A DNA stretch of 64,000 nucleotides from Candidatus Rifleibacteriota bacterium (GCA_024710355.1 JANJUX010000054.1:1-64000); one strand, 5' to 3'; counted from the first letter of the stretch, positions 1-64,000 are shown. The notes: generated by a model not told the origin, from the sequence alone. Numbers and translations are program-made.

Positions 1-194
1 TGACTTGGCGACCAGTAAGCTTGAAAAGCGAAGTTTCCTTCATAAATGCCTCCAAAAATGTCTCGCTTATCATGCTATAGCAGGAAGAATTCAAGTACAA
101 CCCCCTTTCTTACAAAATTCAGTACGCTTTTATATAACATTTGCGTCGAGGCGCAAAATGGCCGCCGCTCACGACTTGCAGTCACAAACCCGGC

Positions 195-1058
195 TCAATC
201 CGGCGCTGTGCTTTTGAAACCGACAAAACCACGCCTGGCCTTTAAATGCTCCAGGGCCGCCAGACCTTTTTCATTTTTTTCCAGATCAGCGAACAAATCC
301 CGCAACCGGGCTTTCAAAGGCCCACTCATATCTTTGCGGACCACCAGCGGATCACCGGGAATGAGTTCGGTCCAGGCGATTGCCCTCGTTCCGGGCGGCA
401 GTATAATTGCTGCCGAAGCCTCGGTGGGAGTGTCTCTGTAAACCGCTGCGGCATCAACGAGGTCGGCATTCAGAGCGTCAAGACTCTTGGTATGGTTGCC
501 GGTAAAAATGACCTCTGAAAAAGAGGCCACCGGATCGATGCCCAGATCGCGAAACAGGCGCGCCGGCATGATGAAACCACTTCCAGAAAGCCGGTCTACA
601 TAAGCAATGCGTTTGCCGACAAGCTCCTGCAGGGTCTGATAAGGAGAAGTTTCTTTGACCAGAATCGCGCCGATATGCCCGAGACTGTTCTCCCTTTCAG
701 GTCTGCAGATTATTTCCCAGCTCGAGCTGGCGGGTGAATTCTCAAAGAGAGCATGACTGAACCATGCCAGATTGATTTTGCCGAATATCAGCAACTTGCC
801 AAGGGATTGATAATCCACCGCGACATGTATTTTGACAGGTCTTTGCAGATGCAGTTCAAGATAATCAGCCAGTGGCCTGAGATCCTGCAGAATTCCATCG
901 TCGGAGCCATAAGGCAGAACACCGATGATAAAATCCTGCTTTTCCACAAATTCCCAGTTTATTTTCATGGTGTCCATGGTTTCGCAATGCGCGCCAGAAG
1001 CTGGCCAGAAAGCCAAAACCAGCAGCAGCGTAATTATCTGTATGATGCGTTTACTCAT
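195..1058 (-). CDS. PhnD/SsuA-like periplasmic substrate-binding protein
   Basis: Signal peptide (MSKRIIQIITLLLVLAFWPASGAHC), then IGVLPYGSDDGILQDLRPLADYLELHLQRPVKIHVAVDYQSL and LVGKRIAYVDRLSGSGFIMPARLF, typical of phosphate/phosphonate-type binding proteins. Confidence 0.8.
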   Translation of the reverse strand: MSKRIIQIITLLLVLAFWPASGAHCETMDTMKINWEFVEKQDFIIGVLPYGSDDGILQDLRPLADYLELHLQRPVKIHVAVDYQSLGKLLIFGKINLAWFSHALFENSPASSSWEIICRPERENSLGHIGAILVKETSPYQTLQELVGKRIAYVDRLSGSGFIMPARLFRDLGIDPVASFSEVIFTGNHTKSLDALNADLVDAAAVYRDTPTEASAAIILPPGTRAIAWTELIPGDPLVVRKDMSGPLKARLRDLFADLEKNEKGLAALEHLKARRGFVGFKSTAPD

Positions 1059-1073
1059 CGTTCCTCCCGCTAC

Positions 1074-3758
1074 TTATAGAAGTTGGTCACCAAGCATGTT
1101 TCGCGCTTCTTCACCGGTTAATGCAACAATTTGCCCCAAACCCGTCTCTATCAGACAACTCCGCAGATCATCATGGCCCTTCTGCCCATCGAGTAACGGC
1201 AGAAAAAGACGCGCAAACCCCTTCCCCACCCTTGCCTCAAGAAATTCCTGCGCTACAGAATTGAGAAACTTGTCAGCAGATCTGGCCTTCTCAATGGTAT
1301 CATGCCAGATCGACGGTTCACCGCCCCACAGCGCCAGAATTTTAATAAAATTTTCGAAACCCCGGCACCATTTTGGGGCAATTGCTGACCTTTCCTCTCC
1401 GGGAAAAGCGCAGGCGATGATCCAGGCCTGTTCAGCCATCTCCAGCAGGCGTTTAAACAAAACTTCCGCGCCACTGGGGTCTTCCGGCTTACAGATAACG
1501 GGAATCAATGCCGCTTCAGGGAGAAGCTCAACCCAGCTTTTTTCGGCGAGCACGCTCCACAGCGGACGTGAATCAATAATCGTGTGATTTTTATCTGCAA
1601 CCAGGCATTTAAGAATACTGGACCTGAACCGGTTATCGCCCTCGACAAGCGTTTGCAGCAAGCGTTCGCGCCGTCTGGCATCCTCCAGGTGAACGAGTTT
1701 GCCGATAATTTCGCCATCTACGTTAGAACCGGGCGCGTGCAGCCAGAACTCGATTCTTCGACGCTCTTCTTCAGGCAGTTCGTGCAAAAGCTTCATCAAC
1801 GAAGGCCGCTCCTGACCAGCTGAAGCGCTGAGAGCCCTGGCAATGGCCTTACCCCGGGCACCAGGCAGAGACGACCGGCTCATAAGAAATTCAATTACCT
1901 CCGGATGGCGAAAGTGTGCGAGTGCGTTAATAGCCTTGATTGCCGGCAATTCTACCGGGTCGTCCACCATGGCCATCAGAGCCGGCAAAAATGCCAGCAG
2001 ACCGGTGCGACCCAGAACGACTGCGGCAGTTCCCCGGGTCGCGGGATCGATGTCGCGCATATCATGGTAGAGGCGCTCAATAGCCCGCAACAAAATTCCA
2101 CGGTCATGCCCGTGACGTAAAATATTGAGAATAGCCGCACCACGCACTTTTCGGTGTGGGAAATCGAGAAAGCCGGCGCTCGTTTTTTCCAGCTCTGCAA
2201 AGTCAGACCTGCCGATTGCCTCAAGAAGGTCAGCGAGCAGACCCGGTTCCTGCCTGTCGTTTATCAATTCGGCGAGCAATGGGCCAGCCCGCCTGCCATA
2301 GTGAGACGTCACTACCTTTACGATCAGGGTCAGGTTTGGGCCATGCTCTTCGCTAGCCATGGCAGCGACAAGAATGCCGAGAGTATCTTCATCGGCTTCC
2401 CTTGCGCATTCCTGGATGGCCTGTACCCTGACAGCATTATTATCAGAAGAAAGAAGCTTCTGCAGATAGGCAAGCCGTTCCTTTTTTGGAAGAAAACGAA
2501 TGCCGACTACCGCTTCCAGACCCTCTGAAGTTGGCGCAGTCCCGAGAGTATCCTGAATCATCAATGGATAGAAATGAATGAGAATGCGGGTCAAAAGCAG
2601 AATACACAGGAGAAAAAAAGCATTGAGCAGATACAGGCCGGGATCGGCCCCGCCGCCGCTGGATGTCCAGACCAGCAGCCCGATTCCAACGCACATGGTC
2701 ATTGTCGCATCAAAAATACTGAGGAGGCGACGCGCGTAAATTCTGACTGACAGCGGCAGCGGCTCAAGCAGCAGCACCCAGGAAGGTGCCATAAAAATAA
2801 AGGTTGAGGTGCGCATTACAAACTGGCTGGCGGCAACCAGGAAAAAAACCGGAGACCACCACGTGGCTAACACCAGCAAACCAAGCGTGAATGGCCTGAT
2901 GGTTAAGATAACCTTCAGGGGAAGCTTGCTGAAAAGCCACCCGCCAAACAGTGCCTGCACGCTTATAGAAAAAAGCTCGATCATCGCATTGAAAAGCCCG
3001 AGGAAAGTCGCTATCTCATGCGAATCGCTCCATTCAACCGCTAATCGGCCGCTGAAGAGAAAATCCACCAGACTGCAGGTTAGAGTGCCCCCCGCTGACA
3101 TGGCCCAGACTATCCATACATATTTTCGCGTATTGGGGCCGGAATCTGCCAGTTTGCTATCTTCTGCCGGTAATTTTTGACCGGGCTCCGGCTTTGCCGC
3201 CGGCTGCCTGTCTTTATCCGGATTCGGCAACAGATAATTTGCCAGAAAAAAAGTAACGGCAGCGATTGCCAGAAACCAGCCCAGCTTTCCTTCTGCCATA
3301 AAAAAGCGCAGCGTCAGCCCTGCAAGAACTGACCCGACCGTACCTGCAGCCATTATGCCCGGAAGTCTTTTCTTAGACTCTCTTACAGGCAGAAGCTGCC
3401 CTGAAACATCAAAAAAAGACTGATTCGCCAGAAGTTCGCCGCTCCTGGCAAGAATGAGGGCAATAAATGTTGTCCATGCCGGAATTTCCGGAGATTTGGC
3501 GGCCAGCAGAAGGGCAACCAGACCCAATCCTGGAAGCAGCCTCGATAAGACGGCGGTACCCTGCCAGGTGGTAAGGCGCATAATGCCGATCTGCACCGTA
3601 AAAAAAAACACTGCCTGCCCGACAAAATACCAGGGCATCCCGGCGGCGCCGTAATTGTTCAAAAACATTGCGGTAAAAAGAACCATCAGATAGGCGAATG
3701 ATGCTTTCTGAAAAAAATAGTATACAGAAAGTCTTCGCACTAATGCCGCATTGTTCAT
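1074..3758 (-). CDS. Multi-TM MFS/nucleotide-transporter-like protein with C-terminal HEAT-like repeats
   Basis: About 12 hydrophobic segments in the N-terminal half, then HEAT-like helical repeats (VRVQAIQECAREADEDTLGILVAAM...; VRGAAILNILRHGHDRGILLRAIERL...). Start set at ATG 3758, giving an ATGA overlap with the upstream gene. Confidence 0.65.
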   Translation of the reverse strand: MNNAALVRRLSVYYFFQKASFAYLMVLFTAMFLNNYGAAGMPWYFVGQAVFFFTVQIGIMRLTTWQGTAVLSRLLPGLGLVALLLAAKSPEIPAWTTFIALILARSGELLANQSFFDVSGQLLPVRESKKRLPGIMAAGTVGSVLAGLTLRFFMAEGKLGWFLAIAAVTFFLANYLLPNPDKDRQPAAKPEPGQKLPAEDSKLADSGPNTRKYVWIVWAMSAGGTLTCSLVDFLFSGRLAVEWSDSHEIATFLGLFNAMIELFSISVQALFGGWLFSKLPLKVILTIRPFTLGLLVLATWWSPVFFLVAASQFVMRTSTFIFMAPSWVLLLEPLPLSVRIYARRLLSIFDATMTMCVGIGLLVWTSSGGGADPGLYLLNAFFLLCILLLTRILIHFYPLMIQDTLGTAPTSEGLEAVVGIRFLPKKERLAYLQKLLSSDNNAVRVQAIQECAREADEDTLGILVAAMASEEHGPNLTLIVKVVTSHYGRRAGPLLAELINDRQEPGLLADLLEAIGRSDFAELEKTSAGFLDFPHRKVRGAAILNILRHGHDRGILLRAIERLYHDMRDIDPATRGTAAVVLGRTGLLAFLPALMAMVDDPVELPAIKAINALAHFRHPEVIEFLMSRSSLPGARGKAIARALSASAGQERPSLMKLLHELPEEERRRIEFWLHAPGSNVDGEIIGKLVHLEDARRRERLLQTLVEGDNRFRSSILKCLVADKNHTIIDSRPLWSVLAEKSWVELLPEAALIPVICKPEDPSGAEVLFKRLLEMAEQAWIIACAFPGEERSAIAPKWCRGFENFIKILALWGGEPSIWHDTIEKARSADKFLNSVAQEFLEARVGKGFARLFLPLLDGQKGHDDLRSCLIETGLGQIVALTGEEARNMLGDQLL

Positions 3759-4894
3759 TGATTCTGGTTCCAGCGATCGCGCCACAATTCTTCAACGAGC
3801 TGGTTCCGTTCAAGGCCCTCCGCCATGGTATTGAACGCCTGGCCTGCCTCGCCCAGCTCGTCATCCGATGCCACCTCGACCCTGCTGGTCAAAACCCCTG
3901 CCCCAATTTGCCTCAACCCTTTGAGAAGCGCGAGTATCTGCGAAAGATATCTGTCAGCAAGCAGCCATGCAAGAAACCCCGCTCCCAGCAACGGAATCAA
4001 TGCTATTCCCAGCATGTTCGTGGCCAGAGAATTCACAGTTTCGACAATACCCTTTTTTGAACGTCCGACCAGAAGCACCATATCCAGCTGAGTAACGGCA
4101 AGGGCCGTCACGAGAAATTCTTCGTCGCCAAGCCTGCTCCATGTTGATGGCTTTGTCCCCGGAACCGGGTAAGGCTCGACACCCGCCCTGGAAAGATTAC
4201 CCGGCAGCAACCCGCCATGGCGGGCCAGAATTTTGCCATGCCGGTCGGTCAGAATAGTAAAGCCGTCTTCAGCGGAAAAACGAGTCAGCATCTCATGCAG
4301 AAGTGCGCCGTCAAGGTGTATTCCCATGCTCAGTATTCCGCGTATTGAATCTCTTCTGTCAAATGCTCTGATGGGGAAATTTATAACCAGCATCTGCCCC
4401 TGCCGCATGGTTGAGTACACCGTCGAAATCTGCATTTTCCCCTCAGTCAGAGCGGTTTTAAGGCTCCTGCCCATTTCAGACATTTTTTTGCTGCCACGCA
4501 ACAGATTGAGGCCGACGAGTTTTGCCGCTTCCTGAGGAGATGAGCGTTCAGTGCTGGCGCAAACGGTGCCCCCCAGGTCATACACAATCGCGTTGGTAAA
4601 GAGCTTGCTTCTGAACAGAAACTCATTGAGAGGTTTCTCCGCTGACCGGTCAAAACGTTGCAGGCGCGGATCATCGCTGAGCTGCTGCAGATCAGCGATG
4701 ATTTCGTCAAAGTTCATTGAAATGCCCTGATGAATGGCTTGAGCTAATGTGGCTTGCGTTTCTATCATTTGCGAGGTCAAGGCCCGACGAATCTGTGAAG
4801 TTGCAAAAATTCCAAGCAGAAGAATGGTCGCGAGCATAAACAGAGAAAGCAAAAAAAGCACCTGGTGGCGTATCTGCCTAAATGGAAGACGCAT
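3755..4894 (-). CDS. Membrane sensor: periplasmic Cache-like domain between two TMs plus C-terminal HAMP, no output domain
   Basis: TM1 (VLFLLSLFMLATILLLGIFA), extracytoplasmic ~240 aa, TM2 (ATNMLGIALIPLLGAGFLAWLLA), HAMP-like (LLKGLRQIGAGVLTSRVEVASDDELGEAGQAFNTMAEGL), then stop. AGGAG precedes ATG at 4894. Confidence 0.7.
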   Translation of the reverse strand: MRLPFRQIRHQVLFLLSLFMLATILLLGIFATSQIRRALTSQMIETQATLAQAIHQGISMNFDEIIADLQQLSDDPRLQRFDRSAEKPLNEFLFRSKLFTNAIVYDLGGTVCASTERSSPQEAAKLVGLNLLRGSKKMSEMGRSLKTALTEGKMQISTVYSTMRQGQMLVINFPIRAFDRRDSIRGILSMGIHLDGALLHEMLTRFSAEDGFTILTDRHGKILARHGGLLPGNLSRAGVEPYPVPGTKPSTWSRLGDEEFLVTALAVTQLDMVLLVGRSKKGIVETVNSLATNMLGIALIPLLGAGFLAWLLADRYLSQILALLKGLRQIGAGVLTSRVEVASDDELGEAGQAFNTMAEGLERNQLVEELWRDRWNQNQ

Positions 4895-5018
4895 GTATAT
4901 CTCCTGCTTTGCCAATCAAGAATAATCTTTTGCTCTTATTCTGGTTCTCCAAACGAGCCTACCACAAAATGACTCTCAGCCAAAGCAGACACTCCGACTT
5001 CAATAATGCCAGGTTCCC

Positions 5019-5036
5019 GCAGCATCATGATGCTGC
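5019..5036. promoter_or_regulatory. Perfect 18-bp palindrome in a divergent intergenic region; possible operator
   Basis: gcagcatcatgatgctgc is its own reverse complement, between divergent genes at 4894(-) and 5257(+). Confidence 0.35.
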
Positions 5037-5256
5037 CGTAAAAGTAGTATTCACAACGACCGGGTGCTTTGTTGTTCGGTGTTGTTGTGAGTTTTTTATT
5101 TCTTAAATTAAGTGCCAGCAGATATTCGGGTATAAGCTGTGACAAAAATGTGTTGTTTTTCGGGCATTAGCGGTATCATGGGTAATCAGCCGCTTTTTAT
5201 GGCTAACAAAGCATAAAATTAGAGAGATCACTTTTGCGACATGCCATCAACAGGGC

Positions 5257-6462
5257 ATGGTAATCGGAGGTTCGATTTTGATACTGTGCAATTTTAGAAT
5301 TATTCGCCCCAGATATTTGCTTGAGCAGGAAACCACGCTGGCATGGCTGGCTGAAGCGCATGCTCGCGCGGAGTCCTGTAAAGATGCCAGTTCTGGGAAG
5401 CTACGGCCTGCAAGTATCTCTTCAGATAGCATTTCCAGACTCGTTAAGCGTTACGGGTGTTCAGGTGAGCAGATCGCCGTTCGCGGCACAGAAATATGCG
5501 ATTTCACCCACACAAACTGGGAGAAAATGGCATTGTTTCATTTCAGGAATGGCCCTTTTGGGCCTGATATGAGCCAACGATCAGCACAATTCAGTGAAAT
5601 TTCAAAGCGTATCTGTGAACAATTTTTCCCACCTGAAATCACTGCTCCTGATCACCTTGTTCATGTTACCTGCACCGGCTATATTTCCCCGAGCAGCCCC
5701 CAGGAAATAGTCTCCAAAAACCAATGGCACCAGAAAACCGTGGTAACCCATGCTTATCACATGGGATGCTATGCCGCTATGCCAGCGGTGCGCATGGCAG
5801 AAGGCTTTCTCGCCAAAGACCGCCTTGATACTGCCGGCTGCCACAGTGGCTTTCGTGCAGATATATTTCACACTGAGGTCTGCTCCTTGCATGTGCAGCT
5901 TCAAGATCACTCACCAGAGCAACTCGTCGTTCAAAGCCTTTTTGCCGATGGTTTTATCGTCTACTCGGCCGTACACCAGGAAGAAGCCGGTCTGGTCAAC
6001 GGAGCCGGGCTTGTCGTTGAGGCTCTTCAAGAAGAAATTATTCCCGGGACAGAAAAGGCAATTACCTGGGATTGCTCTGAATGGGGAATGCGCATGGGGC
6101 TTTCATCAATTGTTCCCGAAGCAATTTCGTCAAATCTCGCCAGCTACATGCAACGACTCTGCCAGCGCTGCAACGTTTCATTCGAGGAAATCTGCGCCAA
6201 AGCGATTTTCGCCGTTCACCCCGGCGGGCCCAAAATTATCGATCGGATTCAGGCGTTGCTGGGTCTGCGGGACGAGCAACTGCAGGCCAGCCGCCATATT
6301 CTTAAAACCTGTGGAAACATGTCATCGGCGACTCTGCCACACGTCTGGGAAAACATCTGCGCCGATTCATCTGTGAGCGACGGCACTCTGGTAGTCAGTC
6401 TGGCGTTCGGGCCCGGACTATGCATTTCCGGTGCAACAATGCGCAAGGTCGTTAACCCATGA
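5257..6462 (+). CDS. Type III polyketide synthase (chalcone/stilbene synthase family)
   Basis: Cys-His-Asn triad contexts: HMGCYAAMPA, IFAVHPGGPKI, CGNMSSAT; also HVTCTGYISPS. A GGAGG at ~5266-5270 suggests the true start may be TTG 5278. Confidence 0.85.
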   Translation: MVIGGSILILCNFRIIRPRYLLEQETTLAWLAEAHARAESCKDASSGKLRPASISSDSISRLVKRYGCSGEQIAVRGTEICDFTHTNWEKMALFHFRNGPFGPDMSQRSAQFSEISKRICEQFFPPEITAPDHLVHVTCTGYISPSSPQEIVSKNQWHQKTVVTHAYHMGCYAAMPAVRMAEGFLAKDRLDTAGCHSGFRADIFHTEVCSLHVQLQDHSPEQLVVQSLFADGFIVYSAVHQEEAGLVNGAGLVVEALQEEIIPGTEKAITWDCSEWGMRMGLSSIVPEAISSNLASYMQRLCQRCNVSFEEICAKAIFAVHPGGPKIIDRIQALLGLRDEQLQASRHILKTCGNMSSATLPHVWENICADSSVSDGTLVVSLAFGPGLCISGATMRKVVNP

Positions 6463-7628
6463 AGCTGTCTGTCGCCACAAATTTTGACAACAAGCTTCTT
6501 GCGGACATGGCCGGCCATAATGTCGTAGAGGTCTATGGCAAGCTGCCAAGAGACGTGGCCGGCGGCGGCAGGGCAAGTTACTCTACCGGCGCAGTCGGTA
6601 TGCCACAACTTGAAAACCACATTAAAGAAGCGCACGACAATGGCATACGCTTTAATTACCTTTTAAATGCCGTGTGCCTCGGGAACCGCGAGTGGAGTCG
6701 CAGTGGCATTAGAGCTATTCGTGAACTTCTTGATGAAATGGCGATGATTAAGGTCGATGCAATTACGGTTTCGACTCCTTATCTGGCTGAGATTATCAAA
6801 AAACATTACCCCATGTTCCAGTTAAAAATTGGCATTTTTGCCAACATCGATACACCAACCCGCGCCAGATTCTGGCAAAACCTCGGAGCGGACACGCTGG
6901 TGCTTGAATCTTTTTCGATCAACAGGCGCTTTCCCCTGCTTAAATCAATTCGTGAATCAGTTTCGTGTGAGCTGCAGTTGATAGCGAATTTTACCTGCCT
7001 GCCAAACTGCCCGATGCAGATATACCACATGACAGGAATCTCGCACGGTTCAAATACCGTTGACAAGGGGCCATTCATCGATTATTGCATTCTAAAATGC
7101 TCAGCCACAACTCTTAACGACCCGGCCCTGCTGATTAAATCGAACTGGATACGCCCGGAAGATACTGACTATTACGAGCAAATGGGTTTCAGCAGTTTCA
7201 AGCTGCTTGAAAGGAATGCGCCATCTGACCTGATGCTCAAAAGAGTTCGGGCATATTCAAACAAAACTTCGCCGGCCAACCTGCTTGAACTGATTCAGCC
7301 CTTCGGCTTTAATAAAAGCATTAAAATGCAGTTTGGCTGGATACCACGACTGATTCTGGAACGCCCGAGGCTGGTTTTGCCTCTGTACCGCCTGCTGAAA
7401 ACACGCGGCATGCTTTTTTCTTTAAAAGGAACCCCGGCAAAGATTGACTCAGCCAAAATTCCCGCGAATTTTCTCGATGAGATTTCCCGGCGCCCCTGCT
7501 CAAAGAATTTGCTCTGCCAGGATTGCAGTTACTGTGATCAAATTTCAAAAGAGGCATACAGCGTCGACCCGGCCTACTATCAGGAGTGCACACGCCTGTA
7601 CAAGAGAGTTTTTAAACTTTTATGCTGA
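6459..7628 (+). CDS. U32 peptidase-like (UbiU/UbiV/RlhA-type fold) protein with Cys clusters
   Basis: TIM-barrel-like start (MKLSVATNFDNKLLADMAGHNVVEVYGKL), ITVSTPYLAEIIKKHYP, then TCLPNC, DYCILKC and C-terminal LLCQDCSYC. ATGA overlap with the PKS. Confidence 0.6.
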   Translation: MKLSVATNFDNKLLADMAGHNVVEVYGKLPRDVAGGGRASYSTGAVGMPQLENHIKEAHDNGIRFNYLLNAVCLGNREWSRSGIRAIRELLDEMAMIKVDAITVSTPYLAEIIKKHYPMFQLKIGIFANIDTPTRARFWQNLGADTLVLESFSINRRFPLLKSIRESVSCELQLIANFTCLPNCPMQIYHMTGISHGSNTVDKGPFIDYCILKCSATTLNDPALLIKSNWIRPEDTDYYEQMGFSSFKLLERNAPSDLMLKRVRAYSNKTSPANLLELIQPFGFNKSIKMQFGWIPRLILERPRLVLPLYRLLKTRGMLFSLKGTPAKIDSAKIPANFLDEISRRPCSKNLLCQDCSYCDQISKEAYSVDPAYYQECTRLYKRVFKLLC

Positions 7629-7697
7629 ATTCCATATCTGCGGCTGCCCTTCTTTTCAGCGCCAGCAAACATAATTTGCCCGCATCGAGGTAATTAA

Positions 7698-8444
7698 ATG
7701 AGCATTTCAACTATCTTAAAAGAGATGCGTTCGATTGATATCAGAAGCACTGAAAAAGAATTCATGGACGACCCGGAATTCAAGGGTACTGATCTGACAG
7801 AAAGTTTCAAATTCATAAAAATCACAAATATGCTTGGAGGCGGCCGACTTGCGGTAATCAACTGCATTGGCAAAGCTTTGCAGGATATTCCCTTTCAGAG
7901 AGACCTCAGCGTTCTCGATATCGGCTGCGGCATTGGCGACATGGGGGGGGCCATTATCAGCTGGGGTGAGCGCCACGGCAGAAATATAAACTACACCGGC
8001 CTCGAAAAAAGCGCCTACATACTCGATGAGGCCAGAAAACAGAATAAAAACAATAATATGAGGTTTATCAGCGGCGACCTTTTCGAAAGCGATCTTCCTG
8101 AAGCTGATCTGGTTATAATCTCGATGGTTCTTCATCATCTCGATGAAGCTGACGTAATTAGCGCTATTCGAAACCTCGCCGCCAAAGCACGCATTGCTCT
8201 GATTATCAGCGAGCTTGAACGCTCGCTTCCGCCCTACCTGATCTGCCAGCTTCTCTCTATGACAATCAAAAATTCAAGCGCCATTCACGACGCACTGCTT
8301 TCGGTGCGCAAGGGCTTTAAGGCACCCGAGATGAGAAATCTGATTTCCCGGGCAGGTCACCGGGGAATTGTGCGTCGAGGCCTGGGATGGCGAATTCTCG
8401 CAGTTGTGCCTCTTTTTGAAATTTCCAGTCCACATCGCCGTTGA
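7698..8444 (+). CDS. Class I SAM-dependent methyltransferase
   Basis: Motif I LSVLDIGCGIGDMGG, acidic post-I YTGLEKSAYI, LVIISMVLHHLDE. Confidence 0.8.
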   Translation: MSISTILKEMRSIDIRSTEKEFMDDPEFKGTDLTESFKFIKITNMLGGGRLAVINCIGKALQDIPFQRDLSVLDIGCGIGDMGGAIISWGERHGRNINYTGLEKSAYILDEARKQNKNNNMRFISGDLFESDLPEADLVIISMVLHHLDEADVISAIRNLAAKARIALIISELERSLPPYLICQLLSMTIKNSSAIHDALLSVRKGFKAPEMRNLISRAGHRGIVRRGLGWRILAVVPLFEISSPHRR

Positions 8445-8541
8445 GAGTGATATGATCTGCCTGCACGACCGCCATGATACTCAACAGAAATATGTTTATG
8501 ACCAGTCGATTTCTTTGAGTAAGAAAGGAAAATAGAGAAAC

Positions 8542-8850
8542 GTGAAGAAAAAGATAAAAATCCTTCTCATGTTGATTTTCTTTGTATATCTGGCTCTTCC
8601 ATTTATCGCCGGACTGCTGAAAATTGGAAATAGATGGGGACCCAAAATATATCCACTTGAATTTCACCAGTTTGCTTATGGCATGGCCTGGCTCAAAACA
8701 TCGTCTGGTTCGGACAAACCTAGAATTGGATGGTGGTTTAAGCCTGAGAATAGACCTTTATTTTATGGTTTTTATGACAAAAATGAGGATCCTGGCTTCT
8801 ACCAGGAAATGAAAGACAAAAAGGACAAAGAATTTGAAGAAAAAAAGTGA
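8542..8850 (+). CDS. Small membrane-anchored hypothetical protein
   Basis: 102 aa with N-terminal TM (KIKILLMLIFFVYLALPFIAGLL) and charged C-terminus; no antisense gene. Confidence 0.45.
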   Translation: MKKKIKILLMLIFFVYLALPFIAGLLKIGNRWGPKIYPLEFHQFAYGMAWLKTSSGSDKPRIGWWFKPENRPLFYGFYDKNEDPGFYQEMKDKKDKEFEEKK

Positions 8851-8974
8851 AGTCTTCGAAGCCATCTTTAATGAACATCCCCAATCCAGGCCCAGGCATA
8901 ATTGAAGATCCAGAGATATTGACGCGGTTCCAGCCTGGAGCTAAAATGACGGAAATCTTACTGCGGGGGTCTTC

Positions 8975-9763
8975 ATGAAAAAGATCGTGCTCTTTGCCGT
9001 TTTCGCCGTGCTTTGCGGCGTGTTTGCTCTTTCTCCGGTCGAAGCCAGCGCCGCAGCGCGGCAGAAGACAGTGCTGATGGTCCTTACCGGAACCGGAATC
9101 ATTCCCGGCACTTACAAGCAGACCGGTTTCTGGGCCGAAGAGTTCGTCGTGCCACTCAAACTTTTCCGTCAGGCTGGTCACAAAGTGATTGTCACCTCTC
9201 TGGCGGGCGGCCGCATGCCCGTCGACCCCGGTTCCATCGATCCGAAAATCGTGGGTGAGGACCACGCCCGCGAATGGCGTCGGGAACTTGACAAGGCACG
9301 GTCGGCTCTTAACACCGTGCCTCTGTCAAGGGTAAAGCTCGAGAAGGTTGACGCCGTATTCGTGGTCGGCGGCCACGGAGTCATGTGGGATCTGACCGAT
9401 TCGGCCGAAATGCAGGCAGCATTGCGCACGCTCTTCCTGTCAGGGAAAATCGTCTCGGCAGTCTGCCATGGTCCCGGGGCTTTCGTACGCGTGACTCTGC
9501 CCGATGGCCGGTTCATGCTCGACGGTAAGCGGGTCGCCGGCTTTTCTGCCATCGAAGAAGAACAGGTCGGAATGACGAAGGTCGTTCCCTATTGCCTCGA
9601 AGAGGAGCTGAAGAAAGCCAGTGGCAGCCGCTATGAATGTGGCGAGCCCTGGAAATCCTTCGTAATCACCGACGACCGGATCGTAACCGGCCAGAACCCA
9701 GCCTCTTCGGCCGATACTGCCAAAGCTGTCATCGATCTTCTGAAGGTGGCTGCGAAACGCTGA
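8975..9763 (+). CDS. Secreted DJ-1/PfpI family (class I glutamine amidotransferase-like) protein
   Basis: Signal peptide; VVGGHGVMWDL and nucleophile elbow IVSAVCHGPGAFV typical of DJ-1/PfpI. Confidence 0.85.
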   Translation: MKKIVLFAVFAVLCGVFALSPVEASAAARQKTVLMVLTGTGIIPGTYKQTGFWAEEFVVPLKLFRQAGHKVIVTSLAGGRMPVDPGSIDPKIVGEDHAREWRRELDKARSALNTVPLSRVKLEKVDAVFVVGGHGVMWDLTDSAEMQAALRTLFLSGKIVSAVCHGPGAFVRVTLPDGRFMLDGKRVAGFSAIEEEQVGMTKVVPYCLEEELKKASGSRYECGEPWKSFVITDDRIVTGQNPASSADTAKAVIDLLKVAAKR

Positions 9764-9883
9764 CTCTCCGGTAAGGCTGTTACCCTGGGGCGGTTCAGAT
9801 AAGCGCTTCCAGGGGCAGTCGATTATCATAGGACTTTAATTAAATGAAAGTTAAAAGGGCTTAAAAAATAACAGAGACATGAT

Positions 9884-10636
9884 GTGCGGCACATTCCCTT
9901 TATCAGAAAAATAATAAACTTTCTTTATAATCAAGGTATTCAAATAACATCACGAGCATTGCAGAACACCATAAGCCTGCAAAGCAGACTTACCGGCAAA
10001 AGTGCTCCGGTAATTTTCGATATTGGCGCTCATACCGGATGTCTTGCAAAATTATATCGAAAGCAAAATCCCAAAGCCTTTATTTACTGTTTTGAACCAT
10101 ATCCAGAAGCATTCAGCATTCTTCAGAAAAGATTTGATGCAGATCCTCTTACTGTCTGCCATAAAATTGCATTGTCAGATTGCAATGGCAGCACCAGGCT
10201 TAACGTGAATTTGCATACCGGAACCAATTCCATCCTGGATGCAGATCCAGAAGGTGAAAATTATTGGGGACAGGGACTGCTAAAAACGGTATCGAGTATT
10301 GTAGTCGACACCATAACACTTGATAATTTTTGTTCTGATGCAGGAATAAAAGGTATCGATATTCTAAAAATCGACGTTCAGGGAACAGAATTAAATGTCC
10401 TTGCAGGCGCCCAAAAAATGCTGCAGAACCATGAAATTTCTCTTGTTTATTTAGAACTGATCATATGTCCTACTTATAAAGGCCAGCACAAACTTCACGA
10501 ATATTTTTCCTTCTTCGATTCGTATGGATATGAGCTGCTCAACCTCTTCAACCATGAAAGAAGAGGGAATCAGCTGGTTCAGGCTGACGCTGTCTTTTTG
10601 AGTTCTTCATTCAAGAAGACAATCAGTGCATTATGA
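9884..10636 (+). CDS. FkbM family methyltransferase
   Basis: VIFDIGAHTGCLAKLYRKQNPKAFIYCFEPYPEAFSIL ... IDILKIDVQGTELNVLAGAQKML. Confidence 0.85.
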   Translation: MRHIPFIRKIINFLYNQGIQITSRALQNTISLQSRLTGKSAPVIFDIGAHTGCLAKLYRKQNPKAFIYCFEPYPEAFSILQKRFDADPLTVCHKIALSDCNGSTRLNVNLHTGTNSILDADPEGENYWGQGLLKTVSSIVVDTITLDNFCSDAGIKGIDILKIDVQGTELNVLAGAQKMLQNHEISLVYLELIICPTYKGQHKLHEYFSFFDSYGYELLNLFNHERRGNQLVQADAVFLSSSFKKTISAL

Positions 10637-10854
10637 CCAGAAAAGCTGACGTCTGAAAAAGGAAATCTGTTCAACAGACTCGAAGTATCTTGATATCCTG
10701 GGGCATCTGCTGTCGGCGTTGACAAAAAAATCCGGCAGGAGCAAAATGTAAATACAACATAACCGGTCACTGTTTATATAAATACAAAAACAGAAGCATG
10801 TGGCCGGTTTTTTCGTCTAAAAAATGCATTTATTCTGAGTTGGGGGGCAAAGAG

Positions 10855-10947
10855 ATGTTGAGAAATCGTTTTATCCTGCTTTTCTGCCTGCTTTCATTGT
10901 CGCTGCTTTTTACCGCGTGCGGCGGCGGTGGTGGTGGTGGCAATTGA
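10855..10947 (+). CDS. Putative 30-aa mini-lipoprotein
   Basis: Manual translation: MLRNRFILLFCLLSLSLLFTACGGGGGGGN*. Lipobox-like FTAC after a hydrophobic signal; predicted mature peptide CGGGGGGGN. Confidence 0.45.
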   Translation: MLRNRFILLFCLLSLSLLFTACGGGGGGGN

Positions 10948-10980
10948 GAAGGAATAATAACAAAAAAGGAGATAGAGAGT

Positions 10981-11601
10981 ATGAGAACGAAATGGGAGAG
11001 CAGATCAGTGGCGGTGTTGGCAATCCTGATGACTGTAATATTTTTGGCAGGGAGGGCTTTCGCGCACTGTGACACCACCAGCGGGCCGATCATTCCAGAA
11101 ACCAGAGCAGCTCTTGAGAAGGGTGATGTAACCCCGATTCTCAAATGGGTCAAAAACGATAACGAAGAAGAGATTAAGACCGCGTTCGCAAAAGCAGTCG
11201 TGGTCAGAGCTAAAGGCCCTGAAGCTAAGGAAATGGCAGATCACTATTTTCTCGAAACCCTCGTGCGCCTGCATCGTGCTGGCGAAGGTGCCCCCTATAC
11301 CGGCATCAAGGATGCGCCGGTTGAACCGATTGTCGCCATGGCCGACAAAGCACTGAACGAAGGCGCCGCTGATGAAATGATCAGCAAAATCAGCAACCAC
11401 ATGGCGAGCGCCATTAAAGAGAAGTTCAACAAAGCACTGGAAGCCAGCAGGAACAAGGACAAGAGCATAGAAGCAGGTCGCGAGTTCGTCGAAGCTTATG
11501 TTATTTATATGCACTATGTCGAAGGCATCCACGATGCAATCATGTCGGCCGGCGGTCACCACGCCGAAACCGATGCGGGCGCGGCGAAACATAAAGAATG
11601 A
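10981..11601 (+). CDS. Secreted DUF6448-like protein
   Basis: Signal peptide ending AFA, then HCDTTSGPIIPETRAALEKGDVTPILKWVKNDNEEEIKTAF...FLETLVRLHRAGEGAPYTGIK. Confidence 0.7.
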   Translation: MRTKWESRSVAVLAILMTVIFLAGRAFAHCDTTSGPIIPETRAALEKGDVTPILKWVKNDNEEEIKTAFAKAVVVRAKGPEAKEMADHYFLETLVRLHRAGEGAPYTGIKDAPVEPIVAMADKALNEGAADEMISKISNHMASAIKEKFNKALEASRNKDKSIEAGREFVEAYVIYMHYVEGIHDAIMSAGGHHAETDAGAAKHKE

Positions 11602-11625
11602 GGTTCTCTCATAGTTACATTCCTG

Positions 11626-12060
11626 ATGAAAAAACCAGTCCTCTTTGTAATCAGCATTTGTTTTGCCGCAGCTTTTGCACCCCTTGTCATCCCTTTTACA
11701 GGAGGCCTGCTCTTCTTCTTGTTGCATGAGTGGTTTCAGCCGTCGGTGTGGGGCCTGCCATGGTATCAGTCGCTCATCGGGGTCGCAATAAATTGCACTG
11801 TCGTGGGGTACGTATTCACCTGGCTTCTTGCCCTGCCGCTCGTGCTTATTCTCCGAGTTCTAAACCAGTATCGACTGGTCATTCTTCTGATAGCCGGCGC
11901 CCTCCCCTCTTTTACTCTTCCGCTCTGGCAGACGGACTGGCCAATAACTTTCCTGCCCGCTTTAATTGCCGGAACATTTACGGCATACGCTTTCTGGCTG
12001 TTAACGCATCTTGGTTTAACGCAATTAGAAAACATGGCAGCAAAATTGAACAAACAGTAA
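11626..12060 (+). CDS. Hypothetical integral membrane protein
   Basis: 144 aa, four hydrophobic segments. Confidence 0.5.
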   Translation: MKKPVLFVISICFAAAFAPLVIPFTGGLLFFLLHEWFQPSVWGLPWYQSLIGVAINCTVVGYVFTWLLALPLVLILRVLNQYRLVILLIAGALPSFTLPLWQTDWPITFLPALIAGTFTAYAFWLLTHLGLTQLENMAAKLNKQ

Positions 12061-12136
12061 ACTGCCGCTCACAAAAGAAATTAGCGACAAAAGCAGCCAC
12101 ACTGGAAAATTATCTGGGTCGGCGCTAGAATAAGGC

Positions 12137-12898
12137 ATGACAGTCACCAACCAGCATGAATTGACCGGAATTACCAGAATCAGCGAAATCGTCGCCATTG
12201 TCCTGCGCGAAATGAAGGCTCACGCCAGAGCCGGCATGACCACCGCCCAGCTCGACGCCTTTGGCGGCAGGCTGCTGCAAAGCTTTAACGCCAGATCTGC
12301 CCCGAAGCACGCTTACGGCTTTCCGGGCTTTACCTGCATCAGTCTCAACCACGAAATCGCCCACGGAATCCCTTCCGAAAAAAGAGTCATCAAAGACGGC
12401 GACCTTATCAATATCGACGTCTCGGCTGAACTCAACGGGTTCTGGGCCGATAACGGCACCTCGTTTGTCATTGGCCGCGATCTGCAGGGCCTGCAGGCTC
12501 TCGTCGACTGCTCGAGAAACATTATGATGAGCGCCATCAACAGCATCAGGCCGGGAATGCGGGTTTCCGAGCTTGGCAGACACATCGAAAAAATGGCACA
12601 GCACAGCGGGTTCCGCGTCATAAAAAATCTCGCCGGGCACGGAGTCGGGCGCGCATTGCATGAAGAGCCCCATTACATTCTGAATTGCGAAGACAAAAAG
12701 AACACCGCCCGCTTCAAAAAGAATTCGGTTGTGGCAATCGAAACTTTTATCTCAACAAAGTCTACCCAGGCAGAGCAGCTCGATGACGGCTGGACCCTGG
12801 TCGGCAACCACGGCGGCCACGTCGCCCAGCACGAACACACGATTCTCATTTCCGAAAACCGGCCACAGATCCTGACCGCAGCAAACAACATCTGCTGA
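12137..12898 (+). CDS. map: Type I methionine aminopeptidase
   Basis: SLNHEIAHGIPSEKRVIKDGDLINIDVSAELNGFWADNGTSFVIG; GHGVGRALHEEPHY; VVAIETFIS. Confidence 0.88.
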   Translation: MTVTNQHELTGITRISEIVAIVLREMKAHARAGMTTAQLDAFGGRLLQSFNARSAPKHAYGFPGFTCISLNHEIAHGIPSEKRVIKDGDLINIDVSAELNGFWADNGTSFVIGRDLQGLQALVDCSRNIMMSAINSIRPGMRVSELGRHIEKMAQHSGFRVIKNLAGHGVGRALHEEPHYILNCEDKKNTARFKKNSVVAIETFISTKSTQAEQLDDGWTLVGNHGGHVAQHEHTILISENRPQILTAANNIC

Positions 12899-12991
12899 CA
12901 AAGCTGTCAGGCTAATTATCAGCCAGATTTCACAGACTTGAAAAGCCTGCAGATTTACTGTACATTTAATGCATTAACGCTTCGACTGCAG

Positions 12992-13004
12992 ATTATTCAA
13001 TAAT
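12992..13004. promoter_or_regulatory. 6-1-6 inverted repeat upstream of katG; possible Fur/PerR-family site
   Basis: attatt-c-aataat, ~150 bp upstream of the katG start codon. Confidence 0.25.
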
Positions 13005-13111
13005 ACAGACCCGTATCCTGAGAGAATCACAGCATCTCCCCCACCCTGCCATCTCAAGGGCATCAGCACGGGCTTTCGTGCCACAGCATTTTCACCAGAT
13101 ATTCACAATAA

Positions 13112-15367
<2,256 letters not shown>

Positions 15368-15390
15368 AACACCACTTCGCACCAAAGCAA

Positions 15391-15421
15391 AACCCCTCCC
15401 GGAGCAATTCCAGGAGGGGTT
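15391..15421 (+). terminator. Rho-independent terminator after katG
   Basis: aacccctcc ... ggaggggtt (9-bp stem) followed by tcttcatt. Confidence 0.65.
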
Positions 15422-15517
15422 CTTCATTCAAAGGCAACCCGGCTGATAGGCCGAAGCTGCCCGGTTTAATAACAAGCGGGTATTGTTGATACCCGATTAT
15501 GTCAAATCCAGTCAGGC

Positions 15518-16591
15518 TCAGACCTTGATTTCTAAAAGGGAGTTCGGGGTATTGGTCAGCTGCTGCAGGCCCTTTTCCTTGACGACGAAGACGTCTTCGA
15601 TTCTGATACCGCCCCATTCGGGCAGATAAATGCCGGGCTCGACGGTAAAGGCCATGCCGGCGCTGATTTCGTCTTCGCATTTCGGCGACAGTGACGGTGC
15701 TTCGTGAATATCGAGACCAAGTGAGTGGCCGAGACCGTGGCCGAAGTTTTCGCCGTAACCGGCATCGGTGATGATCTTGCGGGCGACCGCATCGATATCA
15801 CGGCAGACGGCGCCGACTTTGAGGGCTTTGATGGCCTTCGTCTGGGCTTCAAGAACGGTGGCGTAGACCTTTTTGAATTTGGCGGTCGCCTTGCCGAGGA
15901 AGATCGTGCGGGTCATATCTGAATGATAACCGTCGCAGACGGCGCCAAAGTCGATTTTGACCATTTCGTTCTTCTTGAGCTTGCGGTCGCAGGGGTGATG
16001 ATGCGGACAGGCAGAATTCGGTCCGGAAGCGATGATCGTCGAAAAACTCGGAGCGTCAGAACCTTTCATCTTCATGAAAAATTCGAGGTGCGCCGCAACT
16101 TCGTTTTCGGTCATGCCGGGTTTGATGATCTTCATCAGCTCTGCGAATGACGCATCGGCAATCGAAAATGCCGTTTTCAGCGATTTGAGCTCGTTGGCAT
16201 CCTTGATCTGGCGCAGTCGCTCAACCAGACTCTCGGTCGGGTAGAGATCCATTTTAAATTCTTCTGAAAACAGCAGAAACTGCCTGAGATTCAGCGACTT
16301 TTCGACGCCGAGCGCTTTGACACGCAGCTTTTTCAGGTATTTCTGCATCATCTCGATCTGGTTGTTCTTGAAAATGACGATTTCAGCAGCGTCGCCGATC
16401 TCTCTGGCGCTCTGTTCCTGATAACGGAAATCAGTGAAGAACACGGCGTTCTTCTTCGTGATCAGCAGGGTGCCGCATGAACCGGAATAACCGCAGAGAT
16501 AACGGATATTGTTCAAATTGGTGATCAGCATACCGTTGTAATTTTCGGTAAACAGTTCACGCAAAGCTGCAAGACGTTGTTTATGTTTCAT
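15518..16591 (-). CDS. Xaa-Pro aminopeptidase/dipeptidase (M24)
   Basis: KIDFGAVCDGYHSDMTRTIFLG; GHGLGHSLGLDIHEAPSLS; FTVEPGIYLPEWGGIRIEDVFVV. Confidence 0.9.
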   Translation of the reverse strand: MKHKQRLAALRELFTENYNGMLITNLNNIRYLCGYSGSCGTLLITKKNAVFFTDFRYQEQSAREIGDAAEIVIFKNNQIEMMQKYLKKLRVKALGVEKSLNLRQFLLFSEEFKMDLYPTESLVERLRQIKDANELKSLKTAFSIADASFAELMKIIKPGMTENEVAAHLEFFMKMKGSDAPSFSTIIASGPNSACPHHHPCDRKLKKNEMVKIDFGAVCDGYHSDMTRTIFLGKATAKFKKVYATVLEAQTKAIKALKVGAVCRDIDAVARKIITDAGYGENFGHGLGHSLGLDIHEAPSLSPKCEDEISAGMAFTVEPGIYLPEWGGIRIEDVFVVKEKGLQQLTNTPNSLLEIKV

Positions 16592-16642
16592 TCTCTTCTC
16601 CTTTTCAGCTTAATCGAGCTGAATCAACAGATCAAAATCTCT

Positions 16643-17956
16643 CTATTCCTGGCCACGGGCAGGGTTAAGAACCGTTACCTGCCGGTCGGAAAACGGGCTG
16701 GAGGCAAGCGTCTTCGCCGCTTCACCAGACGGGGCAATCATGGTTATCGCCATCTTTTTCTCATCGAGCATCGCACGTGCCACCTCTTTGACGTCTTCAA
16801 GGGTCACCCGCAGATAAGGTGCCAGCGTGTTTTCGGGCAACTGCGGCTCGACATTATACAAAAAGCCTGTCGACAGGCGATTCATGCGGTTGGTCGTGCT
16901 TTCGAGGGCGATCAGCAGATTACCCTTCAGCTGCTCACGCGTATCTTCAAGCTCTTTCTTCGTCAAACCCTTCGCAGCGATCTTTTCGACTTCGTTGTGA
17001 AAGAGCTCGAGCACCTTCTGCAGATGTTCCATCGACGTGCCGGCGTAAACACCGAACAGACCGGTTTTCTTGTAGGACGTGTGATACGAATAAACCGTAT
17101 AAGCCAGACCACGCTTCTCGCGGATTTCCTGGAACAGACGGCTGCTCATACCGCCACCAAAAGCGGCATTCAAAATGGTAATCGCGAAGCGGCGCGAGTC
17201 TGAAAACGAAACACCCTCGGTGCCGAGGGTCAGATGCACCTGCTCGATATCTTTCTGGTAGATGGTCGAAGCGATCGACGGTTTGACCGCCGACTCGCGC
17301 GGCTTGAACTCGCCGGAACGCAGAGTTTTAAGCTTCTTTTCGAGCAGCTTCTGCAGTTCTTCCCAGTCGAAATTGCCGGCAACACAGACGAGCAGATTGC
17401 CGGTCACATACTGGCGGTTGAAAACATCGTAAATCTGGTCGCGCTTCATGCCGGCAACCGTTTCGGCAGTGCCGAGAATCGGGTTGCCAAGCCGCGAATG
17501 CTTCCAGAGGTTCTGCCCGAGCAGTTCGTGAATGATTTCGTCGGGCGAGTCCTCGTACATCTTGATTTCTTCGAGAATGACGCGGCGTTCGCGTTCGAGC
17601 TCTTCGGAGTCGAACTGCGAGTTGATCACCATGTCGGAAAGCACGTCGACGGCGACGTCGAGCTTGTCTTTCACGACTCTGGCGTAGTAGCAGCAGTAGT
17701 CCTTGGCGGTAAAGGCATTGAGATAACCACCAATGCGGTCGAATTCGCTGGCGATCATGCGCGGCGAACGCTTCTTCGTGCCTTTGAACATCATGTGCTC
17801 GATAAAATGCGAAACCCCCATCATTTCGGGGGTCTCGTAAAGCACACCGCTTTTCAGGAACATGCCGATGGAAACGCTCTGCACGGTATCGAATCTTTCG
17901 GCAATTATTTCGACGCCGTTGTTCAGGGTCAGCTTAAGATAGGGCGAAGCTTGCAA
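16643..17956 (-). CDS. M16 family zinc peptidase (processing-peptidase-like)
   Basis: Intact HxxEH in VSHFIEHMMFKGTKKRS; RERRVILEEIKMYEDSPDE. Confidence 0.9.
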   Translation of the reverse strand: MQASPYLKLTLNNGVEIIAERFDTVQSVSIGMFLKSGVLYETPEMMGVSHFIEHMMFKGTKKRSPRMIASEFDRIGGYLNAFTAKDYCCYYARVVKDKLDVAVDVLSDMVINSQFDSEELERERRVILEEIKMYEDSPDEIIHELLGQNLWKHSRLGNPILGTAETVAGMKRDQIYDVFNRQYVTGNLLVCVAGNFDWEELQKLLEKKLKTLRSGEFKPRESAVKPSIASTIYQKDIEQVHLTLGTEGVSFSDSRRFAITILNAAFGGGMSSRLFQEIREKRGLAYTVYSYHTSYKKTGLFGVYAGTSMEHLQKVLELFHNEVEKIAAKGLTKKELEDTREQLKGNLLIALESTTNRMNRLSTGFLYNVEPQLPENTLAPYLRVTLEDVKEVARAMLDEKKMAITMIAPSGEAAKTLASSPFSDRQVTVLNPARGQE

Positions 17957-17957
17957 A

Positions 17958-18713
17958 CTAGTTCTCCGGGGTCTGAGTTGGAACCGAATCAGCGCTATTA
18001 TCTTCTATCGGCATAAGTCCCTGACTATCGTTGAATTCTTTTTCACTGGCACGCTGGTCGCGCACCGCCTCTTCCTTCTGGCCCTCGGGCGTCAGCTGAT
18101 CGGGAATATCGACCGACGGAACCGGCAGTTCCTTGAGGCTCTTCATGCCGAAATAATAGAGAAAATCCTGGGTGGTTGAATAGAGACGCGGCTTGCCGAG
18201 AACCTGCTTTTCGCCAGAAACGTAGATCAGCTTCTTTTCGAGCAGGTTCGAAATGACGCCGTCACAGTTGACGCCGCGGATAGCATCGACTTCGGCTCTG
18301 GTAATCGGCTGTTTGAAAGCGATTACCGACAGGGTTTCGAGTGCCGGCAGCGACAGGGAAACTAGCTTCTGGCCGTCGAGTCGCTGGATGAACTGTGAGA
18401 TACGCGCCTTGGTTGCCAGCTGTACCCCGTTTTCGAGAATGGCGATCTGCAGACCGCTATTTTCGTCTTCATCGTAAGCCTTTTTGCGGGCCTGCACGAC
18501 TTCGGTCACCCGCTCAGGCGAAATCGACAGAACGGCGGCGAGCTTTTCAATACTTATCGGCTTGTTCTGAACCAGAAGCAGACCGTCGAGGGCAGCGCAG
18601 AGCAGCTCGAAGCTCGCCTCTTCGCGGGGTTCGGCAACCGGCTGCTGTTCGTGGGTTTCAACTATTTCTTCAGTGGTCTGGTTTATGTTGTTTTCGCTGT
18701 TTTCCATGGTCAC
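17958..18713 (-). CDS. scpB: Segregation and condensation protein B
   Basis: LPALETLSVIAFKQPITRAEVDAIRGVNCDGVISNLLEKKLIYVSGEKQVLGKPRLYSTTQDFLYYFG. Confidence 0.93.
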   Translation of the reverse strand: MTMENSENNINQTTEEIVETHEQQPVAEPREEASFELLCAALDGLLLVQNKPISIEKLAAVLSISPERVTEVVQARKKAYDEDENSGLQIAILENGVQLATKARISQFIQRLDGQKLVSLSLPALETLSVIAFKQPITRAEVDAIRGVNCDGVISNLLEKKLIYVSGEKQVLGKPRLYSTTQDFLYYFGMKSLKELPVPSVDIPDQLTPEGQKEEAVRDQRASEKEFNDSQGLMPIEDNSADSVPTQTPEN

Positions 18714-19570
18714 TCCTGAGTTTCTGCGACGGCCAGGTTCTCTTCTTCAACAAGCATTTCGTCGGCATTGGCAAATTCTTCGGGCTTTTCAGGGTCTGCA
18801 GGCAGTTCGGCTTCGGGTGCCGGGCGCCCGTTTTTGCCCTGTCGCAGAACGATTGGTTCGAAGTTGGCTTTCTGGGCAAAAGCAAGTTCACCGGTGCGCG
18901 CCATTTCGAGAACAGCCATAAACGACAGCACCGTTTCGTAACGGCTGGCGCCCTTTTTCAGCAGCTTGCCAAAAGTGACTTCGCCCTTGAACTTCTTGAG
19001 CATATCGCGGATTTCGTTGATACGGTCGAGAATACCTATTTTTTCGAGAACTACCCGGTGAATCGGCGGGCTGAGGCGGCGTCTGACGAGTGCATGAAAG
19101 ATATTCAGCAGCTCGACCGGCCCGATATTGATTTCGAGAATCTCTTCTGGGCCACGCTCAAGGTCTGACGACCGGGTAAAGATACGCGAGGCGCTGCGTT
19201 CCATCTCGCGCAGCTGCAGCGCGACGAGTTTGAAACGCCGGTATTCGAGCAGCTTTTCCACGAGGCCGGCGCGGGCATCTTCTTCATACATGCTCTCGTC
19301 GATGTCTTCGTCACCCGACCTTATCTCTTCGGGCTTTTCTTTCGGCAGCAGCATCTTCGATTTGATTTCGAGAAGCGTGGCTGCCATGATGAGAAAGCCG
19401 GAAGCGACTTCCATGTCGAGGATTTCCATCATCTGCAGGTATTCGAGATACTGACCGGCGATGTGCGCGATCGGAATATCGTAAATATTGATCTTCTGCT
19501 CTTCTATCAGGTGGTAGAGCAGATCGAACGGGCCTTCAAAGACCGGAAGTTTTACCTGGTAGGCGCTCAT
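18710..19570 (-). CDS. scpA: Segregation and condensation protein A
   Basis: YQVKLPVFEGPFDLLYHLIEEQKINIYDIPIAHIAGQYLEYL; adjacent to scpB. Confidence 0.93.
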   Translation of the reverse strand: MSAYQVKLPVFEGPFDLLYHLIEEQKINIYDIPIAHIAGQYLEYLQMMEILDMEVASGFLIMAATLLEIKSKMLLPKEKPEEIRSGDEDIDESMYEEDARAGLVEKLLEYRRFKLVALQLREMERSASRIFTRSSDLERGPEEILEINIGPVELLNIFHALVRRRLSPPIHRVVLEKIGILDRINEIRDMLKKFKGEVTFGKLLKKGASRYETVLSFMAVLEMARTGELAFAQKANFEPIVLRQGKNGRPAPEAELPADPEKPEEFANADEMLVEEENLAVAETQE

Positions 19571-20553
19571 TAATAAAGAAAACCCATTGCCTTTCGCACC
19601 GAATGCATCGTCTCACCGGCAACTTCGTGCGCACGCTTTTCGCCAGCGGCGAGAACGTCGGCGATGTAGCCCGGCCGGGCCTTGATCTCTTCGCGGCGCT
19701 GGCGGATCGGTTCGAGCATGGCATTGATGCGTTCGAACAGAATGTTCTTGCAGTCGCGGCAGCCGATTGCGGCACTGCGACAGCCGGCGCCGATTTCTTC
19801 GAGACGGTCGGGCGTATAAATCTTGTGATAGGCGTAAACTGTGCAGACTTCGGGGTCACCCGGGTCGTTACGGCGCACGCGCTGCGGGTCGGTGATCATC
19901 TGCTGAATTTTGTCCTTGAGGCTGGCGGGGGTTTCGCGCAGTTCGATGCTGTTGTTGTAGGATTTGCTCATTTTGCGCTTGTCGATGCCAAGCAGCATCG
20001 GCACAGACGACAGAATCGCTTCGGGTTCTTTGATGATTTCGCCATAGGTGCCATTGAAACGCCTGATGATTTCGCGGCTGAGTTCGAGGTGCGGCAGCTG
20101 ATCGCGGCCAACCGGAACGACTTCAGCGTTGTAGCAGGCAATGTCGGCGGTCATCAGCACCGGGTACATCAGTTTGCCGAGCGACACGGTCGAGCGGGCC
20201 TCGTCGTCGCGCACGTCATCTTTGAAAGTCGGGCAGCGTTCGAGCCAGCCAAGCGGCGTCATATTGCTGAGAATAACGGCCAGTTCCGCGTGTTCCAGCA
20301 TCGAAGACTGGCGCATGATCACGGATTTTTCGGGGTCGATACCGACGCTGAGCCAGTCGACGATCATTTCATCGATGACTTCGGGCAGGTTGTCGATTTT
20401 GAGGCGGTCGGTAAAAGCGTGCCAGACGGCGGCAAAGAAGAAACATTCGTATTTTTCCTGGAGGGCGACCCAGTTCTTGAGGGTGCCTTCGAGATGCCCC
20501 AGATGCAGAGAACCGGTGGTTCTCATTCCGCTTACCAGTCTTTTCTTTGCCAT
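19570..20553 (-). CDS. trpS: Tryptophanyl-tRNA synthetase
   Basis: SGMRTTGSLHLGHLEGTLKNW (HIGH-like), RKMSKSYNN (KMSKS). Confidence 0.93.
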   Translation of the reverse strand: MAKKRLVSGMRTTGSLHLGHLEGTLKNWVALQEKYECFFFAAVWHAFTDRLKIDNLPEVIDEMIVDWLSVGIDPEKSVIMRQSSMLEHAELAVILSNMTPLGWLERCPTFKDDVRDDEARSTVSLGKLMYPVLMTADIACYNAEVVPVGRDQLPHLELSREIIRRFNGTYGEIIKEPEAILSSVPMLLGIDKRKMSKSYNNSIELRETPASLKDKIQQMITDPQRVRRNDPGDPEVCTVYAYHKIYTPDRLEEIGAGCRSAAIGCRDCKNILFERINAMLEPIRQRREEIKARPGYIADVLAAGEKRAHEVAGETMHSVRKAMGFLY

Positions 20554-20615
20554 TGTTATCTCCTGTTGTGCAGCTAAAGTTCTGTTTTATCAGTATTCAG
20601 AGCCACGCGGGCCCG

Positions 20616-21779
20616 TCAGTATTCGGTTGCCTTGAGCGCCTCTTCGGCGGCCAGCAGTGTTTCGGAATCGGGGCGCAGCAGGCGCACCCTTTCCCAGCAT
20701 TCGCGGGCCTTATCAAGTTTTTTCAGTTTGAAATAGCCAACGCCGAGGTTGTATTGCGCTTCGGCGTAGTTTGGTTCGATTTCGACCGCTTTTTCCCAGT
20801 ATTCGATGGCTTTGTCGAGTTCGTTTTTCTTGTCATAAAGATTGCCCATCGTGAAAAAGGCGGTATGCTCAGATGTGCCGGCGGCCAGCAGCGGTGTCAG
20901 CAACTGTTCGCTCTCAGTGAGCCGGTTCTCATAATAATAGGCGCGCGCCAGCAGCAGCTTCTGCTGGTCTTCAAGTCGACCGGTGCTGGCAAAGGGTTCG
21001 AGCACAGCAATCGCGAGCGGGTAAAAGCCGAGGCTGACAGCCAGGCGGCCGACCGCAAAGGCTTCCTGCTGACTGCTGATATTGCCCGGGTTGATCTGCT
21101 GCAGGTAGAACCCGACATTTTCGCGGTTGTAGCTGGCATCTTCGACGCTGGCCATCTGCAGCAGCAGCTGCGTGTTGGCCGGGTCGCGTTCGAGCGCCGG
21201 TTTAACATTTTTTTCAGCTTCAGAAAAGCGACCGGCATTGATCAGCGCCTGCCCGATTCTGATGGCCTCTTCGGTGGTGAGAGTGCCTTCTTCGCCCTTC
21301 TGTAAAAGCTTTTCAAGTTCGGCATCACAGACAACGCCGACGGTTGAGTCTTCGAGTTTGAATTTGAGCACCGGCGCAACCTTCTGTTCGCTGTCGACTT
21401 TGAAATACAGGTCGATGCGCGACTGGGTGCTCGGAAAAACATTGAACGAAACCTTCGCCGCCCGGCCTTCCTGGTCTATGACCGCCGGAAAAGTGTTATG
21501 CAGCTCGAGCTCAAAATCTTTTAGCGGGTCGATCGAGAAGGTTTTGACACCGGTATTAACCATCGTCAGATTGATGTAGACTTCGTCCTGACGGGCCTGG
21601 CCGCCGAGGCCCGACTGAAACGGGCGCCTGACGTATTCGTTGACGGTCAGCACAAAACCTGAAGGGTGCAACACGTCTTCACCCATGAAGAACACCGGCC
21701 CGCCAGCCTGCGCCAGCAGAGCGGGTGAACAAAAGAAGGCGAAAAAAACTACCAGAACAAAATAAATCTTTCTGTGCAT
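20616..21779 (-). CDS. Secreted TPR-repeat protein
   Basis: Signal peptide MHRKIYFVLVVFFAFFCSPALLAQA; C-terminal TPRs (AIEYWEKAVEIEPNYAEAQYNLGVGYFKL). Confidence 0.75.
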   Translation of the reverse strand: MHRKIYFVLVVFFAFFCSPALLAQAGGPVFFMGEDVLHPSGFVLTVNEYVRRPFQSGLGGQARQDEVYINLTMVNTGVKTFSIDPLKDFELELHNTFPAVIDQEGRAAKVSFNVFPSTQSRIDLYFKVDSEQKVAPVLKFKLEDSTVGVVCDAELEKLLQKGEEGTLTTEEAIRIGQALINAGRFSEAEKNVKPALERDPANTQLLLQMASVEDASYNRENVGFYLQQINPGNISSQQEAFAVGRLAVSLGFYPLAIAVLEPFASTGRLEDQQKLLLARAYYYENRLTESEQLLTPLLAAGTSEHTAFFTMGNLYDKKNELDKAIEYWEKAVEIEPNYAEAQYNLGVGYFKLKKLDKARECWERVRLLRPDSETLLAAEEALKATEY

Positions 21780-21929
21780 AGTGGCAGGTATTGTATCACA
21801 TCCCCGCCCCCAAAGAAACCCATGGGTCGGACCAGCGAGAAATATGATCAACAAAGAAAAACACTGCAAAAAAACAGCATTTTTTTGTCTTAAAAGCTTA
21901 TTTTACGCCCAAAAACAGCCTTCTAAGGT

Positions 21930-22868
21930 TCAGCCGTGAAAAACGAGCAGGTAATCGTAGGCGTCAATCGAGCGGTCGACGGCTTTGAAAAACAGGCGTG
22001 ACCGGTTGTAGCGTGAAGAAAAGGCGCTGCGCATCGGTTCGACGATTTCCTGTTCGTAGAGTTTTGGCGGCAGGTCGCGACCTGACCAGCAGAGAACCGC
22101 CATGTCGGCATTGGCGGCCAGGCGCACGAAAGTCGAGTAATCGGGAGTCTTTTCAAAAGAGATGAGATAACGGCGCAGACAGTTTTTGATGTCGCGGCGT
22201 GCCTGTTCTAGATCGGCATGGCCGTGAAACCAGGCGTGAAAAACTGTCTGCAGCTCGGTTTCCTGGGTTTCTTCGTCGTCGAACAGCAACGGAAAAGCGA
22301 CAAGCGGGTTGCGGTCGACTGCAAGCTCATCGAGAGCAATGTTCGAAATTTCGATGCGGCCGGTTCGCCCCTTAACGAAGCTGCGATGCTGCTCAATACA
22401 GAAAGCCATTATCTGATCAGGCTCAAGTATCTGCCGGCCCGCGAAATCCTTGTTGGTCAGCCAGTAAGAGAGGATCTGGTAAACAGTCGCCCAGAAAATT
22501 TCGCGCTGCTTCTCGTCATCAATTTCATAGGCGGCTTCGCGCCAGTAAAACAGATAATCGAGCTGCTGACTGGTAAACAGGCGTTCTTTCCAGATCTTGA
22601 AAGGGTTCATTTCGAGCTCAAGCGGCTTTTTGATGACCTGATTGAATTTCTGCAGGTTTTTCTCACTGAAACCACCATCACGATTGCTCAGCCACGCCCG
22701 CGCCAGCATTGCCTGGCTGTCGATGGGCGAATTGAGATAGAGGGTGATTTCCTTGCGGCTGAGCCAGCTCAGAGCCGAAAAGCGATGAAAACACGGAAAA
22801 AAGATCGAGTCGACGCCGCCGATTTCCCCAACTGCTTCGAGCAGCCATGATGATTGCAGGCGCAGCAT
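21930..22868 (-). CDS. Conserved-looking hypothetical protein
   Basis: 312-aa ORF tightly packed with the downstream-oriented HD-GYP gene; no recognisable domain. Confidence 0.5.
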   Translation of the reverse strand: MLRLQSSWLLEAVGEIGGVDSIFFPCFHRFSALSWLSRKEITLYLNSPIDSQAMLARAWLSNRDGGFSEKNLQKFNQVIKKPLELEMNPFKIWKERLFTSQQLDYLFYWREAAYEIDDEKQREIFWATVYQILSYWLTNKDFAGRQILEPDQIMAFCIEQHRSFVKGRTGRIEISNIALDELAVDRNPLVAFPLLFDDEETQETELQTVFHAWFHGHADLEQARRDIKNCLRRYLISFEKTPDYSTFVRLAANADMAVLCWSGRDLPPKLYEQEIVEPMRSAFSSRYNRSRLFFKAVDRSIDAYDYLLVFHG

Positions 22869-22869
22869 C

Positions 22870-23541
22870 TCAGTTGTTCCCGGCAGCCGGCGAAAGCTTC
22901 AGCCACAGCGCAGCCAGTTCGGGGTCGAACTGCAGACCGGCCTGGCGCTCGATTTCGGCATCGATATCTTTCTGGCTTTTATACTGTTTCGGGCGATAAG
23001 AACGCAAATGCCGCATTGCTGAGATAGCATCGGCGATGGCAAGAATGCGGGCGGCCTTCGGGATCTCTTCACCCTTGAGATTGTCGGGGTAACCGAGGCC
23101 ATCCCAGCGCTCGTGATGCCAGCGAATAATGGCAGGCACTTCATCTGGAGTCTGCATGCGGCTTTTCAGATGCAGTTCACCAAGCAGCGGGTGCGTGCGC
23201 ATCAGGTAGGTCTGTTCGTCATTGAGCCGCTCGGCAGTGCGAAGAATTTCGCGCGGCAGAAGGGTTTCGCCGACATCGTGCAGCATCGCCGCAGCTTTGA
23301 GAGCCTGCAGCTGTTCGCCTTCGAGACCGGCGGCCAGAGCCAGCTTTTCGGCGGTCTGGGCGACTTCGAGCGAGTGAGCGGCGTCATAGCCTTCGATGCG
23401 GTCGACGATCGAGGCAACCCCCGAAACGAACTGGGAATAGCGCTCTTCGGTCGGGCTGGTGCGTTCGCGCAATTCGAAATAGCGATAGGCAAGCCAGGTG
23501 ACCAGAACGATCAGAACCGCATTGAAGACTGAAATCAGCAT
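22870..23541 (-). CDS. Membrane-anchored HD-GYP domain protein
   Basis: N-terminal TM; AAMLHDVGETLLP; IIRWHHERWDGLGYPDNLKGEEIPKAARILAIADAI. Confidence 0.85.
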   Translation of the reverse strand: MLISVFNAVLIVLVTWLAYRYFELRERTSPTEERYSQFVSGVASIVDRIEGYDAAHSLEVAQTAEKLALAAGLEGEQLQALKAAAMLHDVGETLLPREILRTAERLNDEQTYLMRTHPLLGELHLKSRMQTPDEVPAIIRWHHERWDGLGYPDNLKGEEIPKAARILAIADAISAMRHLRSYRPKQYKSQKDIDAEIERQAGLQFDPELAALWLKLSPAAGNN

Positions 23542-23544
23542 AGG

Positions 23545-24438
23545 TTAAAACCCGAAATTGGCACCGACGATGAAACGATGCCGGTCATAAATCTTACTCG
23601 GCGTGTAAAGGCCAAAATCCAGGCTCAGAGCTTCATCAAATGCGTGACGCAGGCCAAGAACGAAGTCATTGCCCGAATAGTCGATCGTCAGCTTCGTGTC
23701 GATATCGAGATTAAGACTGGCGCCCATGATGAAAAACACCGGGTCGACTTCGGCACTTTTCTGACTGTAGCGGCCAAAAGAGGCCTTCTTCTCGTCCGGA
23801 TTCATGGCAATGTTGGTGCCAAGACCAAGAACGACGCGGTTGCCGGGCATGCCGGTAAGCAACATGACTGAATCCTGATAGCCCTCGTTCGGGTCGAGAA
23901 CGGCAGCAACCGCCATGTTCGGCCTGACCTTGTATTTGGCTGCGAACATCGGCTCGGTCTGCTCGGCCTTGCCGCGAATGGCAAAACGCTTGACAATCGC
24001 CACTTCTGAGTCATCGGAAAAGGCGAAAACGCCTTTGAACGTGGCCTCGTTGAACTCGGTCTCGCCAATCATGTGAACAGCGGCACGCGCCCCACCAGGC
24101 GGCAGAACATCGAGGCCGGGCACAATCATGGTGCCGCTCAGGCCGTTGACCGTGGCATTGGCATGTGCAGCCGGCACCGGCGCGCAGCACAAACCGAGAC
24201 AATAGAAAAGGGCCGCAACGCCCGCTTTAAAAAAGCGCTGCCGCCCCTGTTTCTGCAAATTCCGCGAATCAGTAGCCTTCGATATCTTCGAGCTTCTGTC
24301 TGACGCTATCTGCTTCACTATGACCGGGGAATTTTCTGAGGAATTCCTGGTAAGATGCCCGGGCCTTGTCATAGTCCTTAAGTTCCTTTTCGTAGAGTTC
24401 GCCTTTGCGCAGAAAGGCATCTGCAGATACATCGGCAT
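23545..24438 (-). CDS. Outer-membrane beta-barrel-like protein (YjbH-like)
   Basis: Internal signal-like segment AALFYCLGLCCAPVPAAHA, NGLSGTMIVPGLDVLPPGGARAAVHM, alternating beta strands ending FIVGANFGF. Confidence 0.5.
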   Translation of the reverse strand: MPMYLQMPFCAKANSTKRNLRTMTRPGHLTRNSSENSPVIVKQIASDRSSKISKATDSRNLQKQGRQRFFKAGVAALFYCLGLCCAPVPAAHANATVNGLSGTMIVPGLDVLPPGGARAAVHMIGETEFNEATFKGVFAFSDDSEVAIVKRFAIRGKAEQTEPMFAAKYKVRPNMAVAAVLDPNEGYQDSVMLLTGMPGNRVVLGLGTNIAMNPDEKKASFGRYSQKSAEVDPVFFIMGASLNLDIDTKLTIDYSGNDFVLGLRHAFDEALSLDFGLYTPSKIYDRHRFIVGANFGF

Positions 24439-25471
24439 CAGGATACTTTTCGGTTACCGAATTATAATAATCGATGGCTTTTTCGACGTTTTCAGAGCTT
24501 TTGCGATATCTGACCTTGCCGTCGATCACCTGGGTCTTCATCGAATCCATGTCCTGCTCGTAGATACGGCCAAGGCGATAGACGAGATCTTCGCCGCCCG
24601 GCGCATCGGGGAAACGCTGCAGCATTTCTTCGAGAGCCTTCGCTGCTCCCTGGTAATCCTTTTCTTTTTCGTCAAGCATGCCGATCAGCTTACGATAACC
24701 GGAAATGGCGTCATCAGGGTCGGTGCTGGCCGAAATCGCCTTGCGGTAAGCGTTGGCCGCTTCTTTGAAGTTGCCTGATTCGGCGTGCATGTCGCCAAGA
24801 TCCATATTTGCCTTGATTTCCTGCTCGTCTTTAGCATCGGCGGCAATCTCGGTCTGGGCAACGATCGCACCTTCCTGAGCGCCGGTACCGATCGAAAGTT
24901 TCTTCATTTTTTCCTGGGCCGCCTGAAAGTAGGTGCTGTAACCATAATCGGTGACGATCTTCTTGTAGTTGGTGGCCGCCTGCTCGTACATACCCATGGC
25001 TTCCTGGCAGGTGGCAAGGTTGTAATACACCTTGTCGATAGCAAGAAAGGCCGGGTGTTCTTCGATGATCTTGTTGTAAATCTCTGAAGCCATCACGTAG
25101 TTTTTGATGCGTTCTTCATAAACCCTGGCCAGATCGTAAAGGGTTTTTGGCAGTTCGGGGCCGGTCACGCCACCAGACATGATGCCGCTGTTGAGCATAT
25201 CGGCCGCTTCACTGAAGTGAGCCAATGCATTGCTCATTTCGGCTTCAGCCTGCTTGATGCGAATCTTGCCGATTTCAACCATCGCCGGCGAATGAAACTT
25301 GCCATTGCCAAGCAGCGTTTTCAGCTCTTCGATTGCCTGCTCATAGGTGCCCTGTGCCAGAAGCTGCATGGCTTTCTGGTATTCGGGTGTCGACTGTACC
25401 GGCTGCGCCTCGGCCAGGTTGCAGCACAGCAGCATCAGTGAAACGATAAGCATTGATTTAATCTGCTTCAT
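24269..25471 (-). CDS. Secreted TPR protein (BamD/YbgF-like)
   Basis: Signal peptide MKQIKSMLIVSLMLLCCNLAEA; AIDYYNSVTEKYPDADVSADAFLRKGELYEKELKDYDKARASYQEFLRKFPGH. Confidence 0.8.
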   Translation of the reverse strand: MKQIKSMLIVSLMLLCCNLAEAQPVQSTPEYQKAMQLLAQGTYEQAIEELKTLLGNGKFHSPAMVEIGKIRIKQAEAEMSNALAHFSEAADMLNSGIMSGGVTGPELPKTLYDLARVYEERIKNYVMASEIYNKIIEEHPAFLAIDKVYYNLATCQEAMGMYEQAATNYKKIVTDYGYSTYFQAAQEKMKKLSIGTGAQEGAIVAQTEIAADAKDEQEIKANMDLGDMHAESGNFKEAANAYRKAISASTDPDDAISGYRKLIGMLDEKEKDYQGAAKALEEMLQRFPDAPGGEDLVYRLGRIYEQDMDSMKTQVIDGKVRYRKSSENVEKAIDYYNSVTEKYPDADVSADAFLRKGELYEKELKDYDKARASYQEFLRKFPGHSEADSVRQKLEDIEGY

Positions 25472-25565
25472 ACTTTTCCCCTGTTTTTTTTAAAGAATAT
25501 TGTATGACTTCCAAGTGCATGATAACATAGATGCCATTAATTATGTTGAGAGTGATGGCAATTTA

Positions 25566-26447
25566 ATGTTCAAAAACCTGTTAAACATCGACAGCGAAAC
25601 TGTCGATATCAATAACACGGGGTGTATTGGCGAAGGTGCCCAGACCGAGATGGAATTCAAAGTTCTGCCTCTCGAAAAGGTCTACCCGAACCCGAACCAG
25701 CCCCGCAAGATCTTTGATAAACAGGCACTGGAAGAACTGGCACAGTCAATTCGCGAGAATGGCGTTCTGCAACCGGTTCTGGTGCGACAGATCGGCAGCA
25801 GGTATCAGATCGTTTCGGGCGAAAGACGTTTCCGGGCCAGTAAAATTGCCGGAATGAACAGTATCCCGGCGGTCATTCGCAAACTCAACGAAGAAAAAAC
25901 CATGCTCGCCGGCCTGATCGAGAACATTCAACGACAGGATCTCAATCCGATCGAAGAAGCCAGAACCCTCAGAGATATTCTTTTGAATTTTGGCCTGACC
26001 CACGACCAGCTGGCAGAGAGAGTCGGGCGCAGCAGATCAGCGCTGACCAACCGACTCAGGCTGCTGCAGCTTCCCCCCGAGGTTCAGCTGATGGTCGCAA
26101 ACGGTCAGATATCGGCAGGGCACGCAAAAATGCTCGCCGGGCTGAAAGACCCGGCCGATGTGCGGCTGTGGGCCAGAAAAATTGTTTCCGACCAGCTTTC
26201 GGTTTATGAAACCGAAAAGCAGATCGCCCGTGAAAAAACAGATAACTCCAGCGCCTGTCAGAAGAAAGGCAGGTTATTGATGAGTTCTGATATGCACGTT
26301 CGAGCTGTCGAAGAAAACCTTCAGGAGCTTCTTGGCGCCAAGGTTCGCATTCGCCAGGGAAAAAACAAGGGCCGGATTGAAATTGAATTCTATGACAGAG
26401 ACGATCTTGAGAGAGTTGTAGAGTCAATGATATCGGTTTGCCTGTAG
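25566..26447 (+). CDS. parB: ParB/Spo0J-like partition protein
   Basis: VYPNPNQPRKIFDKQALEELAQSIRENGVLQPVLVRQ; YQIVSGERRFRASKIAG; IENIQRQDLNPIEEA; HTH region QLAERVGRSRSALTNRLRLLQLP. ATG 25566 preferred over the TTG at 25500. Confidence 0.9.
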   Translation: MFKNLLNIDSETVDINNTGCIGEGAQTEMEFKVLPLEKVYPNPNQPRKIFDKQALEELAQSIRENGVLQPVLVRQIGSRYQIVSGERRFRASKIAGMNSIPAVIRKLNEEKTMLAGLIENIQRQDLNPIEEARTLRDILLNFGLTHDQLAERVGRSRSALTNRLRLLQLPPEVQLMVANGQISAGHAKMLAGLKDPADVRLWARKIVSDQLSVYETEKQIAREKTDNSSACQKKGRLLMSSDMHVRAVEENLQELLGAKVRIRQGKNKGRIEIEFYDRDDLERVVESMISVCL

Positions 26448-26470
26448 TTCTATTTGAAAGGTAAAACGGT

Positions 26471-27358
26471 GTGATTATTAAATTCTGGGGTGTCAGAGGG
26501 TCAATACCCGTTCCGGGTAAAGACACCGTCGAATTCGGCGGTAATACCACCTGTATTGAAGTCTTAACTTCTGATCATGAGAGAATCATTTTCGATGCCG
26601 GCACCGGCATTCGCGTGCTTGGCAACAGCCTGATGCAACAGGAGTTCGGCCAGGGCAAGGGTGTCGCGCACATTTTCTTCACCCACTCCCACTGGGACCA
26701 CATCCAGGGTTTCCCCTTCTTCACACCGGCCTACATCGGCAAAAAAGACAACAGAGGGAACCGCCTCGACGACTGCTGCAATGAATTCAATCTCTACGGC
26801 GCCTCGGATGTCGGCAACCGCATCGAAACCACGCTGCGCGGCCAGATGGACAACTATTACTTTCCGGTCGACCTGAATTACCTTTCATCAAAAATCAATT
26901 TTAAAAATCTCGTCGATAATCGCGTGCAAATTGGCAAAGCCACGGTTACCGCCTTCAAACTCGTTCACCCGAATGGCGTGCTCGGCTACAGAATCGAGGA
27001 AGAGGGCAAGTGTGTCGCTATCGCCACCGACTGCGAACACCCGACTGATGGCTCGATCGACCAGAATCTGCTGAGTCTCGCCCGCAACGTCGACGTGCTG
27101 ATCTACGACGGGCAGTATACCTGCGACGAATATGCACCACACAAGTTTAACCTCCCCGGGCCCGGCAAACAGGGCTTCGGGCACTCAACCCCCGAAGAGG
27201 GCATCAGAGCCGCAAAGGCCGCCGGCGCAAAACGCCTGATCATTACTCACCATGATCCGCTCCACAACGACGAAAAACTCAAAGACATGGAAGCTCAGGC
27301 AAAGAAGCTGTTCAATCGAACTGAATTTGCCCGTGAGGGAATGATCGTCGAAATTTAA
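26471..27358 (+). CDS. Metallo-beta-lactamase-fold hydrolase
   Basis: GTG start; IIKFWGVRGSIPVPGKDTVEFGGNTTCIEV; FFTHSHWDHIQGFPFF; IYDGQYTCDEY. Confidence 0.88.
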   Translation: MIIKFWGVRGSIPVPGKDTVEFGGNTTCIEVLTSDHERIIFDAGTGIRVLGNSLMQQEFGQGKGVAHIFFTHSHWDHIQGFPFFTPAYIGKKDNRGNRLDDCCNEFNLYGASDVGNRIETTLRGQMDNYYFPVDLNYLSSKINFKNLVDNRVQIGKATVTAFKLVHPNGVLGYRIEEEGKCVAIATDCEHPTDGSIDQNLLSLARNVDVLIYDGQYTCDEYAPHKFNLPGPGKQGFGHSTPEEGIRAAKAAGAKRLIITHHDPLHNDEKLKDMEAQAKKLFNRTEFAREGMIVEI

Positions 27359-27406
27359 AGCTTTTTGTAGTTGCCGCCCCGGTGTGTATGGTATGATGTG
27401 CACAAC

Positions 27407-30400
27407 ATGGCAAGGGCGTCTTTTTTAACTCCAGTATATTTCTTTTCATCGATCAGAGCTGGTTCCGGCAAGGCTTCGCTGGTTGCCGGGCTTTCGGTTT
27501 TTCTCAACAATCTGAAACAAAAAATTGCCCTGATTGATCTCGATGGCGAAATGCCACTGAAGCTGCGCAGCACCTTCCCGCAGTCGATCATTCTCCAGGA
27601 GTACCCCGAGATCTCGCAGGCAGTTAAAGCCGAAGAAAACCGTTTTCAAAAAAACTTTTACTTTACCGAAACCACGCAGATCTCCTATTTTCCGGCACAC
27701 AGACTGGCTGACCCGTCGCTGCTGTTCTCTGACACATCGATGCGGGATTTTTTCATTCAACTAAAAGCCAGCTTCGACTGCGTCTTCATCAATTTTCCCG
27801 CCGGTTTCGCTCATTGCCAGAAGGTTTCTGATCTGCTGGCCCGTCAACACCTGTGGCGCGGCAGTCGACCAGCTTCTCTGATCGTTTCTCAGTCTGACGA
27901 AAAATCGCTTATCTGCCTAGACAAGCTTCTGCAGCAGAACCCGGCGTTGTCATATCAGCTCCAGGAAAACACCTGGCTTGTGTTTAACCGCGTGCCAGCT
28001 TCGCCCGAAGATCAGAAACTCGCCGAAAGTATTCTCAACGGTTCAGAACTGCGAAAAATCTTTGATAACCAGCAGACCTATATCATACCGGTCAACGAAG
28101 AATTCCCAAAACAGCGGCTTGAGGCCTGGCCCACCGTACTGAAGACCGATTCACTGATGCATCAGACGGTTTCGGCATTGAACCGGCTTCTCAATGCCGG
28201 CGCCGACAGCCCTCTCAGGTTTCGCGGCCAGCAGACCGGCGATTTTCAAGCCTGTCTCGATGGTGAACTTCTCGAAAAACTTTCGCCTTATCTTGAAAAG
28301 GTGCATCAGGCGACAGCGGCCCGCCTTTTTATTCACCCCTCTGAACTTCAGGTTTTTCTTGAAGAGGGCTCAGGCAATTACCGTATCAGAATAAGAATCT
28401 CAGGCGTTAACCAGCCTCTGGTCGGCATCAATCCCAAACTCCGCCAGGAGCCCGAATGCAAAGTCATTCAGCGGGCTTCACCGCCGGCATTTGCCCCAAA
28501 AGCCTTCAACCAGCACCACACGGCGGTAAACCAGATCGAAAAAAACGCGGTCACAGGCATGGCAATGCGACCGGTTTACAAGTTCGAGGACTGCTTTGTC
28601 ACCGCGCCAGAATCGCGACTTCAGCCCGAGATGCCACTTTTGCCCGAAAAAGACCGGCAGCCTTCGCCGATTCTTTTCAAACTTGAACCCGACCTGCCAG
28701 AAGTCCCTTCGTTGTCACACGTTCTGGGCTATGCCACCCGAAAATACAGACAATATAATTTTACGGCCTGCGAAAAGTTCTGCGAAATCGGCGGCGTCAC
28801 GCATTTTTTCATTCCGCCCGAATTTCAGCTGGCTTATACTCTGCCGGCCATTTTTCAGGAAAATCTTTACTGCGCTCAGACCATCTCAGACCGCAGCAAA
28901 CTGACACACTGGCTTGAATTTGAACCCGCCTACGAATGGATTATGCCGCGTGAACAAGCGGCAACTGCAATGCCCGATGAGTTTGCCCGCAATCGGCCAT
29001 TCTTGCCCGAAAACGATTTTCGGGTCCGACCGCCGCTTGACCCGCCCCCCGAATATGGCATTGTGAATCTGACCAGCAGCTTTTTTCCATACGACAGCAA
29101 TCTTTTCCCGGTGCCATATCACTTCACGCTGCCGGCCGAAACAGTGGCTCTGAATACCCCGCCTGTTCCGCCCGCGCTGCCGCTTGCATTTGCTGAAACC
29201 GTAGAAACAGAAGAAGAAGATGCAGTCGAAACTGGAACACGCCTGACAAGCTTTTTAACCAGAGATTGCGCGAGCTTTATGATTGTCTCACAAACGGTCA
29301 GAGCTGAATTTGTCGAAACCAGAACCAGCACGGTCGACGTAAAAATGCCGGCCAGCTACCTGTTTGAGCTCGATCCCTTCACGCTGCCGCAGCCTGCCGC
29401 GCCCGAATTCATGTCGACTTTTCAGAGCATTACGGCCAGTTGCCCGCAGAGTCTGCCGGCAGATATCTCTGCGACAGAGGCCTGCGAAAAATATCTGCCG
29501 CCGCAGGATGCGAAACTGCCGGCCAGCTTTGCCATCGAAGACCTGATGATGGAATACGTTTATTCAACACTTGATCACCTGCCCCTGAAAAAGGATTTCC
29601 TGATTTCAGCCAGACGGTCGAAAAAACTTTTAAAGCCATCATTGCCGGTTTTCTTCCGCCAGAATTTTCCCGAGAGCCGATTCGAAAGCCTTATTGACCC
29701 GCTGGCAGCCCAGCGGCAGCATCTGAACCACTGTTTTCTCTCTGCCGGCAGCGGCTTCAAAAGCCTCAATTACACTCAAATTGCCGCCCCCGAGTCACAC
29801 GTTTTCGACCTGCTGCACGTCAGATTCAAACCAGGCCGAGATTTATCAAATCGTGACTCGGCCGATGCAGCGATTTATCGCTCCGACAGGGTCGTCGACT
29901 ATTCTCTTAAAAACAGACAGCTGCCACCCTGCCGGTCTCGCATGCTCGAAATCTTTTCACCGGCCTCAAGTCAGCTGCGGTCGTCGCAAAAAACCGCAAC
30001 CGGCAGGCTGATTGCCAGGTTCACTCCTCTGCCCAGCCAACCTGCCGTGACTCTTACAAGAAGCTTCAGCTCATCGGTCATCAGCCGCTCATGCCATCTC
30101 GACCGCCTGCCTGTCGACCTCTTCTCTGGTTATCGCCCGGGTCTGACGCTTAAACGCGGCCGACACACTGCCGCCGCCCAGATAACCAGAAAAGCCTGGC
30201 TCAATGAATTCAATTTCGCTGAACCGCTGCTATCGACCCTGTCAATGCGCCAGGAGCTGCGCAGATTTCACCATTTCCCCGGCCCGGGCATCGATCTTCG
30301 TATCGACTTCCAGCCGGCAGTACCGCGGAGGTTGTTCCCCTTGTCATCAATACCTGCCCTGCCCTTAACCTGGGAAATCTGCCATGCCATGCCCCTGATC

Positions 30401-30985
30401 CCACGCGCACTGCCGCTTCGTTACCGCCGTATCGAAAACCCTAAAATCGGCGACCTGTCGGCAAAAAGACTGGCATTGAGAATAGAAAGCGACCTGAAGA
30501 ACATTATCTGGCAGGCCGGCAAAATCAGAGCCGAAGCGTTTGAAAAAGCTGCTGCACAAATCAGACAGGAACATCGCCGCCCCGAAACCAGCCGACGCTA
30601 CCCGTTTGCAGTTTCAGCCCAGAAGTATTTCCGCCAGATGAAGCAAAAGCAGATCAACTTTTTTGTCAGACCACCACAGCCGGTTGAAATGCTCTTTGAA
30701 CACCTTCACCATATGCTCAGGGCAATGAGAACCGCCGGGCAGGAATTCAGCGAAGCCGCCACGAACTCCCGAAGTCCTTATGCCTGCGAAAGCTTTGCCA
30801 GCCATGAACGAACTGAGCAGACAAAGGCCGGTTTCGGCGAACGCAGCATGAGCATCTATAGAATGCCCCAGAGCCAGCAAAGAGAAAAGTATCTGATCAA
30901 CAAACTGCGGTTGCGCGACCTGATGAACCTGGCCCGCCAGACAAATCAGAAACTGCAGGAAATCAATCAGAAAATTTCGGCATGA
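27407..30985 (+). CDS. Giant protein: deviant MinD/ParA-like N-terminal domain + ~900 aa of unknown sequence
   Basis: Uninterrupted ORF; N-terminus TPVYFFSSIRAGSGKASLVAGLSVFLNNLKQKIALIDLDGEMPLKL resembles a MinD/CpaE P-loop plus DxD strand; the remainder has no recognisable domain. Confidence 0.75.
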   Translation: MARASFLTPVYFFSSIRAGSGKASLVAGLSVFLNNLKQKIALIDLDGEMPLKLRSTFPQSIILQEYPEISQAVKAEENRFQKNFYFTETTQISYFPAHRLADPSLLFSDTSMRDFFIQLKASFDCVFINFPAGFAHCQKVSDLLARQHLWRGSRPASLIVSQSDEKSLICLDKLLQQNPALSYQLQENTWLVFNRVPASPEDQKLAESILNGSELRKIFDNQQTYIIPVNEEFPKQRLEAWPTVLKTDSLMHQTVSALNRLLNAGADSPLRFRGQQTGDFQACLDGELLEKLSPYLEKVHQATAARLFIHPSELQVFLEEGSGNYRIRIRISGVNQPLVGINPKLRQEPECKVIQRASPPAFAPKAFNQHHTAVNQIEKNAVTGMAMRPVYKFEDCFVTAPESRLQPEMPLLPEKDRQPSPILFKLEPDLPEVPSLSHVLGYATRKYRQYNFTACEKFCEIGGVTHFFIPPEFQLAYTLPAIFQENLYCAQTISDRSKLTHWLEFEPAYEWIMPREQAATAMPDEFARNRPFLPENDFRVRPPLDPPPEYGIVNLTSSFFPYDSNLFPVPYHFTLPAETVALNTPPVPPALPLAFAETVETEEEDAVETGTRLTSFLTRDCASFMIVSQTVRAEFVETRTSTVDVKMPASYLFELDPFTLPQPAAPEFMSTFQSITASCPQSLPADISATEACEKYLPPQDAKLPASFAIEDLMMEYVYSTLDHLPLKKDFLISARRSKKLLKPSLPVFFRQNFPESRFESLIDPLAAQRQHLNHCFLSAGSGFKSLNYTQIAAPESHVFDLLHVRFKPGRDLSNRDSADAAIYRSDRVVDYSLKNRQLPPCRSRMLEIFSPASSQLRSSQKTATGRLIARFTPLPSQPAVTLTRSFSSSVISRSCHLDRLPVDLFSGYRPGLTLKRGRHTAAAQITRKAWLNEFNFAEPLLSTLSMRQELRRFHHFPGPGIDLRIDFQPAVPRRLFPLSSIPALPLTWEICHAMPLIPRALPLRYRRIENPKIGDLSAKRLALRIESDLKNIIWQAGKIRAEAFEKAAAQIRQEHRRPETSRRYPFAVSAQKYFRQMKQKQINFFVRPPQPVEMLFEHLHHMLRAMRTAGQEFSEAATNSRSPYACESFASHERTEQTKAGFGERSMSIYRMPQSQQREKYLINKLRLRDLMNLARQTNQKLQEINQKISA

Positions 30986-40304: not shown

Positions 40305-42173
40305 CTATTTGATCTGCCAGCTCATGTGAAGGTATTCGCTGCCGGTCTCGCGCACTTCGCCGATAAAGTTGTCGCCTTCCATCCAGACCGTGTTCATTTT
40401 ACCGGTCTTTTCGTCTGGCACGCGGTAAAAGCATTTGCACTCAAAAATTTTGCCCAGTGGCATTTTGAGAGGGGCTTCGAATTCGTCATCGGCTACCGGC
40501 AGCATCGGCACAGCTTTGCGCCCTGAATCCCAGTTGCCCAGTTCAGAACAGTTACCGGTCACGAACATCTGCGCCTTTTCAGGCAGATAATCGACCTTAA
40601 GCTTCAGCGTAAACTTCTTCATGCCCCAGCTTTTTTCATGATGATAGCGTCGCTGCCAGTGCCTGAAAGCCTTTTCATAAAAGCCGGGTTCTGAAGCCGG
40701 CAGATAAACAGCAAAGCTTTTTGCCGGCAGAAAGGTTTCGAGGCGCCCCTGACGCAGCAGAGCCCGGTTCGCGCCGAGAGCCGGCTCGAGAATTTTCTGT
40801 TTTTTCGCGGTCGCGAACGGAAAATCGCAGGCGATCTCGCGCGGCTGATCGCCGTTGTTGATAACCACGACCGCGAGCGCATCCGGCGTCAGGCGGCCAT
40901 AAACCAGAGCAGTTTCGTCAGCATGAATATGGCACTGCAGGCCGCGACGCAAAACATCGTTACCGCGCCGCAGCGCGATCAGATCACGGGTCAGCCGATA
41001 TAGTTCGTTGTCTTCGTCAAAAACCATCGAACGCCGGTTTTCGGGCAACTTGCCATGAACGCCTTCCAGACCGTTTTCGTTACCATAGGTCAATACCGGC
41101 ACCCCGCGTGAAGTCAGCAGAAATGCGAGAGCCAGCGCGTATTTCTGCCGGTCGCCACCGCATGAGGTTATGAAGCGGTCGAGATCGTGGTTATCGAGAA
41201 AAGTTGCCAGCAGACCCGCGTCGGGGTAATTGCGGTCATAATAAAGGCGCGAAGCCAGCTGTCGGCAGTCGCCACCGGCGGCAAAAACCGCCTTCATCGT
41301 GTAATAAAGCGGAAAATCAAACAGAGTGCTGAACTCACCATCGTTCCAGACCTGCCGGGTCTCGACCGGGTCACCGTTGAGATACTCGCCCAGCAGCAGA
41401 AAATCTTTGCCGCCGACCCTTCTGGCATTGGCATTGAAATCGCGCCAGAAATCGGCCGGCACATGCTTTACCGCATCGAGTCTGAAGCCATCCGGGCGCA
41501 GCTTCTCGATCCAGGTTCTTGCAACCAGTCTGAAAAAGGTTTTTACCACCGGCTTCTGCGAGGCAAAGTCAGGCAGACCGAAGATGCTGCGATTAACCAG
41601 CTCTTCTTTGTCGCTCCAGTTTTTTATCTCACCACCGGCATTGAACCAGTCAGGGTTGGTTTGAATGAAAGGTGCATTGTAACCCATGTGGTTGACGACC
41701 ATATCGAGCAGCAGCTTGTGGTTTCGCTTCTGCAACTGGTGCCGCAATTCGACAAGCTCTTCTTCGGTGCCGAAGCGACGGTCTACCGTCCAGAAGTCAT
41801 GCGGCCAGTAGCCATGGTAGGCATGCTGTTTGTAAAAGCGGTCGGGCCGGTTGGTAAAAAACGGGCTCAGCCATATACCGGTCACGCCAAGGCGGTCGAG
41901 ATAATCGAGCTTCTCGATAAGACCGGCGATATCGCCACCATGAAAGCCTTCAAGATCCTTTTCGTCGACTTCGTGATCATTGGACCGGTTGCCATTGTAA
42001 AAGCGGTCGATCAGCACAAAATACAGTATCTGATCTTTCCATGAATCACAGGTGTCTGAGCCCGCAACTGTGGGCTTCTGAATGCGTTTTTCAGCAGCTG
42101 TAACAGCATCTGAACCAGTCAGACATGGCAGAAAAACAGATAGTAAAATGGCGACGAAAAGCTTCCTCATCAT
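40305..42173 (-). CDS. Secreted alpha-amylase (GH13) with C-terminal CBM20-like domain
   Basis: Signal peptide; LLLDMVVNHMGYNAPF, DGFRLDAVKHVP, LLGEYLNGD, ATFLDNHDLDRF; C-terminal FTLKLKVDYLPEKAQMFVTGNCSELGNWDSGRKAVPM. Confidence 0.93.
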   Translation of the reverse strand: MMRKLFVAILLSVFLPCLTGSDAVTAAEKRIQKPTVAGSDTCDSWKDQILYFVLIDRFYNGNRSNDHEVDEKDLEGFHGGDIAGLIEKLDYLDRLGVTGIWLSPFFTNRPDRFYKQHAYHGYWPHDFWTVDRRFGTEEELVELRHQLQKRNHKLLLDMVVNHMGYNAPFIQTNPDWFNAGGEIKNWSDKEELVNRSIFGLPDFASQKPVVKTFFRLVARTWIEKLRPDGFRLDAVKHVPADFWRDFNANARRVGGKDFLLLGEYLNGDPVETRQVWNDGEFSTLFDFPLYYTMKAVFAAGGDCRQLASRLYYDRNYPDAGLLATFLDNHDLDRFITSCGGDRQKYALALAFLLTSRGVPVLTYGNENGLEGVHGKLPENRRSMVFDEDNELYRLTRDLIALRRGNDVLRRGLQCHIHADETALVYGRLTPDALAVVVINNGDQPREIACDFPFATAKKQKILEPALGANRALLRQGRLETFLPAKSFAVYLPASEPGFYEKAFRHWQRRYHHEKSWGMKKFTLKLKVDYLPEKAQMFVTGNCSELGNWDSGRKAVPMLPVADDEFEAPLKMPLGKIFECKCFYRVPDEKTGKMNTVWMEGDNFIGEVRETGSEYLHMSWQIK

Positions 42174-42315
42174 GTTAAAGACCTTTCAGTGATTTCCTCA
42201 GTATTATACCAGCTAACCACCCGCTTTCAGAAAAATTGATAAATTTGCATTTTTTGCTTAAAATATTGCGGATATCCCAGCATCATGACGCGGCAATTGC
42301 CTCTGAAAGAAACAC

Positions 42316-43491
42316 ATGCAAACCATTCAGCTGACTTTGAAGAAAAACAAGGAATTTTCACTGCTCAAGGGGCACCCCTGGGCTTATGGCGAAGCTTTTC
42401 GCGAAGTTCCGGCCGGCCTGCGCACCGGCGACCGGGTCGAGGTGCTCTCTCATAAACAGCAGCTTCTCGGGGTTGGCTATGCCGACATCGACTCAAAGAT
42501 ACTTGTCAGAATGCTGCCGATCGACCGCAACGAAAGTTTTGCCGATGGCATCAGCCGCCTGATCAGGCAGGCAGTCGCACATCGCCTCGATTTTTTCAAG
42601 AACCCCGACACCAACGCCTTTCGCGTGATCAACGGTGAAGGCGACGGCCTGCCAGGCCTGATTGCCGACCGCTATGCCGGAGCCGTTTCGCTGCAGATCT
42701 ATACCCTGGCCCTTGAACCATTCATCGATAAGATTGTCAAAGCTTTGCGCGACTCACTCAAAGACCTTAAATGGGTCTGGCGCCGCAACCAGATCAGAAT
42801 CGCCAAAGCTGCCGCCGCCGAGCTGGTTTTTGGCCAGAACCTGCCCGAAAAAATCGAATTCAGAGAAAACGGCCTCAAATTCACCACCGACCTGATCAAT
42901 GGCCAGAAAACCGGCTTTTTTCTCGATCAGCGCGATAACCGCCAGTTGATCAGGAACGTCGCCGCCGGCCGCTCGTTTCTCAATGTCTGCGGCTATACTG
43001 GCGCCTTCACAGTTGCGGCAATTGCCGGCGGCGCCCGCGAAAGCGTCACCGTCGACATAGCCAAACCTGCTTTAATCGAGGCCGAACAGATTCTCAAACT
43101 GAACGGTTTCGGCGGCCCGCACCACAAAATGGTTTGTTCAGACATGTACGATTACCTCAAGAGCTGCCAGCCGGGCAGTTTCGATCTGGTCGTGCTCGAC
43201 CCGCCGTCGATGGCCAAAAGCCGCAAAGATGTCGAAAAAGCTGTCAGAGCCTATCGACGCCTCAACCTCGACGGCGTCAGAGTCGTCAAAAAGGGCGGCC
43301 TGCTGTTTACCGCTTCATGCAGCAGTCAGGTATCGCGCAGCGAGTTTCTCGATGCGGTGCGCGAGGCAATCGCCGCCGCCGGCCGCCAGGCTCAGATCGT
43401 TCACGAATCTTTTCACGCTCCCGATCACCCTACCGCCCTCGCCCACCCCGAAGGTTCCTATCTCAAGGGCCTGCTGCTGCGGGTTTACTAA
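42316..43491 (+). CDS. Class I rRNA methyltransferase (RlmI-like, PUA domain)
   Basis: LKKNKEFSLLKGHPWAYGEAF; INGEGDGLPGLIADRYAG; FLDQRDNRQLIRNVAAGRSFLNVCGYTGAFTVAAIAGGA; LVVLDPPSMAKSRKD. Confidence 0.92.
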   Translation: MQTIQLTLKKNKEFSLLKGHPWAYGEAFREVPAGLRTGDRVEVLSHKQQLLGVGYADIDSKILVRMLPIDRNESFADGISRLIRQAVAHRLDFFKNPDTNAFRVINGEGDGLPGLIADRYAGAVSLQIYTLALEPFIDKIVKALRDSLKDLKWVWRRNQIRIAKAAAAELVFGQNLPEKIEFRENGLKFTTDLINGQKTGFFLDQRDNRQLIRNVAAGRSFLNVCGYTGAFTVAAIAGGARESVTVDIAKPALIEAEQILKLNGFGGPHHKMVCSDMYDYLKSCQPGSFDLVVLDPPSMAKSRKDVEKAVRAYRRLNLDGVRVVKKGGLLFTASCSSQVSRSEFLDAVREAIAAAGRQAQIVHESFHAPDHPTALAHPEGSYLKGLLLRVY

Positions 43492-43503
43492 GGCGGTTAA
43501 AAT

Positions 43504-43938
43504 ATGCAGTCGCGTAAGACCATAGAAGTCGCCGCCGCCGTTCTCATTCACGACAACCGGGTGCTGCTGGCTAAACGCCGGGGCGGCCATCTCGACAATC
43601 TCTGGGAATTCCCCGGCGGCAAGCTCGAAGTCGGCGAAAGCGCCGAACACGCGGCAAAACGCGAACTGCACGAAGAGCTCGATATCAGCATTGTTGCCGA
43701 AAAAACCATGCTGGTGCTCGAACATGCCTACCCCGACATTACCGTCAGGCTGCACTTTGTCAAATGCCGCTTTTCTGACACATTCGAAGAATGCCTGCAG
43801 AAAACCATTAAAAACCCTGAAGTCGGCTGGTATACGCCGCACGACTTCCCGCTCGAAGAATTCTGCCCTGCCGACCGCATCGCCGCCATCAATCTTCCGT
43901 GGCCACAAATAATACAAATCGAGGAAAGAAATGACTGA
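43504..43938 (+). CDS. NUDIX hydrolase (MutT-like)
   Basis: Nudix box GGKLEVGESAEHAAKRELHEELDI. Confidence 0.93.
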   Translation: MQSRKTIEVAAAVLIHDNRVLLAKRRGGHLDNLWEFPGGKLEVGESAEHAAKRELHEELDISIVAEKTMLVLEHAYPDITVRLHFVKCRFSDTFEECLQKTIKNPEVGWYTPHDFPLEEFCPADRIAAINLPWPQIIQIEERND

Positions 43939-45001
43939 AAAACCCCTGATTCTGGTTATCAACCCCGGCTCGACTTCAACCAAAATCGCCCTTTATAAAG
44001 GCGAAGAGCCATACAAGGAACTCGACATCACCCACTCTGCCGCTGATCTGGCAGGCTTTGGCAACAATCTCGAACAGCTCGATTTCCGATTTGCTGCAGT
44101 CGAAAAAGCACTTGCCGACTGGGGCTGCAAAGCTTCTGACCTGAAAGCCGCGATTGGCCGAGGCGGCCCGCTAAAACCTCTCAGCGGCGGCGTTTACCAT
44201 GTCGGCGAATCGCTGATGAATGACCTGCAGTCGGGCAAACTCGTCGATCACGCTTCGATTCTTGGTGGCCTGATTGCCTGCCGTGTTGCGAAAACCGCGA
44301 AAATACCGGCATTTATCGCTGACCCGGTTTCGGTCGATGAATTCGATGATATCGCCAGAATCAGCGGCTACCCTGAGATTCCGCGCATTTCACTCTCGCA
44401 CGCTCTCAACATCAAGTCAGTAGTGGCTGAAGTCGCCCGCGAAGACGGCAAAAAGCCAGAAGATGTCAACTATATCGTCGCCCATCTCGGCGGCGGCATC
44501 TCGATTGCAGCCCATCGCAAGGGCCGCCAGATCGACGTCAACAACGCCAACGACGCCGGCCCTTTCTCACCGGAGCGCTGCGGCACTCTGCCACTCGGTG
44601 GCCTCCTGAAAATAGCCTTCAGCGGCAAATACACCATGAACGAACTGAAGAAGCAGCTGGTAGGCAAAGGCGGCCTGGTAGCCCATCTCGGCACCTCTGA
44701 CTGCCGCGAAGTCGTCAAACGCATTGAAGCCGGCGACGCGAAGGCCAAACTGGTTCTCGAAGCCATGGCCTATACGATTGCCAAAGAAATCGGTGCCATG
44801 GCGACTGTTTTAAAAGGCGAAATCGACGCGATCATTCTCACCGGCGGCATCGCCCAGAACCCTTATGTCGTCAGATGCATAACCGAGCGGGTTTCGTTTC
44901 TCGCTCCGGTCAGAATGAAGCCCGGACAGAACGAGCTGAAAGCTCTGGCGGCACATGCCTGCCGCGCCCTTGCCGAACCCGCGATCGTTAAGGAATATTG
45001 A
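43931..45001 (+). CDS. buk: Butyrate kinase
   Basis: LILVINPGSTSTKIALYKGEEPY; AHLGGGISIAAHRKGRQIDVNNANDAGPFSPERCGTLPL. Confidence 0.93.
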   Translation: MTEKPLILVINPGSTSTKIALYKGEEPYKELDITHSAADLAGFGNNLEQLDFRFAAVEKALADWGCKASDLKAAIGRGGPLKPLSGGVYHVGESLMNDLQSGKLVDHASILGGLIACRVAKTAKIPAFIADPVSVDEFDDIARISGYPEIPRISLSHALNIKSVVAEVAREDGKKPEDVNYIVAHLGGGISIAAHRKGRQIDVNNANDAGPFSPERCGTLPLGGLLKIAFSGKYTMNELKKQLVGKGGLVAHLGTSDCREVVKRIEAGDAKAKLVLEAMAYTIAKEIGAMATVLKGEIDAIILTGGIAQNPYVVRCITERVSFLAPVRMKPGQNELKALAAHACRALAEPAIVKEY

Positions 45002-45054
45002 TAAAACGATGCTTGCTGATAAATTTACAAACTTTTGCAACAAAGGTGTTTCAG

Positions 45055-45085
45055 CCACAGATCGACACGGATAAACTCAGATGCA
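45055..45085. repeat. Three degenerate 10-bp tandem units in the buk-ptb intergenic region
   Basis: CACAGATCGA / CACGGATAAA / CTCAGATGCA. Confidence 0.45.
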
Positions 45086-45135
45086 GCCTGAAAATGTGTT
45101 TTAATTACCGATAAAAGACCCATCAAGGAGAGAAT

Positions 45136-46023
45136 ATGAATTTTGCAGATATCGACAAACTTCTCGGCACTCGCCGGGTTCCGCTAGCAGTATGCATGCC
45201 CGAAGAAACTGATACGGTCATGGCCGCCTACGAAGCCAGCAACATGGGCTTTGTCGAATGTATTTTCGTCGGCAACCAGGAAATAATCAAGGGCTACATT
45301 GACCAGGTCGCCCCCGGTTTCAAACCGGAAATCATTCATGCCGCGACTCCCGAAGAAGCCGCGTTCAAATCAGTTGAACTGGTGCGCACCAACCGCGCCA
45401 GCGCCCTGATGAAAGGCAATATATCGACCCCGATCCTGCTCAAGGCCATTCTCAACAAAGAAACCGGCATCAAAAACTCCGACGTGCTTTCGCACGTTCT
45501 TGTCTTCGAGTGGGAAAACAGCCTGCGCTTTCTCACCGATGGCGGCATGCTCCCCCACCCGACCCTCGAAGAAAAAATCGAACTGATCAACAATGCCAAA
45601 GCACTCGCCAAAAAGCTCGGGTGTGATGTTCCCCGCGTTGCGGTTCTCTCGTCAGTAGAAAAGGTTAACCCGAAAATTCAGAGCACTCTCGACGCCGCTG
45701 TTCTCGCCAAAATGGGCGAACGCGGCCAGTTCGGCAAAGATTGCATCGTTGACGGCCCGCTGGCCCTCGACAACGCCATATCTCTTGAATCTGCGCATCA
45801 CAAGGGTCTGTTCAACGAAGTGGTCGGCCGCGCCGACATTTTGATCGCTCCAGATATCGACACCGGCAACATTCTGGGCAAAACCCTGCTTTATTTCGGC
45901 AATACGCCGGCTGGCGGCATGATTATCGGCGCCCGCTGCCCGGTAGTCATGCTCTCTCGATCAGACGACCGCCAGACCCGGATTAATTCGATCAAACTGG
46001 CCCTGGCCGCTGGAAAAATGTAA
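45136..46023 (+). CDS. ptb: Phosphate butyryltransferase (phosphate acetyl/butyryl transferase family)
   Basis: VPLAVCMPEETDTVMAAYEASNMGFVECIFVG; ALMKGNISTPILLKAILNKETGI; PDIDTGNILGKTLLYFG. Confidence 0.9.
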   Translation: MNFADIDKLLGTRRVPLAVCMPEETDTVMAAYEASNMGFVECIFVGNQEIIKGYIDQVAPGFKPEIIHAATPEEAAFKSVELVRTNRASALMKGNISTPILLKAILNKETGIKNSDVLSHVLVFEWENSLRFLTDGGMLPHPTLEEKIELINNAKALAKKLGCDVPRVAVLSSVEKVNPKIQSTLDAAVLAKMGERGQFGKDCIVDGPLALDNAISLESAHHKGLFNEVVGRADILIAPDIDTGNILGKTLLYFGNTPAGGMIIGARCPVVMLSRSDDRQTRINSIKLALAAGKM

Positions 46024-47413
46024 AGAAGATTCGCAGCAATCCGGTCAACAGACGAATTGCCACCCGGCTCAGACGAAGAATGCCACTGCCGGGTGGCAAT
46101 TTTGCCAATGACGGGCCAACTCTGCGATAAAGTCTTATAAACACCCGACCCGGCCAGTAATGGCGCAGACAGTTATCACGCCAGCTCCGCAGAAAGACCG
46201 TTTCGGGGTGCTCTTCGCCAAAAACTCTGGTGGCAACGAAGCAGAGCTCATCCTTCTCGTCTTTTTCAGATCTGTCTCTGAAAATTGAGTAAACATCGAA
46301 GGTCGAATCGATCTGTCTGATTCTTTCCATTGTTTTTTGAGCCTTCAACGGCTCTGCCGATCTGATATGGCAACGATAAACACCGGCCAGAGCCGTCAGA
46401 TTGTTACCGTCGAAGGCTATTGCGTCAAGAAAACGGCTGAGTGCACTTTCAACCTTAGCGATCTGGCCAGGGCTGCCGGGTTTTTCAAGTTCAGCCTTAC
46501 TGAGCAGGTCGAGCCCTTCTTTGAGGTTCTGATCGAAAATCTGGGCTTCAAGAGCTTTTTTCAGGCGCTGCGCCCGCGAATTATTCGGGTTGTTCTTGAG
46601 AACCGCAAGAACACAGGCCTGTCCTTCCTTGAGGTGCTTCAGTTTCTGCAAAGCCTCGGCCTTGGCAAGCAGCAGATCAGGGTGCAGCGGGTCGGTTTCG
46701 AGCCCCAGGTTCACGACCTCGATAACTGCGTCGTAATGCGCACTCTCTTCGTGTTTCTTTGCCGCGGCACAGGTTGCCTGCGAACGGGTTTCGGTCAAAT
46801 CACGCCAGTATTTGCGTGCCTCGGTCAAACGATTCTGAAAAAAACTCTGATGCTCGACATCGCCAAGCTCGGTATAAATCTGCACCAATGCCTGAATCGC
46901 CGCCGTTTCATTCGGTTCGAAATCGAGAATGGCGATATATGACCGTGCCATCTCCTCAAGGTCTTCTCGATGCGAATGCCAGAAGGCTTTTGCATAGGGT
47001 GCCATATTATCACGATCATGTGCGTCGGGATTTTCTTCGATGAATCGCGAAGTTTTCGCTATCAGCTGATTCCATTGTGCCCGGCATTTATTAAGGTTGT
47101 CCTGAATGACATCCTGGCGAAAGCGCTCATAATCGTATTTATCATGCATGAATACCGGCCACTCGAAAAAGAGCCGGCGAAAATGTTCGTAGGCTTCCTT
47201 CTTCTGTCCCTGTTTCTCGCGCAGTCTGCCCACCCGGTAAAAATAGGCGGCCGTCTCGCCATTTTTCTTTTTCAGCTCATCCAGCTGAGTCTGGGCGGCA
47301 TCAAAGCGTTCAAGCAGCAGAGCGTCCTCGAATGCGCCGTTAAAATCACGTTGCGCATCGGTAAAAAATTCGTTTTGCGTTTTCAGACCCTTTTCCGTTT
47401 TTTCAGCTGACAT
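45992..47413 (-). CDS. TPR-like protein with C-terminal hydrophobic segment
   Basis: Helical repeat pattern (LDFEPNETAAIQALVQIYTELGDVEHQ...; ALETDPLHPDLLLAKAEALQKL-like), C-terminus VAIRLLTGLLRIFFTFF; overlaps the ptb 3' end convergently. Confidence 0.7.
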   Translation of the reverse strand: MSAEKTEKGLKTQNEFFTDAQRDFNGAFEDALLLERFDAAQTQLDELKKKNGETAAYFYRVGRLREKQGQKKEAYEHFRRLFFEWPVFMHDKYDYERFRQDVIQDNLNKCRAQWNQLIAKTSRFIEENPDAHDRDNMAPYAKAFWHSHREDLEEMARSYIAILDFEPNETAAIQALVQIYTELGDVEHQSFFQNRLTEARKYWRDLTETRSQATCAAAKKHEESAHYDAVIEVVNLGLETDPLHPDLLLAKAEALQKLKHLKEGQACVLAVLKNNPNNSRAQRLKKALEAQIFDQNLKEGLDLLSKAELEKPGSPGQIAKVESALSRFLDAIAFDGNNLTALAGVYRCHIRSAEPLKAQKTMERIRQIDSTFDVYSIFRDRSEKDEKDELCFVATRVFGEEHPETVFLRSWRDNCLRHYWPGRVFIRLYRRVGPSLAKLPPGSGILRLSRVAIRLLTGLLRIFFTFFQRPGPV

Positions 47414-47515
47414 GGTCAGTCCTCATTATTGCTTTCTTTTTTTTAATCCTCTCAATATGATACAATAATACCACCAGATACAACAATATTTTAGGAAAGA
47501 GCGTGAGAGTGCCAG

Positions 47516-49051
47516 ATGTTTTCTCAAATCTCTGCTGCCACCATCGACGGTTTTGAGGCCCTGCCCGTTTCAGTCGAAACCGATATTGCCGGCGGTCTGC
47601 CGGGCTTCGAAATCGTGGGCCTGCCCGATACCTCGGTATCAGAATCACGCCAGCGCATCAGAACCGCGATGAAAAATTCCGGCTGCGCTCTGCCCGCCGG
47701 CAAAATCATCATAAACCTGGCCCCCGCCGACCTGAGAAAAGAAGGCTCGGGGTTTGACCTGCCGATTGCAGTTTCGATACTGGTTTCTCTCGGGCAATTA
47801 CCCGCTGAACCAGCTGCAAAATATCTGTTCGCCGGCGAACTCAGCCTGAATGGCGAACTCCGTCACACCAGAGCCATTCTGCCACTGGCTCTGATGGCGC
47901 TGCAGTATGGCTATAAAGGCATCGTCATACCCAGAACCAACACCCGCGAAGCGCTCGTCGTACCAGACCTTGAAGTTCTCGCCTTCTCAAACCTTGCAGA
48001 ACTGATTTCTGCCTTCTCAGGCGCCACACCCCTGCGCCCCGAAAATCGCGATGCCGGCCATTCTGAACCGTCCCCCGAAACCACGCACACGACCGACATG
48101 TCGACAATCAAAGGTCAGGCCATGGCACGCCGGGCCCTCGAGATTGCCGCGGCCGGAAATCATAATATCCTGCTCGCAGGCCCCCCTGGCTCCGGCAAAA
48201 CACTTCTGGCCAAAGCCCTGCCCACCATTCTGCCGCCGCTCGACTTTGTCGAAGCTCTCGATGTGACCCGTGTCTACAGCATAAAAGGTTTGCTGCCGCC
48301 AGGGGCCGGTCTGATCAGACACAGACCTTTCCGCGAACCGCACCACACAATTTCTGACGTTGCCCTGATCGGTGGCGGGCGCGTTCCGGCACCGGGTGAG
48401 GTTTCGCTCGCCCACCACGGCGTGTTGTTTCTCGATGAATTGCCCGAGTTCCGCAAGTCAGTGCTTGAAGTTCTGCGCGAGCCTCTGACCTCGGGTACGG
48501 TATCGATATCGCGAGCGGCTCAGACCTGCCAGTTTCCGGCCCGGTTTCTGTTTGCGGCAGCGATGAACCCTTGCCCGTGCGGCTTTTCTACTGACCCGGC
48601 ACACAACTGCATCTGTTCAACCGGGCAGCTGGCAAAATACCGTCAGAAAATTTCGGGGCCGCTGCTCGACCGCATCGACCTTCAGATTCAGGTGCCAAGG
48701 CTCAAGCCTGAGGAAATGGCGGGCAAGCCGACCGGCGAAACCTCTGAAACAATCAGAAAACGGGTCATGGCGGCAAGAAACTTTCAGAAACAGCGCAACG
48801 CCAGAGCCGGCGAATTCCTCAACGCGCATCTGCCCGGCAAACTTCTCAACGAGATCTGCCAGATCAGCGATGCCGCGCACAGTATTCTGTTGAACGCAGC
48901 CCGCAAATTTGCGCTTTCGGCCCGCGGCTATGACAAGGTCATCAGAATCGCCCGCACCATTGCCGATCTCGAAGAGGCGAAAGAAGTTCAGATTCCTCAT
49001 ATCGCCGAAGCGCTGCAGTATAGAACCAGAGACCCGTTTCAAAGTGATTGA
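47516..49051 (+). CDS. comM: YifB/ComM-like Mg-chelatase-related AAA+ ATPase
   Basis: VSVETDIAGGLPGFEIVGLPDTSVSESRQRIRTAMKNSG; LLAGPPGSGKTLLAKALPTILPP; LAHHGVLFLDELPEF. Confidence 0.94.
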   Translation: MFSQISAATIDGFEALPVSVETDIAGGLPGFEIVGLPDTSVSESRQRIRTAMKNSGCALPAGKIIINLAPADLRKEGSGFDLPIAVSILVSLGQLPAEPAAKYLFAGELSLNGELRHTRAILPLALMALQYGYKGIVIPRTNTREALVVPDLEVLAFSNLAELISAFSGATPLRPENRDAGHSEPSPETTHTTDMSTIKGQAMARRALEIAAAGNHNILLAGPPGSGKTLLAKALPTILPPLDFVEALDVTRVYSIKGLLPPGAGLIRHRPFREPHHTISDVALIGGGRVPAPGEVSLAHHGVLFLDELPEFRKSVLEVLREPLTSGTVSISRAAQTCQFPARFLFAAAMNPCPCGFSTDPAHNCICSTGQLAKYRQKISGPLLDRIDLQIQVPRLKPEEMAGKPTGETSETIRKRVMAARNFQKQRNARAGEFLNAHLPGKLLNEICQISDAAHSILLNAARKFALSARGYDKVIRIARTIADLEEAKEVQIPHIAEALQYRTRDPFQSD

Positions 49052-49057
49052 TCAGGA

Positions 49058-49086
49058 TTGACAGTTTTGCCTGCTGTTTGTAGCAT
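49058..49086 (+). promoter_or_regulatory. Sigma70-like promoter upstream of the cNMP/MinD-like gene
   Basis: TTGACA - 17 bp - TAGCAT, 28 bp before ATG 49115. Confidence 0.5.
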
Positions 49087-49114
49087 GTGCTTATAGAAAC
49101 GTAGAGGAGCAACC

Positions 49115-50560
49115 ATGGTTCAGACTGATTTTCTCAAGGCTGTATCGCTTTTTTCAGAACTTTCAGATGAAGAACTTCGCAATGTCAGCAAACAGGCCGA
49201 AGTCGTCAATTTCGTCAGAGACGCATTCATCTGCAAAGAAGGGCAGCAGGCCGATTCGATGTTCATCATCAAATCAGGCATCGTTCAGATTTTCTGCGAT
49301 GATGGCAAGGGCGGCCGCAAGGTTCTCACCCATCTCAAACTTGGCGAATATTTCGGCGAAATGGCGCTTCTGACCGAGGAACCGCGTACTGCCTCAGCCG
49401 TGGCACTTGCCGAAACCGAAGTCATCAGAATCAACAAAGACAGCTTTCACACCCTGCTGAAAACCAGCCCCGGTGTCTCTCTCAGCATTATCAGAACCCT
49501 CTGCAACCGCCTGTCGAAAACCAATATCGGCTCGGCTCAGACCAAGATGCACAACGTTTATGCGATTCTTGGCCCCGACACTTCTTCCGGAAAAAGCCTT
49601 TTTGCCCGCAATCTGGCCATGGCGATGCAGAAAGAACTCGGCTGCGACGTGCTGCTCTATGACCCGAACCTGCGCGACGACAGAGTTGCCCGCAGCCTCG
49701 GCGTCGAAAAACGCTCACGTATCATCGACGAACTGATCGACCGCGAAAAAATCACCGACCTCAAAAAATTCGTTGTCAAAACCGACTGCGGTCTTCTCAC
49801 TCTTCTGCCACAGGAAAACGGCCTCACCGACGTCAGACTCAAGGAATTCCATACCTTCTCTCTGATGCAGACCGTCATGGAGCACTATGAATATGTGGTC
49901 GTCGATTCAAGCTCGATGTTCACCAAAGTCACCAAGGAAATCGTGCAGAACTGCGACAAGATCATCTATCTGATCTCGAGCAAAAACGTCTCGATCACCG
50001 GTCTGATGGATCACTTCGACGAAACCCGCCGTGGCTGGAAAGTCGCACCCGAAAAAATCGTTTTCGGCGTCAACCACATGACCGACGACCCGACTCAGGA
50101 AAGCCTGATAACCGAAAAAGATCACGAAAGAATCAGCTTCGAAATACCGTTCTGTAAAGAACTAAAGGGCAAGCGCGACCCGGAAACACAGCTTCTGGTG
50201 CAGACCGCACCCGATCATCCGCTCAGCAAAGTCTGCCGCAAACAGACTATGAAGGTTCTTTTCGATCAGACCATCGGCCTCTTCATGCCGACTTTCGACG
50301 ATGAACCCGCCAGAGCCGAGCTTGCCAGGCGCTGGGTTGAAAGTGGCGTAACTGAATTTTCACAGACCCTTAAAAACGTCGAAGTTCAGGGCCCGGTCAC
50401 CCGTCACGGCGGTCTGTACCACATTCTGACCGGCCACACCTCAAAGTGGAGTCTCAATGATCAGGTGGTGAAGATTGTCGATTTCTCGAACCGCTTCAAA
50501 AAAGAATTCAACGTCGGCAGCCTGATTCTCTCTCTCAACAACCAGGAAAGCATTATCTGA
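49115..50560 (+). CDS. Cyclic-nucleotide-binding domain fused to MinD/CpaE-like P-loop ATPase plus unknown C-terminal domain
   Basis: cNMP motif GEYFGEMALLTEEPRTASAVALAETEVIRI; then VYAILGPDTSSGKSLFARNLAMAMQKELGCDVLLYDPNLRDDRVARSLGV; YEYVVVDSSSMF. Confidence 0.82.
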   Translation: MVQTDFLKAVSLFSELSDEELRNVSKQAEVVNFVRDAFICKEGQQADSMFIIKSGIVQIFCDDGKGGRKVLTHLKLGEYFGEMALLTEEPRTASAVALAETEVIRINKDSFHTLLKTSPGVSLSIIRTLCNRLSKTNIGSAQTKMHNVYAILGPDTSSGKSLFARNLAMAMQKELGCDVLLYDPNLRDDRVARSLGVEKRSRIIDELIDREKITDLKKFVVKTDCGLLTLLPQENGLTDVRLKEFHTFSLMQTVMEHYEYVVVDSSSMFTKVTKEIVQNCDKIIYLISSKNVSITGLMDHFDETRRGWKVAPEKIVFGVNHMTDDPTQESLITEKDHERISFEIPFCKELKGKRDPETQLLVQTAPDHPLSKVCRKQTMKVLFDQTIGLFMPTFDDEPARAELARRWVESGVTEFSQTLKNVEVQGPVTRHGGLYHILTGHTSKWSLNDQVVKIVDFSNRFKKEFNVGSLILSLNNQESII

Positions 50561-50572
50561 GCCTTTTGTTCG

Positions 50573-50607
50573 AACCGGGCAGTCTGAAGAACTCAGACTG
50601 CCCGGTT
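50573..50607. terminator. Strong bidirectional terminator hairpin
   Basis: aaccgggcagtctga-agaac-tcagactgcccggtt, 15-bp perfect stem followed by T-run, between convergent genes. Confidence 0.85.
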
Positions 50608-50609
50608 TT

Positions 50610-51848
50610 TTATTGCGCCGCTTTAATGCGCTCGACTGCCGGCGGGTGCGTGTAAAGCCAGAATACCCTGAATGGGTGTGGCAGCAGCTCGGACTTGTTA
50701 TCTCGCGACAGCCTTATCTGAGCATTGACATAGGTATCGCGCAAACCGGTCAACTCCAGAGCAGCACGGTCAGCCTGTCTTTCCATAAACTGACTGATCT
50801 GGCTTTCGACCGGCGCAACAAACAGCTGCAGAAACATGACGATGATTATCAGAAAGGGTATATTCGCCGCGCTGTCGATGCCCTTCAGGCCGAACCACGA
50901 CACCGGTTCCAGCCAGCCGTAGATATAAAACCATGCCAGGCAGCAGAACAACACACCCAGCGCCCCGAGCGAGAGTCCCCAGGCAACGTGATTGTGCCTC
51001 CAGTGACCGGCTTCATGTGCAAAAATAAGCGCCGCCTCATCTGGCGTGTGACTTTTGATGAGAGTGTCGTAAAGAACGATGCGTCTGAATGACCCAACCC
51101 CGGTAAAATAAGCATTCGTATGGCTCGAATAGCGGCTTTCGTCGATGACATAGATTTCCTTAACCGACATACCGGCTTTTTCGGCCATTTTAAGCAATCC
51201 CTCGCGGAATTCTCCCTGTTCAAGCGGTTGCTGATTGTAAAACAGCGGTGTAATGACGAGAGGCACGAAAAAAGTTACCACCAGAGCGAAGCCGCCCATG
51301 ACCACTGGCACGACAAATGGCCATCGCCCCGGAAACCACCTGATAACTGCAAGAAACAGCATAAATACGATCGTCTCGAACAGAACGCTCAGGCCGACTG
51401 CCTTGGCATGTTTCAGCAGCCAGCCGGCGAAATCTATGCGCGCGAACCCTGCGGCCGTTTCCCTGAAATGGCCGAAGTAGATGGCTGATGGCAATGACAA
51501 CAGCTGAATAATAAGGAGAAACGCGAGAATGAACAACAGATCACCGCGGAAAGTGCCCGCTCCTGCGAGCGCATTAGCTCTTTGCCAGAGATCGGAAAAA
51601 ACACCGAAGCGCAAAAGAGCCACCAGCACCGAGGCATACAAAATGCCATACACCGTTTTGAACCAGAAGCCGCGCAGTGCATATTCGCGACCGGCAGAAA
51701 TATCTGCCTGACTGAAAAACCTAAGGACTTCGCCAGTTGCCGCCGGATCAGTGTCACCGGTGTATTGTGCCCAGAGAAGCAGGCTTCTTAGAATCAGCCA
51801 GCCAGCGAAGAGAAGCCAGAAACAACGTTCTATTTTTTCAGGATTCAT
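50610..51848 (-). CDS. M48 family zinc metallopeptidase (Ste24/CAAX-protease-like)
   Basis: Multiple TMs; LIFAHEAGHWRHNHVAWG (HExxH); SQFMERQADRAALELTG. Confidence 0.92.
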   Translation of the reverse strand: MNPEKIERCFWLLFAGWLILRSLLLWAQYTGDTDPAATGEVLRFFSQADISAGREYALRGFWFKTVYGILYASVLVALLRFGVFSDLWQRANALAGAGTFRGDLLFILAFLLIIQLLSLPSAIYFGHFRETAAGFARIDFAGWLLKHAKAVGLSVLFETIVFMLFLAVIRWFPGRWPFVVPVVMGGFALVVTFFVPLVITPLFYNQQPLEQGEFREGLLKMAEKAGMSVKEIYVIDESRYSSHTNAYFTGVGSFRRIVLYDTLIKSHTPDEAALIFAHEAGHWRHNHVAWGLSLGALGVLFCCLAWFYIYGWLEPVSWFGLKGIDSAANIPFLIIIVMFLQLFVAPVESQISQFMERQADRAALELTGLRDTYVNAQIRLSRDNKSELLPHPFRVFWLYTHPPAVERIKAAQ

Positions 51849-51949
51849 CTGTTCAATCTATTTTTTATCTGTCGCATAGTCAAGAAATTGAAAAATTTGA
51901 CTTGCAGAAGTCATCTGCAGACGTTAAATTCAGCAACGTTGAGCATATT

Positions 51950-52180
51950 ATGGTTACCTCTAACAAAGCTGTGTCAAAATCTTCGACAACTGGTGGCAAA
52001 AATGCGGCGGGCCGCATCAACTGCCGTGAATGCCAGTATTTTTTCGTGACCTGGCAGGTTTCGGCCCCGTATGGCTGCAAAGCGCACGGATTCAAGTCGG
52101 CCCAGCTCCCCTCGATGGTGGTATTTTCAAGCTCCGGCCAGCATTGTCTGCTGTTTCGTCAGCGTGTGCACCAGGCTTAA
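51950..52180 (+). CDS. Small four-cysteine protein, probably metal-binding
   Basis: INCRECQYFFVTWQVSAPYGCKAHGFKSAQLPSMVVFSSSGQHCLLFRQR; four Cys with conserved-looking context. ATG 51950 fits better than the longer ORF start. Confidence 0.6.
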   Translation: MVTSNKAVSKSSTTGGKNAAGRINCRECQYFFVTWQVSAPYGCKAHGFKSAQLPSMVVFSSSGQHCLLFRQRVHQA

Positions 52181-52363
52181 ATAAATTGCATGCCCTCGCT
52201 TTTTATGCTATCCTGACTGCCGGTTTTTGCAAAGAACCTTCATTCCAGAAGAATTGCATTGTCTGATTTTTTCTCTAAGGTCCCGCCGGATAACGACCGA
52301 TAGTTATTGAGAAAAAGTTCCTGCAACAGTCAGGCAAATGCAAGGAGGCGCAGAAAAAAGCAG

Positions 52364-53779
52364 ATGACACGTCGAAACAGGATACACTTTATTGGCATCG
52401 GCGGCGTTGGAATGAGTGGTCTGGCCAGTATTTTCCTCAAAAAGGGTTATAAAATCTCGGGCTCAGATCTCAACAGTAACGACAGAACTGAAGATCTCAA
52501 AGCCCAGGGCGCCAAGATTTATGCGGGTCACAACGCCCGCAATATTCCCTCTGATGTGGGCCGGGTCGTAGTTTCTACAGCTATCACCAGCGACAATCCA
52601 GAACTGGTCGCAGCACACCGCCGCGGTCTGCCGACCGTTCACCGCTCAGACCTCCTGGCAGAGCTTTTCCTCGACTCGAACTGCGGCATCGCCGTAGCTG
52701 GCTGCCATGGCAAAACCACTGTCAGCTCGATGATCGCAACCGTGCTCAAAGTTGCCGGCAAAGACCCCACCTGTGTTATCGGCGGTCATGTCGCAGCTCT
52801 CAATGGCAATTCATCAGCGGGAAACATCAATCTGATGGTCGCTGAAGCCGATGAAAGCGATGCAACCTTTCTTAAATATTTCCCGCAGTATGGCGTTATC
52901 ACCAATATCGATAACGATCACATGGATCATTACTCAAGTCTCGAAGCCATTATCAAAGCCTTCGAACTGTTTGCCAGCCATATTTCGCAGGAAGGGGCCC
53001 TTTTTCTCTGTGCCGACGACCCCATCACCCGCAATCTCAATGTTCCTGAAAAATTGCGCACCATCACCTACGGCATCAACACAGCCTCGGACCTGATGGC
53101 CGAAAATATCAGCCTGCACCCGTTCGGGTCAAGCTTCGATCTTCTGGTTGGCGGGCAGAACTATGGCCGCTTCCATCTCGAAGTTCCCGGCCGCCACAAC
53201 GTTCTTAACGCTCTGCCGGTAATAGGCTTCTGTCTCGAAGTCGGCCTTGCCCTCGAAGCCATTCAGACCGGTTTCGCCGTTTTCCACGGCGCCGGCAGAC
53301 GCTTCGAAATCAAAGGCCAGGTCGAAGGCGTCACCGTCATCGACGATTACGGTCACCACCCCAACGAAATCAAAGCCACTCTTGAAGCCGCCACCAGCCT
53401 TGGTGCCCGCCGCGTCGTCGTCGTTTTTCAGCCGCACCGGTATTCAAGAACCCTGTTCCTGTCTCAGGAATTCGGCCGCTGCTTCGATAACTGCGACAAA
53501 CTTTTCATCACCGACATTTACGCAGCATCTGAAAAGCCTATTCCCGGGGTTACCAGCAAGGTAATTCTTGACCACATGCCGGTTGCACATCGCCGCAAGG
53601 TTAAAATGGTAAAAAACGTCGACGACGTAAAATACCACCTCCTCAACTATGTTGAGCCAGGCGATGTAGTGTTCACCATCGGCGCAGGAAGCATCACCAG
53701 AATCGGGCCCGAAATTCTTGAAAGTATGAAAGCCCGCAGTCTGACCTATTCAAGCCTTCCTGTAAGCGCAGCTGTCTAA
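52364..53779 (+). CDS. murC: UDP-N-acetylmuramate--L-alanine ligase
   Basis: IHFIGIGGVGMSGLASIFLKKGYKISGSDL; VAGCHGKTTVSSMIATVL; EADESDATFLKYFPQYGVITNIDNDHMDHY; VIDDYGHHPNEIKATL. Confidence 0.95.
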   Translation: MTRRNRIHFIGIGGVGMSGLASIFLKKGYKISGSDLNSNDRTEDLKAQGAKIYAGHNARNIPSDVGRVVVSTAITSDNPELVAAHRRGLPTVHRSDLLAELFLDSNCGIAVAGCHGKTTVSSMIATVLKVAGKDPTCVIGGHVAALNGNSSAGNINLMVAEADESDATFLKYFPQYGVITNIDNDHMDHYSSLEAIIKAFELFASHISQEGALFLCADDPITRNLNVPEKLRTITYGINTASDLMAENISLHPFGSSFDLLVGGQNYGRFHLEVPGRHNVLNALPVIGFCLEVGLALEAIQTGFAVFHGAGRRFEIKGQVEGVTVIDDYGHHPNEIKATLEAATSLGARRVVVVFQPHRYSRTLFLSQEFGRCFDNCDKLFITDIYAASEKPIPGVTSKVILDHMPVAHRRKVKMVKNVDDVKYHLLNYVEPGDVVFTIGAGSITRIGPEILESMKARSLTYSSLPVSAAV

Positions 53780-53797
53780 CAAATGTGGAGCCCCGAT

Positions 53798-53911
53798 ATG
53801 ACAATCCTTACCGTATTTTTTCTCTTCAGCGTTGCCGTCGTCCTCTCCCGCGCATCCGTAAGCGTCGGGTTCAAGATTCTCGACCTTATCAAAGCCAGAT
53901 ACGGTTCCTGA
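53798..53911 (+). CDS. Putative 37-aa single-TM peptide
   Basis: Manual translation MTILTVFFLFSVAVVLSRASVSVGFKILDLIKARYGS*, just after murC and before the terminator. Confidence 0.3.
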   Translation: MTILTVFFLFSVAVVLSRASVSVGFKILDLIKARYGS

Positions 53912-53929
53912 GCTAACCTGCAGAAATAA

Positions 53930-53963
53930 CACAGGCGCTGTTCCAATCGGAACAGCGCCTGTG
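53930..53963. terminator. Bidirectional terminator hairpin
   Basis: cacaggcgctgttcc-aatc-ggaacagcgcctgtg, 15-bp perfect stem then cttttac, between convergent genes. Confidence 0.8.
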
Positions 53964-53982
53964 CTTTTACATCTTTTTCAGG

Positions 53983-56529
53983 TCAGGGCGTTGTCACCAC
54001 AATCGCATACGAACCACTCGCCATAATCAGCTCAGAAGAAACGGTTTTAACCAGCTCCGGCGTCGTCGAGGCAAGAATCTGCGGGTAGCGCCGATAGAAA
54101 TCGAACCCCTTGCCCAGCAGCTCATCAGAAGCGGTATTATCGGCCAGCGACAGGTTATCGGCCAGCGACAGCGAATACTGACCTACCAGAAATTTTTTCG
54201 CCCGCTCAAATTCATCGGGGGTAAAACCATTCTGCTTGAACAGCTCGATTTCTTTTTTCAAGCCTTCAGTTGCCTGAGAAGCGAGCGGCGGCGCAGTTAT
54301 CGCTGTGGCGAGAAAATAGCCGGTGTTGACCATGCCAGCATTGTAAGCCCAGCTCGAAAAGGCGACCGAATCGCGGTCTCTCAGGCTGGCAATCAGCTTT
54401 GAAGAAGGCCCGCTTGAAAGAATGGTCTGCGCAATTTCCATTGCGACACTTTTTTCATCAGATGCAGGCAGAGTACGATTGGCGATCACAACCTGCCCCT
54501 GCTCGACATTTTTTTTGAGATTCAGTATCAGCGGCTCCTTGATCTCCTTCAGATCCGTTTTTTTCATTTCCCGGGGGGCATTTGAAGAAAACCGGCCAAA
54601 AGCAGAAAGCAGCGCTTCTTTCATTTCCCTGGCATAAAAATCGCCGACAATGGCGATTACAACATTACCACCAACGTAGTGTCGTGAATGAAATTCCGTT
54701 AAATCCTGACGCCTGATTTTTTTAACATCGTCTATTGTGCCGATGTTCGAATAACCGATCGGAGTGTCGGGGAAAATGCCCATCAAAGCCTGCTGCGAAG
54801 TGAATTTATAGATATCCTGTTCTTCGAGCTCCAGCGATTCTTCAACCTGCGCCTTGAGCTTATCAAGCTCTGAAGATTGAAAATCAGGGTCGACGAGAAT
54901 ATCCACAAACAGGTCGAGAGATTTTGGAAAATTCTCGGCAAGAGTCTGCAGATTGAAAGAAACAAAGCTTTTGCTGGTCTGTGAGGAATATTTCGTGCCC
55001 ATGGCAGCGAAAGCTCCGGCAATCTCGCTGCCCGAAAAACGTCGGCTGCCGCGCACAAGCATTTCGGCTGTAAGGTTCGCCAGGCCGGCCTGCTTTTTCT
55101 CTTCGCGCAGGCCACCGGCCGCAATTTTTGCCACTACCGCCACCACCGGGGCACTGTGATTTTCTTTTAAAATCAGGCGCACGCCGTTATCGAGAGTGAT
55201 CATTTCGGGCGGTGCATCGTCACCGGCGCTCCTGGGTTCGAGCCTGGCGATGGTGAGACCGTTATCGTTGAGATATTCGGTTGCAACCCTTCTGATATCT
55301 TCGAGGTTTACCTGCCTGATATTGTCAGCAAAGGTCTCGGCATCACCGATGTCAGAAAGCATCGCAAAATGCCCAAGATTGGCAGCCTGATTTTCTGCAG
55401 TTTCACGGCCAAAAATATCGTCGGCAATAATCTGCTGCTTTGCCGCTTCGATTTCTTCCTGGCTGATTTCGCCATCGATGAGCCTGGCAACGATCTTTCT
55501 CGCCACCTCGACGAACTGCCTTGCCTTGCCTGGCGTCGTCACCCCGCCAACCTGAAACAGCATCGGAAACTGGCTTGAATAATAACCGGCACCGGCAGAA
55601 ACCGCAACCTGCCGTTCTTCTACCATTTCCTTCCAGAGCCAGCTTGCGGTACCGCCACCAATCATGCGGGCAACAACATAGAGGGCGTATTTATCAACGC
55701 TCTCAACCCCCGGAACCCGCCAGCCGAGGCGGATAAAAGCGTTCTGCACATCGCCCTGCTCGACTTTAATGCGCATCCCCTTCTGCGGCGGTTCCTGGGG
55801 TATAGAAACCGTCGGCGCAGCAGTTTTTGCAACGGTGCCGGCATATTTTTTAATAATTTCGGCAGCCAGCATGGGGTCGACATCTCCGGTTACAATCAGC
55901 CAGCAGTTGGCAGGCACATAATATTTTTTATAGAATTCAACAATTTTTTCACGGGTAACCTGTTCAAGAACCTCCCGGTAGCCTATCACCGGGTGTTTGT
56001 ATGGGTGCACCTTGAAGGCTTCTTCCATCATCAGCTGAGTGATATAACTGTTGGGGTTCTTCGTTGCAGCGTTGATCTCTTCGATGACCGCCTTCGCTTC
56101 CTGACCCAGATCTTTGGCATCGAGAGCAGAATTAAAAACCGTTTCGGTAAGCAGCTCCACCAGCCTCTCGAAATAAAGCGAAGCTCCGGTAATGGCCACA
56201 CTTGTGTAATCGTTGGCGGTAAAGGAGGCGTGTTTCGCCCCGGTCGCCCTGATTTCGTTTTCGAGGGCGGCAAACGGAAACCGCATTGAACCGCGAAACA
56301 GCATACGTTCAAGCAGATGGGCGTAGCCCTCCTGCCCGGCACCTTCATTTACTGATCCGGCTTTCACCCAGAGATTCAGAGAAACCACCGGGTTTGCCCG
56401 CATCGGCCTGATATAGATATTCAAACCGTTTTCAAGGGTAAAGAGGCTGCCTGTTTCTGTCTGGCCCGGCAAAACCAGGCTCTGAGTTATAAAAATAATC
56501 AGCAGCAGCGCCTTAACAAAAGTTTTCAT
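53983..56529 (-). CDS. Tandem M16-family protein, secreted, zinc motif degenerate in both halves
   Basis: Signal peptide; first M16 domain YAHLLERMLFRGSMRF (HxxER instead of HxxEH), second LANLTAEMLVRGSRRFSG. Confidence 0.88.
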   Translation of the reverse strand: MKTFVKALLLIIFITQSLVLPGQTETGSLFTLENGLNIYIRPMRANPVVSLNLWVKAGSVNEGAGQEGYAHLLERMLFRGSMRFPFAALENEIRATGAKHASFTANDYTSVAITGASLYFERLVELLTETVFNSALDAKDLGQEAKAVIEEINAATKNPNSYITQLMMEEAFKVHPYKHPVIGYREVLEQVTREKIVEFYKKYYVPANCWLIVTGDVDPMLAAEIIKKYAGTVAKTAAPTVSIPQEPPQKGMRIKVEQGDVQNAFIRLGWRVPGVESVDKYALYVVARMIGGGTASWLWKEMVEERQVAVSAGAGYYSSQFPMLFQVGGVTTPGKARQFVEVARKIVARLIDGEISQEEIEAAKQQIIADDIFGRETAENQAANLGHFAMLSDIGDAETFADNIRQVNLEDIRRVATEYLNDNGLTIARLEPRSAGDDAPPEMITLDNGVRLILKENHSAPVVAVVAKIAAGGLREEKKQAGLANLTAEMLVRGSRRFSGSEIAGAFAAMGTKYSSQTSKSFVSFNLQTLAENFPKSLDLFVDILVDPDFQSSELDKLKAQVEESLELEEQDIYKFTSQQALMGIFPDTPIGYSNIGTIDDVKKIRRQDLTEFHSRHYVGGNVVIAIVGDFYAREMKEALLSAFGRFSSNAPREMKKTDLKEIKEPLILNLKKNVEQGQVVIANRTLPASDEKSVAMEIAQTILSSGPSSKLIASLRDRDSVAFSSWAYNAGMVNTGYFLATAITAPPLASQATEGLKKEIELFKQNGFTPDEFERAKKFLVGQYSLSLADNLSLADNTASDELLGKGFDFYRRYPQILASTTPELVKTVSSELIMASGSYAIVVTTP

Positions 56530-56685
56530 TTTTCACTCTCCTTTTAATTTGCCACATTCTACCACCTGCGGCAGTTTAAGCAAACTTTCACGTAGCCAGG
56601 CAAAAAACCGTTGGCCGCTTGAGCTAATCAAGAACGCTGTTGTTGCCGATAATCTTGTCAAAACAATAAAACGGAGCGCAAACAG

Positions 56686-57927
56686 ATGTTCAAATCGAAT
56701 TCGTTTTTCTACTCGGGCATGCTTGTGGCAGTTCTTTTTCTCGCCCTTTTTGCCGGTAACAGCCTGTTTCAGGCTGTCTTTGCCAGCAGCGGCAACCTTC
56801 CGCGCGAACTGCGCCTCGGCATGGAAATCGGCCTGATCAACCAGGAGCATCTTAAATCCGGGCGCTTGAACCGCAGCATCAATTACCAGCAGTTTGCCGA
56901 AAAAATCGCAACAGCCCTCGACCTGCTCGGCTACGAAAATGCCGACGTAAAAAACCTTGTCAGCAGAGGCATTCTTGCCGGCAAAAGGTCCAAAAGCTCC
57001 ATCACAAGGAAAGAAGCCATCGAAACTCTGGCAAGAGCCTGCGCCGCTCTCAAAGCCGCCAGCCTGATCAGTTACGAAGCTTCTGAGCCGGCCAGCTACA
57101 AAGATTATCGGATAGCCGAAAAATACCGCAGCGACATATCATACCTGCAGAAGAAGTTTGTCGTGCGCGGCTTTCCTGATGGCAGCCTCGGAGCCGGCCG
57201 CAGCCTCACCCTCAAAGACGCCGTATTTTTCATCTACAGATTTTACGAAGCGGTAGCCGCAGACCTTATGGGCAGCCGTGAAAATCAGGGAATCAGCTTT
57301 GTCGACATTCCGCTGAGTCACCCGATCATGGCAGTTATCAAGAACCTCACAGTATCGGGCGCCTTCGACAAAATCATTCTGCGCCCCAGCTTCGACGGCG
57401 ACTCATTCATAACCGTCGCCGACCTCAATGAAATCATCAATGGCCTTTTTGCCAGAGCTGGCAAAGAAACCGATCAGGTGCGCGTGCGCACCATTCTCGC
57501 CGGCCAGGGCTCAACTTTTGCCAGACGTGGCCAGCTCGCACTCACTCTCGAATACATTCTTGACACATTTGCAAAGGATAAGTTGAATGCGCAGAAAATC
57601 GAATACGCCGATGTGACTTTTGAGAATCCTGAATACGAAGCGCTGGTTAAACTGGCTGGTTGTGGGCTCAAGCTTGGCTATGGCGACGGCAGATTTGCCA
57701 CAGAAGACGATGTAACCTGGTTTGAAGCAACCAGCCTGCTGAATGAAGTAATCAAGTTCTGTGCCATCGTAGAAGAACCAGCAGCCACAAAAGACCGGCT
57801 GGCAGTAAAAGACGACATCGAGAATCTGAAAACTCTGCTGAAAGCCAAAAGAGAAAAGATCCGCAAAATTCTCAAGGTTGAAGAAGCTGCCGTTCAGAAC
57901 CAGACTGAACCAGAAACCAGCAATTAA
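56686..57927 (+). CDS. Secreted SLH-like domain protein
   Basis: Signal-like N-terminus; SLH-like segments (YLQKKFVVRGFPDGSLGAGRSLTLKDAVFFIYRF; LVKLAGCGLKLGYGDGRFATEDDVTWFEATSLL). Confidence 0.7.
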   Translation: MFKSNSFFYSGMLVAVLFLALFAGNSLFQAVFASSGNLPRELRLGMEIGLINQEHLKSGRLNRSINYQQFAEKIATALDLLGYENADVKNLVSRGILAGKRSKSSITRKEAIETLARACAALKAASLISYEASEPASYKDYRIAEKYRSDISYLQKKFVVRGFPDGSLGAGRSLTLKDAVFFIYRFYEAVAADLMGSRENQGISFVDIPLSHPIMAVIKNLTVSGAFDKIILRPSFDGDSFITVADLNEIINGLFARAGKETDQVRVRTILAGQGSTFARRGQLALTLEYILDTFAKDKLNAQKIEYADVTFENPEYEALVKLAGCGLKLGYGDGRFATEDDVTWFEATSLLNEVIKFCAIVEEPAATKDRLAVKDDIENLKTLLKAKREKIRKILKVEEAAVQNQTEPETSN

Positions 57928-58490
57928 ATCTGGCTGAATATCAGCCTTTCATTCGTCATACAGCTGATTATCAGCTCTTTGTGGCACGAGATCGAAATGG
58001 TCTCTGCCACATATTTTGCTTCTGATGGGCTTACGGATGCGAAAAGCTTTTCTACCGAAAAGCCGCTGCAATGCCTGATATAGGCTTTAACCAGCCAGAG
58101 ACTGGCGTGTTTGGCACAAATACACTCAGAATCCCTGGTAAGCTCAATATTCATGACCTCATCAAAATGAAACGCGGTCAGCCTCACCCCGAGGATACTC
58201 GACTCTTCGAGTTCAATTTTTTTCTGCATGCGGTCGAGAGATACCGACTTTCGATACGTCATCAGAATCAATCCGGCCAGGAGAAAGGCGGCAGAAACGA
58301 AAAGACAGAAAAGACAGAAGGTGAACAGGGTGAAAAACAGTCTGCCGGCAAGCAGCAGGTAAATAATTCCTGCACCGGCCAGCATGAAAAGAATTCCGAG
58401 TACCGAACAGGCACGGGAAGTCCTGAAGGTAACGATGTCCTGATCTATTCCCTGGACACTCATCACCTTGAAACTGCTCAACAATCCCAT
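57924..58490 (-). CDS. Two-TM hypothetical protein with PH-like C-terminal region
   Basis: MGLLSSFKVMSVQGIDQDIVTFRTSRACSVLGILFMLAGAGIIYLLLAGRLFFTLFTFCLFCLF... ; beta-rich tail. Internal ATG 58490 preferred over the upstream 5' extension. Confidence 0.5.
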   Translation of the reverse strand: MGLLSSFKVMSVQGIDQDIVTFRTSRACSVLGILFMLAGAGIIYLLLAGRLFFTLFTFCLFCLFVSAAFLLAGLILMTYRKSVSLDRMQKKIELEESSILGVRLTAFHFDEVMNIELTRDSECICAKHASLWLVKAYIRHCSGFSVEKLFASVSPSEAKYVAETISISCHKELIISCMTNERLIFSQI

Positions 58491-58872
58491 CTCTTGAATT
58501 CCCCGGATGACAAAATTTGCTTTCAGTTCTTGGAGATGTTGCCGATAATAGCAAAGTAAGCGGTCATGGTCAACGAATTTTATTGCGCAAAATGGCGTAC
58601 ACTGCGGACTTCGGGGCCAAACCATGCAAGCGCCGAAAAAAAAATCTGCTGTACACGGGTTTGCCCATCGTTCGAGGTTCAAGAGCCGTTTTTTTTCAAT
58701 TTTCTTTTCAAATCTCAGCACTGATGGGCGCAAGCCAACCCGTTGTACCACCCACAAAAACACCCGGCAACTCAAACCACGACCCAGCGACCATCTCACC
58801 CCTGTACACAGAGCCGGGAAAAGCCCCACAGAATTCAACTACGACCCCGACCAGCATGTTTTCTATATCAAA

Positions 58873-58899
58873 AAGCCCCCGGCTTATTGCCGGGGGCTT
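58873..58899 (-). terminator. Rho-independent terminator for the Tad operon
   Basis: aagcccccgg cttattg ccgggggctt; minus-strand reading ends in a T5 run, 26 bp after the TadBC stop. Confidence 0.8.
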
Positions 58900-58924
58900 A
58901 AACGAAAAGCTGGTCAATGCAGCG

Positions 58925-64000: not shown

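Follow-up and report, generated by a model that had tools for sequence, protein, structure and literature searches.

A type III polyketide synthase, U32 protein and methyltransferase cassette with a probable role in oxygen-independent alkylquinone biosynthesis

Analysis of a 64,000-nucleotide stretch of DNA from a Candidatus Rifleibacteriota bacterium (the whole stretch is called the window here) revealed a three-gene cassette for a type III polyketide synthase (PKS), a U32-family protein and a class I SAM methyltransferase. Comparison with operons of matching gene content suggests that the U32 protein probably replaces a flavin hydroxylase, and that the cassette would yield a methylated long-chain alkylhydroquinone or quinone independently of O2. 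The three genes are as follows.

5257-6462, + strand: type III PKS, 401 amino acids as listed, intact open reading frame
6459-7628, + strand: U32-family protein, 389 amino acids, intact open reading frame
7698-8444, + strand: class I SAM methyltransferase, 248 amino acids, intact open reading frame

The PKS and U32 genes overlap by the ATGA at 6459-6462, and a gap of 69 bp separates the U32 gene from the methyltransferase gene. This is the layout given in the original prediction, and its coordinates (5257-8444) were reproduced. The listed PKS start, ATG 5257, is probably wrong; the sequence GGAGG at 5266-5270 is followed by a 7-nt spacer and TTG 5278, which is probably the real start and gives a protein of 394 amino acids. 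The source genome comprises 5.0 Mb in 57 contigs and is 94.6% complete; among named genomes, Candidatus Riflebacteria MAGs are closest to it. The host is uncultured and apparently an anaerobe. Genome-wide checks of this genome were done as family searches.

The methyltransferase scores above the cut-offs of several class I methyltransferase families in Pfam, and its nearest NCBIfam family is NF004851/PRK06202 (106 bits, below the cut-off of 243), in agreement with the SAM methyltransferase predicted earlier. PRK06202-like homologues adjoin type III PKS genes in Deinococcus, Psychrobacter, Paracoccus and Novosphingobium, and a protein of this type is the usual methyltransferase partner in type III PKS operons. 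A plasmid search with the window methyltransferase as query revealed type III PKS, methyltransferase and FAD oxidoreductase genes together in the same four genera. Most of these oxidoreductases belong to FAD_binding_3; the Psychrobacter protein, annotated as FAD-dependent, gave no Pfam match at the threshold used.

The FAD arrangement also occurs in the window's own family. In genome G019 a PKS with 54% identity to that of the window has an FAD monooxygenase and a methyltransferase as neighbours, and this genome gave no U32 of the PKS-linked kind. The open reading frame of the G019 PKS orthologue starts at a TTG matching TTG 5278 of the window. A PKS together with an FAD monooxygenase was further found in G038 and G040, and these three genomes were taken as confirmed FAD genomes. 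Two others, G031 and G036, were left out, no FAD gene being found in the stretch around the PKS examined. Their loci (L118 and L119) encode a type III PKS 64% identical to the G038 PKS, with neither a U32 nor an FAD monooxygenase in that stretch; a hydroxylase of these loci, if any, is encoded elsewhere or absent. Searches of the U32-cassette loci and of the window's first 25 kb gave no FAD monooxygenase homologue. The PKS tree and the methyltransferase tree each require, on well-supported branches, at least two changes between U32 and FAD monooxygenase, as expected if one hydroxylase has replaced the other. Since the two enzymes alternate in otherwise matching operons, they are likely to serve the same step. 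The natural swap thus lends support, at the level of sequence, to the earlier proposal that the U32 protein stands in for the flavin hydroxylase.

The cassette is present in four related genomes (G002, G005, G007 and G008), in two of which, G005 and G007, it is divided between contig ends. Identities to the window proteins in these genomes are 57-88% for the PKS, 67-93% for the U32 protein and 50-89% for the methyltransferase. A scan with the U32 alignment over genomes of 85,488 species gave 139 relatives, and 80 loci were kept; for the GC-rich loci and genomes (L028, L090, L095, L099, G031, G036 and G040) tblastn or HMM searches of all open reading frames were used. A neighbourhood survey of PKS and U32 pairs had been proposed with the original prediction, and it revealed such pairs in five phylum-level groups, namely Riflebacteria, Muiribacteriota, Lentisphaeria, Planctomycetota and Fibrobacterota. 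The gene order is U32, methyltransferase, PKS in Muiribacteriota, Lentisphaeria and Planctomycetota, and it varies among the four PKS/U32 loci of Fibrobacterota. Recurrence in four related genomes and, rearranged, in four other phylum-level groups indicates that the cassette is not a chance assembly. The PKS-linked U32 proteins form a single clade on the tree (support 100/98), nine of whose ten members are PKS-adjacent; for the tenth (L028), the distance from gene start to contig end is 250 bp. Their PKS partners fall into two separate PKS clades, so the U32 protein goes with two kinds of PKS. More distant U32 genes among the scanned loci had no type III PKS nearby.

Beyond the PKS-linked clade, a wider U32 family with the same cysteine signature occurs in anaerobes (loci L040-L103, e.g. 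L042, L046, L054, L060, L072 and L086), next to genes for LuxC/LuxE acyl reductases, acyl-CoA ligases, ketosynthases/ACPs, B12 radical-SAM proteins or another methyltransferase. This suggests an uncharacterised lipid or polyketide role of the wider family. Muiribacteriota genome G030 has a second U32 protein (L019/L043), which belongs to the wider family, is 37% identical to the window U32 and has no PKS beside it. Its gene lies directly 3' of a DUF4070-matching gene, which resembles the C-terminal part of a radical-SAM protein, and 5' of a sulfotransferase-like gene. In Fibrobacterota, at the Chitinivibrionales locus L035 (4809-12356), the region just 5' of the U32 gene encodes an amine-oxidase/CrtI-like FAD protein, a glycosyltransferase and a CrtO-like acyltransferase, a combination that looks like a staphyloxanthin-type carotenoid set beside the quinone cassette.

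The U32 assignment made earlier was borne out by profile comparison. The window protein matches PF01136 with 36.4 bits (cut-off 22.4), the match covering only profile positions 2-66 in the N-terminal part, and homology over the full barrel rests on profile alignment and the predicted fold. A profile of 91 family sequences aligns with TrhP (5e-11), with RlhA (7e-8, residues 45-268) and with UbiU (7e-6, residues 23-267); UbiV gave no match to this profile (E 0.14). The AlphaFold model, made from a 47-sequence alignment, has a pLDDT of 90.7, and among PDB structures it resembles the U32 protein 5d88 most closely (E 1.9e-11). Four core cysteines (C180, C184, C210 and C214), of the kind expected for an Fe-S protein in the original prediction, were identified and are invariant across the PKS-linked U32 proteins (11 of 11 by pattern). 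C180 aligns with UbiU C169, a ligand of the [4Fe-4S] cluster (PMC6747719). The core spacing is CX3CX25CX3C; the canonical CX6CX15CX3/4C was found in none of the 91 family members and is present in TrhP, RlhA and two other U32 proteins of the window genome. UbiU and UbiV also deviate from the canonical spacing (PMC6747719). Invariance of the core cysteines and the alignment of C180 with UbiU C169, at a non-canonical spacing, make Fe-S binding by the window U32 likely. An extra C-terminal motif, CX5CX2CX2C (Cys347/353/356/359), is specific to this family and absent from TrhP, RlhA and UbiU.

The window U32 thus shares with UbiU/UbiV, TrhP and RlhA the U32 barrel and cysteines at an equivalent place, but differs from them in cysteine spacing, in the extra C-terminal motif and in acting as a single protein; those proteins are tied to ubiquinone or RNA, whereas the window U32 is tied to a type III PKS. 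Orthology to UbiU/UbiV was rejected, given the single U32 gene in the cassette, the unmatched UbiV and the UbiU match of only 7e-6. Of the comparison with UbiU/UbiV drawn in the original prediction, the homology stands and the identity does not: the protein is a U32-superfamily member with its own cysteine signature, neither UbiU nor UbiV. Characterised U32 hydroxylases serve ubiquinone synthesis and RNA modification, with prephenate as the oxygen donor (PMC11574389), and the window U32 is a putative Fe-S, O2-independent hydroxylase.

The U32 protein might alternatively belong to the pathway but catalyse another Fe-S step, such as hydroxylation or activation of the starter, reduction or decarboxylation, in which case the product would be a phenolic lipid and not a quinone. 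The neighbours of the wider family, which are not obvious quinone genes, the C-terminal cysteine motif missing from TrhP, RlhA and UbiU, and the additional ketosynthase at Fibrobacterota loci L034 and L035 are in favour of this explanation. It is nevertheless unlikely, because operons that otherwise match carry either the U32 or the FAD monooxygenase, and the characterised U32 homologues are hydroxylases (PMC11574389).

Analysis of the PKS points to the nature of the substrate on which such a hydroxylase would act. The protein matches Chal_sti_synt_C (PF02797) with 83.7 bits (cut-off 27, E=1.7e-23), and the alignment contains the complete triad Cys171, His321 and Asn354, consistent with the intact Cys/His/Asn contexts noted earlier. 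Trp271 falls in the column of ArsB Trp281 and ArsC Gly284. In A. vinelandii this position separates alkylresorcinol (ArsB) from alkylpyrone (ArsC) formation (PMC6274091), and Trp281 is regarded as a marker of aldol cyclisation and resorcinol formation (PMC6274091, PMC9927152) that was applied alike to polyketide-quinone PKSs (PMC9927152). On the basis of this Trp, an alkylresorcinol product is predicted and the window PKS is predicted to be an ArsB-like alkylresorcinol synthase.

The best solved relative by name is Azotobacter ArsC, a pyrone synthase (3vs8/3vs9, 207-213 bits), and in U32-linked PKSs from the second PKS clade the Trp281 column is occupied by Tyr or Phe; both observations would fit a PKS that makes alkylpyrones, with the methyltransferase and U32 decorating the pyrone and no quinone being formed. 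However, the resorcinol-directing Trp is present in the window PKS and in four U32-linked Riflebacteria relatives, and the higher-scoring ArsC structure, 3vs9 (213 bits, E=6.8e-62), is the G284W mutant (PMC6274091), which outscores wild-type ArsC as a match. Planctomycetota PKSs from operons of the PKS, methyltransferase and FAD type also made alkylresorcinols (PMC10896814). A pyrone product is therefore considered improbable. That the U32 protein is an RNA-modifying hydroxylase, as are the characterised single-gene U32 proteins TrhP and RlhA, its best profile matches, or an unrelated chance neighbour of the PKS is very improbable and was rejected, as PKS adjacency extends over five phylum-level groups, in rearranged order and with two distant PKS clades, and two further U32 proteins, both with the canonical motif, are encoded in the window genome.

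In the pathway predicted from these genes, the type III PKS would extend a fatty-acyl starter by condensation with three malonyl units, and aldol condensation would then close the ring, giving a 5-alkylresorcinol. The PRK06202-like methyltransferase would then methylate the alkylresorcinol on O or C. In the third step, suggested by the replacement pattern and the U32 homology, the single U32 protein would use a cysteine-bound Fe-S cluster to add a ring hydroxyl from a source other than O2, in place of the FAD monooxygenase that oxygen-using relatives carry. The oxygen donor is probably prephenate, by analogy with known U32 hydroxylases (PMC11574389). Prephenate dehydratase was found in all 17 genomes, with a weak match in the window genome. 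The resulting hydroquinone/quinone pair may cycle as a membrane redox carrier or antioxidant. Against this pathway stand the non-canonical core cysteine spacing, the lack of detectable relationship to UbiV and the dependence of UbiU on its partner UbiV, as opposed to the lone U32 here, as well as the fact that the part played by the FAD enzyme of the Planctomycetota operon is itself unproven (PMC10896814).

Terminal oxidases and quinone genes were compared among the genomes. Heme-copper oxidase (PF00115) is absent in 10 of 12 U32-cassette genomes, being present in G008 and as a fragment in G065, and it was found in all five genomes with the PKS but without the U32. These absences were counted partly in incomplete MAGs, where genes may be missing. 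Cytochrome bd occurs in the U32-cassette genomes G008 and G064, and neither oxidase was found in nine of the 12. Fisher tests gave p values of 0.009 against all five PKS-without-U32 genomes and 0.044 against the three confirmed FAD genomes; both are descriptive only, the genomes being related. As both oxidase types occur in G008 and bd in G064, the correlation with oxygen is imperfect. A KatG catalase-peroxidase is encoded at 13154-15367 of the window (1320 bits), which indicates exposure of the organism to peroxide even though searches gave no terminal oxidase.

Searches of the window genome gave neither a futalosine-pathway gene (PF02621) nor a MenD above the cut-off, and the one UbiA-family member that it encodes is a decaprenyl-phosphate phosphoribosyltransferase (272 bits, cut-off 234). 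An isoprenoid-quinone pathway is not detectable in this genome; the polyketide quinone could be the only lipid quinone of the organism, or the organism may need no quinone. A UbiE/MenG-like methyltransferase lies next to the cassette at Chitinivibrionales loci L035 and L038 (about 150 bits, below curated cut-offs). The broader proposal, that a dedicated U32 Fe-S hydroxylase acts on alkylresorcinol in at least five phylum-level groups of anaerobes and that its product is the sole lipid quinone in organisms like the present one, is tentative and, taken as a whole, rather doubtful.

SrsC, the hydroxylase of Streptomyces griseus, is a flavoprotein. The srsABC operon of this species and the PkQ operons of mycobacteria and Streptomyces resemble the cassette in combining a PKS with the resorcinol-directing Trp, a methyltransferase and a hydroxylase in one operon; the difference is a flavoprotein hydroxylase there and a U32 protein of Fe-S type here, in hosts mostly without terminal oxidases. 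The closest characterised PKSs, Azotobacter vinelandii ArsB and ArsC, share the triad and the ArsB-type Trp, and we know of no U32 partner for either. Their partner is the fatty-acid synthase ArsA (PMC6274091), in contrast to the U32 protein and methyltransferase here. The cyanobacterial hidABC operon (hierridin) and the Planctomycetota operon of methyltransferase, oxidoreductase and PKS are also alike in having three genes, for a type III PKS, a methyltransferase and one redox enzyme, but this enzyme is an FAD-dependent oxidoreductase of unproven role instead of a U32 protein, and the gene order is different. The PKS of such operons makes alkylresorcinols, and the Planctomycetota arrangement accounts for 58 of 96 type III PKS genes (PMC10896814, PMC8086630). 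Operons of the hidABC type match the cassette no less closely than srsABC, the template named in the original prediction. The cassette would work in the manner of the srs, hid and PkQ operons and is not a member of them, since the defining flavin enzyme is absent.

In the open-access literature, the combination of a type III PKS with a U32 protein was not found described, and nothing relevant was found on anaerobic type III PKS alkylquinones or on U32 hydroxylases in biosynthetic gene clusters. Our analysis indicates that a U32 clade of its own is associated with polyketide biosynthesis, beyond the ubiquinone and RNA roles of characterised U32 proteins, and matched O2-dependent counterparts of the cassette exist in nature for comparison. 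Its size of three genes makes the substrate range and oxygen donor of U32 proteins directly testable. If the proposed pathway is true, phenolic lipids and polyketide quinones can be hydroxylated without oxygen, and this would account for how they might be produced in anaerobes. PkQ benzoquinone lipids serve as alternative electron carriers under hypoxia (PMC9927152), and the U32 cassette would broaden the view of quinones as carriers where oxygen is scarce.
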